Source: an uncultured Planctomycetaceae bacterium (GTDB lineage Bacteria; Planctomycetota; Planctomycetia; Planctomycetales; Planctomycetaceae). Taken from it: 46,643 nucleotides of DNA. The translations under genes and the position numbers were made by a program. The notes below the pieces were generated by a model. The model made no database searches and had not been told where the DNA came from. It saw nothing but the letters and a program-made list of their open reading frames with translations. Positions 1 to 46,643 of the stretch are shown one piece after another. Numbering within the stretch: position 1 is the first letter of the stretch; every line of letters begins with the position of its first letter. The stretch spans positions 1 to 46,643 of the forward strand of contig CAIOKE010000135.1 in the NCBI GenBank assembly GCA_903858815.1, in the 5' to 3' direction.

Positions 1-235
1 AGCACCAGCTCGGTGACGATACCGAGACTCCCATTTGCTTCGTGGTGATCAGCCCACGGAATCGCTGAGTGACGGGCAAACCTGCGCCGCGGCGCGGCTT
101 TGTTCGGGCAAAAGGGCGGCCGGGCAGGAATGACCGGGCTACGGTTGTCGGCGAGCAACGACAACTGAAGAGTGGCAGTTGACTTCGGCTCGGCAGGAGC
201 CTCGCCCTCCCGAGGGGGAACTTCGCGACAACTGA
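1..235 (-). repeat. Dispersed intergenic repeat block (REP-like), reverse orientation
   Basis: Read on the minus strand, this block repeats material found elsewhere in the window. Positions 187-225 carry the complement of the motif GGGAGGGCGAGGCTCCTGCC, seen also near 10570, 26990 and 46398. Positions 60-165 match, in reverse complement and with differences, the stretch around 19240-19390 (a CATTCCTGCCCGGCCGCC core and a GTTGTCGTTCGCCGACAAC hairpin). Positions 1-18 are the reverse complement of the ACCGAGC-TGGT-GCTCGGT family that forms the tandem array at the right end. No gene is visible. The block lies directly downstream of mfd and extends beyond the window. Confidence 0.75.
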
Positions 236-249
236 AAACTGACAACCGA

Positions 250-3200
250 TCACTGCTTCCCGGCAGACGACGGATCGGCGATGCCAAACATCTGCAGCAG
301 TTCGTCCAGCACTTCCGGGCCATCAGCTTCGCTGGATTCCAGTGGCCACCACGCTTCATGATGATCGACGATTCGCAGATGGTCTTTATGCAACAGGGAC
401 AGCATGCGCATCAGTCGAGCGTTCCGATAACGCAGCACCGCAAACCCATTCTGCAGGTGCACATTTTCAACAAACCATGACAGGGCCCGCAGGTTCAGTT
501 CGCGCAGCTGCAGCATGCGACGAGCGGGCGTTGGGATCGGGCCAAACCGATCGCGCAGCTCCGTTTCCAGTTCGCTCAGCTGGTCCAGAGTATTGGCCTG
601 CGACATCCGACGATAAATCTCAATCTTCTGCTTTTGATCGTCCACATAACGATCAGGCAGGAAAGAAGACACCGGCAGGTCAATGCGACAGTGTCGCTGA
701 TAGCGCAGAGGTTCCTTTTTCAGCGAGCGGACTGCGTTTTCGAGCAGCTGGCAGTACAGTTCATATCCCACGGCGGCGATATTGCCACTCTGTTCCGTTC
801 CCAGAATGTTTCCGGCACCACGAATTTCCAGGTCCCGCATGGCGATGCGGAACCCGGCGCCCAGCTCACTGTACTCTTCAATCGCCTTCAGTCGACGAGT
901 GGCCTTCGTGGTCACAATCCGCCCGTCCTCCAGCAGCAGATAGCAGTACGCCCGATGACGATCACGGCCGACTCGACCTCGCAGCTGGTGCAGATCGGCC
1001 AGTCCATAGATATCCGCCTGGTGAATGAACATCGTATTGGCATTTGGAATATCGAGGCCGCTTTCAATAATGGTCGTGGCCAGCAGGATGTCGGCTCGAC
1101 CGCCCACAAAGGCCAGCATCGCCGCTTCCAGCTCATCTTCGGGCATCTGCCCATGCGCAATCACCACTGTGGCCTCCGGGACAATCCGGTTCAGTCGCAA
1201 CTGCAGCTCGTGAATGTCGTGTACGCGGTTATGCACAAAATACACCTGCCCGCCACGATTCAATTCGCGAATAATGGCGCTGCGCACCAGTGATTCATCA
1301 AATCGCCCGACTCGAGTTTCAATCGGCACGCGGTCGCGTGGCGGGGTGGTCAGACTGCTGATGTCACGAATACCCAGCAGTGACATGTGCAGCGTTCTGG
1401 GGATCGGCGTGGCTGTCAGTGTCAGCACGTCAACCTCCGCACGCATCTGCTTCAGTCGCTCCTTGACCTTCACACCAAACTTCTGCTCCTCATCAATCAC
1501 CAGCAAACCGAGCGACGGAAACTGGACATCCTTTGAGACCAGTCGGTGAGTCCCAATCAGAATGTCGACTTTGCCTTCCTTCAGCCGCTTCAGAATCTCA
1601 CGCTGCTCCGCATCAGTGCGAAATCGTGACAGCATTTCGACCGTCACCGGAAACTCGGCCATCCGCTGACTGAATGTACGATAATGCTGTTCTGCCAGTA
1701 CGGTTGTCGGTACCAGCACGGCCACCTGCCGCCCGTTATCCACCGCCTTGAAGACCGCCCGCATAGCCACTTCGGTTTTACCGAAACCGACATCACCGCA
1801 GATCAGTCGGTCCATCGGCCGACTGTTCTCCATATCGCCCTTCAGATCACTGATGGCGGCCAGCTGATCGGGCGTTTCCGTGAAGGGGAAGGCTTTTTCG
1901 AATTCCTGCTGCAGATGCGAATCAGCCCGGCAGATCAGCCCCGGTCTGGAATTGCGGTCCGCCTGCAGTCGCAGCATGTCGGTGGCCATATCCGACACCG
2001 CTTCAGCCACCTGATCCTTTTTTCGCAGCCAGGATGTACCACCATAGCGACTGAGTTCCGGAGTGGTTTTCGCCGGGCCGATGTATTTCTGCACCAGATG
2101 AATCAGTGACGACGGAACGAAGACCGTCACACCGTCACGAAATTCCAGAATCAGCTGTTCTTCCTGGACATCCAGCACCTGAGTCATCTTCATGCCGCGA
2201 TAGCGGGCAATGCCGTGCGATATGTGGACAACCAGATCGCCTTCCTTCAGATCGAGGAAGCTGTCGATCGCCCGGCTGTCGGCTCGGCGTCGCTTCGTGC
2301 CGGTTCGAGCGGGCGTGCGGGAAAACAGCTCACTGTCGCTGAGCACAATGAGCTGGCGAGAAGGAATACGAAAGCCGCGTCTGAGCGTTCCGGGAGTGGT
2401 AGCCACTCGCTCTGCCAGCCCGAGGCTGAACTGGGCATCATGCTGCACCAGCAGCTCCCGCAATCGCTCCTGCTCACCCTCGTTGTGGCAGCACAACAGC
2501 ACCCGGTCCCCGGGATTCAGGACCTCCGACAGCTCCGTCAGGGCATCACGACGACTGCCGGAGAAACGCTCCATCGGCTCGATACTGAAGCGACAGGCGG
2601 TTTCGAAGCTGTCCACGCCGATGGCATCCACCGTGACGGATGGCCACGTCGTCAACCGCGCCATGACAGGGTCCACACCAAACAGGCCGGTGGGATTCGC
2701 CAGCCTCTGCAGGTACAGGCGGCCTTCCGAAATGGACTGCTGCAGATCTGACAGGATCACCAGCATGTTCGCCGGAGCAGAGTCCAGCAGGCTTTCGCTG
2801 AAACGAGCGAATGGTGCCGGCCCGCTGCCGGGACTGCGGTTGTCAGTGGTTGCCGGCTTGTCTGTTGCAATGGTCAGGGACAAAGACGCCAGATCAGCCA
2901 GCCGTTTCTGTGATTCCGCATCAAAGGAGCGAATGGATTCGATTTCGTCGCCAAACAGCTCAATACGTACCGGATCCGCTTCTGTGGCTGGAAACAGGTC
3001 GAGGATACCGCCATGGATCGAGAATTCACCGGGCAGCTCCACCGCTGTGACTCGTTCGAAACCATGGCGAGTCAACCAGCCGGAGATCTCATCCAGCGAC
3101 AGTTCTTCACCGGTTTTCAGGGTGCGTGTGGAGCGGCGGATCGATTCGCGGGAAGGTACAGGCTGCAACAGGGCCGGCAGACAGGTCACGATTGCCAGCG

Positions 3201-3576
3201 GTGGCTGGTCATTCGCACCGAGGCGTCGCACAAGTGCCATGCGAGCGGCGGCGATGGTGTCCGCCGCCTCATCGTCATCCGGCACACCCTCCCAGGCCGG
3301 AAATCGCTGAACATTCAGACTGGAAACCCCGGCCAGTTCATCGGCGAATTCTTCGGCATCGCGGATCGTCGGCTGAACGATCAGGACGGAGCGGTCTGGA
3401 AAGGCGGAGGCAATGGCTGAAATCGTGAGCGCGCAGGCTGAGCCCCATGCACCGTCAACGGCAGCACTGCGCCCGGATCTCAGTGCCTGCAGCACTTCTG
3501 AAAATCCGGGCAGGGCGGCCAGCAGGGCGGTGACGTCAGCAAGATTCTGAGTTACGGGCTCCGATGATGCAGCCAT
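250..3576 (-). CDS. mfd: Transcription-repair coupling factor Mfd
   Basis: An ATP-dependent DNA translocase of the cytoplasm. It recognises RNA polymerase stalled at lesions, removes it and recruits UvrA for transcription-coupled nucleotide excision repair. The 1108-residue protein has the family layout: an N-terminal UvrB-like region, a CarD-like RNA-polymerase-interacting region near residues 440-510 (DLVVHISHGIARYRG), then a RecG-like superfamily 2 motor. Walker A is GDVGFGKTE with Lys about residue 600, followed by the DEEQ box (VIDEEQKFGVK), TATPIPRT, and QLRGRVGRD as motif VI. The C-terminal part matches the TRCF domain. Length is typical (about 1100-1150). The ATG at 3576 has no clear Shine-Dalgarno sequence. 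The gene is on its own transcript or follows the surface-protein gene after a hairpin. Identification is secure. Confidence 0.97.
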   Translation of the reverse strand: MAASSEPVTQNLADVTALLAALPGFSEVLQALRSGRSAAVDGAWGSACALTISAIASAFPDRSVLIVQPTIRDAEEFADELAGVSSLNVQRFPAWEGVPDDDEAADTIAAARMALVRRLGANDQPPLAIVTCLPALLQPVPSRESIRRSTRTLKTGEELSLDEISGWLTRHGFERVTAVELPGEFSIHGGILDLFPATEADPVRIELFGDEIESIRSFDAESQKRLADLASLSLTIATDKPATTDNRSPGSGPAPFARFSESLLDSAPANMLVILSDLQQSISEGRLYLQRLANPTGLFGVDPVMARLTTWPSVTVDAIGVDSFETACRFSIEPMERFSGSRRDALTELSEVLNPGDRVLLCCHNEGEQERLRELLVQHDAQFSLGLAERVATTPGTLRRGFRIPSRQLIVLSDSELFSRTPARTGTKRRRADSRAIDSFLDLKEGDLVVHISHGIARYRGMKMTQVLDVQEEQLILEFRDGVTVFVPSSLIHLVQKYIGPAKTTPELSRYGGTSWLRKKDQVAEAVSDMATDMLRLQADRNSRPGLICRADSHLQQEFEKAFPFTETPDQLAAISDLKGDMENSRPMDRLICGDVGFGKTEVAMRAVFKAVDNGRQVAVLVPTTVLAEQHYRTFSQRMAEFPVTVEMLSRFRTDAEQREILKRLKEGKVDILIGTHRLVSKDVQFPSLGLLVIDEEQKFGVKVKERLKQMRAEVDVLTLTATPIPRTLHMSLLGIRDISSLTTPPRDRVPIETRVGRFDESLVRSAIIRELNRGGQVYFVHNRVHDIHELQLRLNRIVPEATVVIAHGQMPEDELEAAMLAFVGGRADILLATTIIESGLDIPNANTMFIHQADIYGLADLHQLRGRVGRDRHRAYCYLLLEDGRIVTTKATRRLKAIEEYSELGAGFRIAMRDLEIRGAGNILGTEQSGNIAAVGYELYCQLLENAVRSLKKEPLRYQRHCRIDLPVSSFLPDRYVDDQKQKIEIYRRMSQANTLDQLSELETELRDRFGPIPTPARRMLQLRELNLRALSWFVENVHLQNGFAVLRYRNARLMRMLSLLHKDHLRIVDHHEAWWPLESSEADGPEVLDELLQMFGIADPSSAGKQ

Positions 3577-3616
3577 GTCAGGCTGATTCTAGTACGCACC
3601 GTTCCTGTGGCCAAAC

Positions 3617-3647
3617 GTGGCCGACCGACAATTTCGGCCGGGGCCAC
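3617..3647 (-). terminator. Candidate stem-loop terminator after the surface-protein gene
   Basis: GTGGCC at 3617-3622 pairs with GGCCAC at 3642-3647, and the inner GGCCGA/TCGGCC-like bases can extend the stem. It sits 25 bases downstream of the stop codon of the surface-protein gene and 41 bases upstream of the mfd start. On the minus strand it is followed only by GTTTGG; the better T-run (TTTTA) is on the plus strand. It may therefore be a weak or factor-assisted terminator. Confidence 0.4.
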
Positions 3648-3671
3648 TTTTACCGCGATGGACGATTCAGA

Positions 3672-6600
3672 TCAGGGCAGCAGCTGCCCGTTGATCTGAG
3701 TCTGTCCGATGGCCGATCCCTGCGGAATCAGCAGCAGGGCTTCGATGAACCCGTTTCCGTTGATCCCGTTCGAAATGACCTGCATCTGGTTCCCCAGACC
3801 GCTCAGCTGAACCGGTCCGCTGACCGGGGCCACCACGAAGCCACGTTCGGCCGCATTCCCCAGATCGCGGAAGGACACGCTGTTCGCAGCAAACGACAGA
3901 TTTGCCCCATTGCCAGCTCGGCGAATCTCAATCCCCGTGCCACCGTCAGACTCAAGCGTCATCTGGTTGCCCTGGAACAGAGCAGACTGGATGCGAGCAG
4001 TGGAGGCTGGTGGAAGCACAAAATACATCGCTGTCGGTGTTTGACCGGCCACACTGAAGACGTTGTTGGCTATTCGGTAGACGCCGTCCACATCTCCCAT
4101 CTGGTAGTCACCCAGCAGATCCACGCTGACAGCTCCGGGGTTCGTCCCCAGATTGTTCACGAAGATCTGGTTTGTCTGCAGAGACATCTCGGTCAGGTCA
4201 GTGGACGAGGTGTTCGAGAACACGAAGGCCATCTGATCGGTGGCCGCCCGCATATCGAAGCTGTTGCCTTCAACCAGTATCCGCGCTGGTCCATTCCAGT
4301 CCATAGAGATGCCATCGTCCAGCAGCGGACGGGCATCGAATGGAGCGACCGTACCTGGATCCGTCGAGTCATTGGCTTCGATGCGGTTATTGTAGAATTG
4401 AGTTCGTATCGCTGCTCCCGATGCACCAGCAGTCTGGCGAATACGAATCACATCGTGCTGGTTGGAGGTGAAGTCGGATCGCTCAACAAGCACTTCGAAT
4501 GGTCGTTCCGATCGTTCATACGTGTTGACCACCGTGACATCGTCCAGCGCTACCGTGTACTCGGAATAAATCGTGTCATAGCCAACGGCAGTATCATCAC
4601 CGTTATTATCAAACACGGTGTCCTGAACCTGCAGACCCATCAGGTCGACAGCATGAATCCCACGAATATCTGAATCATTGACGAGCGAGAACTGCATCAG
4701 GAAGAACTGTTCGTCGCGGTCGTTGACCACATTCACGTTCCCTGCCGAGTCCTGATACGATTCTGTATTCTCGATCCGCACACCAAATTCATTATCCGTC
4801 AGGATCATTTCGCGAATCTGGACCTGTCCGGCATTTGCAAGGTAGATGCCGGCCGCATCATTGTTATCCAGTCCGTCACCCTTGGCACCCGAAATCGTGC
4901 CACCGTTGCCCGCAACTGTGGTATTGGCCGTTGGACGAATGATGAATGACCGGCCTTCCGCTTTGTTGGTTTCCACAAGGCGGATACCGTAATCCGGAGC
5001 ATCACTGCTGTTGACCTGCTCCAGCGTCATTTCAATACCGCTGTTTTCGATATCCACGGCTGTTTCATCCGTGGTGGTGATCAGACCGTCTGAAGCTCGA
5101 ATCAGCCGGTTATCCAGACCGAAGAAGCCGGTACCAGCCAGCGACGTCACACTCATGTCTGTGAAGTTGACGAGCCCCGTGTTGTTGCGAACATCGATAC
5201 CCGCACCGCCACCCGGATTGCCGGTGGCATCCACGACGACCGCTTCACCGAAGGACACTGTGCCGCTGTTGCCGTCAACAGAGATCGCCGCACTTCCTGA
5301 GACCAGCTCGTTGTTGACCTGTGTCAGGCGGCGCGGTGTTCCTGTACCGAACTCAATCGTGCCACTGCTTCCTGTAACCTGCACACCCTCTGCCAGACGA
5401 TTCGTAACGCGGGTTTCGCCCTCAAATTTCACGTTTCCGCTGTTGGAACTGACTGCGACCGATGCCAGGTCCGTACCATTGACGGTTGTGACACCAAGCG
5501 TTCGCACCAGGCTTCCCGCGGCATTATTCGAAATCAGAATACCGTTGCCTTCTGTGCGTTCCGGTGCACCGGCCACGATTGCTGTGGCAGTAATGTCGAC
5601 CGTGTCAGAAAACTCGACCGAACTGCCCGCGAGGTTGTTGGAAACCAGAATGCCGGCCTCGGCTCCGGCACCCAGATGATCGGTCAGAGTGACATCCTTC
5701 GAGAAGCGGACGGCACCTGAGGAATTCGTGATCTCAATGCCACCCGCGTTGCGATTGGTGATGTCCACCGGAGAATTGAATGTGGCTGACCCCGACAGTC
5801 CGTCAATCAGAATGGACTGCTGACCGGATGCATCAATGGTCAGGGCCGCAACCTGCGGGCTGGAGTTAATAAACGAATAACTGCCCGCACTGTTCAGAAT
5901 CTGCAATCCACTGACAGCCGCGTTCGTCGACACCAGATTGTCGATGACTGCGGTACCACCCGTGTTGTTGCGAATGACAACGCCCTCACCGCCATCGTCC
6001 GTGATGGACGACCGGCTCATGGTGAACTGGCCACCAATCATGTTCTCAACAATCAGCGCTTCATTGCCTGAGGTGTTGCTCATCGAGCCGAACAGCAGAT
6101 TGTCGGTCGAGGTGAACGTGACAAGGCCGTTACCGCCGGACACCAGCATCAGCGGGCCGGATGCTGTGGCCGATGACTGCAGTGTCGTATTCGAAATCGC
6201 CGTATAACCTTTGGTGTTTGCCAGAACAATGGCCGATTCACCCGCACCGCTGATCTTCACATCGTTGACGATCGTGTTCTCTGCACCATTGCTGAAAATC
6301 CCCCGCAGTGTGGGATTCGTGATTGTGAAACCGGAAAACTGCGAATCATCCGCCAGCCGTACGGCCGTTCCGATCGAACCATTCAGGTCCGGACGGGCCA
6401 GATTGGGAGCTGCGGCAAATGTGGGCGACTTCGGCAGTTCAACCTGCAACAGCTGACCGGCAGCCCTGACTGTCACGAAGTTCTGGGTGGAGCGACCGGC
6501 TGTCAGCTCGCCCTCACCAATCAACTGCTGGCCCGGCAGCAGATTGACGACGTTTTCAGGACCAGCACTGAAACTGCTGCCTGCATGCACGTAGACCAGA

Positions 6601-7688
6601 TCGGTCCCGGCACCCAAACCCTGCTGCAGCAGACGATAGGGGTCGTTCACGGTACCCAGGAACGGTCCGCCAACATCGTTGCTGTTCACGTGAGCAATCG
6701 ACAATGGCAGACCAGTCGTCGGGTCCAGAGCCAGCTGGCCGGGGGCATCCTGAGAAGTGACCAGCGTCACCACGTTCAGATTACGACGCACTGGTTCGCG
6801 GAATCGCTGAATCGCCGAACGCTTCAGATGCTCCTGACTTCTGAAGCCCCCGAAATGCACGGCCGCCGTGAACGATACCGTCGTATCAAACTGCTCGTCA
6901 TTGGTCAGCTTCAGACCCAGCTCAAACATCTCACGGATGTCGGCCTGCAGGCGAGTCGACCAGCCGGCAAAGCCCGCTGCAACATCACCCTCGTAATAAT
7001 AACCCCCGCCAAAGGCGCGCAGGTCAATCCGCTCCGCAAAGTCGCCTGGCAGCAGAATACCGGCCTCAGCATCAAACCCCTGCAGACCCTCCGAAAACGC
7101 ATCCGTTCGAGTAAACGTCAGATTGCTGCCTGTGAACGCCGAGCTGCCCGGCTTCACTGTCTGACTGGTCAACGCAAACGATTCGCCAAAGGTCTGGTAA
7201 TAGTTCCCACGCAGCTCCCATGCATGGCCCAGTACTTCCGCACCAACTCCCCACTGATTCAGATACGTCCCGCTCAGATGATCCCGGTCATAATATCCGT
7301 TCCCGCCGAGCACCACGTCCCAGTCTTCCAGGTAGTAGCGATAGCCGCTGCCGAACGACCAGACCAGACCACCCTCATTGGCCCGACCCAGACGTGTGTC
7401 ACCAAAAATCAGACTGTTCCCCGCACTGAAATACGGCGACAGGCCAATAAAAGAAATCGAATCGTTGCGGCCCACCGTGTCGCCGGCCACATGGCCACCG
7501 CGAAACTGCAGACCATAACCGTCCCGGTTCAGCCCCGTGGACTCCGATGCACCACCCGAGGGCTGAGCCCCGGAGTACAGAGCACCGTCCTGGGAATACG
7601 CTGACACAGGCCCAAGAGCCAGCGACATCAGGGCTGCTGCTCGGGTGAGTTTCTTCAGCCAGCGATTGGAGTTCTGAACGATCTTCAT
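3672..7688 (-). CDS. Large surface protein: N-terminal beta-barrel plus beta-helix passenger (inverse-autotransporter-like)
   Basis: A 1338-residue exported protein. The ATG at 7688 is preferred over an upstream in-frame start at 7724 because GAGGA lies six bases before it and a normal signal peptide follows (basic MKIVQNSNRWLKK, hydrophobic AALMSLALG, cleavage near AYS-QD). Residues about 58-282 are rich in Gly and aromatic residues in alternating strands (YGLQFRGGHVAG, GSGYRYYLEDWDVVLGG, ending AAVHFGGFR), as in an outer-membrane barrel. A short linker follows. Residues about 320-1338 are repetitive short strands with many Asn, Gly and Thr (for example LLPGQQLIGEGE and repeated SSGxVxF turns), as in right-handed parallel beta-helices. 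A barrel followed by a passenger is the order of inverse autotransporters (type Ve, intimin/invasin). The assignment is by composition and pattern only, and an ordinary secreted beta-helix protein is the alternative. Its ligand is unknown. Confidence 0.7.
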   Translation of the reverse strand: MKIVQNSNRWLKKLTRAAALMSLALGPVSAYSQDGALYSGAQPSGGASESTGLNRDGYGLQFRGGHVAGDTVGRNDSISFIGLSPYFSAGNSLIFGDTRLGRANEGGLVWSFGSGYRYYLEDWDVVLGGNGYYDRDHLSGTYLNQWGVGAEVLGHAWELRGNYYQTFGESFALTSQTVKPGSSAFTGSNLTFTRTDAFSEGLQGFDAEAGILLPGDFAERIDLRAFGGGYYYEGDVAAGFAGWSTRLQADIREMFELGLKLTNDEQFDTTVSFTAAVHFGGFRSQEHLKRSAIQRFREPVRRNLNVVTLVTSQDAPGQLALDPTTGLPLSIAHVNSNDVGGPFLGTVNDPYRLLQQGLGAGTDLVYVHAGSSFSAGPENVVNLLPGQQLIGEGELTAGRSTQNFVTVRAAGQLLQVELPKSPTFAAAPNLARPDLNGSIGTAVRLADDSQFSGFTITNPTLRGIFSNGAENTIVNDVKISGAGESAIVLANTKGYTAISNTTLQSSATASGPLMLVSGGNGLVTFTSTDNLLFGSMSNTSGNEALIVENMIGGQFTMSRSSITDDGGEGVVIRNNTGGTAVIDNLVSTNAAVSGLQILNSAGSYSFINSSPQVAALTIDASGQQSILIDGLSGSATFNSPVDITNRNAGGIEITNSSGAVRFSKDVTLTDHLGAGAEAGILVSNNLAGSSVEFSDTVDITATAIVAGAPERTEGNGILISNNAAGSLVRTLGVTTVNGTDLASVAVSSNSGNVKFEGETRVTNRLAEGVQVTGSSGTIEFGTGTPRRLTQVNNELVSGSAAISVDGNSGTVSFGEAVVVDATGNPGGGAGIDVRNNTGLVNFTDMSVTSLAGTGFFGLDNRLIRASDGLITTTDETAVDIENSGIEMTLEQVNSSDAPDYGIRLVETNKAEGRSFIIRPTANTTVAGNGGTISGAKGDGLDNNDAAGIYLANAGQVQIREMILTDNEFGVRIENTESYQDSAGNVNVVNDRDEQFFLMQFSLVNDSDIRGIHAVDLMGLQVQDTVFDNNGDDTAVGYDTIYSEYTVALDDVTVVNTYERSERPFEVLVERSDFTSNQHDVIRIRQTAGASGAAIRTQFYNNRIEANDSTDPGTVAPFDARPLLDDGISMDWNGPARILVEGNSFDMRAATDQMAFVFSNTSSTDLTEMSLQTNQIFVNNLGTNPGAVSVDLLGDYQMGDVDGVYRIANNVFSVAGQTPTAMYFVLPPASTARIQSALFQGNQMTLESDGGTGIEIRRAGNGANLSFAANSVSFRDLGNAAERGFVVAPVSGPVQLSGLGNQMQVISNGINGNGFIEALLLIPQGSAIGQTQINGQLLP

Positions 7689-8249
7689 GACGTTCCTCAA
7701 ACCAGGATCGTGACTCACAGGCATTCATTGCCCATGTCGTCGGACTGTCGGGACTCTTCCGGTACCAACGCAGCCTTGAACAGCATCCGCCAGCCGGCCT
7801 CTGCTCTGCGCAACAGGTGCACGCAGACCATCCGCCTCGAAAGAGAGGACGCGTTTGTAATGAGGCCCGGGAACACCAGCAACACGGACTACACCCCGCA
7901 ACACCCGAAAAATTCTGCGGCCGCCAGCGGGCCGGACGGCATTCTGCGGAATCGGCAGACACGCCTGCAGGGCCCGGCAACTTCCGCCGTTTATGCTCCC
8001 GCATCCAGAATCCAGCCCAAGCTGCAGAAGGGTTCTTTTGTACACCACAAGGAGCATCCCGCGTTGGAAGTCGGCGTCGTGGTTGCTGATTGGCGACAAT
8101 TGCAGCGTTGTTGCTGCAGTCCCGGGGGCTCGGGCTGATCACCTGTTTAAAAATCCCGCAAAATGCCAAAAAACGCGGTGTTTTACAGGCCTGAGCTGCG
8201 TATGAAGCGTTGGTAGAGGGAGCTGTACGTAGTTTTTCGTACCTGGCCC
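7689..8249. other. Long non-coding gap between divergent genes
   Basis: About 560 bases between the start of the surface-protein gene (-) and the next plus-strand gene. Several open frames cross it on both strands, but their translations are rich in Cys, Arg and Pro with no recognisable domain, and none has a good ribosome-binding site. It probably holds the divergent promoters and untranslated leaders. No repeat of the dispersed family was seen here. Confidence 0.5.
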
Positions 8250-8284
8250 TGGCAGGCATTTCCGAGGAAATTGCCTGTCTGCCA
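8250..8284 (+). promoter_or_regulatory. Stem-loop in the leader upstream of the exported-protein gene
   Basis: TGGCAGGCATTTCC is followed by GA and then GGAAATTGCCTGTCTGCCA. This gives nested stems TTTC/GAAA, AGGCA/TGCCT and TGGC/GCCA with small bulges. It lies about 120 bases upstream of the ATG at 8407 and has no T-run, so it is more likely an element of the 5' leader than a terminator. It matches no riboswitch class I can name. Confidence 0.3.
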
Positions 8285-8406
8285 GCGTGTTATCGAAACC
8301 TTTTCCGATTCCGAAGGTTTCTGAGTTTTGGGTCCTGGAAACTTACGGTTTCAGCGAATTAGGGACCGGAAGTGTGCTGATCAGCCGTTTTTTATGGGAT
8401 TTGCAA

Positions 8407-10422
8407 ATGCTGAAAGCTCGTTATCTGCTGCTGACACTGACTCTGGTCTTCAGCTTCGGGACGCCCTCCATCGCACAGGCTCAAAGCGACGAGCCTGCCA
8501 GCCCGTTGCAGTTGATTCAGGAAGGCAAGCGCCCTCTGTTAACGATCACGTTTTCGGGGGCCGACCGATTTATGTCGAAATCGAAGTACATCTTCGAAGC
8601 TTCAGAGCACACTGAAGTATTCGGGATGATTGAAACGTTCATGAAAGACTCCATGAACGATCTGGAGGGTTTTAACCGGGGCAAGCCGTTCGGCATCATG
8701 GGTTATCTGCCCGTGGCGTTTCCTCCACTGCCTGAGTTTGTGGCCTTTGTGCCAGTGGACTCTGTGGAAGCGGCGACCAAGCTGGTCGAGAAAGCTCCGG
8801 TTGTGATCAGCAAGGGTTCCGAGGAAGGTCGCTACGAGGTGATTGGCCCGAACCGGACATTTCCGGTGTTGATGCGTGACGGCTATGCGTTCATTCCTCT
8901 GGGGAATACTCCGGATGCCAAAATCCTTGAGCGTGAGTTTCCCGATCCGGCTGACCTGCTGGCCGGGCAGGCGCAGGAGTATGACGCTGCTGTGCGTCTG
9001 GATGTGGAATCCATCCCAGTCGCCACTCGCACCCTGCTGTATGGTCTGATCAACAGCGGCATTTCGACACAGCTGCAGCAGCGTGACGGAGAAGCCGAGG
9101 GCGCCTACCGCATTCGCAGAACTGAGGGTGAGCGGGGTCTGGCGGCACTGAAGATGCTGTTCATGGACTGTCAGAAGATCACGTTCGGCGTGAACATTTC
9201 CGAAGATGAGCAGGCTGTGAATCTTGATATGGTGATTGATGCCATCAAGGGATCGCAGATGCTGAAAGAGATGTTCAGCTCAACAGAACGTCCCAGCTAC
9301 TTCATTCCGCTGCTGGACGAGAACGCCGCGGTTTCCGTTTCGATTTCCTCGCTGATGGCGGATCGTGAGAAGGAAGCTTATGGCGAGATGATGGAAGGCT
9401 TCCGCATGGAAGTGGCTCGGCTGATTGAAGAGAACAAGCTGGGGCCGGTGCCTGACGAAAACAGTCCGATTGGACAGGCGATGACGGCCATCCAGAAGAC
9501 TCTGCAGGAAGGCCACATGGACATTTTCGCTCAGTTTTACCGCGACTCTGCCGGTAAGCTGGCGATTGTGTGGGCAGGTCGTGTGCAGGATGGTGAAGCG
9601 ATCAATTCGGGTGCAATGGACGTCCTGACTCGTCTGAAAGACATTGAAGAAGTGCAGAGCATGGGCGAGCTGCAGATCAATGCGGGCGAGCATCACGGCG
9701 TGATGCTGCATCGGCTGACCTTTGCTGCACAGCCTCCGGAAGCCGTGGCCGTGTTCGGCGACAATGTGGGCATGACGATGGGGATGGGGGCCACAGCGAT
9801 CTGGGGTGTGATTGGTGGTGAAGAATCGCTGGCCACACTGAAGAGCGTGATGGACAAGCTGGAAGAAGCGCAGGCGACGGCAGCTGATCAGCGAACACCG
9901 CCCAACCTCCGCGTGATCATCAACGTGAATCAGCTGGTGGAAATGGCAGAGATTGCTCGCGAAGTCAGCATGACACGACGCAGTGAGCGTGAGGCACAGG
10001 CTGGTGCTGAAGCCGCGATTGCCCAGACGACCACGGACGCTCCGGCAGCCGGTGCTGGCGCTGCTCCGGCCGCTGCTGCTCCGGGAGCTGGCGGGGCTGG
10101 TGCAGCACCCGGTGGTCCGGGCGCTGGCCGAGGCTTTGGGCGTGGCGGTGCTGGTCGTGGTCGCGGCGGATTCCAGCCCAGCCCGGCACAGGCTGCTGCA
10201 ATGCAGCGTCGTGCTGAGCAGGGTCGCCAGATAGCCCTTGAAACTCTGAAGGAAGGCGATGATCGCATCGAAATTGATTCACGACTGACCGAAACCGGGG
10301 CTCGACTGCGAGTGCGTCTGGAGCAGGGGTTTGTGAAACTGTTCGGTCGACTGGTAGCGAACGGGATTTCGGGTGGTGAAGCAGAAGAAGCTCCACAGGC
10401 AACCCCGGCCCCCGTGCAGTAG
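8407..10422 (+). CDS. Exported protein of unknown function with Ala/Gly/Pro-rich low-complexity segment
   Basis: A 671-residue protein starting at the ATG at 8407, immediately before a clear signal peptide (MLKARYLLLTLTLVFSFG, cleavage after IAQAQ). An in-frame start at 8287 would put 40 non-signal-like residues in front and is less likely. The first 500 residues look like a folded alpha/beta protein without a motif I recognise (FMSKSKYIFEASEHTEVFG near the start). Near residues 540-590 is a low-complexity stretch of Ala, Gly and Pro that turns into Gly-Arg repeats (GRGFGRGGAGRGRGG). A short conserved-looking C-terminal part follows. No catalytic motif is visible. The gene stands alone, with a hairpin in its leader and a strong terminator 28 bases after the stop. 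Proteins of this general kind are common and uncharacterised in planctomycetes; I assign no function. Confidence 0.8.
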   Translation: MLKARYLLLTLTLVFSFGTPSIAQAQSDEPASPLQLIQEGKRPLLTITFSGADRFMSKSKYIFEASEHTEVFGMIETFMKDSMNDLEGFNRGKPFGIMGYLPVAFPPLPEFVAFVPVDSVEAATKLVEKAPVVISKGSEEGRYEVIGPNRTFPVLMRDGYAFIPLGNTPDAKILEREFPDPADLLAGQAQEYDAAVRLDVESIPVATRTLLYGLINSGISTQLQQRDGEAEGAYRIRRTEGERGLAALKMLFMDCQKITFGVNISEDEQAVNLDMVIDAIKGSQMLKEMFSSTERPSYFIPLLDENAAVSVSISSLMADREKEAYGEMMEGFRMEVARLIEENKLGPVPDENSPIGQAMTAIQKTLQEGHMDIFAQFYRDSAGKLAIVWAGRVQDGEAINSGAMDVLTRLKDIEEVQSMGELQINAGEHHGVMLHRLTFAAQPPEAVAVFGDNVGMTMGMGATAIWGVIGGEESLATLKSVMDKLEEAQATAADQRTPPNLRVIINVNQLVEMAEIAREVSMTRRSEREAQAGAEAAIAQTTTDAPAAGAGAAPAAAAPGAGGAGAAPGGPGAGRGFGRGGAGRGRGGFQPSPAQAAAMQRRAEQGRQIALETLKEGDDRIEIDSRLTETGARLRVRLEQGFVKLFGRLVANGISGGEAEEAPQATPAPVQ

Positions 10423-10450
10423 TTGACGGCTCGTCGAACCAGCCGAATAC

Positions 10451-10482
10451 AGGCGGAACGCTTTGCGTTCCGCCTTTTTTTT
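10451..10482 (+). terminator. Rho-independent terminator
   Basis: A perfect 11-bp stem, AGGCGGAACGC and GCGTTCCGCCT around a TTT loop, runs directly into eight T residues on the plus strand. It lies 28 bases after the stop codon at 10422 and is the clearest intrinsic terminator in the window. Confidence 0.95.
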
Positions 10483-10514
10483 GCTCTGCACGAACTGATC
10501 GGCGCGGTGTTTTC

Positions 10515-10548
10515 GTCAGTGGTCAGTGATCAGTGGTCAGTGATCAGT
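10515..10548 (+). repeat. Short tandem repeat of a GTCAGTGATCAGTG-like unit
   Basis: Two and a half near-identical copies of a 14-base unit (GTCAGTGGTCAGTG / ATCAGTGGTCAGTG / ATCAGT). Related CAGTGATC/GTCAGT words also lie beside the REP-like blocks at 225-255 (reverse strand) and 46367-46381, so this seems to be a flanking part of the dispersed repeat. Confidence 0.7.
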
Positions 10549-10557
10549 AAACGCCAA

Positions 10558-10670
10558 AGTTCCCCCTGGGAGGGCGAGGCTCCCGCCGAGCCGAACACTC
10601 CCGCCGCCAGACTGGCGAGCCGTCAGCGCCAGCTGACAGGTGTTGTTGTTCGTGCGGTTGGAGGGTGCAT
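10558..10670 (+). repeat. REP-like dispersed repeat, plus orientation
   Basis: Contains AGTTCCCCCTGGGAGGGCG followed by AGGCTCCCGCCGAGCC, then a spacer, then GGCGAGCCGTCAGCGCCAGC and TGACAGGTGTTGTTGTTCG. The second half can fold as GTCAGC/GCTGAC around GCCA. The same order of elements occurs at 26990-27075 and 46392-46475. The copy lies between the terminator at 10482 and the 3' end of the DUF1501 gene. Confidence 0.8.
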
Positions 10671-10678
10671 CGGTCAGG

Positions 10679-12085
10679 TCAGGACAGGATGCCCTGAATC
10701 ACTTCACCGCGACTGATCGGGATCGGTCGTCCCAGAGTGTCATGAATCACCGCATGTGGATCCAGCCCCAGACAATGAAAAATTGTGGCGGTCAGGTCCT
10801 GTGGACTGGTTTTGTTTTCTTTTGCAGAACCGCCGATTTCGTCCGAAGCTCCATACACAGCGCCACCTTTGATGCCACCGCCGGCCATGACGGCAGAGAA
10901 CACGTGGCCCCAGTGATCTCGCCCGCCGGCTGCATTCATGCGTGGCGTCCGCCCGAATTCGGACATCACCACAACCAGCGTTTCGTCCAGCATGCCGCGC
11001 TCACTGAGATCTTCCAGCAGGGCTGCCAGCGCCTGATCGGCCGAAGGACACAGCACGTCCTTCAGCCGTTGTGTTTCACGAGCATGACTGTCCCAGCACG
11101 GGGCGTCGCTGGGTTCGTCAGGTCCGCGATACCAGTTGACCTGCACCAGAGAAACTCCGGCTTCCACCAGTCGACGGCCCATCAGCACGCTTTGGCCAAA
11201 CTGACTGCGGCCATAGCGATCTCGCAGCTCAACCGGTTCGCGATCCAGTTCGAACGCTTCGCGGGCCGGCGACGAGCCCAGCACGTCAAAGGCCCGATCG
11301 GTCAGCTGATCCCAGCCTGCATCCGACATTCTGAGTTGTCCAGGCAGGCTGGGGTGCAGGTGTCTGAGCAATTGTCGACGCTGTTGCAAACGACGTTCAT
11401 CCACGTCATTGCTGAGGAGAAATTCGTCAATGCGTGCGGAGGCACTGGCTGGCTGACAGTTCAGCAGCCACGGTTCCACGGCCCGACCGAGATATCCGGC
11501 ATCCTGTCCGGGCCAGACGCTGCCGTCTGTGTTGAAGATCCGATGGGGCAACCGCACGGCTGCGGGCAGCTGCCCACGTGGTGACAGCAGACTGCGAGCG
11601 ATGGCGGCGAGGTGCGGTGAATCATTGGGAAAGCCCGGGTTGGCATTTTCGGCATTCATCGGGGCGTGTGGCACGCCCGTCATCATGTAATAGCCGCTGG
11701 AGGAGTGAGCGTTGTCTCCGGTGGACATGGCCCGCAGGATGGCCAGCCGATCTGCCAGCAGTGCTGTTCGTGGCCACAATTCACACAACTGCAGCCCGGG
11801 CACGGACGTTGCGATGGGTCCCCAGGCACCGCGGATCTCTTGTGGAGCATTGGGTTTCGGGTCGAACGTGGAGTGTTGTGGTGGCCCGCCCATCAGGAAC
11901 AGGATGATGCAGGCTTTTGCGCGAGCCGCCGGTTTGCTGACCAGCGGGCTGGCCGCCTGCGCTGACGAAAGTTGCCAGAGCTGCGGCAGACCGAGCCCCA
12001 GCGCGGAAAGCCCGCCGATGTGCAGCAGCTGACGGCGAGCGACCCCGTCACACAGGCGTACCGGTTGCTGCTGCAGGCTCAGCAT
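10679..12085 (-). CDS. DUF1501 family exported protein
   Basis: A 468-residue member of the DUF1501 family, distantly related to sulfatases and alkaline phosphatases and strongly expanded in planctomycetes. It begins with a Tat-like leader (ARRQLLHIGG followed by GLSALGLGLPQLW), so export across the inner membrane is expected. Family marks are FLMGGPPQHSTFDPKPNAP near residue 65, the GDNAHSSSGYYMMTGVPH segment, VVMSEFGRTPRM and the C-terminal GGRDHWGH. DUF1501 genes are often next to DUF1549/DUF1553 genes; here the nearest such gene is 2.5 kb away on the other strand (14644), so the pair is not one transcript. Substrate unknown. The start at 12085 puts the Tat motif at residues 17-18, which is normal; no strong ribosome-binding site is visible. 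Confidence 0.92.
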   Translation of the reverse strand: MLSLQQQPVRLCDGVARRQLLHIGGLSALGLGLPQLWQLSSAQAASPLVSKPAARAKACIILFLMGGPPQHSTFDPKPNAPQEIRGAWGPIATSVPGLQLCELWPRTALLADRLAILRAMSTGDNAHSSSGYYMMTGVPHAPMNAENANPGFPNDSPHLAAIARSLLSPRGQLPAAVRLPHRIFNTDGSVWPGQDAGYLGRAVEPWLLNCQPASASARIDEFLLSNDVDERRLQQRRQLLRHLHPSLPGQLRMSDAGWDQLTDRAFDVLGSSPAREAFELDREPVELRDRYGRSQFGQSVLMGRRLVEAGVSLVQVNWYRGPDEPSDAPCWDSHARETQRLKDVLCPSADQALAALLEDLSERGMLDETLVVVMSEFGRTPRMNAAGGRDHWGHVFSAVMAGGGIKGGAVYGASDEIGGSAKENKTSPQDLTATIFHCLGLDPHAVIHDTLGRPIPISRGEVIQGILS

Positions 12086-12332
12086 CTGCGGGCAACTTTC
12101 AAAGGAAGACAGCGAGGCGGGAAAAACGAGGGGGGGCGGACATCAGACTCCAGTCTATCGGGCTGAATTGCTCGTGGCAATCACTTTTCACGCTCACCAG
12201 GGGGCTCGGTGCCGCTGAATGGTGCAATTTGTTGGAAATTCCGGACAGGACAAGGCCGTTCACGGCTTGCCAGCAGCGTTCAGTCACTCAAGAATCCGCC
12301 CGGAATCCGAACCCGTTGCAAAGCTTTTCCGT

Positions 12333-13499
12333 ATGTCCGTTTCCAGCCCGAACGATCGCCCGCCTGCATTGCTGCTGCGTCGGCGTCGCCGCGCGATCTC
12401 GCTGGCGGCAGTGCTGCTCCTGCTGCTCCTCGCTCCTCGCCTGTTGACTCACACGCCCCTGCGGTCATGGCTGTTGTCAGCTCTTGTGGGGAAACGCGAT
12501 CTGCAGGTGCAGGCCGGTGCTGCCTCCGGAGGCTGGCTGCAGCCACTGTCATTCGAACAGGTGTCGTTGCTGCACACTGCAGGTTCACTGGAATGCACCA
12601 TCGCAAAAGTGCAGACTGGTGTCAGCCTGCTGCAGTACCTGATCCGTTCTCCCGATTCGTTTGCCGTATCAGCCAACTCTGTCCAGCTCACCGTGCATAT
12701 TGACGAACAGGGTCGCTGGCCAACACTGGATTCTGATGGGCGGACTGTTGAGCGTATTCGCTGGGCGATTACTGAGGGCACACTGGTGCTGACGGTTCCC
12801 TGGCGTCCTGTGCCTCTGATCAATCTGCAGCAGCTGGCCATCAGCGGTCGCATTGAACCCGATTCGCACGGACATCGGCAGCTGGAAATCGACGCTTGCC
12901 GATTGCTGGACCACACTCCGCTTGACGACAGCCACGCTCAGCAGAATCTGGCACTTGTTGCTCCGGTCCTTTCGCAGACCACGAACATTACCGGTACGGC
13001 ATCGCTGACGCTTGAAGCTCTGCGGATCCCGCTGGACGGGGTGCAGGAATTTTCTCCGTTTCCTCTGCGGGGTACTGTGGTGCTGCATCAGTTGCAGGCG
13101 AAACTGACCGAGCAGATTCTGCAGCAGGTAACAGACGCCTTTGGGGGGCTGCCGGTGACTTTGCCGGCACAGATCACAGCGCCCCGTGAATCGCGCATAG
13201 CCTTCGAAGTTTCCGAGGCTGGTATTCGCCATCAGCAGATGCGATTCAGCTTTAAGGGCCTGACGCCGGCTGTGCAGATTGCGACCAGTGGTATTCTGCG
13301 ACTGGATGAGACGATCCAGCTGACATTGTCACTGCAGGCGGGCTGGGCTCAGCTGTTACGACCACCATGGAATATACTGGCCAACCTGGGTCTGCAACGA
13401 TTTTCCATGCGAGCCACGGGCAGTGTTGATGCGCCGGTCCTGCAGTCTGCGGCCTCTGCGGAGACGTCTGAGCCTGAGCCTGAGTCTAACCGCCGGTGA
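12333..13499 (+). CDS. Membrane-anchored AsmA/TamB-like protein
   Basis: A 388-residue protein counted from the ATG at 12333; an in-frame ATG at 12219 would add 38 residues that do not look like a leader. The start is followed by a basic stretch (LLLRRRRR) and one hydrophobic segment (AISLAAVLLLLLLAPRLL), giving an N-in anchor with the rest in the periplasm. The body consists of short beta-strands, e.g. LQVQAGAASGGWLQPLSFEQVSL and later RWAITEGTLVLTVPWRPVP, the look of AsmA/TamB/DUF748-type proteins that line lipid-transfer grooves or work in the envelope. This link is by appearance only. The last 14 bases overlap the 3' end of the convergent gene on the minus strand. The final residues (PEPESNRR) are unstructured. 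Confidence 0.65.
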   Translation: MSVSSPNDRPPALLLRRRRRAISLAAVLLLLLLAPRLLTHTPLRSWLLSALVGKRDLQVQAGAASGGWLQPLSFEQVSLLHTAGSLECTIAKVQTGVSLLQYLIRSPDSFAVSANSVQLTVHIDEQGRWPTLDSDGRTVERIRWAITEGTLVLTVPWRPVPLINLQQLAISGRIEPDSHGHRQLEIDACRLLDHTPLDDSHAQQNLALVAPVLSQTTNITGTASLTLEALRIPLDGVQEFSPFPLRGTVVLHQLQAKLTEQILQQVTDAFGGLPVTLPAQITAPRESRIAFEVSEAGIRHQQMRFSFKGLTPAVQIATSGILRLDETIQLTLSLQAGWAQLLRPPWNILANLGLQRFSMRATGSVDAPVLQSAASAETSEPEPESNRR

Positions 13500-14355
13500 C
13501 CTGCAGTTCGCGGTCGCCGGTATCGGAACGCTGCTGCCGCTGAGCCAGCACGCGAACCAGCCGGCGTGCCAGACGAGCATTACGTTCGTACTGGCCGCAA
13601 TCCTGACACAGTCTGAGCACGCCACCATTCTGCAGGTACTGTCGCCAGCCTGACGGCAGGCTGCTGGTCCGCTGCATTCCCCGTACGACGATCAGTGGCT
13701 GGATCCGGCTGGCAGTGGACCGACTGAGCCACTGCAGAAAGTCACCTTCCGGACGATAAGAATCTTCCGCGAACTGTGACCCCTTGCTCAGCAGAGAATC
13801 GCTGGGAACCAGCAGATTCAGAGCATGCCGGCCAGCATGACTGACAGTCATCTGCAGACCCATGCGAATGCACTGTTCAGCGTGCCGGCGAGTATGCAGT
13901 GCCTGGCTGCCGGGCAGTACAATCAGCGTGCGTGCGGATAATTCGATTGCCAGTTCCACGGCCTGAGCCGCATCTTCAACAGCGTGTTCGAATGAGCGTT
14001 GCAGACTGCCCGTGAAGCCACCCGTATATCCCAGACTGCTGATGCGAATACCGGCTTCACCAAGTACGTCAAGCAGACGCTGAGCACCCAATGCGCGGAC
14101 CTGCTGACGGCGGATGCTGACGTATCGCACAGAGCGATCCTGCAGCTGCTGCACTTCGCTGACCAGAGATTCCACCGTGCGAGATTTGATTGGACTGGCT
14201 GTCGCTACGCGCAATGCCGTCTGACAGGCAGACAACTTTGCAGTTGATTCCAGAAAGACATCCATGGAATACAGCAGGCCTGAAGTGGATCTGCTGCGAG
14301 CAACAGAACTGTTGCCTGCAGCCGGAGCAGACGAAGAAGACAGGTAGCGTGGCAC
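13486..14355 (-). CDS. TIM-barrel protein of the sugar phosphate isomerase/AP-endonuclease type
   Basis: A 289-residue protein whose middle looks like the xylose-isomerase-like TIM barrel: strand-helix units RYVSIRRQQVRALGAQRLLD, IRISSLGYTGGFTGS, the helix with AAQAVELAIELSARTLIVLPG (distance-dependent ordering of TIM-barrel isomerases) and later LLVPSDS. The metal ligands of active isomerases (a conserved Glu, Asp, His set) are not obvious, so it may be a divergent or non-catalytic member. The start is uncertain: GTG at 14355 gives a Ser/Ala-rich leader, while ATG at 14265 (MDVFLESTAKL) would shorten it by 30 residues. The stop (TAG at 13486-13488) lies inside the end of the convergent gene. 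It is divergent from the gene at 14644, with 288 bases between them. Confidence 0.6.
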   Translation of the reverse strand: MPRYLSSSSAPAAGNSSVARSRSTSGLLYSMDVFLESTAKLSACQTALRVATASPIKSRTVESLVSEVQQLQDRSVRYVSIRRQQVRALGAQRLLDVLGEAGIRISSLGYTGGFTGSLQRSFEHAVEDAAQAVELAIELSARTLIVLPGSQALHTRRHAEQCIRMGLQMTVSHAGRHALNLLVPSDSLLSKGSQFAEDSYRPEGDFLQWLSRSTASRIQPLIVVRGMQRTSSLPSGWRQYLQNGGVLRLCQDCGQYERNARLARRLVRVLAQRQQRSDTGDRELQVTGG

Positions 14356-14643
14356 CGTGCTGTTGATGAATGTTCATAACAGCCTGCCTCGCACAGGTGT
14401 ACTCTGCAGGATTCAGCGGCACTTGTAAACGCGGTTCAGGTCGGTTTCCCGACTTGATTGTCACGTTTTTTTTCTGTCTCAGTTTGTACCATTTTCCGGC
14501 TTGACGCAGGAGCACCCAACCGATAGCGGAGACTCTGCGCGAACCTGACATTTTTCAGTCACACGTCAGTTTGACAAACCCGCCTGTTGCCGTGCACCCA
14601 TCGCTTGTGCGAAGATACCAACCCACACTGATCTCGCAACGTA

Positions 14644-17600
14644 ATGAGCTCGCTTCCTTCCCGCCTGTTCGGAACTTTCAACATGGTCTGTCGCCGACTG
14701 CTGCTGCTGCTGGCCTCCGCATTGCTGCCGCTGTCAGGCTCGCAAATCGCCGCCGATGAACTGTTCACTCAGCAGATTGCTCCGCTGCTGGAACGTCGCT
14801 GCCTGTCCTGTCACAACTCGGTGGATCGTCGTGGTCAGTTTTCTTTACAGACGCAGCAGGATGTGTTGCAGTCGGGGCACATTGTGCCCGGCCAGCCGGC
14901 CGACAGTCAGCTGCTGACCGTGATTACTTCACAGAATGGAAAAGCTCCGGAAATGCCCGGTTCAGGGCCTCCGCTGACCCCGGCAGAAGTGCAGTTGCTG
15001 CAGCAGTGGATCCAGCAGGGCGCACTGTGGCCAGCTGATCGACAGCTGCAGGAACCTGTTGTCTCAGACTTCAGCTGGTGGTCATTTCAGCCCCTCGCAG
15101 AACCTGCGGTACCGCAGTTCACTGACGCCGCTGCAGCGGCGTGGATCCGGACTCCTGTCGATGCCTTTGTCCTGCAGTCACTGCGTCAGGCGGGTCTGGA
15201 ACCATCACCGGCCGCCAGCCGTCGTACCCTGATTCGCCGACTGTCCTTTGACCTGCTGGGACTGCCTCCACAACCCGCGGAAATTGAAGCTTTCGTCAGT
15301 GACCCGGACCCGCAGGCCTGGGAAAAACTGGTCGACCGCTATCTGGCCGCCCCACAGTACGGCGAACACTGGGCCCGCCACTGGCTGGATGTGGTCCGCT
15401 ATGCCGATACCTGCGGCTACGATAAGGACAAACTGCGTCCAAACGCCTGGCCCTATCGCGACTATGTCATCAGTGCACTGAACGCTGATAAGCCGTGGGA
15501 CCGCTTCGTCCAGGAACAGATCGCCGGTGACATTCTGTATCCCGGCACCTCAGATGGAATTCTGGGGCTGGGCTTTATCGCCGCGGGACCATGGGACTTT
15601 ATCGGACACGTCGAAGTCCCGGAGTCTAAAATCGACGGCAAAGTGGCTCGCAATATCGACCGAGACGACATGGTTGTCGGCACTCTCAACGCCTTCTGCA
15701 GTCTCACCATCCAGTGTGCGCGCTGCCACAACCACAAATTTGATCCGTTTACTCAGCAGCATTACTACGGGCTGCAGTCTGTGTTTGCTGCCGTGGATCG
15801 GGCCGAACGACCGTATGACACAGATCCGCAGGTCGAACAGAAACGAACTCAACTGCAGAATGACCGTCAGCAGGCACTACAGCAGCGTGATCAGATCATG
15901 GCAGAAATCCGCACCGCTGGTGGGCAGCAGCTGACAGATCTGGAACAGCAGGCAGCAGCGCTGAAACCCAAAACCGTGGTTGCTGACAAGAAGCCCGAGT
16001 ATGGCTATCACAGCAATATTGATGCACAGAATTCAGCAGAGAAATGGGTGCAGATCGATCTGGGTTCAGCACGCTCCGTGCAGACGGTCGTGCTGCATCC
16101 CTGTCATGACGAATTCGGCGGGATTGGATCCGGCTTCGGATTCCCGGTACGATTCAAAGTGGATGTGGCACTGCAGCCCGCACAGAACGCCACCATGGAA
16201 TGGACCACCATCCTTGATCAGACGGCTGCCGATTTTCCCAACCCCGGACTGCTGCCAGTCACCGCTACCGCTGACCGGTCTGTGCAGCTGATTCGCGTCA
16301 CAGCCGTCAAACTGGCACCACGCTCTGCTGATTACATCTTTGCACTTGCTGAACTGGAGGCGCTGCAGGCGGATGGTACCAACGTGGCCACCGGCGCTGT
16401 TGTCACATCACTGGATTCCATTGAAGCCCCGGTCCGCTGGGGTCGTAACAACCTTGTTGATGGTCACTGGCCTGCTGCGGCTGATCCGACGGCCGAACGA
16501 CAGCTGGCTGATACCGCAAAAGCACTGAATACTCTGATGTCGTCACTGCTGACGACACAGCGGCAGCAGGCACTGGATCAACTGGCGGCAACCATCACTG
16601 CTGCTGATGCAGAGCTGCGTGGACTGCCGGTTGGCCGCATGGTGTATGCGGCTGCCACCCACTTCGGTACTCAGGGCAATTTCATCGCCACTCAGGGTAA
16701 ACCCCGTGAAATCCGGTTACTGCATCGCGGCAATGAAACTCAGCCCCGCGAACTGGTGCAACCGGGCACTGTGCCACTTTCCAGCACGGACAATTACGTG
16801 TTTCAGCTGCCCGAAAATCACACCGAAGGCGATCGTCGGGCCGCACTGGCTCGCTGGATTGTCCGACCAGAGAATCCACTCACATGGCGTTCAATCGTTA
16901 ATCGAGTCTGGCAGTACCATTTCGGTCGAGGCCTTGTGGATTCACCGAATGATTTTGGACGCATGGGACAGACTCCCAGTCATCCTGAGCTGCTGGACTG
17001 GCTGGCCAACCGTTTTCTGCACGACGGACAATCGCTGAAATCACTGCATCGCCTGCTGCTGCTCAGCAGTGCGTGGCAGCAGTCGGCTGAGCAGCGAGAT
17101 GCGGCGCTGACTGTTGATGCTGACAACCGATTGCTGTGGCGGATGAATCGTCGTCGACTGACCGCGGAAGAACTGCGCGATGCCGTACTTTCCGTCAGTG
17201 GATCACTGGATGCGAAAATGGGCGGGCCCGGCTTCTACCTGTTCGCTCTGGAAAAAACCGACCATTCGCCACATTACGAATACCACAAGTTTGATCCCGC
17301 TGATCCTCAGTCGCATCGTCGCAGCATCTATCGATTCATTGTGCGATCTCAGCCGGACCCATTCATGACCACACTGGACTGTGCGGATTCCTCACAAAGC
17401 ACTCCCAGACGCCATGAAACCCTCACACCGCTGCAGGCTTTGTCGCTGCTGAACAACCGCTTCAATCTGGTCATGTCGCTGCGGTTTGCCGATCGACTGA
17501 CGCGGGACGCTGCCACGGATGAACAACGACTGCAGCTGGCTTTTCAGCTGGTTTCCGGACGAACACCTGACGCTGAAGAAATTGCCGATATGCTGCAGTA

Positions 17601-17673
17601 TGCCAGGGTTCACGGCTGGCCGGCTTTGTGTCGACTGCTGCTGAATCTGAACGAATTTGTGTTTATTGATTAG
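14644..17673 (+). CDS. PSCyt1-DUF1549-DUF1553 exported protein with internal discoidin-like domain
   Basis: A 1009-residue planctomycete-type protein. A signal peptide (CRRLLLLLASALLPLSGS) is followed by a cytochrome-like segment with CLSCHN (Cys53, Cys56, His57 counted from 14644). Then comes DUF1549 (about 175-385, start RTPVDAFVLQSLRQAGLEPS, later WARHWLDVVRYADT and CARCHNHKFDP), a central beta domain (about 450-600, KWVQIDLGSARSVQTVVLHP ... DYIFALAELEALQ) resembling F5/8 type C carbohydrate-binding domains, and DUF1553 (about 725-990, NPLTWRSIVNRVWQYHFGRG, RRRLTAEELRDAVLSVSG). The second CxxCH (CARCHNH) is also typical of the family. Such proteins are thought to act in the periplasm, perhaps in polysaccharide use or electron transfer, but no reaction is established. 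The ATG at 14683 is an alternative start and would shorten the leader by 13 residues. The lipoprotein gene follows after 24 bases, probably on the same transcript. Confidence 0.9.
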   Translation: MSSLPSRLFGTFNMVCRRLLLLLASALLPLSGSQIAADELFTQQIAPLLERRCLSCHNSVDRRGQFSLQTQQDVLQSGHIVPGQPADSQLLTVITSQNGKAPEMPGSGPPLTPAEVQLLQQWIQQGALWPADRQLQEPVVSDFSWWSFQPLAEPAVPQFTDAAAAAWIRTPVDAFVLQSLRQAGLEPSPAASRRTLIRRLSFDLLGLPPQPAEIEAFVSDPDPQAWEKLVDRYLAAPQYGEHWARHWLDVVRYADTCGYDKDKLRPNAWPYRDYVISALNADKPWDRFVQEQIAGDILYPGTSDGILGLGFIAAGPWDFIGHVEVPESKIDGKVARNIDRDDMVVGTLNAFCSLTIQCARCHNHKFDPFTQQHYYGLQSVFAAVDRAERPYDTDPQVEQKRTQLQNDRQQALQQRDQIMAEIRTAGGQQLTDLEQQAAALKPKTVVADKKPEYGYHSNIDAQNSAEKWVQIDLGSARSVQTVVLHPCHDEFGGIGSGFGFPVRFKVDVALQPAQNATMEWTTILDQTAADFPNPGLLPVTATADRSVQLIRVTAVKLAPRSADYIFALAELEALQADGTNVATGAVVTSLDSIEAPVRWGRNNLVDGHWPAAADPTAERQLADTAKALNTLMSSLLTTQRQQALDQLAATITAADAELRGLPVGRMVYAAATHFGTQGNFIATQGKPREIRLLHRGNETQPRELVQPGTVPLSSTDNYVFQLPENHTEGDRRAALARWIVRPENPLTWRSIVNRVWQYHFGRGLVDSPNDFGRMGQTPSHPELLDWLANRFLHDGQSLKSLHRLLLLSSAWQQSAEQRDAALTVDADNRLLWRMNRRRLTAEELRDAVLSVSGSLDAKMGGPGFYLFALEKTDHSPHYEYHKFDPADPQSHRRSIYRFIVRSQPDPFMTTLDCADSSQSTPRRHETLTPLQALSLLNNRFNLVMSLRFADRLTRDAATDEQRLQLAFQLVSGRTPDAEEIADMLQYARVHGWPALCRLLLNLNEFVFID

Positions 17674-17697
17674 TGTTTTCGCTGAGGAGTTGTACTG

Positions 17698-18780
17698 GTG
17701 AAACGTGTCTGTCTGCTGCTGTTTCTGCTGTGTGCTCTGTCCGGCTGCACCGGGACTACTGCCCCCGAAACCCCCAGGGCCACTGCCGAGGAAGTTGCCG
17801 CCGGCAAAGCACTGGCTGCTGAAAATGCTGTGGTCAGTGCTGACGCCACTGGTCGCGTGACAAGTCTGGACCTGCGCAAAGCGACTGTCAGTGCTGACCT
17901 GCTGCTGAAACTGAAGTCACTGACCAGTCTGCAGGCCATCAACCTTGCCGATACGGCGGTCGATGACGCCCTGCTGGCTGAACTGGTCAAAGTGGCACCA
18001 CAGGCTGCAAATCTTGATCTGCGTGGCTGCACGCTGTCCGATGCCGCCATGACGGAAGTCGGCCGACTGACCGGCCTGAAAGTCCTGCGACTGTCGGGAA
18101 AAAATGGGAAAACAACAGTCGCCGATGATGGCATGAAACCACTGGCAGCGTTGAAGTCTTTGAAGGTCCTGGCTCTGGATAATCTGTGGGTCGGCAAACC
18201 GGGAATTGAACATCTGGCCGGGCTGACAGAGTTGGAAGAGCTGTATCTGGCAGAAACTCTGGTTGACGACGAAACCGTGGGTTTGATTGCGAAATTTCCA
18301 AAGCTCAAAAAGCTGCGACTGTCGCGGACTTCGGTGGGTGATGCCGCGCTGGCCGAGCTGAAGAACTGCAGATTTCTTGAAGAACTGGATTTCAGCGAGA
18401 ACTCAGTCATCACTGACGTCGGTATGGAATCTCTGGGCGCCATCACCTCACTGAAAAAACTGAATCTGTGGCGTGTGCAGATTTCTGACACCGGAGCAAT
18501 GGCTCTGGCCCCACTGACCAGTCTGCAGTGGCTGAATCTGGACAACACCAAGCTGTCAGATGCCGGCCTGCCAACTCTGAAGAACATGACCCAACTGACT
18601 TTTCTGCATATCGGATCCACACAGATCACGGATGTCGGAGCTCCAGCTTTGTTTCATCTGAAGTCCCTGAAGGATCTGAAGATCACTCGAACCGCACTGG
18701 CAGCCTCAGAACCAGCACTGGCTGAACTGAAAAAGAACCTGCCGACAACGGCGATTCAGACGGAATACGAAGGGCAGTGA
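17698..18780 (+). CDS. Leucine-rich-repeat lipoprotein
   Basis: A 360-residue protein starting at GTG 17698, supported by GAGGAG eight bases upstream. The leader MKRVCLLLFLLCALSGC ends in a lipobox with Cys17 as lipidation site, so the mature protein should be anchored to a membrane on its outer face. From about residue 60 to the end there are roughly twelve leucine-rich repeats of the planctomycete type, with pattern LTxLxxLxLxxTxVxDxxLxxL (e.g. LPTLKNMTQLTFLHIGSTQI). No catalytic domain is present, so binding or scaffolding is the likely role. It lies 24 bases behind the DUF1549/DUF1553 gene and ends just before a perfect 9-bp stem-loop. Confidence 0.88.
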   Translation: MKRVCLLLFLLCALSGCTGTTAPETPRATAEEVAAGKALAAENAVVSADATGRVTSLDLRKATVSADLLLKLKSLTSLQAINLADTAVDDALLAELVKVAPQAANLDLRGCTLSDAAMTEVGRLTGLKVLRLSGKNGKTTVADDGMKPLAALKSLKVLALDNLWVGKPGIEHLAGLTELEELYLAETLVDDETVGLIAKFPKLKKLRLSRTSVGDAALAELKNCRFLEELDFSENSVITDVGMESLGAITSLKKLNLWRVQISDTGAMALAPLTSLQWLNLDNTKLSDAGLPTLKNMTQLTFLHIGSTQITDVGAPALFHLKSLKDLKITRTALAASEPALAELKKNLPTTAIQTEYEGQ

Positions 18781-18783
18781 TCG

Positions 18784-18807
18784 GACTGTGAACCACAATT
18801 CACAGTC
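18784..18807 (+). terminator. Stem-loop directly after the lipoprotein gene
   Basis: GACTGTGAA (18784-18792) and TTCACAGTC (18799-18807) form a perfect 9-bp stem around CCACAA, beginning four bases after the stop codon. There is no T-run, so it could be a factor-dependent terminator, an RNA 3' end stabiliser, or part of the neighbouring DnaA-box-like cluster (it contains TTCACA). Confidence 0.45.
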
Positions 18808-18808
18808 G

Positions 18809-19127
18809 TGTGGAAAAGGTGTTGAGAACTTTCTGAGAGTGTTGTGTGAGATTCCGGTGATTGTTCACAGGTTAATCCCCGTGCGGCTGACCCGCGTTCA
18901 GAACTGACCAGTTTGTCACCGGCCACTGCACCGGGTCTCACCGAATCGTCAACAAGTTATCAACAGCTGTCTCTGTGCTGCAAAGTCAGCAACGAAAAGG
19001 ACTTACGCAGAAGCAGAGGGCACTTTTCAACAGTCAGTACGGCCCCATACTAATAGTGACTACTGCAAAACTTTTGATTTGGAATTTGAAAACGCCGAAC
19101 GGCAAACGCAGAAAACAAAAGGCTCTA
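18809..19127. other. Candidate replication-origin segment: DnaA-box-like cluster and AT-rich stretch
   Basis: Compared with TTATCCACA: TGTGGAAAA at 18809-18817 is the complement of TTTTCCACA (one mismatch), TTGTTCACA at 18861-18869 has two, TTATCAACA at 18957-18965 has one, TTTTCAACA at 19024-19032 has two. The stretch from about 19040 to 19127 is visibly richer in A and T than its surroundings. No gene is present. The plus-strand base bias changes within the next 3.5 kb. This is an inference; neither dnaA nor dnaN is in the window, and origins of planctomycetes need not lie next to them. Confidence 0.35.
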
Positions 19128-19540
19128 CGTGAAACGAACGCAAAGTTCCTTTTGGGAGGGCGAGCACAAACTTCTCGTCACCCTTGAAACCCCCAGTGTT
19201 TCTTGTGGACGGGGCCGAGCAGGAATGCTCGGGCTGCATTTTGTCCTCGGCGTCATTCCTGCCCGGCCGCCTGTTGCCCGCACAAAGCCGCGCTGCGGCG
19301 CTCGTTGGCCCGTCCTTCAGCCGTTCCGTGAGCTGACGGGTGTTGTCGTTCGCCGACAACCGTAGTCCGGGCATTCCTGCCCGGCCGCCGTTTACTCGTC
19401 TTTCAGCCGCTCCGTGAGCTGATCACCACTCAGCAAAGAACGCCTCGATATCGTTCCCGAACTGGTGTTCGGTGGTCGTAGCATGGTCTTCAGCCCGTGT
19501 CGTCCACTGCGTTCAAATCCCCCCCAATCGCGAGCCGTTA
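19128..19540 (+). repeat. Compound block of dispersed intergenic repeats
   Basis: Contains AAGTTCCTTTTGGGAGGGCG near 19141, a stretch with CGTCATTCCTGCCCGGCCGCC near 19251, GCTGACGGGTGTTGTCGTTCG near 19331 and a second CATTCCTGCCCGGCCGCC near 19373. From 19463 it carries a variant of ACCGAGC-TGGT-GCTCGGT (GAACTGGTGTTCGGTGGTCG), followed by GTAGCATGGTCTTCAGCCCG, closely matching 46145-46190. The part 19240-19430 matches window positions 1-165 in reverse complement. No gene was seen between 18781 and 19729. Confidence 0.75.
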
Positions 19541-19648
19541 GCGTCTGAGCAGTAATGTTCTCTGGCACGGAAGCACTATCCAAAGCGTTTTTCGCCAACC
19601 CGACAAACAGCAACCTGCAGGTGCGCACAGGATTCTTCGTTGATCAAA

Positions 19649-19690
19649 ACAAAAGACCTCCGATCACCTGAACGGTCATCGGAGGTCTTT
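19649..19690 (-). terminator. Terminator of the Gfo/Idh/MocA gene
   Basis: AAAGACCTCCGAT (from 19652) and ATCGGAGGTCTTT (to 19690) form a perfect 13-bp stem around a 13-base loop. Read on the minus strand the stem is followed by TGTTTTGATC after its own T residues, as expected for a terminator about 40 bases downstream of the stop at 19730. Confidence 0.85.
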
Positions 19691-19729
19691 GCATTCAGAC
19701 AGCTGAAGCTGCAGGGAACAAATCGTCGA

Positions 19730-21052
19730 TCAGACGACTTCCCAGCCTTTGCGATATTCCTTGTTGATCAGCTTAGCAGCTTCCGGAGCATTGGTGGCGG
19801 TCAGGTTGGCCGCATCCCAGTCCAGCGTTTTGCCAAGGCGATAAGCAACAGTGCCCAGCAGCACGGTTTCGGTCAACGCACCTGAATAATCGAAGTTGCA
19901 GGTGGTTGGTGATCCGTCCTTGCAGGCCTTGATCCATTCGGCGTGATGTCCGATGGAATTGGGAATGCTTTCCGCTGGTGCTTTGAAGCTGGCGAACTTG
20001 TCGGTCGGGAACAGGCGATAGCGGCTGTAATCGGCGAACATCATACCATCGGTACCGACGAACATGACGCCGTTGGCCGGGACCGGCTGGTCAGCAATCT
20101 TCTTCGGGATCAGGTCGCCGTCATACCATGTCAGCTTGACTGGTGGCATTGATCCGCGAGCCGGGAAGTCGTAGCGGACAATCAGTCCCAGCGGACAGGT
20201 TTCGGGATGAACTTTCGGGCCTTCAGCAGAAACCTTCGTGGGGTGCCGCAGCTCAAGGGCCCAGAATGGCAGGTCCATGTAGTGGCAGGCCATATCGGCG
20301 ATCGTGCCACCACCGAAATCCCACCAGCGACGCCAGTTGGCCGGATGGTAAGCGCCATTGGCATAGGGACGTTCCGGGGCCGGGCCAAGCCACAGATCCC
20401 AGTTCAGAGTTCCTGGTACCGGATCACCCTTCGCCGGACGTTCGCCACCACCCCAGCCTTTGCCCACCCACACGTGAACCTCGGTCACGTTGCCGATAGC
20501 GCCAGAGCGGATGACTTCCACAACGCGGCGGTAGTTGTTTTCTGCGTGGATCTGAGTTCCCAGCTGGGTCGCCACACCCTTCTCAGCCGCTGCTTTGGCC
20601 AGCAGACGAGATTCGAACACGGTGTGAGTCAGCGGCTTTTCGCAGTACACATGCTTGCCAGCGCGAATTGCCCGGATGGCAGCCGGAGCATGATGATGGT
20701 CGGCCGTGCCGATGACCACGGCATCAATCCTGTCGCCTTCCGCTGTCAGCATCTCGCGATAGTCTGCGTAAGTGCGTGGTTCAAGCTTCTTCTTTTCCGT
20801 CAGCATTGACTTGCAGCGACCAAGGTAGTTTGAGTCGATATCGACGATCGCGACTATGTTCTCGCTCATCACACCGCTGACGTCTTCGGCCGCACGATTG
20901 GCAGTGCCGATGCAGGCAATGTTGAGATTTTCCAGAGCACTGCGGGAAGGCCGGGCAGGGCTGGCAGAGGCATAAAGACCAGGAAGCAGCAGGGCGGTGG
21001 AACCGGCACTCTGCAGGAATGAACGGCGTGCGGTCTTTTGACGCAACGTCAT
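19730..21052 (-). CDS. Tat-exported Gfo/Idh/MocA family oxidoreductase
   Basis: A 440-residue NAD(P)-dependent oxidoreductase. The ATG at 21052 is chosen because AAAGGA lies upstream at normal spacing and a Tat leader follows at once (TARRSFLQSAGSTALLLPG). An upstream in-frame frame to 21190 would hide this leader. The Rossmann fold starts at about residue 45 (LNIACIGTANRA), then the family signature VYCEKPLTH (Lys expected to be catalytic) and LGTQIHAENNYRRVVE. WRRWWDFGGGTIADMACHYMDLPF is typical of the planctomycete/Bacteroidetes secreted subgroup. Such proteins usually act on sugars or sugar derivatives in the periplasm with tightly bound cofactor; substrate unknown. Monocistronic, with its own terminator. 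Confidence 0.92.
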   Translation of the reverse strand: MTLRQKTARRSFLQSAGSTALLLPGLYASASPARPSRSALENLNIACIGTANRAAEDVSGVMSENIVAIVDIDSNYLGRCKSMLTEKKKLEPRTYADYREMLTAEGDRIDAVVIGTADHHHAPAAIRAIRAGKHVYCEKPLTHTVFESRLLAKAAAEKGVATQLGTQIHAENNYRRVVEVIRSGAIGNVTEVHVWVGKGWGGGERPAKGDPVPGTLNWDLWLGPAPERPYANGAYHPANWRRWWDFGGGTIADMACHYMDLPFWALELRHPTKVSAEGPKVHPETCPLGLIVRYDFPARGSMPPVKLTWYDGDLIPKKIADQPVPANGVMFVGTDGMMFADYSRYRLFPTDKFASFKAPAESIPNSIGHHAEWIKACKDGSPTTCNFDYSGALTETVLLGTVAYRLGKTLDWDAANLTATNAPEAAKLINKEYRKGWEVV

Positions 21053-21206
21053 GGCGGGATCCTTTGGAATGAAAAACCAGTCAATGAAACTGACGCAGAA
21101 TTCAGAGGATAAACGTTCCGGAAACCGATGCAAATTGACAATATATGGAAAGTATCGGCAATTCAGGGGAAAAAGGACGGCAGTCAGCATGACAGAGGGG
21201 TGAACG

Positions 21207-22331
21207 ATGGCTCAGCGTCTGCGACGGAAAAGAGTGCTGCTGACGGTCCTGCTGCTGGTCACTCTGCACACAGAATGGCTGCCCGCCAGACTCTGGCGAC
21301 CACTGGAAGGCCCCTCCTTCGAAGGGGATTTCGTGGCAGTCAAAGGGGATGATGTGCAGATTCGTCTGGCTGATAACACTGAAAAAATCGTGAAATACCA
21401 GCTGTTGCATCGTTCAGATCGAGCTTTTGTTCGCAGTGTGCTGAATTCCAGCGGCCAGCAGGACACAGCCACCAGACTGGCCAATCTGGAACGCGGTGCT
21501 GGGCGAAGCGGCCAACCAGCTCCGGATCCCGCAGGTACCACACCGCAGCCCACTGTGCCGGCAGTAACAACGCCCTCGGTTGGGGCCGCCACCGCCCTGA
21601 CTCCCACCGGACAACCAGCTGCTGCCCCACCGAAATCGTCATCAGCCGGTGCCGCCCGTTCCACACGACGAATCTGGACAGACCTGAAGGGACAGCAGCT
21701 GGAAGCGGAATTTGTCGGGATGACAACTTCCGGAGTCCTGTTGCGAGTGGACGGTCGTGATCGGGAATTCCCGTTCATCGGCTTCTGCTCAGCCGATCAG
21801 GAATGGCTGAAACAGCAGAACAGCGAAGTCATTCCGGGGGGACAGAGCTTTTCAGGAAAAGTGCCGGCTGCCGGACCGCCGCAACAGAACCTCAATGGGA
21901 CACCGGCCGGGTTCGCCAGCGATGGCCTGCCGGTACTGGCTGCTCCTGCCGCCAGAATGCAGAACGGCGACCCGGTGGTTGAACCGCCCCCGGCTGGACG
22001 ACCACCGGAACCCCCGCAATTCCCTGCACAGCCACCCCCGCAACCAGCTGCCAATCAGGATCCCGGGAACTTCTTCCCCCAGCAGTTGTCTCAGCAAAAC
22101 CTGCAATTTCACGGAGATTCCGAGCCAGACAGTGATTCAGAAACAGGGTCGACAGAAGACGAGGATCCCAACAAGGTTGTTCGTCCACAGCAATCACCGG
22201 CTGCAGAACCACCGGTTGCGGGCGGATTCCAGATTCCGGCTGGTCTGAAAAGGTGGCTCTGGATTGCTGGTGGATTCGCCGTTCTGGGCGCTTTTCTGTG
22301 GCTGATGATGCGGTTTATTGCTGCAGATTGA
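21207..22331 (+). CDS. Membrane protein with two SHD1-like domains
   Basis: A 374-residue protein; the ATG at 21207 has AGGGG seven bases upstream. A short N-terminal hydrophobic segment (VLLTVLLLVTLHTEWLPA) is followed by two copies of the SLA1-homology-1-like fold: residues about 30-75 (LWRPLEGPSFEGDFVAVKGD ... LHRSDRAFV) and about 150-200 (RIWTDLKGQQLEAEFVGMTT ... FCSADQEWL). The middle and C-terminal parts are Pro- and Gln-rich and likely disordered. A C-terminal membrane segment (WLWIAGGFAVLGAFLWLMM) anchors the protein. SHD1 domains are common in planctomycetes and in eukaryotes bind short peptide sorting signals; the bacterial role is unknown. It is the first of the long plus-strand gene run and ends nine bases before the next gene. 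Confidence 0.82.
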   Translation: MAQRLRRKRVLLTVLLLVTLHTEWLPARLWRPLEGPSFEGDFVAVKGDDVQIRLADNTEKIVKYQLLHRSDRAFVRSVLNSSGQQDTATRLANLERGAGRSGQPAPDPAGTTPQPTVPAVTTPSVGAATALTPTGQPAAAPPKSSSAGAARSTRRIWTDLKGQQLEAEFVGMTTSGVLLRVDGRDREFPFIGFCSADQEWLKQQNSEVIPGGQSFSGKVPAAGPPQQNLNGTPAGFASDGLPVLAAPAARMQNGDPVVEPPPAGRPPEPPQFPAQPPPQPAANQDPGNFFPQQLSQQNLQFHGDSEPDSDSETGSTEDEDPNKVVRPQQSPAAEPPVAGGFQIPAGLKRWLWIAGGFAVLGAFLWLMMRFIAAD

Positions 22332-22340
22332 GCGAAAACG

Positions 22341-24050
22341 ATGGACACATTGATCATCGGGCAGGGCCTTGCCGGATCCGCACTCGCGTGGAATTGCCAC
22401 TGGCAGGGCGACCGGGTGAAATTGTTGGCAGCGGAAAATCTGCCCACGGCATCCAGCGTAGCTGCAGGGCTGGTGATGCCGATTTATGGACATAAATACA
22501 GTATTATTGATCGTTTTAAGCAAAAATTGGAGTTGGCAGAGGGGTTCTTCAGGCACGTCGAGCAGCATCTAAATACTGATATTCTGTTCAGACCTCTAAG
22601 AATTCTGCGACGATTTCGGGATGCTGAAGATCGTCGGTATTTTCTGCAGGAGCGATACGAATCGGTGGCGGGCTGGGTGCAGCTGCAGCTGGGTGGGGAT
22701 GGACAGGCGACGGGTTTTGTGATGTCGGGCTGGAAGTTGAACGTGCCCTCCTATCTGGCACAGACTCGTCAGTATTTCCAGAATCGGGGCCAGTTTTTGG
22801 CCGCTGAGCTGGAAATCGCTACAGACGTTGTTCCTTGTTTTGATCAGGTTCAGTTACCTCGTCTGGGTTTGGTGGCTGATCGATTATTTTTTTGTCAGGG
22901 GGCTGTGGGCAGCCAGCAGTGGAATCCGTGGTTTCCGGGCGTGCCGGATCATCCGTTGCGGGGTGAGATTCTGCAGATTTCGACGGAGTGTGTGTGTGAG
23001 TTGTCCGGGGCTGCGGTGTCGTCAGGTGGTTGGGATGCGGTGGTTGACGAGCATTGGCTGGTTCCGGTGGAGGGTGTGGCGGGGCATTTTCTGGTGGGTG
23101 CGACGTACGACCGTGAGCGGGTAACGATCGATGCGGAGGGTTCAGCGGGCGGCTGGGACGGCACGACAGCGAGTGGGCAAAAGGAGTTGAGTACAAGTGC
23201 ACAGCGGTTGTTGTTTCAGGGTGGCATGGGTGCTGGTCAGCATATGGTGGTCAGTCATCGTGCGGGAATTCGTGCTGGTACAAGGCGTCGTCAGGTCCTG
23301 GCGGCGTATCATAGGGAGCAGCGTCGTCTGGGAATTCTGAATGGTCTGGGTTCCCATGGCACACTGCTGGCTCCGGCGGCGGCGGCTGAGTTGCTGCGGC
23401 AGTTTGACGGGGGATGTGGGCAGGTGAGAGAGCAGACGGAACCGGTGGTTTCGGGAACAGTTCGTCGTCGCAGTGGTCTGACAGAGAAGGCTCAGACGAT
23501 TGTGCGTCGTGCGGTGCGAGCTGGGGACTGGGTGCTGGATGCCACCGCGGGTAATGGTCATGACACCGTTTTTCTGGCTCGTCTGGCCGGTCCGGAGCGG
23601 GTTCTGGCGGTGGATCTGCAGCCGGCAGCGATCGAGAAGACGGGTCTGCTGCTGGCACAGGAGGGGTTAGCGGGTGTAGGATTGGTGACAGCCGATCATG
23701 CCGACGAGTTAGAGCGTTTGTCGGTGGCTGACGCTGGGGTGTGGTGTGGTCGATTTGGTGCAGTGATGTTGAATCTTGGTTATCTGCCGGGCGGTGACCA
23801 TGTGCTTGTGACAAAGGCAGAGACCACGGTCAGGGCTTTGCGTGCGGCCTGTCAGCTGCTGCGAGCGGGAGGAGTTTTGACGGTGCTGTGTTATCGGGGT
23901 CACGCGGGTGGACCTGAGGAGTACTCAGCTGTTCGCGAGGAGGCGGGCAGGCAGCAGCAGTGTCAGGTGGATGAAATAGCGGCTGGTACAGGGAATCCGA
24001 CGGCCCCGGTGTTGTTTGTTTTTCGCAGGAACGCGACTGTCAGAGAGTGA
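22341..24050 (+). CDS. FAD oxidase (MnmC(o)-like) fused to YtqB/MnmM-like methyltransferase
   Basis: A 569-residue two-domain enzyme. Residues 1 to about 370 form a DAO-type FAD oxidoreductase: dinucleotide-binding IIGQGLAG at 5-12, SSVAAGLVMPIYG, and at the C-terminal end of the domain HRAGIRAGTRR plus LGILNGLGSHGTLLAP (334-340 for NGLGSHG), as seen where MnmC oxidase domains end. Residues about 380-569 form a class I methyltransferase of the YtqB/MnmM (rRNA_methylase) family: VLDATAGNGHDTVFLARL (motif I, Ala401-Thr409) and NLGYLPGGD (478-486). In E. coli, MnmC makes mnm5(s2)U34 in tRNA by removing the carboxymethyl group and then methylating; in Bacillus, MnmM does the methylation. The fusion therefore probably does both steps, with domain order opposite to MnmC. 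The substrate is inferred, not shown. It starts nine bases after the SHD1 gene. Confidence 0.85.
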   Translation: MDTLIIGQGLAGSALAWNCHWQGDRVKLLAAENLPTASSVAAGLVMPIYGHKYSIIDRFKQKLELAEGFFRHVEQHLNTDILFRPLRILRRFRDAEDRRYFLQERYESVAGWVQLQLGGDGQATGFVMSGWKLNVPSYLAQTRQYFQNRGQFLAAELEIATDVVPCFDQVQLPRLGLVADRLFFCQGAVGSQQWNPWFPGVPDHPLRGEILQISTECVCELSGAAVSSGGWDAVVDEHWLVPVEGVAGHFLVGATYDRERVTIDAEGSAGGWDGTTASGQKELSTSAQRLLFQGGMGAGQHMVVSHRAGIRAGTRRRQVLAAYHREQRRLGILNGLGSHGTLLAPAAAAELLRQFDGGCGQVREQTEPVVSGTVRRRSGLTEKAQTIVRRAVRAGDWVLDATAGNGHDTVFLARLAGPERVLAVDLQPAAIEKTGLLLAQEGLAGVGLVTADHADELERLSVADAGVWCGRFGAVMLNLGYLPGGDHVLVTKAETTVRALRAACQLLRAGGVLTVLCYRGHAGGPEEYSAVREEAGRQQQCQVDEIAAGTGNPTAPVLFVFRRNATVRE

Positions 24051-24062
24051 AATTCGAGGACT

Positions 24063-25040
24063 ATGAGAGAACTGCATCAACTTGATCAGCAGCAGGACGC
24101 CGTCCGACTGGCTGGCTGGCTGGCTCGAAATTCCATTCGCGTTCGACTGGAGCAGGAAGAGAATTGCTGGGTGGTGTGGCTGGTGGATGATGCTCAGCGT
24201 GAGACTGCGCGACAGTTGCTGCAGCAGTTCCTGACGAATCCTCAGGCGGCCCGGATCAGTGCGGCTGAGGTGGATGGTTTAAAGCTGTTGAAACAGCAGG
24301 ATGCTCCGGAACCCACGCTGAATACCAACGCAGCGCGGCGTCTGAAGCGGCGTTGGTCGGGAGTCTGGTATCTGACATTCCCCGCGACGTTTCTGCTCAT
24401 CGGTCTGTCGATCCTGGTGGTGGCTGTCACGACTGACTGGCGTGCGAGTCTGCAGCAGTGTGGTCTGTTTATGCCAACCTGCAATGATGTTCAGTCGCGG
24501 CTGCTGCCGAAGCTGTTTATTCAGACGCCGCCGGATCAGTACACGGACATCGAACTGTTGCTGTTCAATCCGATGCTGCCGAATCCGGGTGGTGTGCTGC
24601 GGCGTGGTGAACTGTGGCGATTTGTCAGTCCGATCTTTCTGCATTTCGGTGTGCTGCACATTCTGTTCAATATGCAGTGGATGTGGGGTCTTGGTCGCTG
24701 GATCGAGTTTACTCGCGGCACGCCCCGTTATGTGTCGCTGGTGCTGATCACAGCCGTGATCTCGAACCTGTCGCAGCTGTACTGGAGTGGTCCGTTGTTT
24801 GGCGGGATGTCGGGAGTGGTGTTTGGCCTGATCGGATATACGTGGATGAAGGGTCGCACAGCTCCGGAAGACGGCATCGGTCTGCCTCAGGATCAGATCG
24901 TGTATTCGATTTTCTTTCTGTTGATCTGCATGACGGGTGCTTTGGGTCCGATCGCCAACGCGGCTCATCTGTCGGGATTTGCTGTGGGGATCGTGCTGGG
25001 GATGCGAAAGAAACTGTGGCGACGTCTGCGGGGTTTCTGA
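24063..25040 (+). CDS. Rhomboid-family intramembrane serine protease
   Basis: A 325-residue rhomboid. GAGGA five bases before the ATG supports the start. Residues 1-85 form a soluble cytoplasmic domain of the GlpG/rhomboid N type (REL...DAVRLAGWLARNSIRV). After an anchor segment (TFPATFLLIGLSILVVAV) comes the catalytic core: HFGVLHILFNMQWMWGLG with the His/Asn pair of TM2, the GxSG motif GGMSGVVFGLIGY with nucleophile Ser250, and the partner His302 in NAAHLSGFAVG. It cleaves transmembrane segments inside the membrane; the substrate is unknown. The gene starts 12 bases after the oxidase-methyltransferase gene and is probably cotranscribed. Confidence 0.95.
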   Translation: MRELHQLDQQQDAVRLAGWLARNSIRVRLEQEENCWVVWLVDDAQRETARQLLQQFLTNPQAARISAAEVDGLKLLKQQDAPEPTLNTNAARRLKRRWSGVWYLTFPATFLLIGLSILVVAVTTDWRASLQQCGLFMPTCNDVQSRLLPKLFIQTPPDQYTDIELLLFNPMLPNPGGVLRRGELWRFVSPIFLHFGVLHILFNMQWMWGLGRWIEFTRGTPRYVSLVLITAVISNLSQLYWSGPLFGGMSGVVFGLIGYTWMKGRTAPEDGIGLPQDQIVYSIFFLLICMTGALGPIANAAHLSGFAVGIVLGMRKKLWRRLRGF

Positions 25041-25096
25041 GGCAGCGAAGTGAGCAGTCGTCACGGCTGTGTGTCGGGCAGGAGAGGGAAACAACG

Positions 25097-25681
25097 ATGG
25101 TGGACCGAGCAACGAATCTGGCACTGCTGAAAGAATACGTGCAGAATCCTGGTCTGCAGCGGCACATGTTTGCCGTGGAAGCGGCATTGCGGGCATATGC
25201 CGTGAAGTTTGGCGAGGACGTTGAGCAGTGGGGTACTGTGGGACTGCTGCATGACTTTGACTACGAACGCTGGCCGAACCCACCGGATCATCCGCTGCAG
25301 GGTGCGGTGATTCTGAAGCAGCGGGGTTACAGCGATGAGATCATTTATGCGATCAAGTCCCATGCTGATTATCTGCCGGATTGTCCGCGGGTGTCACGGC
25401 TGGACAAAACGTTGTATGCGTGTGATGAGCTGTGTGGTTTTCTGGTGGCCTGTGCGCTGATGCGTCCTGGTCGACTGGAGGGGATGACAGCGAAGTCGGT
25501 GCGGAAGAAGATGAAACAGGTGTCGTTTGCTGCTGCGGTCAGTCGGGATGATATTGTGCGTGGGGCTGCGGATCTGGGTGTGGATCTTGACGAGCATATT
25601 ACTTTTCTGATTGCTGCACTGGCTCCACTGGCCACCGAACTTGAGCTGCAGCCGGAGGCGGGTGCGGCGGGCGGCGAATAG
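25097..25681 (+). CDS. HD-domain protein
   Basis: A 194-residue HD-superfamily protein. The ATG at 25097 is chosen because GGAGAGGGA precedes it and the family homology begins there; the open frame continues upstream to 24614 inside the rhomboid gene and that extension is not credible. His23 (LQRHMFAVEAALRAYA) and His52-Asp53 (GLLHDFDYERW) form the metal site, with a further SHADYL segment near residue 95. These proteins are usually annotated as HDIG-type hydrolases acting on nucleotides or phosphate esters. Substrate unknown. It lies 56 bases behind the rhomboid gene and 25 bases before the glycosyltransferase. Confidence 0.88.
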   Translation: MVDRATNLALLKEYVQNPGLQRHMFAVEAALRAYAVKFGEDVEQWGTVGLLHDFDYERWPNPPDHPLQGAVILKQRGYSDEIIYAIKSHADYLPDCPRVSRLDKTLYACDELCGFLVACALMRPGRLEGMTAKSVRKKMKQVSFAAAVSRDDIVRGAADLGVDLDEHITFLIAALAPLATELELQPEAGAAGGE

Positions 25682-25706
25682 GGTTCTTTGTGCGGAAGTT
25701 CACACG

Positions 25707-26933
25707 ATGTCGGGGCACAGTTCTGCACAACGACTGAACGTGATGCTGGCGGTAGGTGCCATGCATGGTGGAGGTACAGAGCGACAGATGGTGCAGATTC
25801 TGCGGCATCTGGATCGCGATCGATTTGCGCCGCAGCTGTATCTGGTGTATCGAACGGGGCCTTTATTGTCAGAGCTGCCGGCGGACGTGCCGGTGCATGT
25901 GTGTGAAGAGCGGCTGGGTCGGGTGCGTGGTTATCTGCCGGGTCGAATGCATCGGCTGCGAGTGGCGGACTATGCGGCATGTCTGCGTGAGACGAACGCG
26001 GCTGTCAGTTATGATCGCACGTTTCTGATGACGCTGATCACGGCAGCCGGTGCGCAGAAAGCAGGTGTTCCGAATGTTTCGACAATTGTGACCAACCCGG
26101 AGACGGGCTTTGCGCCTGTGGCTGGTCGGTTTCAGTGGCTGAAGCGGAGATTGCTGCGACGGCTGTACAACCGGTCGACTCGGGTGCTGGCCGTGTCGCA
26201 GGGTGCGCGTGAATCAGCGATTCGGTTTTATGGGATTGAGCCGGCTCGCATCAGGACTCAGTACAACGGCATCGATGTGGGGGCAATACGGAAGATCGCG
26301 GCGGGTGATCCGGGGGATTCGTGGTGGTCAGCCGACAGTCGTCAGGGTGGTCGTCGTGTGATTCGGCTGGTGTCGGCCGGACGCTTGAATCATGAAAAGG
26401 GGTTTCATCTGTTGATTGAGTCTGTGCGGCGGTTGCAGGCACAGGATGTGGGTGTGGAGTATCGACTGGCCCTGCTGGGCGAGGGAGATCATCGTCAGAA
26501 GCTGCAGAGTCAGGTGCAGCAGGCGGGGTTGTCCGATCAGGTGCGGATGCCCGGGTTTCGGGCTGATGCGGCAGCGTGGTTTCGGACGGCCGATGTGTTT
26601 GTCCTGCCGTCACTGGTTGAGGGTATGCCGAATGTGTTGTTGGAGGCGATGGCCTGTGGTACGGCGGTAGTTTCCAGTGACTGTCCGGCAGGTCCATCGG
26701 AGATCCTTGAGTCGGGTCGTTTGGGAGTGTTGTGTGCGGTGGATGATGCGGGGGCTTTGACGGCAGCGTTGCGGGGTGTGTTGTCAGATGAGCGGGGGAC
26801 GCGTGAGCGAGTGCAGGAGGCTGGACGGGTGGTCGTGGAAAAGTGGGGGATTGAATCCTCGGTGCGTCGACTGGAGCGGATACTGTTGTCCGCCGCCGGC
26901 CGGGGGGAACCCGATTCGCCGATCGGGCAGTAG
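25707..26933 (+). CDS. GT4 family glycosyltransferase
   Basis: A 408-residue GT-B fold enzyme of family GT4. The ATG at 25707 (MSGHSSAQRLNVML) follows CGGAAG at ten bases; an in-frame start at 25611 lies inside the HD gene and is unlikely. The N-terminal half has the acceptor-side Rossmann domain with MHGGGTERQMVQILRHLD. The C-terminal half has the sugar-nucleotide domain starting at VIRLVSAGRLNHEKGFHLLI. The EX7E motif is LVEGMPNVLLEAMACG. It transfers an activated sugar to a glycan or lipid acceptor; donor and acceptor cannot be read from sequence. Nearby genes give no polysaccharide cluster, so its pathway is open. Confidence 0.92.
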   Translation: MSGHSSAQRLNVMLAVGAMHGGGTERQMVQILRHLDRDRFAPQLYLVYRTGPLLSELPADVPVHVCEERLGRVRGYLPGRMHRLRVADYAACLRETNAAVSYDRTFLMTLITAAGAQKAGVPNVSTIVTNPETGFAPVAGRFQWLKRRLLRRLYNRSTRVLAVSQGARESAIRFYGIEPARIRTQYNGIDVGAIRKIAAGDPGDSWWSADSRQGGRRVIRLVSAGRLNHEKGFHLLIESVRRLQAQDVGVEYRLALLGEGDHRQKLQSQVQQAGLSDQVRMPGFRADAAAWFRTADVFVLPSLVEGMPNVLLEAMACGTAVVSSDCPAGPSEILESGRLGVLCAVDDAGALTAALRGVLSDERGTRERVQEAGRVVVEKWGIESSVRRLERILLSAAGRGEPDSPIGQ

Positions 26934-26975
26934 GTCGCCGGCAGTGGAATGCGTGACCCCTTGCAGGGCGATCCT

Positions 26976-27110
26976 GGCAGGGCGTCCCGCTGGGAGGGCG
27001 AGGCTCCTGCCGAGCCGTACGTTCCGGCCACCGTAAAGGCGAGCCGTCAGCGTAAGCTACCGGGTGTTGTCGTCGGGTGTTTCACCGATCTGGTGCTCGA
27101 TGGTCTCGGG
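26976..27110 (+). repeat. REP-like dispersed repeat, plus orientation
   Basis: TGGGAGGGCGAGGCTCCTGC with CGAGCC completes the first element, GGCGAGCCGTCAGCGTAAGC then TACCGGGTGTTGTCGTCGGG the second, and ACCGATCTGGTGCTCGATGG is a variant of the right-end tandem unit. The order of parts is the same as at 10558 and 46376. Confidence 0.8.
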
Positions 27111-27163
27111 GATGCGTGTTCGGCTGTTGCCGAACCGCAGGGTATCAAAGTGTGGTTCAGTGT

Positions 27164-27758
27164 TTCGGCTCAGCAGGAGTTTCGCCCTCCCGAGGGGGAT
27201 GAGTGGGCCGAGTTCGTGTTCGGTCAGGGGGCAGTTTTCCCGCCGAGCCGCCGAGCCGCCGAGCCGCAGAGATTTTCTCTGTTCGTTCATTTCTCAGCGT
27301 CTCTGCGGGAGATGGTTTCGGTATTGCGCGCAGAGTTCCTGTTTCACCGCGGCGCGGGGGGGCCGATTGAAGGATGTGGCGACACCCACCGCAACTGGCA
27401 TCCAGCGATGATGAGTGCAAATAATTCACAGAGGCCAAACCCCTGCAACTCATCGACTTAAACGAGGAAAATCGCGGGTTGAGAATCGTTCAAATTCGGC
27501 TTCACGGTTCCTGCGATGGATGAACGGAGACGATTGGTGGCTTGTGTTTTACTGTCAGCACCGTGCCGTAGCCCTCGTTTTGTCGAGATTTCAGGATTTT
27601 CAGGGATTCTTCCCGGGCGCAATTTTTCCTGCTGTCGCCTGGAATTCTGAAAATCGCCCGGTTGAAACCGGAGGTCGTCGGGGCATTGGTCCTTCCAACC
27701 TGATAGAATCTGGTGCTCGATTTGCCACGCCGTGGCCGGTATTTTTCGGACGCAGCTG
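27164..27758. other. Non-coding gap with an inverted repeat fragment and decaying sequence
   Basis: 27164-27200 carries the first repeat element in reverse orientation (CAGCAGGAGTTTCGCCCTCC then CGAGGGGGA), so together with 26976-27110 it makes a spaced inverted pair. Around 27240-27270 is a triple GCCGAGCC run followed by GCAGAGATTTTCTCTG. The remainder up to the next gene shows no repeat I can name, and no open frame with a credible start. Confidence 0.55.
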
Positions 27759-28232
27759 ATGATCATTCAGAAAGAGTACAAATTCTACGCAGCGCATCGC
27801 AACGAGACGCTGAAGGACAAGTGCAGCAATCTGCACGGTCATCGGTATGGCGTGCGGTGTTACTTTGAAGTTGAGCGGGACGGGGAAATCAGCACGCTGT
27901 TTGGCGAATTTGACAGCCGTATGGAACCGTGGATCAAGGAACATTACGACCACGGCATGCTGATCAACGTCAATGATCCCCTGTACGAATCGCTGCAGGA
28001 GCACTGTCGGCGTACGGGTGAGCAGTTGAAGATGAAGCTGTTCAATGGACCCACCAGTGTTGAAAACCTGGCCTGGATGTTGTTCACGGAAGTGACCGAC
28101 ATGGGTTTCCGGCTGGCGCAGCTTGAGATTCGTGAAACTGACACATCCGTCATTTCGTATACTCGCGAAGACTGGATCCGGGACAATCGTGTGTTTGCAT
28201 CTCAGCGCAGCCCGGGTGTGGCAAAGCCCTGA
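27759..28232 (+). CDS. queD: 6-carboxy-5,6,7,8-tetrahydropterin synthase-like protein (QueD/PTPS family)
   Basis: A 157-residue protein of the QueD/6-pyruvoyl-tetrahydropterin synthase family. QueD converts 7,8-dihydroneopterin triphosphate to 6-carboxytetrahydropterin, the second step towards 7-deazaguanines such as queuosine of tRNA position 34. Seen are the zinc ligands His13 (YAAHRN), His26 and His28 in NLHGHRYGV and the catalytic Cys22 in CSNLH, the CxxxHGH pattern of QueD. Also FGEFDSRMEPWIKEHYDHG and NGPTSVENLAWML, both conserved in the family. The ATG at 27759 is preferred; a GTG at 27732 is possible. Other queuosine genes are not in the window, so a different pterin role cannot be excluded; the symbol is given for the family. 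Confidence 0.85.
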   Translation: MIIQKEYKFYAAHRNETLKDKCSNLHGHRYGVRCYFEVERDGEISTLFGEFDSRMEPWIKEHYDHGMLINVNDPLYESLQEHCRRTGEQLKMKLFNGPTSVENLAWMLFTEVTDMGFRLAQLEIRETDTSVISYTREDWIRDNRVFASQRSPGVAKP

Positions 28233-28265
28233 TCTGTTTCCTTTCAGAACTGGTGAAAGTTGGTT

Positions 28266-29375
28266 ATGAGTCAGCAGCAGTGTCGCTGGGGAATTCTCAG
28301 CACGGCCGGAATAGCAAAGAAGAACTGGCATTCGATTCTGAATTCGGGCAACGCCGTCATCCGCGCCGTAGCCAGTCGTTCCACCACAAAAGCTCAGCAG
28401 TTCATCGACGAATGTCAGGCTTCCGTGCCGGCTGCTGATCCGGTGCAGGCTCTGGGCAGCTACGAAGAGCTGCTGGCGCGACCGGATGTGGATGCTGTCT
28501 ACATCCCGCTGCCGACGGGTCTGCGGACTGACTGGGTCGTCAAGGCGGCTCAGGCTGGCAAGCATGTGATGGTGGAAAAGCCCTGCGGCGTGTCCAGTGC
28601 GGATGTGCAGCGGATGCTGGCGGCGTGTGATGCTGCGAACGTGCAGTTCATGGACGGCGTGATGTTCATGCACAATGCTCGTCTGGCCGCCATGCGGCAG
28701 GTCCTTGACGATGGCGTCAGCGTGGGCACGATTCGTCGGATTGCCAGTCAGTTCAGTTTCTGTGCTGATGAATCGTGGGTGCAAAGCAACATCCGCGCAA
28801 GTGCTCAGCTGGAACCCGCCGGGTGTCTGGGTGATCTGGGGTGGTACACGATCCGTATCATTCTGTGGGCGATGCGGTACGAGCAGCCGGTGGAGGTGCG
28901 GGGACGGATTCTGCATGGTGTGCAGCGTCCGGACAGCAGTGACATCGTACCAATGGAGTTTCAGGGCGAGCTGCATTTTGCCAGCGGCGTCTCGGCCACG
29001 TTTTTCAATTCCTTCCGGGCCAACCACCAGCAGTGGGCGCACATCAGCGGCACGAAAGGTTACCTCGCGGTGAACGACTTTGTGCTGCCGTACTACGGCA
29101 ACGAAGCGTCGTTTGACGTTGGCAATCACAACTTTGTGGCGGACGGGTGCTACTTCAACATGGAAAAGCATCTGGGTGTGCGGTCCGTGTCGGAATACAG
29201 CAACAACCACAAAAATGCTCAGGAAACAGCGCTCTTTCGCAACTTTTCTGAACTCGTGAACAGTGGTCGTCGAGATCCGTTCTGGGGTCAGGTGGCATTG
29301 CAGACGCAGCAGGTTCTGGATGCGGCGTTGCAGTCGGCGAACAGTGGTTGTGGTCCGGTTGCATTATCGGGTTGA
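28266..29375 (+). CDS. Gfo/Idh/MocA family oxidoreductase (cytoplasmic)
   Basis: A 369-residue NAD(P)-dependent dehydrogenase without signal peptide. The ATG at 28266 opens the Rossmann fold directly (CRWGILSTAGIAKKN). The cofactor loop VIRAVASRSTTKAQ, the signature HVMVEKPCGVS with the Lys of the catalytic triad, and the substrate-side GCLGDLGWYTIRIILW are all present. Family members oxidise or reduce sugars and cyclitols; the substrate cannot be told. It is 33 bases downstream of the QueD gene and probably shares its transcript, though a functional link is not evident. It differs clearly from the Tat-exported paralogue at 19730. Confidence 0.92.
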   Translation: MSQQQCRWGILSTAGIAKKNWHSILNSGNAVIRAVASRSTTKAQQFIDECQASVPAADPVQALGSYEELLARPDVDAVYIPLPTGLRTDWVVKAAQAGKHVMVEKPCGVSSADVQRMLAACDAANVQFMDGVMFMHNARLAAMRQVLDDGVSVGTIRRIASQFSFCADESWVQSNIRASAQLEPAGCLGDLGWYTIRIILWAMRYEQPVEVRGRILHGVQRPDSSDIVPMEFQGELHFASGVSATFFNSFRANHQQWAHISGTKGYLAVNDFVLPYYGNEASFDVGNHNFVADGCYFNMEKHLGVRSVSEYSNNHKNAQETALFRNFSELVNSGRRDPFWGQVALQTQQVLDAALQSANSGCGPVALSG

Positions 29376-29528
29376 CGGGATTCCGTTCGCTGTCAGCTTC
29401 TGCGAATTCGTCTGTCGTGCAGGCGGTCTCAGTAGATCCACAGCGGGAGGTCGGGGTAAGATAGTGGGCTGGGGTGAATCGTCTTTGTGTCTGTTTCTGT
29501 TTCCGTCCTGTCAGTAGCTGGTGTATTC

Positions 29529-30059
29529 ATGGAAGCCTTGTTCAACCTTGTCATCAGTCTGGTGGATGTCTTTCAGGCGTTGCTGAATCTGGTGGTCAGT
29601 GTGGTGCTGGTGCTGATCCCGTGGCTGCCGTTGCTGGGTTGGCTGGCATTTTTCAGCCTTGCGGTCAATTGGGCGAAGGCTTATCCGATTCTGCGTCGGG
29701 GCGGGATTCTGGGTGTGTTGTTGTTGATGGTGGTAGCGGTGCTCGTCTGGGGCAGTGTAGCTCCGCCGGAAGGTGGTAAGCACTATCTGCTGGGCATGGC
29801 GGTCAGCAATTTCACCGGCAAGTTCATTTATGTGACGATGCTGACCTGTATGGCCTTGATGTGCGGGTCTGCTCAGCTGTCAGGTGCTTTCGGCAGTCTG
29901 GCGGACTTCACGGAAGCTCCGGCGCAAGATGACGATCATGGTCATGGTGGCCACGGTCACGACGATCATGGTCACGGTCATGACAGCCATGGTCATTCAG
30001 ATCACGGGCATGCGTCTCATGGTCATGGTGACCATGGCCACGCTGTTCATGCTCACTGA
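29529..30059 (+). CDS. Small membrane protein with histidine-rich tail
   Basis: A 176-residue protein starting at ATG 29529 (MEALFNLVISL); an in-frame start at 29487 would add 14 residues. Three or four membrane segments are predicted by eye: LVVSVVLVLIPWLPLLGWLAFFSLAV region, ILGVLLLMVVAVLVWG, and IYVTMLTCMALMCG. The last 43 residues are an acidic, histidine-rich tail with about 17 His, mostly as GHGHDDHGH-type repeats. Such tails bind Zn, Ni, Cu or Co in transporters and chaperones; here the metal, topology and role are unknown. No transporter fold is recognised. No strong ribosome-binding site. It lies between the dehydrogenase and the PQQ-propeller gene. Confidence 0.78.
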   Translation: MEALFNLVISLVDVFQALLNLVVSVVLVLIPWLPLLGWLAFFSLAVNWAKAYPILRRGGILGVLLLMVVAVLVWGSVAPPEGGKHYLLGMAVSNFTGKFIYVTMLTCMALMCGSAQLSGAFGSLADFTEAPAQDDDHGHGGHGHDDHGHGHDSHGHSDHGHASHGHGDHGHAVHAH

Positions 30060-30118
30060 CTGACAGCAGCAGCCTGCCATTCCGTCAGCCTCAACCGCCT
30101 GCGTTATGAAGCCTTGTC

Positions 30119-31420
30119 ATGCGAATGCCGTCTGTTGTCTCTGCTGTGCTGTTCAGTTTTGGGTTATCAGCGATTGCGGCAGTGACTGCGGGTGACTGGC
30201 CTGCGTGGCGTGGTCCGCTGGGGAACGGGGTTGCTCAGGGAACCGGTTATCCGGTGCAGTGGTCGGCAGACAGCAATCTGCTGTGGAAGGCGCCGCTGAC
30301 AATCCGTGGCGCATCGACTCCGGCGGTCGCGGGCGACAGAATTTTCCTGACGGGAACTCGTGAGCGTTCCAACGTGGTGCAGTGTTTTGACCGAGCGGGT
30401 CAGTTGCAGTGGGAGCGTGTTCTGGGGGCATCTGTCGAGGGCAAGCCGGGCAAGGATGGGACGGGTGCCAATCCGTCGCCCACCACTGATGGTCGCTCTG
30501 TCTTTGTGTATTTCAAAAGTGGTGAGCTGGCCTGTTTTACGGTCGCAGGGGAACCGCAGTGGCAGTTGAATCTGCAGACGCTGTATGGTGCGGACACTTT
30601 ATGGTGGGATCTGGGAACGTCGCCGGTGCTGACGGAAACCGCAGTGGTGGTGGCCTGTATGCATTCGGGCCCGTCCTATCTGGCGGCCTTTGACAAGGCC
30701 TCTGGAAAAGTGCTCTGGAAGCACGATCGTGAACTGGGTGCTCCTGAAGAGGCGGCTCAAAGTTATGCAACGCCGGTTGTCACAGGCCAGGGTGCTCAGC
30801 AGCAGATTGTGGTGTTGGGTGCGGATCACGTGACGGCTCATGCGGCGGCTGACGGTGCCGAGCTGTGGCGTCTGGGCGGTCTGAATCCGACGGGTCATAA
30901 GTATTTTCGGTCGATCGCTTCGGCGGCGGTGGCGGACAGTATTGTGGTGGCTCCGTATGCTCGCGGGGAATCCCTGACAGCAGTGCGGATGGGCGGCACT
31001 GGTGATGTGACGAAGACGCATCAGCTGTGGTCGAACAGTGGAACAGCGGCAGACGTTCCGACCCCGGCGATAGCGGCAGGTCGGGTTTACATCTGTCGTG
31101 ACAACGGCGATAGTCGGGGTGTGGTGGATTGTCTGGATCTGCAGACGGGTCGCACGATCTGGTCGGGTCAGTTGCCGAAGAACCGGCACACGTTTCGGGC
31201 TTCACCGGTGGTCGCTGATGGTCGTGTGTATCTGACTCGCCAGGACGGTACGGTGTTTGTTGTGAATGCGGGCGGAGACAGTTTTCAGTTGTTGTCAGAG
31301 AACAGTGTGGCGGACGAGCACACGACGGCGACACCGGTCTTTGTAGACGGTCGAATTCTGTTGCGCACGGACGCTCATTTGTACTGCATTGGCAGCGTGA
31401 AGCAGTCGGCTGGCGGTTGA
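30119..31420 (+). CDS. Exported PQQ-like beta-propeller protein
   Basis: A 433-residue protein with a signal peptide (MRMPSVVSAVLFSFGLSAIA, cleavage near VTAG) followed by GDWPAWRGPLGNGVAQG, the hallmark opening of planctomycete PQQ-binding-like propellers. Repeating blades then show A-G-D-R-I-F and G-K-V-L-W type turns (TPAVAGDRIFLTG, KASGKVLWKHDREL, TGRTIWSGQLP, ADGRVYLTRQDGTVFVV). No quinoprotein dehydrogenase active site is evident, so binding or assembly scaffolding is as likely as catalysis. It lies 42 bases before the second DUF1549/DUF1553 gene, and the two are probably expressed together. Confidence 0.9.
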   Translation: MRMPSVVSAVLFSFGLSAIAAVTAGDWPAWRGPLGNGVAQGTGYPVQWSADSNLLWKAPLTIRGASTPAVAGDRIFLTGTRERSNVVQCFDRAGQLQWERVLGASVEGKPGKDGTGANPSPTTDGRSVFVYFKSGELACFTVAGEPQWQLNLQTLYGADTLWWDLGTSPVLTETAVVVACMHSGPSYLAAFDKASGKVLWKHDRELGAPEEAAQSYATPVVTGQGAQQQIVVLGADHVTAHAAADGAELWRLGGLNPTGHKYFRSIASAAVADSIVVAPYARGESLTAVRMGGTGDVTKTHQLWSNSGTAADVPTPAIAAGRVYICRDNGDSRGVVDCLDLQTGRTIWSGQLPKNRHTFRASPVVADGRVYLTRQDGTVFVVNAGGDSFQLLSENSVADEHTTATPVFVDGRILLRTDAHLYCIGSVKQSAGG

Positions 31421-31462
31421 CGCTGGCGAGATCGACAACCGGTTTTTCTGGGGCTGAGCCGT

Positions 31463-34400
31463 ATGTGCATGTCCGCTGTCAGTCTGCGGTTGTCTGCGGT
31501 ATTTGTCTGTAGTCTGCTGTGGCAGCCGGCGTTATTCGGGGACGAGGCTGAGCAGTTTTTTGAGCAGCAGATCCGCCCGTTGCTGGCAGAGAAGTGTGTT
31601 GGCTGTCATGGGGCGACGAAGCAGTCGGGTGGGCTGCGACTGGATTCGCGGGAAGCCATTCTGCGGGGCGGAGACACAGGTCCGGCGGCCATCGTGGGCG
31701 ATGTGTCGGGCAGTCTGCTGATGCAGGCGGTGCGTTATGACGGCGACCTGCAGATGCCTCCAGAGCAGCCGCTCAGTAGTCTTCAGCGAGACGCTTTAGC
31801 TCAGTGGGTGCGGCTGGGTCTGCCGTGGCCTGCGGCAACGGGGATGTTGCGTTCGGTGGGGCCGGATGCTGCGGTGTCGCACTGGGCTTTTCAGCCCGTA
31901 ACAGATCCGGCGGTACCATCGGCGGATGCCGCGCTGGTGAAGACTCCTGTGGACGCCTTTATTCTGCAGGGACTGGCTCGCCAGGGACTGCAGCTGTCGC
32001 CGGAAGCAGATCGGCGTACGTTGATCCGGCGGTTGTCTATGACGGTGACGGGTCTGCCTCCGACGGCCGCTCAGGTGCAGGCGTTTGTCGATGACCCGTC
32101 GGAACGGGCGTATGAGGATCTGGTGGAGCGACTGCTGCATTCGCCCGAATACGGTCAGCACTGGGCTCGACACTGGCTTGATATTGCTCGATATTCAGAC
32201 ACCAAAGGCTATGTGTATGGGCGTGAAGAGCGGTTCTGGGTGCATGCGTGGAATTACCGTGACTGGGTCGTATCGGCCCTGAATGCGGACATGCCTTATG
32301 ACCGGTTTCTGCTGTTGCAGATTGCTGCGGATCAGGTGCCTGATCGAGCGGACGGTGATCTGGCGGCGATGGGATTTCTGACGCTGGGGCGTAGATTTCT
32401 GGGAGTGCGGCGGGACATTATTGATGATCAGATCGACGTGGTGTGTCGCGGCACGATGGCATTGACGGTGGGGTGTGCGCGGTGCCATGACCACAAGTAT
32501 GATCCGATTCCGACGGCCGACTATTATTCTTTGTATGGTGTGTTTGACAGTTCGCGTGAGTTTCTGGCGGAGCTGCCGGCTGGCGAGGGTTCTGAGGGCA
32601 GTGCGGCGGAGCAGGAATTTCGGCGGGCTTTTGCCGAGAAGGTCTCTGCCGGACAGCAGCTGTTGACTCAGCGTCGAGCGTTGACAGCTGGTCGGGTACG
32701 GGAGCGGGTGGAGGACTATCTGCGGGCGCAGCTGGATCTGGGCCGGTATCCGGAAGCCGGTTTTGATCAGATTCTGGCGGCAACGGATCTGCTGCCGTCC
32801 TTTGTGCATCGCTGGCGCGATTATCTGCGACAGGCCGAGCAGCGCGGTGATCCACTGTTTGTGATCTGGCATGCCTATCGCAATCTGCCTGCTGAGCAGT
32901 ACGCGGACCGTTCTGCGGCGGTGATGAGTGAGCTGCGTGATGGTGGACGACTGACAAATACTCGGTTGTCAGCGGCCTTCCCGAAGGCTCCGGGCAGTTT
33001 CGACGATGTGATTCGGGGATACGCGGCCTTGTTTCGGGCGGTGGATGCGGAGTGGCAATCGGAACAGCAGCGTGCTCAGCAGGCTGGTGCGGTCTTACCG
33101 ACAGCGTTGTCGAATGCCGACAGTGAGGCTGTGCGGCAGGTGTTGTATGGTGCCGGTCAGCCGTGTTTTGTGCCGGACGAACCAATCTGCAGTACGGAGT
33201 ATGATTTTGATTCGGGTGTCTGTAATGAGTTGTGGAAGCAGCAGGTAGAGCTGGATCGTCTGATTCTGAATGCTCCTTCGCAGCCTCGATTTGCGGTGGT
33301 GCTGCGTGATCGTGCGCAACCGGTGACTCCGCGGATTTTCGTGCGGGGTAATCCGGCGCAGCAGGCAGCGGACGTACCGCGGCAGTTTCTGGCGTTGCTG
33401 AGTGGTTCTGAGCGACGACCGTTTCAGCAGGGCAGTGGCCGGCTGGAACTGGCGCAGCGAATCACGGACCCGGCGAATCCTCTGACGGCCCGAGTGATGG
33501 TGAATCGAGTCTGGGCTTGGCATTTCGGTCGTGGTCTGGCGTCATCGCTGGGGGACTTTGGCCTGCGGGCCGAGCGTCCGTCGCATCCGGAGCTGCTGGA
33601 CTGGTTAACAACGCGATTTGTGGAGGGTGGCTGGAGTCTGCGGAGTCTGCATCGGCAGCTGCTGTTGTCAGCAACATTTCGTCAGAGTTCGGGTGAGCTG
33701 TCAGATGAGCGACAGCAGCAGCAGGCAATGACAGTGGATCCGGCGAATGTGCTGCTGTGGCGGATGAATCTGCATCGGCTGTCATTTGAGGAGCTGCGGG
33801 ATGCGATGCTGCAGGTGGCGGGTAGTCTGGATCGTCGCTCTGGTGGGCGAGCGCAGGACCTGTTTCAGGCGCCGTATCCTGTCCGTCGGACGTTGTACGG
33901 GCTGGTGGATCGGCAGTTCTTTCCCGGCACGCTGCGCATGTTTGACTTCGCAAATCCGGATCTGCACATACCTCAGCGCAGTGAAACCACGGTGCCTCAG
34001 CAGGCGCTGTTTCTGATGAACCATCCGCTGGTGCTGGAACAGGTGCGGCAGCTGGCAAAGCGGGTGCAGGACTCTGACGTGTCGAAGCAGCAGGAGCAGC
34101 AGGTGCGGCAGTTGTTTCGTGAGGTTCTGCAGCGGGATCCGGGTGGGGACGAGTTAACAGAGGCACTGGCATTGCTGGCGACGGAGCAGCCAGAGCAGTC
34201 GCCGCAGCGACTGACTGCGGGGGACTGGAGTTATGGTTATGGAAGTGTGAATGAGACGACAGGGCAACTGCAGGGATTTCAGCTGCTGCCGCATTTTACA
34301 GGAACGTCGTGGCAGGGCGGGGCGACTCATCCTGACGGGAAACTGGGTTGGGTGCAGTTGTCGGCGCAGGGGGGCCATCCGGGAAATGATCGTCAGCATG

Positions 34401-34804
34401 CGGCTGTGCGTCGCTGGACAGCTCCGCGAAAACTGCGGCTGACATTGAAGCAGCAGTTGCAGCATGAGCCGGAGGTCGGTGATGGAATCCGTGTGTTTGT
34501 CATCAGTTCCCGACGTGGTGTGCTGCAGTCCCAGCGGCTGTTTCATCAGCGATCCGAGGGTGAACTGCAGTCTGTTGAGGTGGAGGCGGGTGAGACGCTT
34601 GATTTTCTGGTGGATATCGGCGATCAGCTGAACAGTGACCAGTACTTATGGCGTGTGGAGCTACTGGAGGAGGGGGCTGGTGAGTCGGCAACGGTGTGGA
34701 ATTCTGAGCTGGATTTTCCGCTCCCGCCGAATCCGTCGTTGACACCGCTTGAGCAGCTGGCACAGGTGCTGTTGTGTTCGAACGAGTTCCTGTTTGTGGA
34801 CTGA
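31463..34804 (+). CDS. PSCyt1-DUF1549-DUF1553 exported protein with extra C-terminal beta domain
   Basis: A 1113-residue paralogue of the protein at 14644. Signal peptide, then the cytochrome-like segment with KCVGCHG and the SGGLRLDSREA signature of PSCyt1; DUF1549 (about 160-370, KTPVDAFILQGLARQG, HWARHWLDIARYSDTKG, CARCHDHKYDP), DUF1553 (about 656-900, NPLTARVMVNRVWAWHFGRG). Unlike the paralogue there is no central discoidin domain. Instead about 165 residues (903-1070, e.g. SYGYGSVNETTGQL, HPDGKLGWVQLS, EVGDGIRVFVIS) are inserted before the last family segment (LLCSNEFLFVD). This insert looks like an all-beta carbohydrate-binding-type domain. Stop codon and the amidohydrolase ATG are four bases apart, so translation is probably coupled. 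Function unproven. Confidence 0.9.
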   Translation: MCMSAVSLRLSAVFVCSLLWQPALFGDEAEQFFEQQIRPLLAEKCVGCHGATKQSGGLRLDSREAILRGGDTGPAAIVGDVSGSLLMQAVRYDGDLQMPPEQPLSSLQRDALAQWVRLGLPWPAATGMLRSVGPDAAVSHWAFQPVTDPAVPSADAALVKTPVDAFILQGLARQGLQLSPEADRRTLIRRLSMTVTGLPPTAAQVQAFVDDPSERAYEDLVERLLHSPEYGQHWARHWLDIARYSDTKGYVYGREERFWVHAWNYRDWVVSALNADMPYDRFLLLQIAADQVPDRADGDLAAMGFLTLGRRFLGVRRDIIDDQIDVVCRGTMALTVGCARCHDHKYDPIPTADYYSLYGVFDSSREFLAELPAGEGSEGSAAEQEFRRAFAEKVSAGQQLLTQRRALTAGRVRERVEDYLRAQLDLGRYPEAGFDQILAATDLLPSFVHRWRDYLRQAEQRGDPLFVIWHAYRNLPAEQYADRSAAVMSELRDGGRLTNTRLSAAFPKAPGSFDDVIRGYAALFRAVDAEWQSEQQRAQQAGAVLPTALSNADSEAVRQVLYGAGQPCFVPDEPICSTEYDFDSGVCNELWKQQVELDRLILNAPSQPRFAVVLRDRAQPVTPRIFVRGNPAQQAADVPRQFLALLSGSERRPFQQGSGRLELAQRITDPANPLTARVMVNRVWAWHFGRGLASSLGDFGLRAERPSHPELLDWLTTRFVEGGWSLRSLHRQLLLSATFRQSSGELSDERQQQQAMTVDPANVLLWRMNLHRLSFEELRDAMLQVAGSLDRRSGGRAQDLFQAPYPVRRTLYGLVDRQFFPGTLRMFDFANPDLHIPQRSETTVPQQALFLMNHPLVLEQVRQLAKRVQDSDVSKQQEQQVRQLFREVLQRDPGGDELTEALALLATEQPEQSPQRLTAGDWSYGYGSVNETTGQLQGFQLLPHFTGTSWQGGATHPDGKLGWVQLSAQGGHPGNDRQHAAVRRWTAPRKLRLTLKQQLQHEPEVGDGIRVFVISSRRGVLQSQRLFHQRSEGELQSVEVEAGETLDFLVDIGDQLNSDQYLWRVELLEEGAGESATVWNSELDFPLPPNPSLTPLEQLAQVLLCSNEFLFVD

Positions 34805-34808
34805 AACG

Positions 34809-35765
34809 ATGGGGCTGACGCGGCGGGATTTTCTGCAGTCGGCGGGTGTGGCAGCAGTGACCGCTGCGGTGGGAACGGGGGCTGCAGGCACGGAGCCGGC
34901 TTGTGCGGCGACGATGGCGTTTCCGGTGATTGACTGTCACACACATTTCTATGATCCTCAGCGACCTGAGGGTGTGCCGTGGCCGGGTCGTGATTCCAGT
35001 CTGTATCGCACGGTGCTGCCGGCGGATCTGCGCAAGCTGCCTCAGCATTTGCGGGTGACGGGGACGATCGTGGTGGAGGCCAGTTCGTGGTTGCGGGACA
35101 ACGACTGGCTGCTGGAGTTGGCTCAGCGAGAAGCGTTTGTCGTGGGAGTGGTGGGCAATCTGAATCCGGAATCGGATGATTTCGTGCAGCAGGTCCGCAG
35201 GTTGTCAGCGAATCGGCTGTTTCGGGGCATACGAGTTTCGGGGCAGCGAGTGCAGGGTTTGTTACAGCAGCAGCGCAGTCGGATTCTGGGTGTGCTGGCT
35301 GAGCATGATTTGGCGCTGGATGTGAATGGTGGTCCAGAGACTCCGGAGTTGTTATCGCGTCTGGCGGCAGAGCAGCCGCAGCTGCGGATTGTGCTGAACC
35401 ATCTGGGCAACCCGGCAGTGACTCGCGAGCCACCACCGGCGTCGTGGGTGAGTGGCATACGTGCGGCAGCGGCGAGTGCCAATGTGTTCTGCAAGGTTTC
35501 GGCACTGGTGGAAGGAGCAGCGCGGAATGGTGGCAAAGCTCCGGAACAGCTGGATTTTTACCGTCCGTATCTGGACGTGGTGTGGGGTGCGTTTGGTGAT
35601 GGTCGAGTGATTTATGGCAGTAACTGGCCGGTCAGTGAGCAGGCGGCTGATTATCGAGTGTTGCAGAAGCTGGTTGCGGATTACGCAGTGGAGCGAGGCG
35701 TGGATGTGCCGCTGAAGTTCTTTGGCGGGAACTCGAAAGCTGTGTGGAAGTGGGTGGAGCGATAG
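34809..35765 (+). CDS. Tat-exported amidohydrolase (COG3618-type TIM-barrel metal hydrolase)
   Basis: A 318-residue protein. The ATG at 34809, four bases after the preceding stop, directly opens a Tat leader (LTRRDFLQSAGVAAVTAAVG). An upstream in-frame ATG at 34749 would overlap the previous gene and bury the leader. The metal-binding HxH is in VIDCHTHFYD; further motifs are FRGIRVSG, VLNHLGNPA and VIYGSNWPVS, the last one being the Asn variant usual for the lactonase-type members of amidohydrolase family 2. It probably hydrolyses a lactone or a related ester in the periplasm, perhaps a sugar lactone, but this is inference. Coupling to the DUF1549/DUF1553 gene suggests a common substrate pathway. 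Confidence 0.9.
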   Translation: MGLTRRDFLQSAGVAAVTAAVGTGAAGTEPACAATMAFPVIDCHTHFYDPQRPEGVPWPGRDSSLYRTVLPADLRKLPQHLRVTGTIVVEASSWLRDNDWLLELAQREAFVVGVVGNLNPESDDFVQQVRRLSANRLFRGIRVSGQRVQGLLQQQRSRILGVLAEHDLALDVNGGPETPELLSRLAAEQPQLRIVLNHLGNPAVTREPPPASWVSGIRAAAASANVFCKVSALVEGAARNGGKAPEQLDFYRPYLDVVWGAFGDGRVIYGSNWPVSEQAADYRVLQKLVADYAVERGVDVPLKFFGGNSKAVWKWVER

Positions 35766-35881
35766 GTGGGTGCGAGCGTCGAGCTGGTAAGACCGAACGG
35801 AATCATGCGTGTAGACCTCGGTCACACAGCCGCGTTGAATAGCGCAGGTGGTGCAGCGTTGCGATTTGGTTTTGGGAGTGA

Positions 35882-35955
35882 GGCCGTTTTCCTGTCTCGG
35901 AAAACGGCCCACAACGGGGAAACGTCGGAAGGTCTTTCAGGCCGACGTGTTTTCG
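35882..35955 (+). terminator. Double stem-loop, candidate terminator
   Basis: GGCCGTTTTCC (35882-35892) pairs perfectly with GGAAAACGGCC (35899-35909) around TGTCTC, an 11-bp stem. A second stem ACGTCGG (35922-35928) with CCGACGT (35942-35948) is followed by GTTTTCG. They lie between the amidohydrolase stop at 35765 and the AbiE promoter at 36016, so they could end the long upstream transcript. T-runs are short, hence modest confidence. Confidence 0.5.
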
Positions 35956-36015
35956 TAGTTTGTGTAAATTCAGCGGTTTTTGCCCCACGTATGTCATGTT
36001 TTACAGCAAAAAAAC

Positions 36016-36044
36016 TTGACTGCGAGGGCTCTTACAGCGATACT
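36016..36044 (+). promoter_or_regulatory. Sigma70-type promoter of the AbiE pair, placed for leaderless transcription
   Basis: TTGACT (36016-36021) and GATACT (36039-36044) are separated by exactly 17 bases. A start point seven bases after the -10 box would be 36051, the A of the ATG. There is no Shine-Dalgarno sequence before this ATG, consistent with a leaderless messenger. Confidence 0.7.
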
Positions 36045-36050
36045 TTCTGT

Positions 36051-36806
36051 ATGGGAAACAGTGCCGCAAACAATAGCACGCAGGTGAAGTCAACCGCCAG
36101 AACTATCCGCTCGATGATCGAGTCTGCAGGGGAACGCGTTTGGCGTTTCGTTGATTTCAACAGCCTGCCACCGGCTGCTGTCGCTCAGACCTTATCACGT
36201 CTATCTCGGCAAGGGATCATTCAACGTCTGGGCAAAGGTCTTTACTACCGCTCACGCCCAACGGTGTTTGGCGACAGCAAACCCAACCGCAGCCAGCTTC
36301 GCAGCCTGCCAATTTCACGTAAGGGAGTTTTCCCTTCCGGTGTGTCCGCGGCGCAGCTCCTTGGATTCACCACACAAAACCCAGGCCGTATCGAGGTCGC
36401 GACCGACGGACTTAGCCTGCCTCGACTGATTATTGGCAAGGACACGCTGATTCATACCCGGCGTCCAGAATCCTGGCGACTGCTCTCACAGGAAGATGCG
36501 GCCTTCCTCGATTTTCTCCGTAAATCTGCAGCCAATAGCGAACTGTCTCCTGAGGAAACAGCTTCGCGTTTGCTCGCGATTGCCGGGGAGGACGGGCGGC
36601 TTTCGCGATTGCTGAAAGTGTCAGCCTCAGAGCCACCTCGTGTTCGCGCAATGCTGGGAGCTATTGCCGAGCAGCTCGGAACTTCCACGGGTAAACTGGC
36701 TCAGATCCGGGCCAGCCTGAATCCGCTTTCCCGCTTCGACTTCGGGATCCTGACTGCGCTGGCCCATTCGAGTCAGTGGCAGGCGAAGGAGCGTAAACAG
36801 AAATGA
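36051..36806 (+). CDS. AbiEi-family (DUF6088-like) antitoxin of a type IV toxin-antitoxin pair
   Basis: A 251-residue protein. The ATG at 36051 is chosen from promoter geometry and because the N-terminal winged-helix region begins there (RTIRSMIESAGERVWRFVDF ... QGIIQRLGKGLYYR); the open frame continues upstream to 35766 without similarity. FPSGVSAAQLLGFTTQNPG and RVEVAT-like strands follow, then an AbiEi C-terminal part. AbiEi antitoxins bind DNA and repress their operon, and counter the AbiEii toxin without binding it. The stop codon overlaps the toxin start (ATGA at 36803-36806), so the pair is translationally coupled. G and C are about balanced here, while neighbouring plus-strand genes are strongly G-rich, which suggests acquisition by transfer. 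Confidence 0.85.
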   Translation: MGNSAANNSTQVKSTARTIRSMIESAGERVWRFVDFNSLPPAAVAQTLSRLSRQGIIQRLGKGLYYRSRPTVFGDSKPNRSQLRSLPISRKGVFPSGVSAAQLLGFTTQNPGRIEVATDGLSLPRLIIGKDTLIHTRRPESWRLLSQEDAAFLDFLRKSAANSELSPEETASRLLAIAGEDGRLSRLLKVSASEPPRVRAMLGAIAEQLGTSTGKLAQIRASLNPLSRFDFGILTALAHSSQWQAKERKQK

Positions 36807-37765
36807 AGCTTTTCGAGCATCCGGACTTTGACCAGGCAATTATTCGAGCGGCAGAGTTTTTTCGCGCACGGGGCCTGCGTGAGTCGATCATCGAAAAGGA
36901 CTACTACGTCACAGAAGCCTTGCGAATTCTCGAAGAGAACGCTGGTGAGTTCGTCATCTTCAAAGGGGGCACCAGCTTGTCGAAGGGCTGGGGGCTCATC
37001 GAACGATTCTCAGAAGACATCGACATCTTCCTCGACCCAGCAGCCTTTACTCCGCCCCTTGGAAAAAGGGCAATTGATCGCGAGCTTAAGAAGCTCACGA
37101 GCGCCGTCGGACAGCATGCGGCACTGACGTTTGTGAAATCAGAAAGTCAGACCATCGGTGGATTTGGTCGGAATGACCGGTTCGAGTACGTGCAGAAATT
37201 TGCAGGTGTCGGAGATATTCGCAATCGCGTTTTCATTGAAATCGGTACGGCCAGCGGACGACAGCCGACAGAACGCATTCGATTGCAATCGTACGTTGCG
37301 CAGTTTCTGGCTGAAACCGGAGTCAGCCTCGGGGCCGAGGACGAGGCACCGTTCGAGATGCGACTCCTGCACTTTCGCCGTACGTTTGTTGAAAAACTGT
37401 TTGCAATCCACGCGAAGGTCGAAAATCTCAAGCGTACAGGTACTCCCATCGGTGGCTACGCCAGGCACTACTATGATTTGTACTGTCTCGCAGATCAACC
37501 AGAGGTAGCTGAGATGCTTGCTTCTGATGAGTATAGGGCGATTAAGGCAGACTATGATCAGATCAGCCGTGCAGGTTTTCCCCAAAGCTACGCTCCACCA
37601 CCGGGCATGATGTTTGCCGACAGCGACGCGATATTTCCGCCACCTGAGCTTTCGGCTGCATTGTCGACCGAATACGAAACACAGTGCGAGATATTGTGCT
37701 TTGGGCAATTCCCCGCCTGGAGGGATGTGCGAGCGAGGCTCGAGTCCATTCGCAATTTGATTTAG
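36803..37765 (+). CDS. AbiEii-family nucleotidyltransferase toxin
   Basis: A 320-residue protein of the AbiEii/DUF1814 nucleotidyltransferase family. The motif FVIFKGGTSLSKGWGLIERF followed by SEDIDIFLD is the nucleotidyltransferase motif with the two metal-binding Asp residues (near residue 73). FRRTFVEKLFAIH and GYARHYYDLYCL are further family marks. Toxins of this kind stop growth, some by adding nucleotides to tRNA acceptor ends, and give abortive-infection phage defence. The gene overlaps the antitoxin by four bases and depends on its promoter. It is followed by a gap without genes and then the tRNA-Leu gene. Confidence 0.9.
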   Translation: MKLFEHPDFDQAIIRAAEFFRARGLRESIIEKDYYVTEALRILEENAGEFVIFKGGTSLSKGWGLIERFSEDIDIFLDPAAFTPPLGKRAIDRELKKLTSAVGQHAALTFVKSESQTIGGFGRNDRFEYVQKFAGVGDIRNRVFIEIGTASGRQPTERIRLQSYVAQFLAETGVSLGAEDEAPFEMRLLHFRRTFVEKLFAIHAKVENLKRTGTPIGGYARHYYDLYCLADQPEVAEMLASDEYRAIKADYDQISRAGFPQSYAPPPGMMFADSDAIFPPPELSAALSTEYETQCEILCFGQFPAWRDVRARLESIRNLI

Positions 37766-38409
37766 GTTGAACAATCATCGCGAATCCTGGTTCCTGAGCT
37801 TCGCAAATTCGTCAGGCTTGCTGAGGCGTCGGCAAAAGGCGAGCAGGGTGTGTGCCGAACCGATGTTCTATGGGTCGCTTCCGAGGGGATGTGTTGCCTT
37901 CCATGGATTGGCGCGATTCACTGTCTTAGGGCCGTTCGGGCCTATTCATGGATCAATGCGAAATCTGCGCGCACCCGAAAGTAGCGGTTTGACAGGGGGG
38001 GCGGAAAGCTGATGGTGAACACAGGAGATTGCCATTTGCGCAGGCGTGTTCTGCCCTCACGGGGATGGCGTCGGGGCGCCGTATTGTTCGGACCGAACGG
38101 CTGCGGGACAACGTATTGTATCCTGGCACCTCGCCGCCGTGGACAGCGACCCTGGCCTGCGTGTTCCGCTTGCGAGTGAGGCTACCAATCTGCTGCCCCG
38201 CGCGGCGACGTACCACAAACCCGAACGCCTGTCCGGCAGCAGCATCCTTCGGTCAGGCAGGAGCCTTGCCGTTCCAGGGGGAACTTTGCGTGAACTACCC
38301 ACTGACCACCGTGTCCTTCGGCGGTGAAGAATCACCAACACTTAGACGGGACAGCAACACCGCGCCCAGCATCTTACGTAGAGCCTCATTTTGTGAGGAG
38401 CCTTTGCAC
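37766..38409. other. Non-coding gap between the AbiE pair and tRNA-Leu
   Basis: About 640 bases. Several open frames cross it but none has a credible start or a recognisable product. Positions 38255-38290 carry a degenerate first element of the dispersed repeat in reverse orientation (GGCAGGAGCCTTGCC, then AGGGGGAACTTTGCG). No copy of the tRNA 3' end that would mark an integration boundary was found in this stretch. Confidence 0.55.
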
Positions 38410-38496
38410 TAGCCAGGACGGGGGTCGAACCCGTACGTCCCTTTACGGGACCCGGGATTTTAAGTCCCGTGCGTCTGCCAATTTCGCCACCTGGCC
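38410..38496 (-). tRNA. tRNA-Leu (anticodon UAA)
   Basis: On the minus strand the sequence begins GGCCAGGTGGCGAAATTGGC and folds as a class II tRNA of 87 bases. The anticodon stem CGGGA/TCCCG holds the loop CTTAAAA, giving anticodon UAA. A long variable arm (GGTCCCGTAAAGGGACGT region) follows, then the T arm ACGGG-TTCGACC-CCCGT and the 3' acceptor CCTGGCT with discriminator A at 38410. CCA is not encoded. The first acceptor pair would be G-U; the end may be off by one base. Confidence 0.93.
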
Positions 38497-38717
38497 ATCA
38501 ACCGCATGATCTGCGGAGGCTTGTATGATAACGCCGCGGAGTCTGTGACGGTAGCCGGGCTGGGCCTGCGAATCCGTTTTCGGATCTACGGTGATGGCAC
38601 CGGTCCGATTGTGCCGCTGGTCCGGACAGCGTTTCCCGCCCACTGGTTCGACTCAGATGCCCGATTTCCCTACAGTGCCAACAGCCGCTGTTCCTGCCCG
38701 CCTTTGGGAGTCCCGCC

Positions 38718-41021
38718 ATGTTCACGCAGGTGTTTCGTACGAATTTGATGGCCCTGTTGGTTCTGCTGCTGTTCAGTCCAGCCCCAGTTCCCGGTCAGAC
38801 AATGGTTGGTCCCAGCGGCACTGAACCGTTGACGCTGGAAGGCGATCTGGCGTCCCGCATGGTGGAGGGACTCGACAGATTCCTCCTCGGCCAGATTGAA
38901 GCCGATTCAAGGACAAGGTCGTCCCGACTGGCACTCGACCTGACAACCGCCGAATCACTGCAGCAGTCGCTTGCTCCGCAGCGGCAGAAGCTGGCGAAGA
39001 TGCTGGGTGTCATTGATCCGCGACTGCCGTTTGCTGCTCCGGAAATCATGGCTCCGGTGGGTGAGCAGCCGCAAGTGGCCGCAGCCAGCACCTTCTCGGT
39101 GTTTGCCGTTCGCTGGCCGGTGCTGGGTGATCCGTCTCCGCAGGGCCAGGGGCTGCCATCGATCGTGGCCGAGGGTTTGCTGCTGGAACCGGCAGCAGCA
39201 GCGAAGGCCGCTGTGGTGGTCATTCCCGATGCCGGACAGACTCCGGAACAACTGGCGGGTCTGCTGCCGGGTCTTGAGCCTGCGCAGCAGACGGCGCGTC
39301 TGCTGGCGGAAGCCGGCTGTCGAGTCGTGGTGCCGGCAGTGGTCAGTCGGCAGCGTGAGAAGCGTTTGAATCGGGCCGATCTGACGCAACGGGAATATCT
39401 GCATCGTGCGGCCTTCGAGCTGGGGCGAACGCTGGTCGGCTACGAAGTGCAGACGGTGCTGAGTCTGGTGGACTGGTACAGTCGCTCAAAGCCGGATCTG
39501 CCGATTGGCGTGTACGGGTCCGGTGAAGGCGGCATGGAAGCTCTGTTTGCGGCCGCTCTGGATACTCGAATTCAGGTGTGTGGAGTCAGTGGATTCTTCG
39601 GACCGCGGGAACAGTCGTGGCAGGAACCGATCGAGCGGAATTTCTTCGGCCTGCTGCGGCATTTTGGTGCGGCTGAGCTGGCCGCACTGACGGCTCCGCG
39701 AGCTCTCCTCGTGATTCCCGAATCGGGACCGGTAGTGGTCCTGGAGGGCAATGGTGGTGCGCCTGCCGAGCTGCGTTTTCCGGATGCAGCTGAGGCCGAA
39801 GCCGAGTTGCAGCGGGCGAAAACGCTGCTGGGTAGTCATGCGACGGGATTACTGTTTCTGCCGCCAGCGAACCGTTCAGAGATTTCCGGCTGGACCGGAG
39901 CGTTTCTGCAGCAGCTGGCGGGAGTCTCTGCAGTGACTGCTGTGTCACCGCTGCGGGCAGAGGCAGCGCTGGCGGCTCGAACGGAGGGTCGTGAGCGTCG
40001 ATTGATTCAGCAGATCGACCGGCATACTCAATTGCTGCTGCGGGAAAGTCCCTTCGTGCGGGAAGCGTTTATGAGCCGGCTGGATTACAGCAGTGTGGAG
40101 GCTTATCAGAAGTCGACAGAGTCATATCGTGAGATCTTCCGAAAGGAAGTGATTGGTGAGTTTGATCTGCCGCTGCTGCCGTTTAACGCGAAGTCCCGAA
40201 AGAGCTGGGAAACGGAATTGTGGACGGGCCATGAGGTGATGCTGGACGTGTTTCCGGACGTGATGGCGTACGGCGTGCTGTTGCTGCCAAAGGATCTGAA
40301 GCCGGGTGAGCGTCGGCCGGTGGTGGTCTGTCAGCATGGTCTGGAGGGGCGTCCGACCGACGTGTTTCTGAACGACAATCCGGCGTATCATGATTTTGCC
40401 GCGAAGCTGTGCGAGCGGGGATTTATTACGTTTGCCCCACAGAATCCGTATATCTTCACGGATCGTTTCCGGACACTGCAGCGGAAGGCCCAGCCGCTGG
40501 GCAAGACACTGTTTTCAATGATCGTGCCGCAGCATCAGCAGATTGTGAACTGGCTGAAGACTCAACCGTTCGTCGACGACAGCCGGATCGCCTTTTATGG
40601 ACTCAGTTATGGCGGCAAGTCGGCGATGCGAATTCCGGCGCTGGTGACGGATTACTGCCTGTCGATCTGTTCTGCGGATTTCAACGAGTGGGTGCTGAAG
40701 AACGCATCAACGCGACACAATTTCACGTACATGTGGACCGGCGAATACGAGATTTTTGAATGGGATCTGGGCAGCACGTTCAACTATGCAGAGATGGCCG
40801 CATTGATCTGTCCACGTCCGTTTATGGTGGAACGTGGTCATTTTGACGGAGTGGGGACGGACGACTGGGTGGGCTATGAATATGGCAAGGTGCAGCATCT
40901 GTATGCGGCGAAGCTGAAGATCGGCGATAAGACCGAGATTGAATGGTTTGTGGGGCCGCACACGATCAACGGTGTGGGGACCTATCAGTTTCTGCATCGG
41001 CACCTGAACTGGCGTCAGTGA
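38718..41021 (+). CDS. Exported protein with two tandem alpha/beta-hydrolase domains, the first degenerate
   Basis: A 767-residue protein with a signal peptide (FRTNLMALLVLLLFSPAPVPG). It carries two alpha/beta-hydrolase (dienelactone hydrolase/acetyl-xylan esterase-like) folds in a row. In the first (about 130-420) the nucleophile elbow reads YGSGEGGMEALF, with Gly269 where Ser is expected, so it is probably inactive. In the second (about 500-767) it is YGLSYGGKSAM with nucleophile Ser630, and His748 in GPHTINGVG is the likely triad His. QHGLEGRPTDVFL supplies the oxyanion-side loop. Ester hydrolysis of polysaccharide side groups in the periplasm is plausible but not shown. The stop is three bases from the stop of the convergent nuclease gene, leaving no room for a separate terminator. 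Confidence 0.85.
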   Translation: MFTQVFRTNLMALLVLLLFSPAPVPGQTMVGPSGTEPLTLEGDLASRMVEGLDRFLLGQIEADSRTRSSRLALDLTTAESLQQSLAPQRQKLAKMLGVIDPRLPFAAPEIMAPVGEQPQVAAASTFSVFAVRWPVLGDPSPQGQGLPSIVAEGLLLEPAAAAKAAVVVIPDAGQTPEQLAGLLPGLEPAQQTARLLAEAGCRVVVPAVVSRQREKRLNRADLTQREYLHRAAFELGRTLVGYEVQTVLSLVDWYSRSKPDLPIGVYGSGEGGMEALFAAALDTRIQVCGVSGFFGPREQSWQEPIERNFFGLLRHFGAAELAALTAPRALLVIPESGPVVVLEGNGGAPAELRFPDAAEAEAELQRAKTLLGSHATGLLFLPPANRSEISGWTGAFLQQLAGVSAVTAVSPLRAEAALAARTEGRERRLIQQIDRHTQLLLRESPFVREAFMSRLDYSSVEAYQKSTESYREIFRKEVIGEFDLPLLPFNAKSRKSWETELWTGHEVMLDVFPDVMAYGVLLLPKDLKPGERRPVVVCQHGLEGRPTDVFLNDNPAYHDFAAKLCERGFITFAPQNPYIFTDRFRTLQRKAQPLGKTLFSMIVPQHQQIVNWLKTQPFVDDSRIAFYGLSYGGKSAMRIPALVTDYCLSICSADFNEWVLKNASTRHNFTYMWTGEYEIFEWDLGSTFNYAEMAALICPRPFMVERGHFDGVGTDDWVGYEYGKVQHLYAAKLKIGDKTEIEWFVGPHTINGVGTYQFLHRHLNWRQ

Positions 41022-41024
41022 CGT

Positions 41025-42149
41025 TCATTTCCCGTGAAAACCGGGGCACCATGTACGGGCGCGGCAGGCGGCACAGGTGACCTGACTGTGATTGTTGCGT
41101 TCCCAGGCACTCAGTATACGACCGCTGCGAATCTCCTGATTCTGACATGTTCGGATTCGGTCAGCCGTGTGGTCTGTTGTTTGCATCGCAGCCTGCATGG
41201 CGGCCTGTGTGACGGGGATGATGCGGAACGCGCGATGCAGTCGATATTCGGATGACAGCGGTGTTAGCTGCTGGCCGTGGTGGGATGCGTTCAGCAGAGC
41301 TGCATCCGGGCTGTCGGGGTTGGGCAGCAGGACGTCTGGCGTGCGACGAAAACAGGCCTCGCGGAGTCGTCGCAGTGCGGCTGCCGACGGCCACAGCTCG
41401 CGCAGATACACCACGACCGCTGCCGTTGGCGGTTCAGCCTGCTGTGACAGCAGCCACGCCAGTACGAGGGCGCGCCAGTGATCGGAGTCCGCGTTGGCAG
41501 CGGCTGCGTGGCGAGTCCTGCGGTGCAGGTCCGGTCGATGGGCAGTTTTGAAATCCACGAGGACTGTCTGGTGTTCGTCTGACATCAGACCGTGTGCCTG
41601 CAGAGCCTGCCGCAGCGGGGAATTGAGTAGAGATCGATCGGTGGCGGAAAACTGCAGCAGGGCCGGCACAGTGCCGGTCAGGAAAAAGTGCGCGAACGGG
41701 GTGTCGCGAGTGGTCCCGCTGCCGGTCATTGCAGGAAACCAGCGACTGCCGCTGACCGGAAGCGGGCCTGCCGAGATCAGGGGAAACAGGACCGCGCCAA
41801 GTGTATTGATCGCTGCCGTGACGCATTGCCGGGCATTCTGGTGTTTTGTTCGGCTGCGACAGACGATTTGTTCGGTCTGCAGTCGTGCGGTCACCATGTC
41901 GCAGAGCTGTTCGATCTGGCCGGAGTCCCATGGTGGCTGCGGCTGCAGTCCCTGCCGCACCTGCAACTGGGCCTGCTGCAGGCAGTCGCAGACGAATCGT
42001 CCGAACCAGAGCTGCGGGGAATCAGACCATGGCAGCTGACTGTTGCGTGCATAGCGATACTGCAGGCCGCACTGCAGAAAGTTCTGCAGATCGGCGGTGA
42101 GGCTGAAGACAGGCTGCAGCTGCTGCGACTTGCGAACGGAAATCGACAT
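41025..42149 (-). CDS. PD-(D/E)XK-type nuclease with putative iron-sulfur cluster
   Basis: A 374-residue protein. The ATG at 42149 lies two bases after the helicase stop and is preceded by GGAG within the helicase end; a longer frame to 42182 would overlap the helicase. Cys27 (LQCGLQYRYARN) together with Cys359, Cys362 and Cys368 near the C terminus (CAACRARTWCPG) forms the C-(n)-CX2CX5C set that holds a 4Fe-4S cluster in AddB, Cas4 and related nucleases. VLVDFKTA (Asp199, Lys201) is the DxK half of the active site. The other acidic motif, usually GxIDxI, appears as LTGTVPALL with Pro in place of Asp, so activity may be altered. It is coupled to the helicase gene, suggesting a helicase-nuclease for double-strand break processing or DNA repair. 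Confidence 0.82.
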   Translation of the reverse strand: MSISVRKSQQLQPVFSLTADLQNFLQCGLQYRYARNSQLPWSDSPQLWFGRFVCDCLQQAQLQVRQGLQPQPPWDSGQIEQLCDMVTARLQTEQIVCRSRTKHQNARQCVTAAINTLGAVLFPLISAGPLPVSGSRWFPAMTGSGTTRDTPFAHFFLTGTVPALLQFSATDRSLLNSPLRQALQAHGLMSDEHQTVLVDFKTAHRPDLHRRTRHAAAANADSDHWRALVLAWLLSQQAEPPTAAVVVYLRELWPSAAALRRLREACFRRTPDVLLPNPDSPDAALLNASHHGQQLTPLSSEYRLHRAFRIIPVTQAAMQAAMQTTDHTADRIRTCQNQEIRSGRILSAWERNNHSQVTCAACRARTWCPGFHGK

Positions 42150-42151
42150 GG

Positions 42152-44464
42152 TCAGATCTCCACCAGCGTCTGAGGCGTCCACATGTCGCGACCAGTGCGG
42201 GTGCAGCCGGCGGCGATGTTCTGCACGTCGCCGCCTGGCGCGGCACTGCGCAGGCCGGTCAGAACCAGCACATCCTGCGGTCGGCTGAAGGCCACAAAGT
42301 ACTGGCGGTACAGGTCGTCAAAAGCGCGGTCCCGACCGGAGCGAGTGGGTTGCTGCAGCGGGCTGAAGCAACGCAGCAGATCTTCCTGCAGGTGTGGCGT
42401 GCCCGGTAAGTCGGGAAACCGGCGAAACGCATTGGACGGATGCGGATTTGCGAGGTCCGAGCCGATATCCACGATCACCAGTGGAAACTCAAGCCCCTTG
42501 CTCTGATGAATCGACAGGATGCTGAGACTGTCGGCTGGTTGGGTCTCGAACAGAGTTTCGTCGACAGTGGCCTGTTCGGCAGCAACGGGGGCAAGGCAGA
42601 ACTGCAGCAGATGCAGCACGGACTGCCGGGAAAGTTCGGGACGATCGGGGAATGTCAGGATGCGACCATTGAAGCGACTGAGTTTTCCGGTGGTCTGCAG
42701 CGTGGTGGTGAAGACCTGCAGCAGTGATTGACTGTCTGGCAGGTCCTGCATTTCGGGCAGCCATTGCACCAGCGAATACAGCAATTCGTGGCAGGGGGTG
42801 CAGCGGGGCCATTGCTGCAGCTGTTCGGGCTTTGCTCGATCGGCCCACCGGCGGACGAACAGTGCGGCAGCCTGTTGTTGTTCAAGCTGAAGCCATACTG
42901 CGGCTGCGTCGCGCCAGCGGTCGAAGGTGTCGCGAGTCTGCTGATCGAGGCGGCGACTGGAAAGCTGGACCGAGCGATCGGGGTCAAGGCACAGCAGCAG
43001 CAGGCCCCCGAGGCGAGTGATGAGGGTGAGGCGTGGCAGTGACTGTCCCCGCGGATTGAACACCTGCAGCGGTGCTGGATTGGCGGCCAGAGCTTCCTTC
43101 AGCAGGCGAGGCAGTCGTTTCCGTGGGGGCTGACCGCTGGTGAATTCCTTTGGCGAGTTGCAGAGCAGGGCACAGTCGCTGAGTGAGCCGCCGTGTTCCC
43201 GGGCGATGCGAATGCGACGCCCGGCGACCATGCAGCCCGGGCCACGGACGACTGCCAGCAGGAAGCGAGCGAGGTCGGTGGCAAGGCTTTCGACGGAATC
43301 GCGGAACAGGCCCAGCACCGGAGTACTGTTATTGCTGGCGGAGGCGGCCAGCAGTGGCGGCTTATCAGGGACTCGCACCTGCTGATACTGCGGATCCAGT
43401 GCAGCGAAGGCACTGACAAAGCGAATGATGGGAGCGGAGGAGCGGTAATTCTGACGCAGAAAGACCGTGTTTGGTGAACAGCCCAGCTGGCTGGTGCAGC
43501 GTTCCGGGAAATCGCGGAACAGGTCGACCGTGGCGCCACGGAATCGGTACAGGCTTTGATCATCATCACCAACGACAGTCAGCGCGGCGCCGCTGCGACG
43601 GGCCAGCTGAAAATACAGCTGCTCCTGCAGCAGATTGGTATCCTGATACTCGTCCACAAAGATGGCCTGCAGACGACTGGTGAAGGGTGTCAGGGCATTC
43701 TGCTGCAGCCGCTGCAGGATCGTTTTTTCCAGCTGAGGAAAGTCCAGCAGCTGTCGTTGCTGCATGGCGCGATGGTAGTCCAGGAAGATCTGGTCCAGCA
43801 GCAGTCGAGCGGGCTTGTCGTCAGGGGCGTCCGTGGACTGCAGGAATGCCGGCCAGTCCAGCAGGTCGTGACTGCGACGATCCAGCAGCGAACGCAGCAG
43901 ACGCACCTGAGCGGACAGGTTCCACGGGCCCTCGCCACTGCCGCGCAGACTGAGCAGCAGAGCATTGAGCTGCGGGTCCGTGTCACGGCGATCGTGCAGC
44001 AGGGCCTGTCGCAGCAGCGCATCGGAAAGTGTGGCGTCAGCAATGTCGGGGGGCAGAGCAGCTGCGTCCGGATAGCGAATCAGCAGCTGCTGGCACAGGC
44101 TGTCGATCGTGCCGGCAAACAGCTGCTGCAGATTGCCGGGGTCTGCTGCGGTGCCGGACTGCTGCGTGGCGGGATGTGCGGGCAGCAGCTGTGCCAGCTT
44201 GTGCCCCCACAGCTGCAGCCGTGATCGCAGTTCGTCGGCGGCTTTGCGAGTAAAGGTTACGGCGAGGATGGCGTGAGGCGGAATCCGGTCGAAGAACACC
44301 AGTCTGAGAATGCGCAGCACAAGAGTGGCTGTTTTGCCGGTGCCGGGACCGGCGACAATGAAAAGTGGTGAGCCGGGTGGGGCAAGGATCGCCTGCAGCT
44401 GATCAGGATTGGGTCTGCGACCGGCAGCCTGAGCAAGCAATTGCTGGAAGTGTGGCAGATGCAT
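42152..44464 (-). CDS. UvrD/PcrA-like superfamily 1 DNA helicase
   Basis: A 770-residue helicase counted from the ATG at 44464 (MHLPHFQQLL); the open frame extends to 44641 without similarity and no clear ribosome-binding site decides the start. Motifs: Q motif NPDQLQAI, Walker A AGPGTGKTAT (Lys44), TFTRKAADELRSR, DEYQDTN (Walker B), GDDDQSLYRFRGA, RQNYRSS, HQSKGLEFPLVIV and YFVAFSRPQD. The protein is shorter than AddA and lacks a fused nuclease, which is supplied by the next gene. The 3'-5' motor of repair or recombination is the expected role. It is separated from lpxK by about 240 bases. Confidence 0.93.
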   Translation of the reverse strand: MHLPHFQQLLAQAAGRRPNPDQLQAILAPPGSPLFIVAGPGTGKTATLVLRILRLVFFDRIPPHAILAVTFTRKAADELRSRLQLWGHKLAQLLPAHPATQQSGTAADPGNLQQLFAGTIDSLCQQLLIRYPDAAALPPDIADATLSDALLRQALLHDRRDTDPQLNALLLSLRGSGEGPWNLSAQVRLLRSLLDRRSHDLLDWPAFLQSTDAPDDKPARLLLDQIFLDYHRAMQQRQLLDFPQLEKTILQRLQQNALTPFTSRLQAIFVDEYQDTNLLQEQLYFQLARRSGAALTVVGDDDQSLYRFRGATVDLFRDFPERCTSQLGCSPNTVFLRQNYRSSAPIIRFVSAFAALDPQYQQVRVPDKPPLLAASASNNSTPVLGLFRDSVESLATDLARFLLAVVRGPGCMVAGRRIRIAREHGGSLSDCALLCNSPKEFTSGQPPRKRLPRLLKEALAANPAPLQVFNPRGQSLPRLTLITRLGGLLLLCLDPDRSVQLSSRRLDQQTRDTFDRWRDAAAVWLQLEQQQAAALFVRRWADRAKPEQLQQWPRCTPCHELLYSLVQWLPEMQDLPDSQSLLQVFTTTLQTTGKLSRFNGRILTFPDRPELSRQSVLHLLQFCLAPVAAEQATVDETLFETQPADSLSILSIHQSKGLEFPLVIVDIGSDLANPHPSNAFRRFPDLPGTPHLQEDLLRCFSPLQQPTRSGRDRAFDDLYRQYFVAFSRPQDVLVLTGLRSAAPGGDVQNIAAGCTRTGRDMWTPQTLVEI

Positions 44465-44706
44465 GCGGTGCACATCCGGGAAGGGGGACTTTGAAGCTGG
44501 CAGGATGAAGTCGTTCAGCCAGAGCCTAACGATTCGGCAATACGGTAGTGAATAGCACCCTGACAGGCGGAAACAAAAGACACCATAAAATGGGTTTTTT
44601 GTGGTTCTTGCTGGTTGTAGCGACGGGTTGCCGATTGGCATCGCGCAGGCAGAATCCGCTCGGATTCGTGTGGATTTTTGTGAACAGCGAGTTAAAGGCA
44701 GCGCGG

Positions 44707-45804
44707 TTAGAGACAGGTCCCGTGAGGCCAGAGATTTCTCAGCAGCTGCAGCAGGCGTGCTTCGTCGGTCGGGTCGGGGAAGGCCGCAGCGATGTCGAGT
44801 GCCACGAAACGATGTTCTGTCGGCGGGATTTTGACCAGATCTTTCAGCGTGGTCAGGATCAGTGTGGCACCGGCTGTGTCGGCTGCCAGCCGTGTGGTTT
44901 GCAGGTCGTGGCAGCTGAAGTGGTGATGATCGGGAAACCAGGTGCTGCCGCAGATCTGCAGGCCGAGCGATTCACACGTGCTGCGAAAAGCGTCGGGGTT
45001 CCCGATGCCGCTCATCAGGTATACGGGCTGCTGTTGGGCTGTCTGCAACGGCACTGCTGAGCCATCAGCGTGGCGCAGTGAGCAGGGTTGAAAGTCCAGT
45101 GACAGAATGCGGTCTGTGAGCTGCGGAGCGTGCCGCAGGACCTGTTGACGAATCTGCAGCAGCGTGGCGGGGGACGCGAGGCTGCAGCGAGTGATCAGTA
45201 CGGCATCGGCGCGACGCAGTCCTCGCAGCGATTCCCGCAACAGGCCTCGCGGCAGCAGCCAGTCATGGCCAAAAGGACAGGTGGCATCCAGCAGGATGAG
45301 GTTCAGCTGTCGATGCAGGCGACGATGCTGCAGGCCATCATCCATGACAATCACATCGAGTGGGTGGCTGCTGAGCAGTTGCCGGGCGGCAAGACGACGG
45401 TCCGGGTGTTGCACATGCGGGACGCGTGGAACCAACAGCTCAAGCACCTTCTTTTCATCGTTGCTGCCATCTGCCGAAGCGTGATATCCGCGACTGATGA
45501 TTCCCGGGGGATGTCCCAGCTGCTGCAGACGCTGGCAGAGCATCGCGACAACCGGCGTTTTCCCGGTACCGCCGGTCGTCAGATTACCCACGCTGATGAC
45601 GGGCACTGTTGCCTTGTGAATGGGCAGCAGGCGATAGTCGTAGAGGGTGTTGCGAATCGCGGTGATCAGTCCGTAGAGGCAGGCGACGGCGGCCAGCACC
45701 ATGCGTTGAGTGGCCGGCCACAGTCCGCGGTCTGCTCCGCTGATCAGTCTGAGAAACCGGGCCTGATTCACGGGGACAATCTGACTTTCGAACGGAAACA
45801 GCAA
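44707..45804 (-). CDS. lpxK: Tetraacyldisaccharide 4'-kinase LpxK
   Basis: A 365-residue inner-membrane-associated kinase that phosphorylates the 4' position of the lipid A disaccharide precursor using ATP. The N-terminal hydrophobic helix (LAAVACLYGLITAI) precedes the Walker A loop VISVGNLTTGGTGKTPVVAM. Other family marks are IISRGYH, VIVMDDGLQHRRLHRQL, LDATCPFGHDWLLPRGLLRE and VLITRCSL. Length is usual for the family. Together with the surface barrel protein it fits an outer membrane containing lipid A. The start at 45804 is not supported by a strong ribosome-binding site. No other lpx genes are nearby. Confidence 0.95.
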   Translation of the reverse strand: MLFPFESQIVPVNQARFLRLISGADRGLWPATQRMVLAAVACLYGLITAIRNTLYDYRLLPIHKATVPVISVGNLTTGGTGKTPVVAMLCQRLQQLGHPPGIISRGYHASADGSNDEKKVLELLVPRVPHVQHPDRRLAARQLLSSHPLDVIVMDDGLQHRRLHRQLNLILLDATCPFGHDWLLPRGLLRESLRGLRRADAVLITRCSLASPATLLQIRQQVLRHAPQLTDRILSLDFQPCSLRHADGSAVPLQTAQQQPVYLMSGIGNPDAFRSTCESLGLQICGSTWFPDHHHFSCHDLQTTRLAADTAGATLILTTLKDLVKIPPTEHRFVALDIAAAFPDPTDEARLLQLLRNLWPHGTCL

Positions 45805-46137
45805 TCGCCGGGGCGCGAAATAAGTGACACGAAAGTATTACTGTATCTGACGATTGGACACCACAGCAAACATCGGGAGGTGCCACGGAGTGTGTGGACG
45901 TGAAAAACGGGTTCGTCGGAGGGAGGAGGGTGGGAGGGAGGGGTGGGTAGAATCGCAAGCCATGGAAGAACGACGGAAATCGTGCGGTGATTTGCCTGCT
46001 TTGCGATTCCGGCCTGAAGGGCGGTTTTCGTGTAGCCCAGGACGCAGCCCTGTTTCCGGGGCAGAGACGCAGCAGCGGAGGGGCATCACAAACACCCAGT
46101 TTTTGCGTGATCACAATGCGAAGCGTCGTTGGTCTGT
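45805..46137. other. Non-coding stretch upstream of lpxK
   Basis: It contains a G-rich run near 45917-45950 and no open frame with similarity. The lpxK promoter should lie here. 46009-46060 shows partial likeness (CGTGTAGCCCAGGACGCAGC) to repeat material but is too degenerate to call. Confidence 0.5.
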
Positions 46138-46245
46138 GTTCACCGAGCTGATGCTCGGTGGTCGTAGCATGGGCTTCAGCCCTTGTCGTCGACCGCGTTC
46201 CAGCCCCCACAGGCAAGCCATTAGCGTAAGCAGACGGGTGTTGTT
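46138..46245 (+). repeat. Dispersed repeat variant
   Basis: ACCGAGCTGATGCTCGGTGG with GTAGCATGGGCTTCAGCCCT and, at the end, CAAGCCATTAGCGTAAGCAG plus ACGGGTGTTGTTTGGG. It matches 19463-19540 in its first two parts and the REP-like second hairpin in its last part. Confidence 0.75.
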
Positions 46246-46375
46246 TGGGTGATGTTTTTTTGCCACGGAAGGACACGGAAAAATGCAGGGCGGCATTGGG
46301 GGGGAATTGAACCACGAATGACACGAATGACTCGAATGGGTGTGATGTTGGGGTGTGTTGAGGCGTTGTCAGTCG

Positions 46376-46470
46376 TCAGTGGGACAACGTTGCCCTTGGG
46401 AGGGCGAGGCTCCTGCCGAGCCGCAGTCTCCCTCCGCCACACAGGCGAGCCGTTAGCGTAAGCCGTCGGG
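46376..46470 (+). repeat. REP-like dispersed repeat, plus orientation
   Basis: TTGGGAGGGCGAGGCTCCTG then CCGAGCCG, a spacer, and GGCGAGCCGTTAGCGTAAGC followed by CGTCGGGGTGTTGTCGT. This is the fourth copy with the full order of parts, and it runs straight into the tandem array. Confidence 0.8.
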
Positions 46471-46643
46471 GTGTTGTCGTGCCACTGTTACCGAGCTGGT
46501 GCTCGGTGGTCCCGGGGTGTTGTCGTGCCGCTGTTACCGAGCTGGTGCTCGGTGGTCCCGGGGTGTTGTCGTGCCGCTGTTACCGAGCTGGTGCTCGGTG
46601 GTCCCGGGGTGTTTGTGTGCCGCTGTTACCGAGCTGGTGCTCG
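46471..46643 (+). repeat. 46-bp tandem repeat array, truncated by the window edge
   Basis: Three complete units (46471-46516, 46517-46562, 46563-46608) and 35 bases of a fourth. Each unit holds the perfect hairpin ACCGAGC-TGGT-GCTCGGT. Units 2 and 3 are identical; unit 1 differs by one base (CCACTG for CCGCTG), unit 4 by a small change near GTGTTTGTGTG. There are no spacers, so it is not a CRISPR array. Confidence 0.95.

Follow-up and report, generated by a model that had tools for sequence, protein, structure and literature searches.

The last two steps towards mnm5(s2)U34 are carried out in E. coli and Y. pestis by bifunctional MnmC, in which an FAD oxidase and a SAM methyltransferase are joined in one chain. 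In Bacillus, the partner of the methyltransferase MnmM is the radical-SAM protein MnmL (YtqA), and Jaroch is said to have described in 2024 a route to mnm5s2U without MnmC, in which MnmL (the radical-SAM protein YtqA) and MnmM (YtqB) are encoded in one operon. Since the abstract of that work reportedly also refers to fusion proteins and alternate arrangements in this pathway, the planctomycete fusion described below may already be on record. Cho and co-workers (PMC9976899) stated in 2023 that organisms with MnmM had no known MnmC(o)-like enzyme, and that such an oxidase likely exists in those with an orphan MnmC(m), Bacteroides included. Among the genes that three Gram-positive species share and E. 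coli lacks, they had anticipated the oxidase and the methyltransferase either fused or in a common operon, and found none. A review from 2025 lists MnmC/MnmL and cites Jaroch 2024 for it (PMC12548931). In the titles and abstract openings of the literature searched, an oxidase-MnmM fusion was not named (Jaroch 2024 lying outside this set), nor was a coupling of a flavoprotein clade to both methyltransferases.

In this study, we analysed a stretch of 46,643 nucleotides from an uncultured Planctomycetaceae bacterium (contig CAIOKE010000135.1, assembly GCA_903858815.1), referred to as the window. Our analysis points with good confidence to a one-chain functional analogue of MnmC, whose oxidase would convert cmnm5(s2)U34 to nm5(s2)U34 and whose MnmM domain would then form mnm5(s2)U34; substrate, chemistry, and order of steps are those that we infer. 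In this reading, MnmE/MnmG would provide cmnm5(s2)U34, the FAD domain would oxidise the carboxymethyl-amine bond of its N-carboxymethyl (glycine) group, water would release glyoxylate and leave nm5(s2)U34, and the MnmM domain would methylate the amine of the latter with SAM.

Organization of the fused gene

The gene (22341..24050, + strand, as for all features given below) is one open frame with an ATG start, encoding 569 amino acids plus stop. Its N-terminal DAO-type FAD oxidase domain (residues 2-356, 22344..23408) is followed by a linker (residues 357-378, 23409..23474) and a C-terminal MnmM methyltransferase domain (residues 379-566, 23475..24038). In Pfam, DAO (PF01266) matched residues 2-351 with 58.3 bits (cut-off 27.9) and rRNA_methylase (PF06962), the MnmM family under its older name, matched residues 421-542 with 93.3 bits (cut-off 22.7). 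The sequence-only reading of this DNA had proposed the same two Pfam families, DAO at the N-terminus and rRNA_methylase at the C-terminus, in an order reversed relative to E. coli MnmC; both the families and the order were found, and the motifs it quoted (IIGQGLAG, NGLGSHG, ATAGNGHDT, and NLGYLPGGD) are all present.

Directly upstream lies a frame of 374 amino acids without a Pfam match, while downstream a gene for a rhomboid protease at 24063 is followed by one for an HD-domain protein. Based on the Pfam scan, these three flanking frames do not look like tRNA-modification genes.

An AlphaFold2 model of the fusion, built on 148 aligned rows, revealed two well-folded domains (mean pLDDT 91.1, pTM 0.72) and a linker predicted to be disordered (pLDDT below 50 at residues 359-377). 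Since the modelled domains fold separately and the linker appears flexible, the tRNA would probably be handed over by release and rebinding and not through a channel.

The methyltransferase domain

The excised C-terminal domain reached 137.8 bits with the NCBIfam model for MnmM (NF053511, cut-off 135), while the whole fusion, with 134.0 bits, fell 1 bit short; all 37 aligned MnmM rows matched this model at E 1e-3. Five residues align with residues of B. subtilis MnmM, namely Asp408 with Asp34 in the SAM motif ATAGNGHDT (residues 401-409, 23541..23567), Asn478 with Asn101 and Tyr481 with Tyr104 in NLGYLPGGD (residues 478-486, 23772..23798), and Tyr518 with Tyr141 and His521 with His144 in YRGH (residues 518-521, 23892..23903). 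In the B. subtilis enzyme, these five residues contact U33 and the flipped-out U34, the mutants D34A, N101A, N101D, Y104A, Y141F, and H144A lost almost all activity, and Y104F kept about one third (PMC9976899). Among 84 MnmM rows (81 distinct sequences), the positions of Asp34, Asn101, Tyr141, and His144 are invariant, and that of Tyr104 is Tyr in 80 and Phe in four. The fusion carries Gln385 in the place of Lys11 and His487 in that of Lys110. Over the same 84 rows, the Lys11 place is taken by His in 54, Gln in 26, and Lys in one, and the Lys110 place by Lys in 47 and His in 31; the mutants published for these lysines are K11E and K110E (PMC9976899). Both are functional residues of MnmM rather than residues known to define the family.

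In the predicted structure, this half superimposes on 8h1b, MnmM with an anticodon stem-loop, with Z 27.4 (rmsd 2.2 over 187 residues) and on 8h0s with Z 27.2 (rmsd 1.9 over 185). Judged by its sequence and modelled fold, the C-terminal half is a member of the MnmM family, as had been suggested, and is predicted to methylate nm5(s2)U34.

Genes of the pathway in the genome

The genome of the window contains a single match to PF06962 and none to MnmC(m) (PF05430), so that the search for a separate mnmC or mnmM, proposed along with the initial reading, turned up neither. As for the upstream enzymes, which were to be looked for as well, MnmG was clearly identified (817.6 bits, above cut-off), and the sole candidate for MnmE is a divergent frame of 369 amino acids (L228, 988-2097) with 134 bits against a curated cut-off of 380. 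Bacterial MnmE ends in the motif FC(I/V/L)GK, and this frame ends without the usual C-terminal part.

TIGR01212, the model for MnmL-type proteins, gave no match above cut-off in the 28 genomes of the family searched. Such a match was likewise missing from the five of these 28 that lack the oxidase-MnmM pair, so that the absence is no specific mark of the pair. The model also detects proteins other than MnmL, among them E. coli YhcC, and was above cut-off in six of 14 named control genomes. It matched strongly in 11 of 12 genomes of the same class but other families, none of which revealed MnmM when searched with the fusion in place of PF06962. Because of this breadth and the absence from family genomes without the pair, TIGR01212 was dropped as a clean test for MnmL.

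The oxidase domain

The oxidase begins with the FAD dinucleotide-binding motif IIGQGLAG (residues 5-12, 22353..22376), of which Gly7, Gly9, and Gly12 are kept in 120 of 121 aligned oxidase rows (114 distinct sequences), with a gap in the remaining one. Arg311 (23271..23273), which aligns with Arg567 of E. coli MnmC (PMC3648344), as well as Asn334, Gly335, and Pro345 are invariant in all 121 rows, and Gly340 in NGLGSHG (residues 334-340, 23340..23360) aligns with Gly619. From the residues of the oxidase part of bifunctional MnmC that are more than 98% conserved (Gly271, 273, 287, 518, 578, and 619, Arg567, and Arg653), six of eight are kept; Gly578 is replaced by Ala322, and Arg653 lies beyond the alignment.

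With the model for MnmC(o) (TIGR03197, cut-off 174.2), the whole protein reached 30.9 bits and the domain 32.9, and with that for ThiO (TIGR02352, cut-off 250.8) 49.1 and 51.6, about 200 bits too low. Neither cut-off was reached by the window domain or by any of five proteins of other phyla that were scored singly, and all 31 rows of the oxidase profile A1 matched both models at E 1e-3. A maximum-likelihood tree of 70 clade members, five MnmC(o), and four ThiO or ThiO-like proteins displayed three separate groups. Support was 99 (starred) for the oxidase clade and likewise for the MnmC(o) group, in a quick search without bootstrap for which the program warned of long branches meeting. A grouping of the oxidase clade with MnmC(o) against ThiO received 93 (not starred), and the rooting of the three groups is unsettled. 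Thus, in this tree the window oxidase is part of a clade of its own, set apart from MnmC(o) and ThiO.

Glycine oxidase was the nearest fold of the modelled oxidase part (Z 31.1, rmsd 3.1, 334 residues), followed by CmiS2 (Z 30.9), iminodiacetate oxidase (Z 29.3), and MnmC (Z 28.5, rmsd 3.4, 330 residues). In this comparison by VIA-align, glycine oxidases rank slightly above MnmC, and a Z gap of 2-3 does not decide on function. What the oxidation of glycine, that of iminodiacetate, and the MnmC(o) step have in common is a target group of the N-carboxymethyl type. Since this is the group that has to leave cmnm5U, the fold group of glycine oxidase, iminodiacetate oxidase, and MnmC fits the proposed role of the oxidase. 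Kim and Almo (PMC3648344) noted that MnmC1 resembles glycine oxidase and performs analogous chemistry, and guessed that it descended from one. The earlier description of the domain as an MnmC(o)-like oxidase therefore stands for the fold and probably the role, but not for the family, since the domain reaches only about 33 of the 174.2 bits required and forms a separate clade.

The higher score on the ThiO than on the MnmC(o) model, and the glycine oxidases that are the best sequence matches of the domain among solved structures, would suit a small-molecule amine oxidase (e.g., a ThiO-type glycine oxidase) that was joined to MnmM by chance. This we consider very unlikely, as the 49-52 bits on the ThiO model are set against a cut-off of 250.8, and two ThiO proteins of related genomes, with 274-290 bits on this model, fall outside the oxidase clade in the tree.

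Arrangement and co-occurrence in the family

We searched 150 genomes from the family of the window for MnmM (PF06962) and for the oxidase (profile A1, best match of at least 223 bits; best non-member 77). Though the profile was built from MnmM-linked rows, unlinked oxidases also reached at least 223 bits, compared to at most 77 for non-members. MnmM was detected in 87 genomes and the oxidase in 88; both were present in 87, MnmM alone in none, the oxidase alone in one (G397, 79% complete), and neither in 62 (Fisher p = 6e-42, in a test that ignores kinship, related genomes not being independent). Counted by genus, with any member sufficing, the corresponding numbers were 27, 0, 1, and 30 (p = 1e-15). 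Given this close association with MnmM, the oxidase is very likely the partner that had been missing, the enzyme that readies the tRNA base for methylation. A chance association of MnmM with a small-molecule oxidase is at odds with the co-occurrence in 87 of 87 genomes, unlinked cases included.

With fusion defined as both domains in a single frame of at least 500 amino acids, the 87 genomes with both comprised 46 with a fusion (the window's own included), 32 with adjacent genes, and nine with unlinked ones, four of the latter pairs at least 130 kb apart on the same contig and five on different contigs of draft genomes. Used as a query against 392 planctomycete genomes, the fusion revealed full-length relatives of 38-40% identity in three genomes (G307, G344, and G291) besides its own, and many more genomes of the family with the oxidase followed by MnmM as separate neighbouring genes on the same strand. 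Traced on a tree of some of the rows, the fused and adjacent states required at least four changes, so that joining or splitting of the two genes happened several times. The nearest relative found (L075) harbors the same fusion and four matching flanking genes. Together with the 46 fused cases among 87, this shows that the fusion did not arise by misassembly; it is natural and one of several arrangements rather than a lone oddity.

The oxidase clade in other phyla

A search of genome contigs with profile A1 resulted in 566 loci, of which the best 80 were analysed; some of these repeat genomes of the other genome set, and the taxonomy of loci outside the family was taken from record titles. Among these best 80, the MnmM profile matched the same or the next downstream frame in 34, namely the same frame in ten (all titled Planctomycetota) and the next in 24. 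The pair is also carried by a cultured planctomycete, Thalassoglobus neptunius KOR42 (L098). From these adjacent pairs, 14 lie outside Planctomycetota: four in Verrucomicrobiota, nine in Gammaproteobacteria (Methylococcales, Sedimenticola, Ectothiorhodospiraceae, and others), and one in Hyphomicrobiaceae. In all 14, the oxidase gene is directly upstream of mnmM, an order shared with planctomycetes. A stand-alone relative of the oxidase beside ytqB in other phyla, as had been anticipated, was thus found at 14 of the best 80 of 566 loci, and the gene order common to Planctomycetota, Verrucomicrobiota, and Gammaproteobacteria also argues against a small-molecule oxidase joined by chance.

Most of the clade's rows from planctomycetes, Gammaproteobacteria, and Bacteroidota formed separate groups. 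One row titled Bacteroidales (L081) and two Hyphomicrobiaceae rows were placed among the planctomycetes, so that the single alphaproteobacterial pair may reflect a transfer or a binning error. On this tree, the partner must have switched between MnmM and MnmC(m) at least twice.

Whole genomes were searched for 50 of the best 80 loci, 46 without an adjacent MnmM and four of the 34 with one. MnmC(m) (PF05430) was identified in 25 of the 50 and MnmM in 16, with no genome carrying both (Fisher 8e-7) and nine carrying neither. The 16 comprise the four controls and 12 of the 46, which in turn split into 25 with MnmC(m), these 12 with an unlinked mnmM, nine with neither, and none with both. A classic MnmC(o) above the TIGR03197 cut-off was found in none of the 50. 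The nine with neither methyltransferase are L085, L088, L095, L109, L120, L123, L125, L144, and L148. Since many of the genomes are metagenome bins without completeness values, these may partly reflect missing data; one of them comes from an isolate, Emticicia aquatica (L144). The carriers of MnmC(m) were titled Bacteroidota, plus UBP8 (L116). A single-sequence query with E. coli MnmC(m), whose reach in Bacteroidota is uncontrolled, found nothing near the oxidase in the 80 loci, the flanks of which extend for 4 kb at the longest and often for less. In 24 of the 25 genomes, MnmC(m) was on another contig than the oxidase or far off, while for G551 the position of the oxidase is unlisted. As MnmC(m) was not seen near the oxidase within this scope, the link in Bacteroidota is one of co-occurrence only, and may largely be due to common descent.

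Based on these distributions, we lean towards regarding the clade as the long-sought cmnm5U34 oxidase of bacteria without MnmC(o). It would be neutral as to its partner, which would be MnmM in Planctomycetota, Verrucomicrobiota, and some Proteobacteria and an orphan MnmC(m) in Bacteroidota, with the fusion to MnmM in planctomycetes.

An alternative that we regard as improbable is that the oxidase belongs to the wobble-uridine pathway but serves another step or intermediate (e.g., a shunt for certain tRNAs or the removal of some other side group), while MnmM would use nm5U34 that MnmE/MnmG form directly with ammonia. MnmE/MnmG are able to make nm5U34 without MnmC (PMC3648344), the substrate of the oxidase is deduced, and nine of the 50 genomes revealed neither methyltransferase, all of which would suit this alternative. 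Against it, the fold group of glycine oxidase, iminodiacetate oxidase, and MnmC suits removal of an N-carboxymethyl group, and the oxidase pairs with either known nm5U methyltransferase but never with both, for which the MnmC(o) step fits best.

That the oxidase is the partner of MnmM in other phyla as well, a suggestion of the sequence-only reading, fits several lineages but not MnmM in general. Five planctomycete genomes outside the family (G058, G071, G107, G017, and G259) carry MnmM without an oxidase of the clade, and in Bacillus the partner is reportedly MnmL. TIGR01212 was above cut-off in three of these five and absent above cut-off in G071 and G107. A 720-amino-acid MnmM fusion in G259 (L026) was rejected as an artefact, an unrelated gene overlapping MnmM in another frame.

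Divergence of the window's copy

In the oxidase tree, the window and L075 share a long branch. Their fusions are 65% identical, compared to 80-95% for four flanking proteins, and in the window the Asp30 common to the clade is replaced by Ala and the TPxTG signature by MPIYG. A change or loss of the oxidase function by drift in this lineage, with retention in relatives, would account for these features, but seems unlikely. Identity also falls to 71% in a fifth flanking protein, and a search of L075 with the 374-aa upstream frame found nothing at E 1e-8, so that the fusion is not alone in its fast change. Against L075, dN/dS was about 0.29 for the oxidase and about 0.22 for MnmM (at a synonymous distance of about 1), which indicates purifying selection on both halves. 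Moreover, Gly7, Gly9, Gly12, Arg311, Asn334, Gly335, and Pro345 are kept, and the fold was predicted with high confidence (mean pLDDT 91).

The proposed two-step role draws on the identity of MnmM, its tight association with the oxidase gene in several lineages, the folds nearest to the oxidase, and the lack of matches above cut-off to MnmC(o) in 50 of 50 oxidase genomes and to TIGR01212 in 28 of 28 family genomes, the last of which we count as weak. On the other side, we count the oxidase scores far under the MnmC(o) model and nearer to ThiO, the replaced Lys11 and Lys110, the lost Asp30, the MnmE candidate below cut-off, the nine of 50 oxidase genomes without either methyltransferase, and G071 and G107, with MnmM but neither clade oxidase nor TIGR01212. 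Altogether, the evidence for an oxidase-MnmM pathway is strong but circumstantial.

Comparison with known systems

ThiO glycine oxidase, CmiS2, and the iminodiacetate oxidase IdaA are free-standing enzymes acting on small molecules. They display the nearest solved folds (Z 29-31), but the window domain stays about 200 bits under the curated cut-off for ThiO. With the MnmL-MnmM pathway, the fusion shares a two-component route without MnmC; the first step there is reportedly performed by a radical-SAM enzyme, in contrast to the flavin oxidase here, where none of 28 family genomes revealed TIGR01212 above cut-off. The C-terminal domain shares family, catalytic residues, and fold with MnmM (YtqB) of B. 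subtilis and S. aureus, but is fused behind an oxidase and has Gln and His in place of Lys11 and Lys110.

Neisseria gonorrhoeae (NZ_CP119142.1, L234) also combines a flavin oxidase for this step with MnmM, about 3.5 kb apart on one strand. Its oxidase, however, reaches 417.5 bits against the cut-off of 174.2 and is therefore a true MnmC(o) outside the new clade, and it is unfused. The two halves known from MnmC thus occur in various combinations. In Neisseria, the classic oxidase lies near MnmM, whereas the new oxidase accompanies MnmM as a fusion, as a neighbour, or from a distance, and MnmC(m) by co-occurrence only. The clade fits the description of the missing oxidase given by Cho and co-workers for several phyla.

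Like bifunctional MnmC, the fusion unites an FAD oxidase and a SAM methyltransferase in one chain, predicted to act in the last two steps towards mnm5(s2)U34, and its modelled oxidase shares the fold of MnmC (Z about 28.5), as the proposed structure comparison with MnmC and MnmM (Z 27.4) bore out. It differs in placing the oxidase before the methyltransferase, in carrying MnmM instead of MnmC(m), and in an oxidase that belongs to another clade.

Divergence and genomic context of the fusion gene

The fusion protein of the window (22341–24050) shares 65% identity with its counterpart in L075, the nearest relative found, and among the flanking proteins of these two close relatives four displayed 80–95% and a fifth 71% identity. 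On the 3' side, the fusion gene is followed on the same strand by genes for a rhomboid protease with a Rhomboid_N domain (24063–25040) and an HD-domain protein (25121–25681), an order that also appears in L075. The 374-aa frame upstream of the fusion gene has no match in L075 at E 1e-8.

The sole MnmE candidate in the window's genome (G000:C169:10367-11083; L228 988-2097) is divergent: its score of 134 bits falls short of the 380-bit cut-off, and its frame stops without the usual C-terminal part.

Distribution of the oxidase and MnmM

Neither the oxidase nor MnmM was found in 62 of the 150 genomes sampled from the window's family, and a search with PF05430 revealed no convincing MnmC(m) in these 62, in which modification may end at cmnm5U. 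Across the whole sample, PF05430 matched in seven genomes, at most 5 bits above the cut-off of 22 bits, and in five of these the match sits in a frame of 1050–1130 aa. Two planctomycete genomes, both from one other family (G071 and G107; loci L028 and L027), harbored MnmM but lacked this oxidase as well as any TIGR01212 protein scoring over the cut-off.

An oxidase locus from a record titled Bacteroidales (L081) grouped inside the planctomycete rows; its genome carries MnmM and no MnmC(m). This placement may reflect a misbinned contig or gene transfer.

In a Neisseria gonorrhoeae record (L234, NZ_CP119142.1 384173-397321), a classic MnmC(o) domain was identified in a chain without the MnmC(m) part, and about 3.5 kb upstream of it, in the same orientation, lies an MnmM gene. 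This combination of MnmC(o) and MnmM would be a third way in which the two steps are paired.
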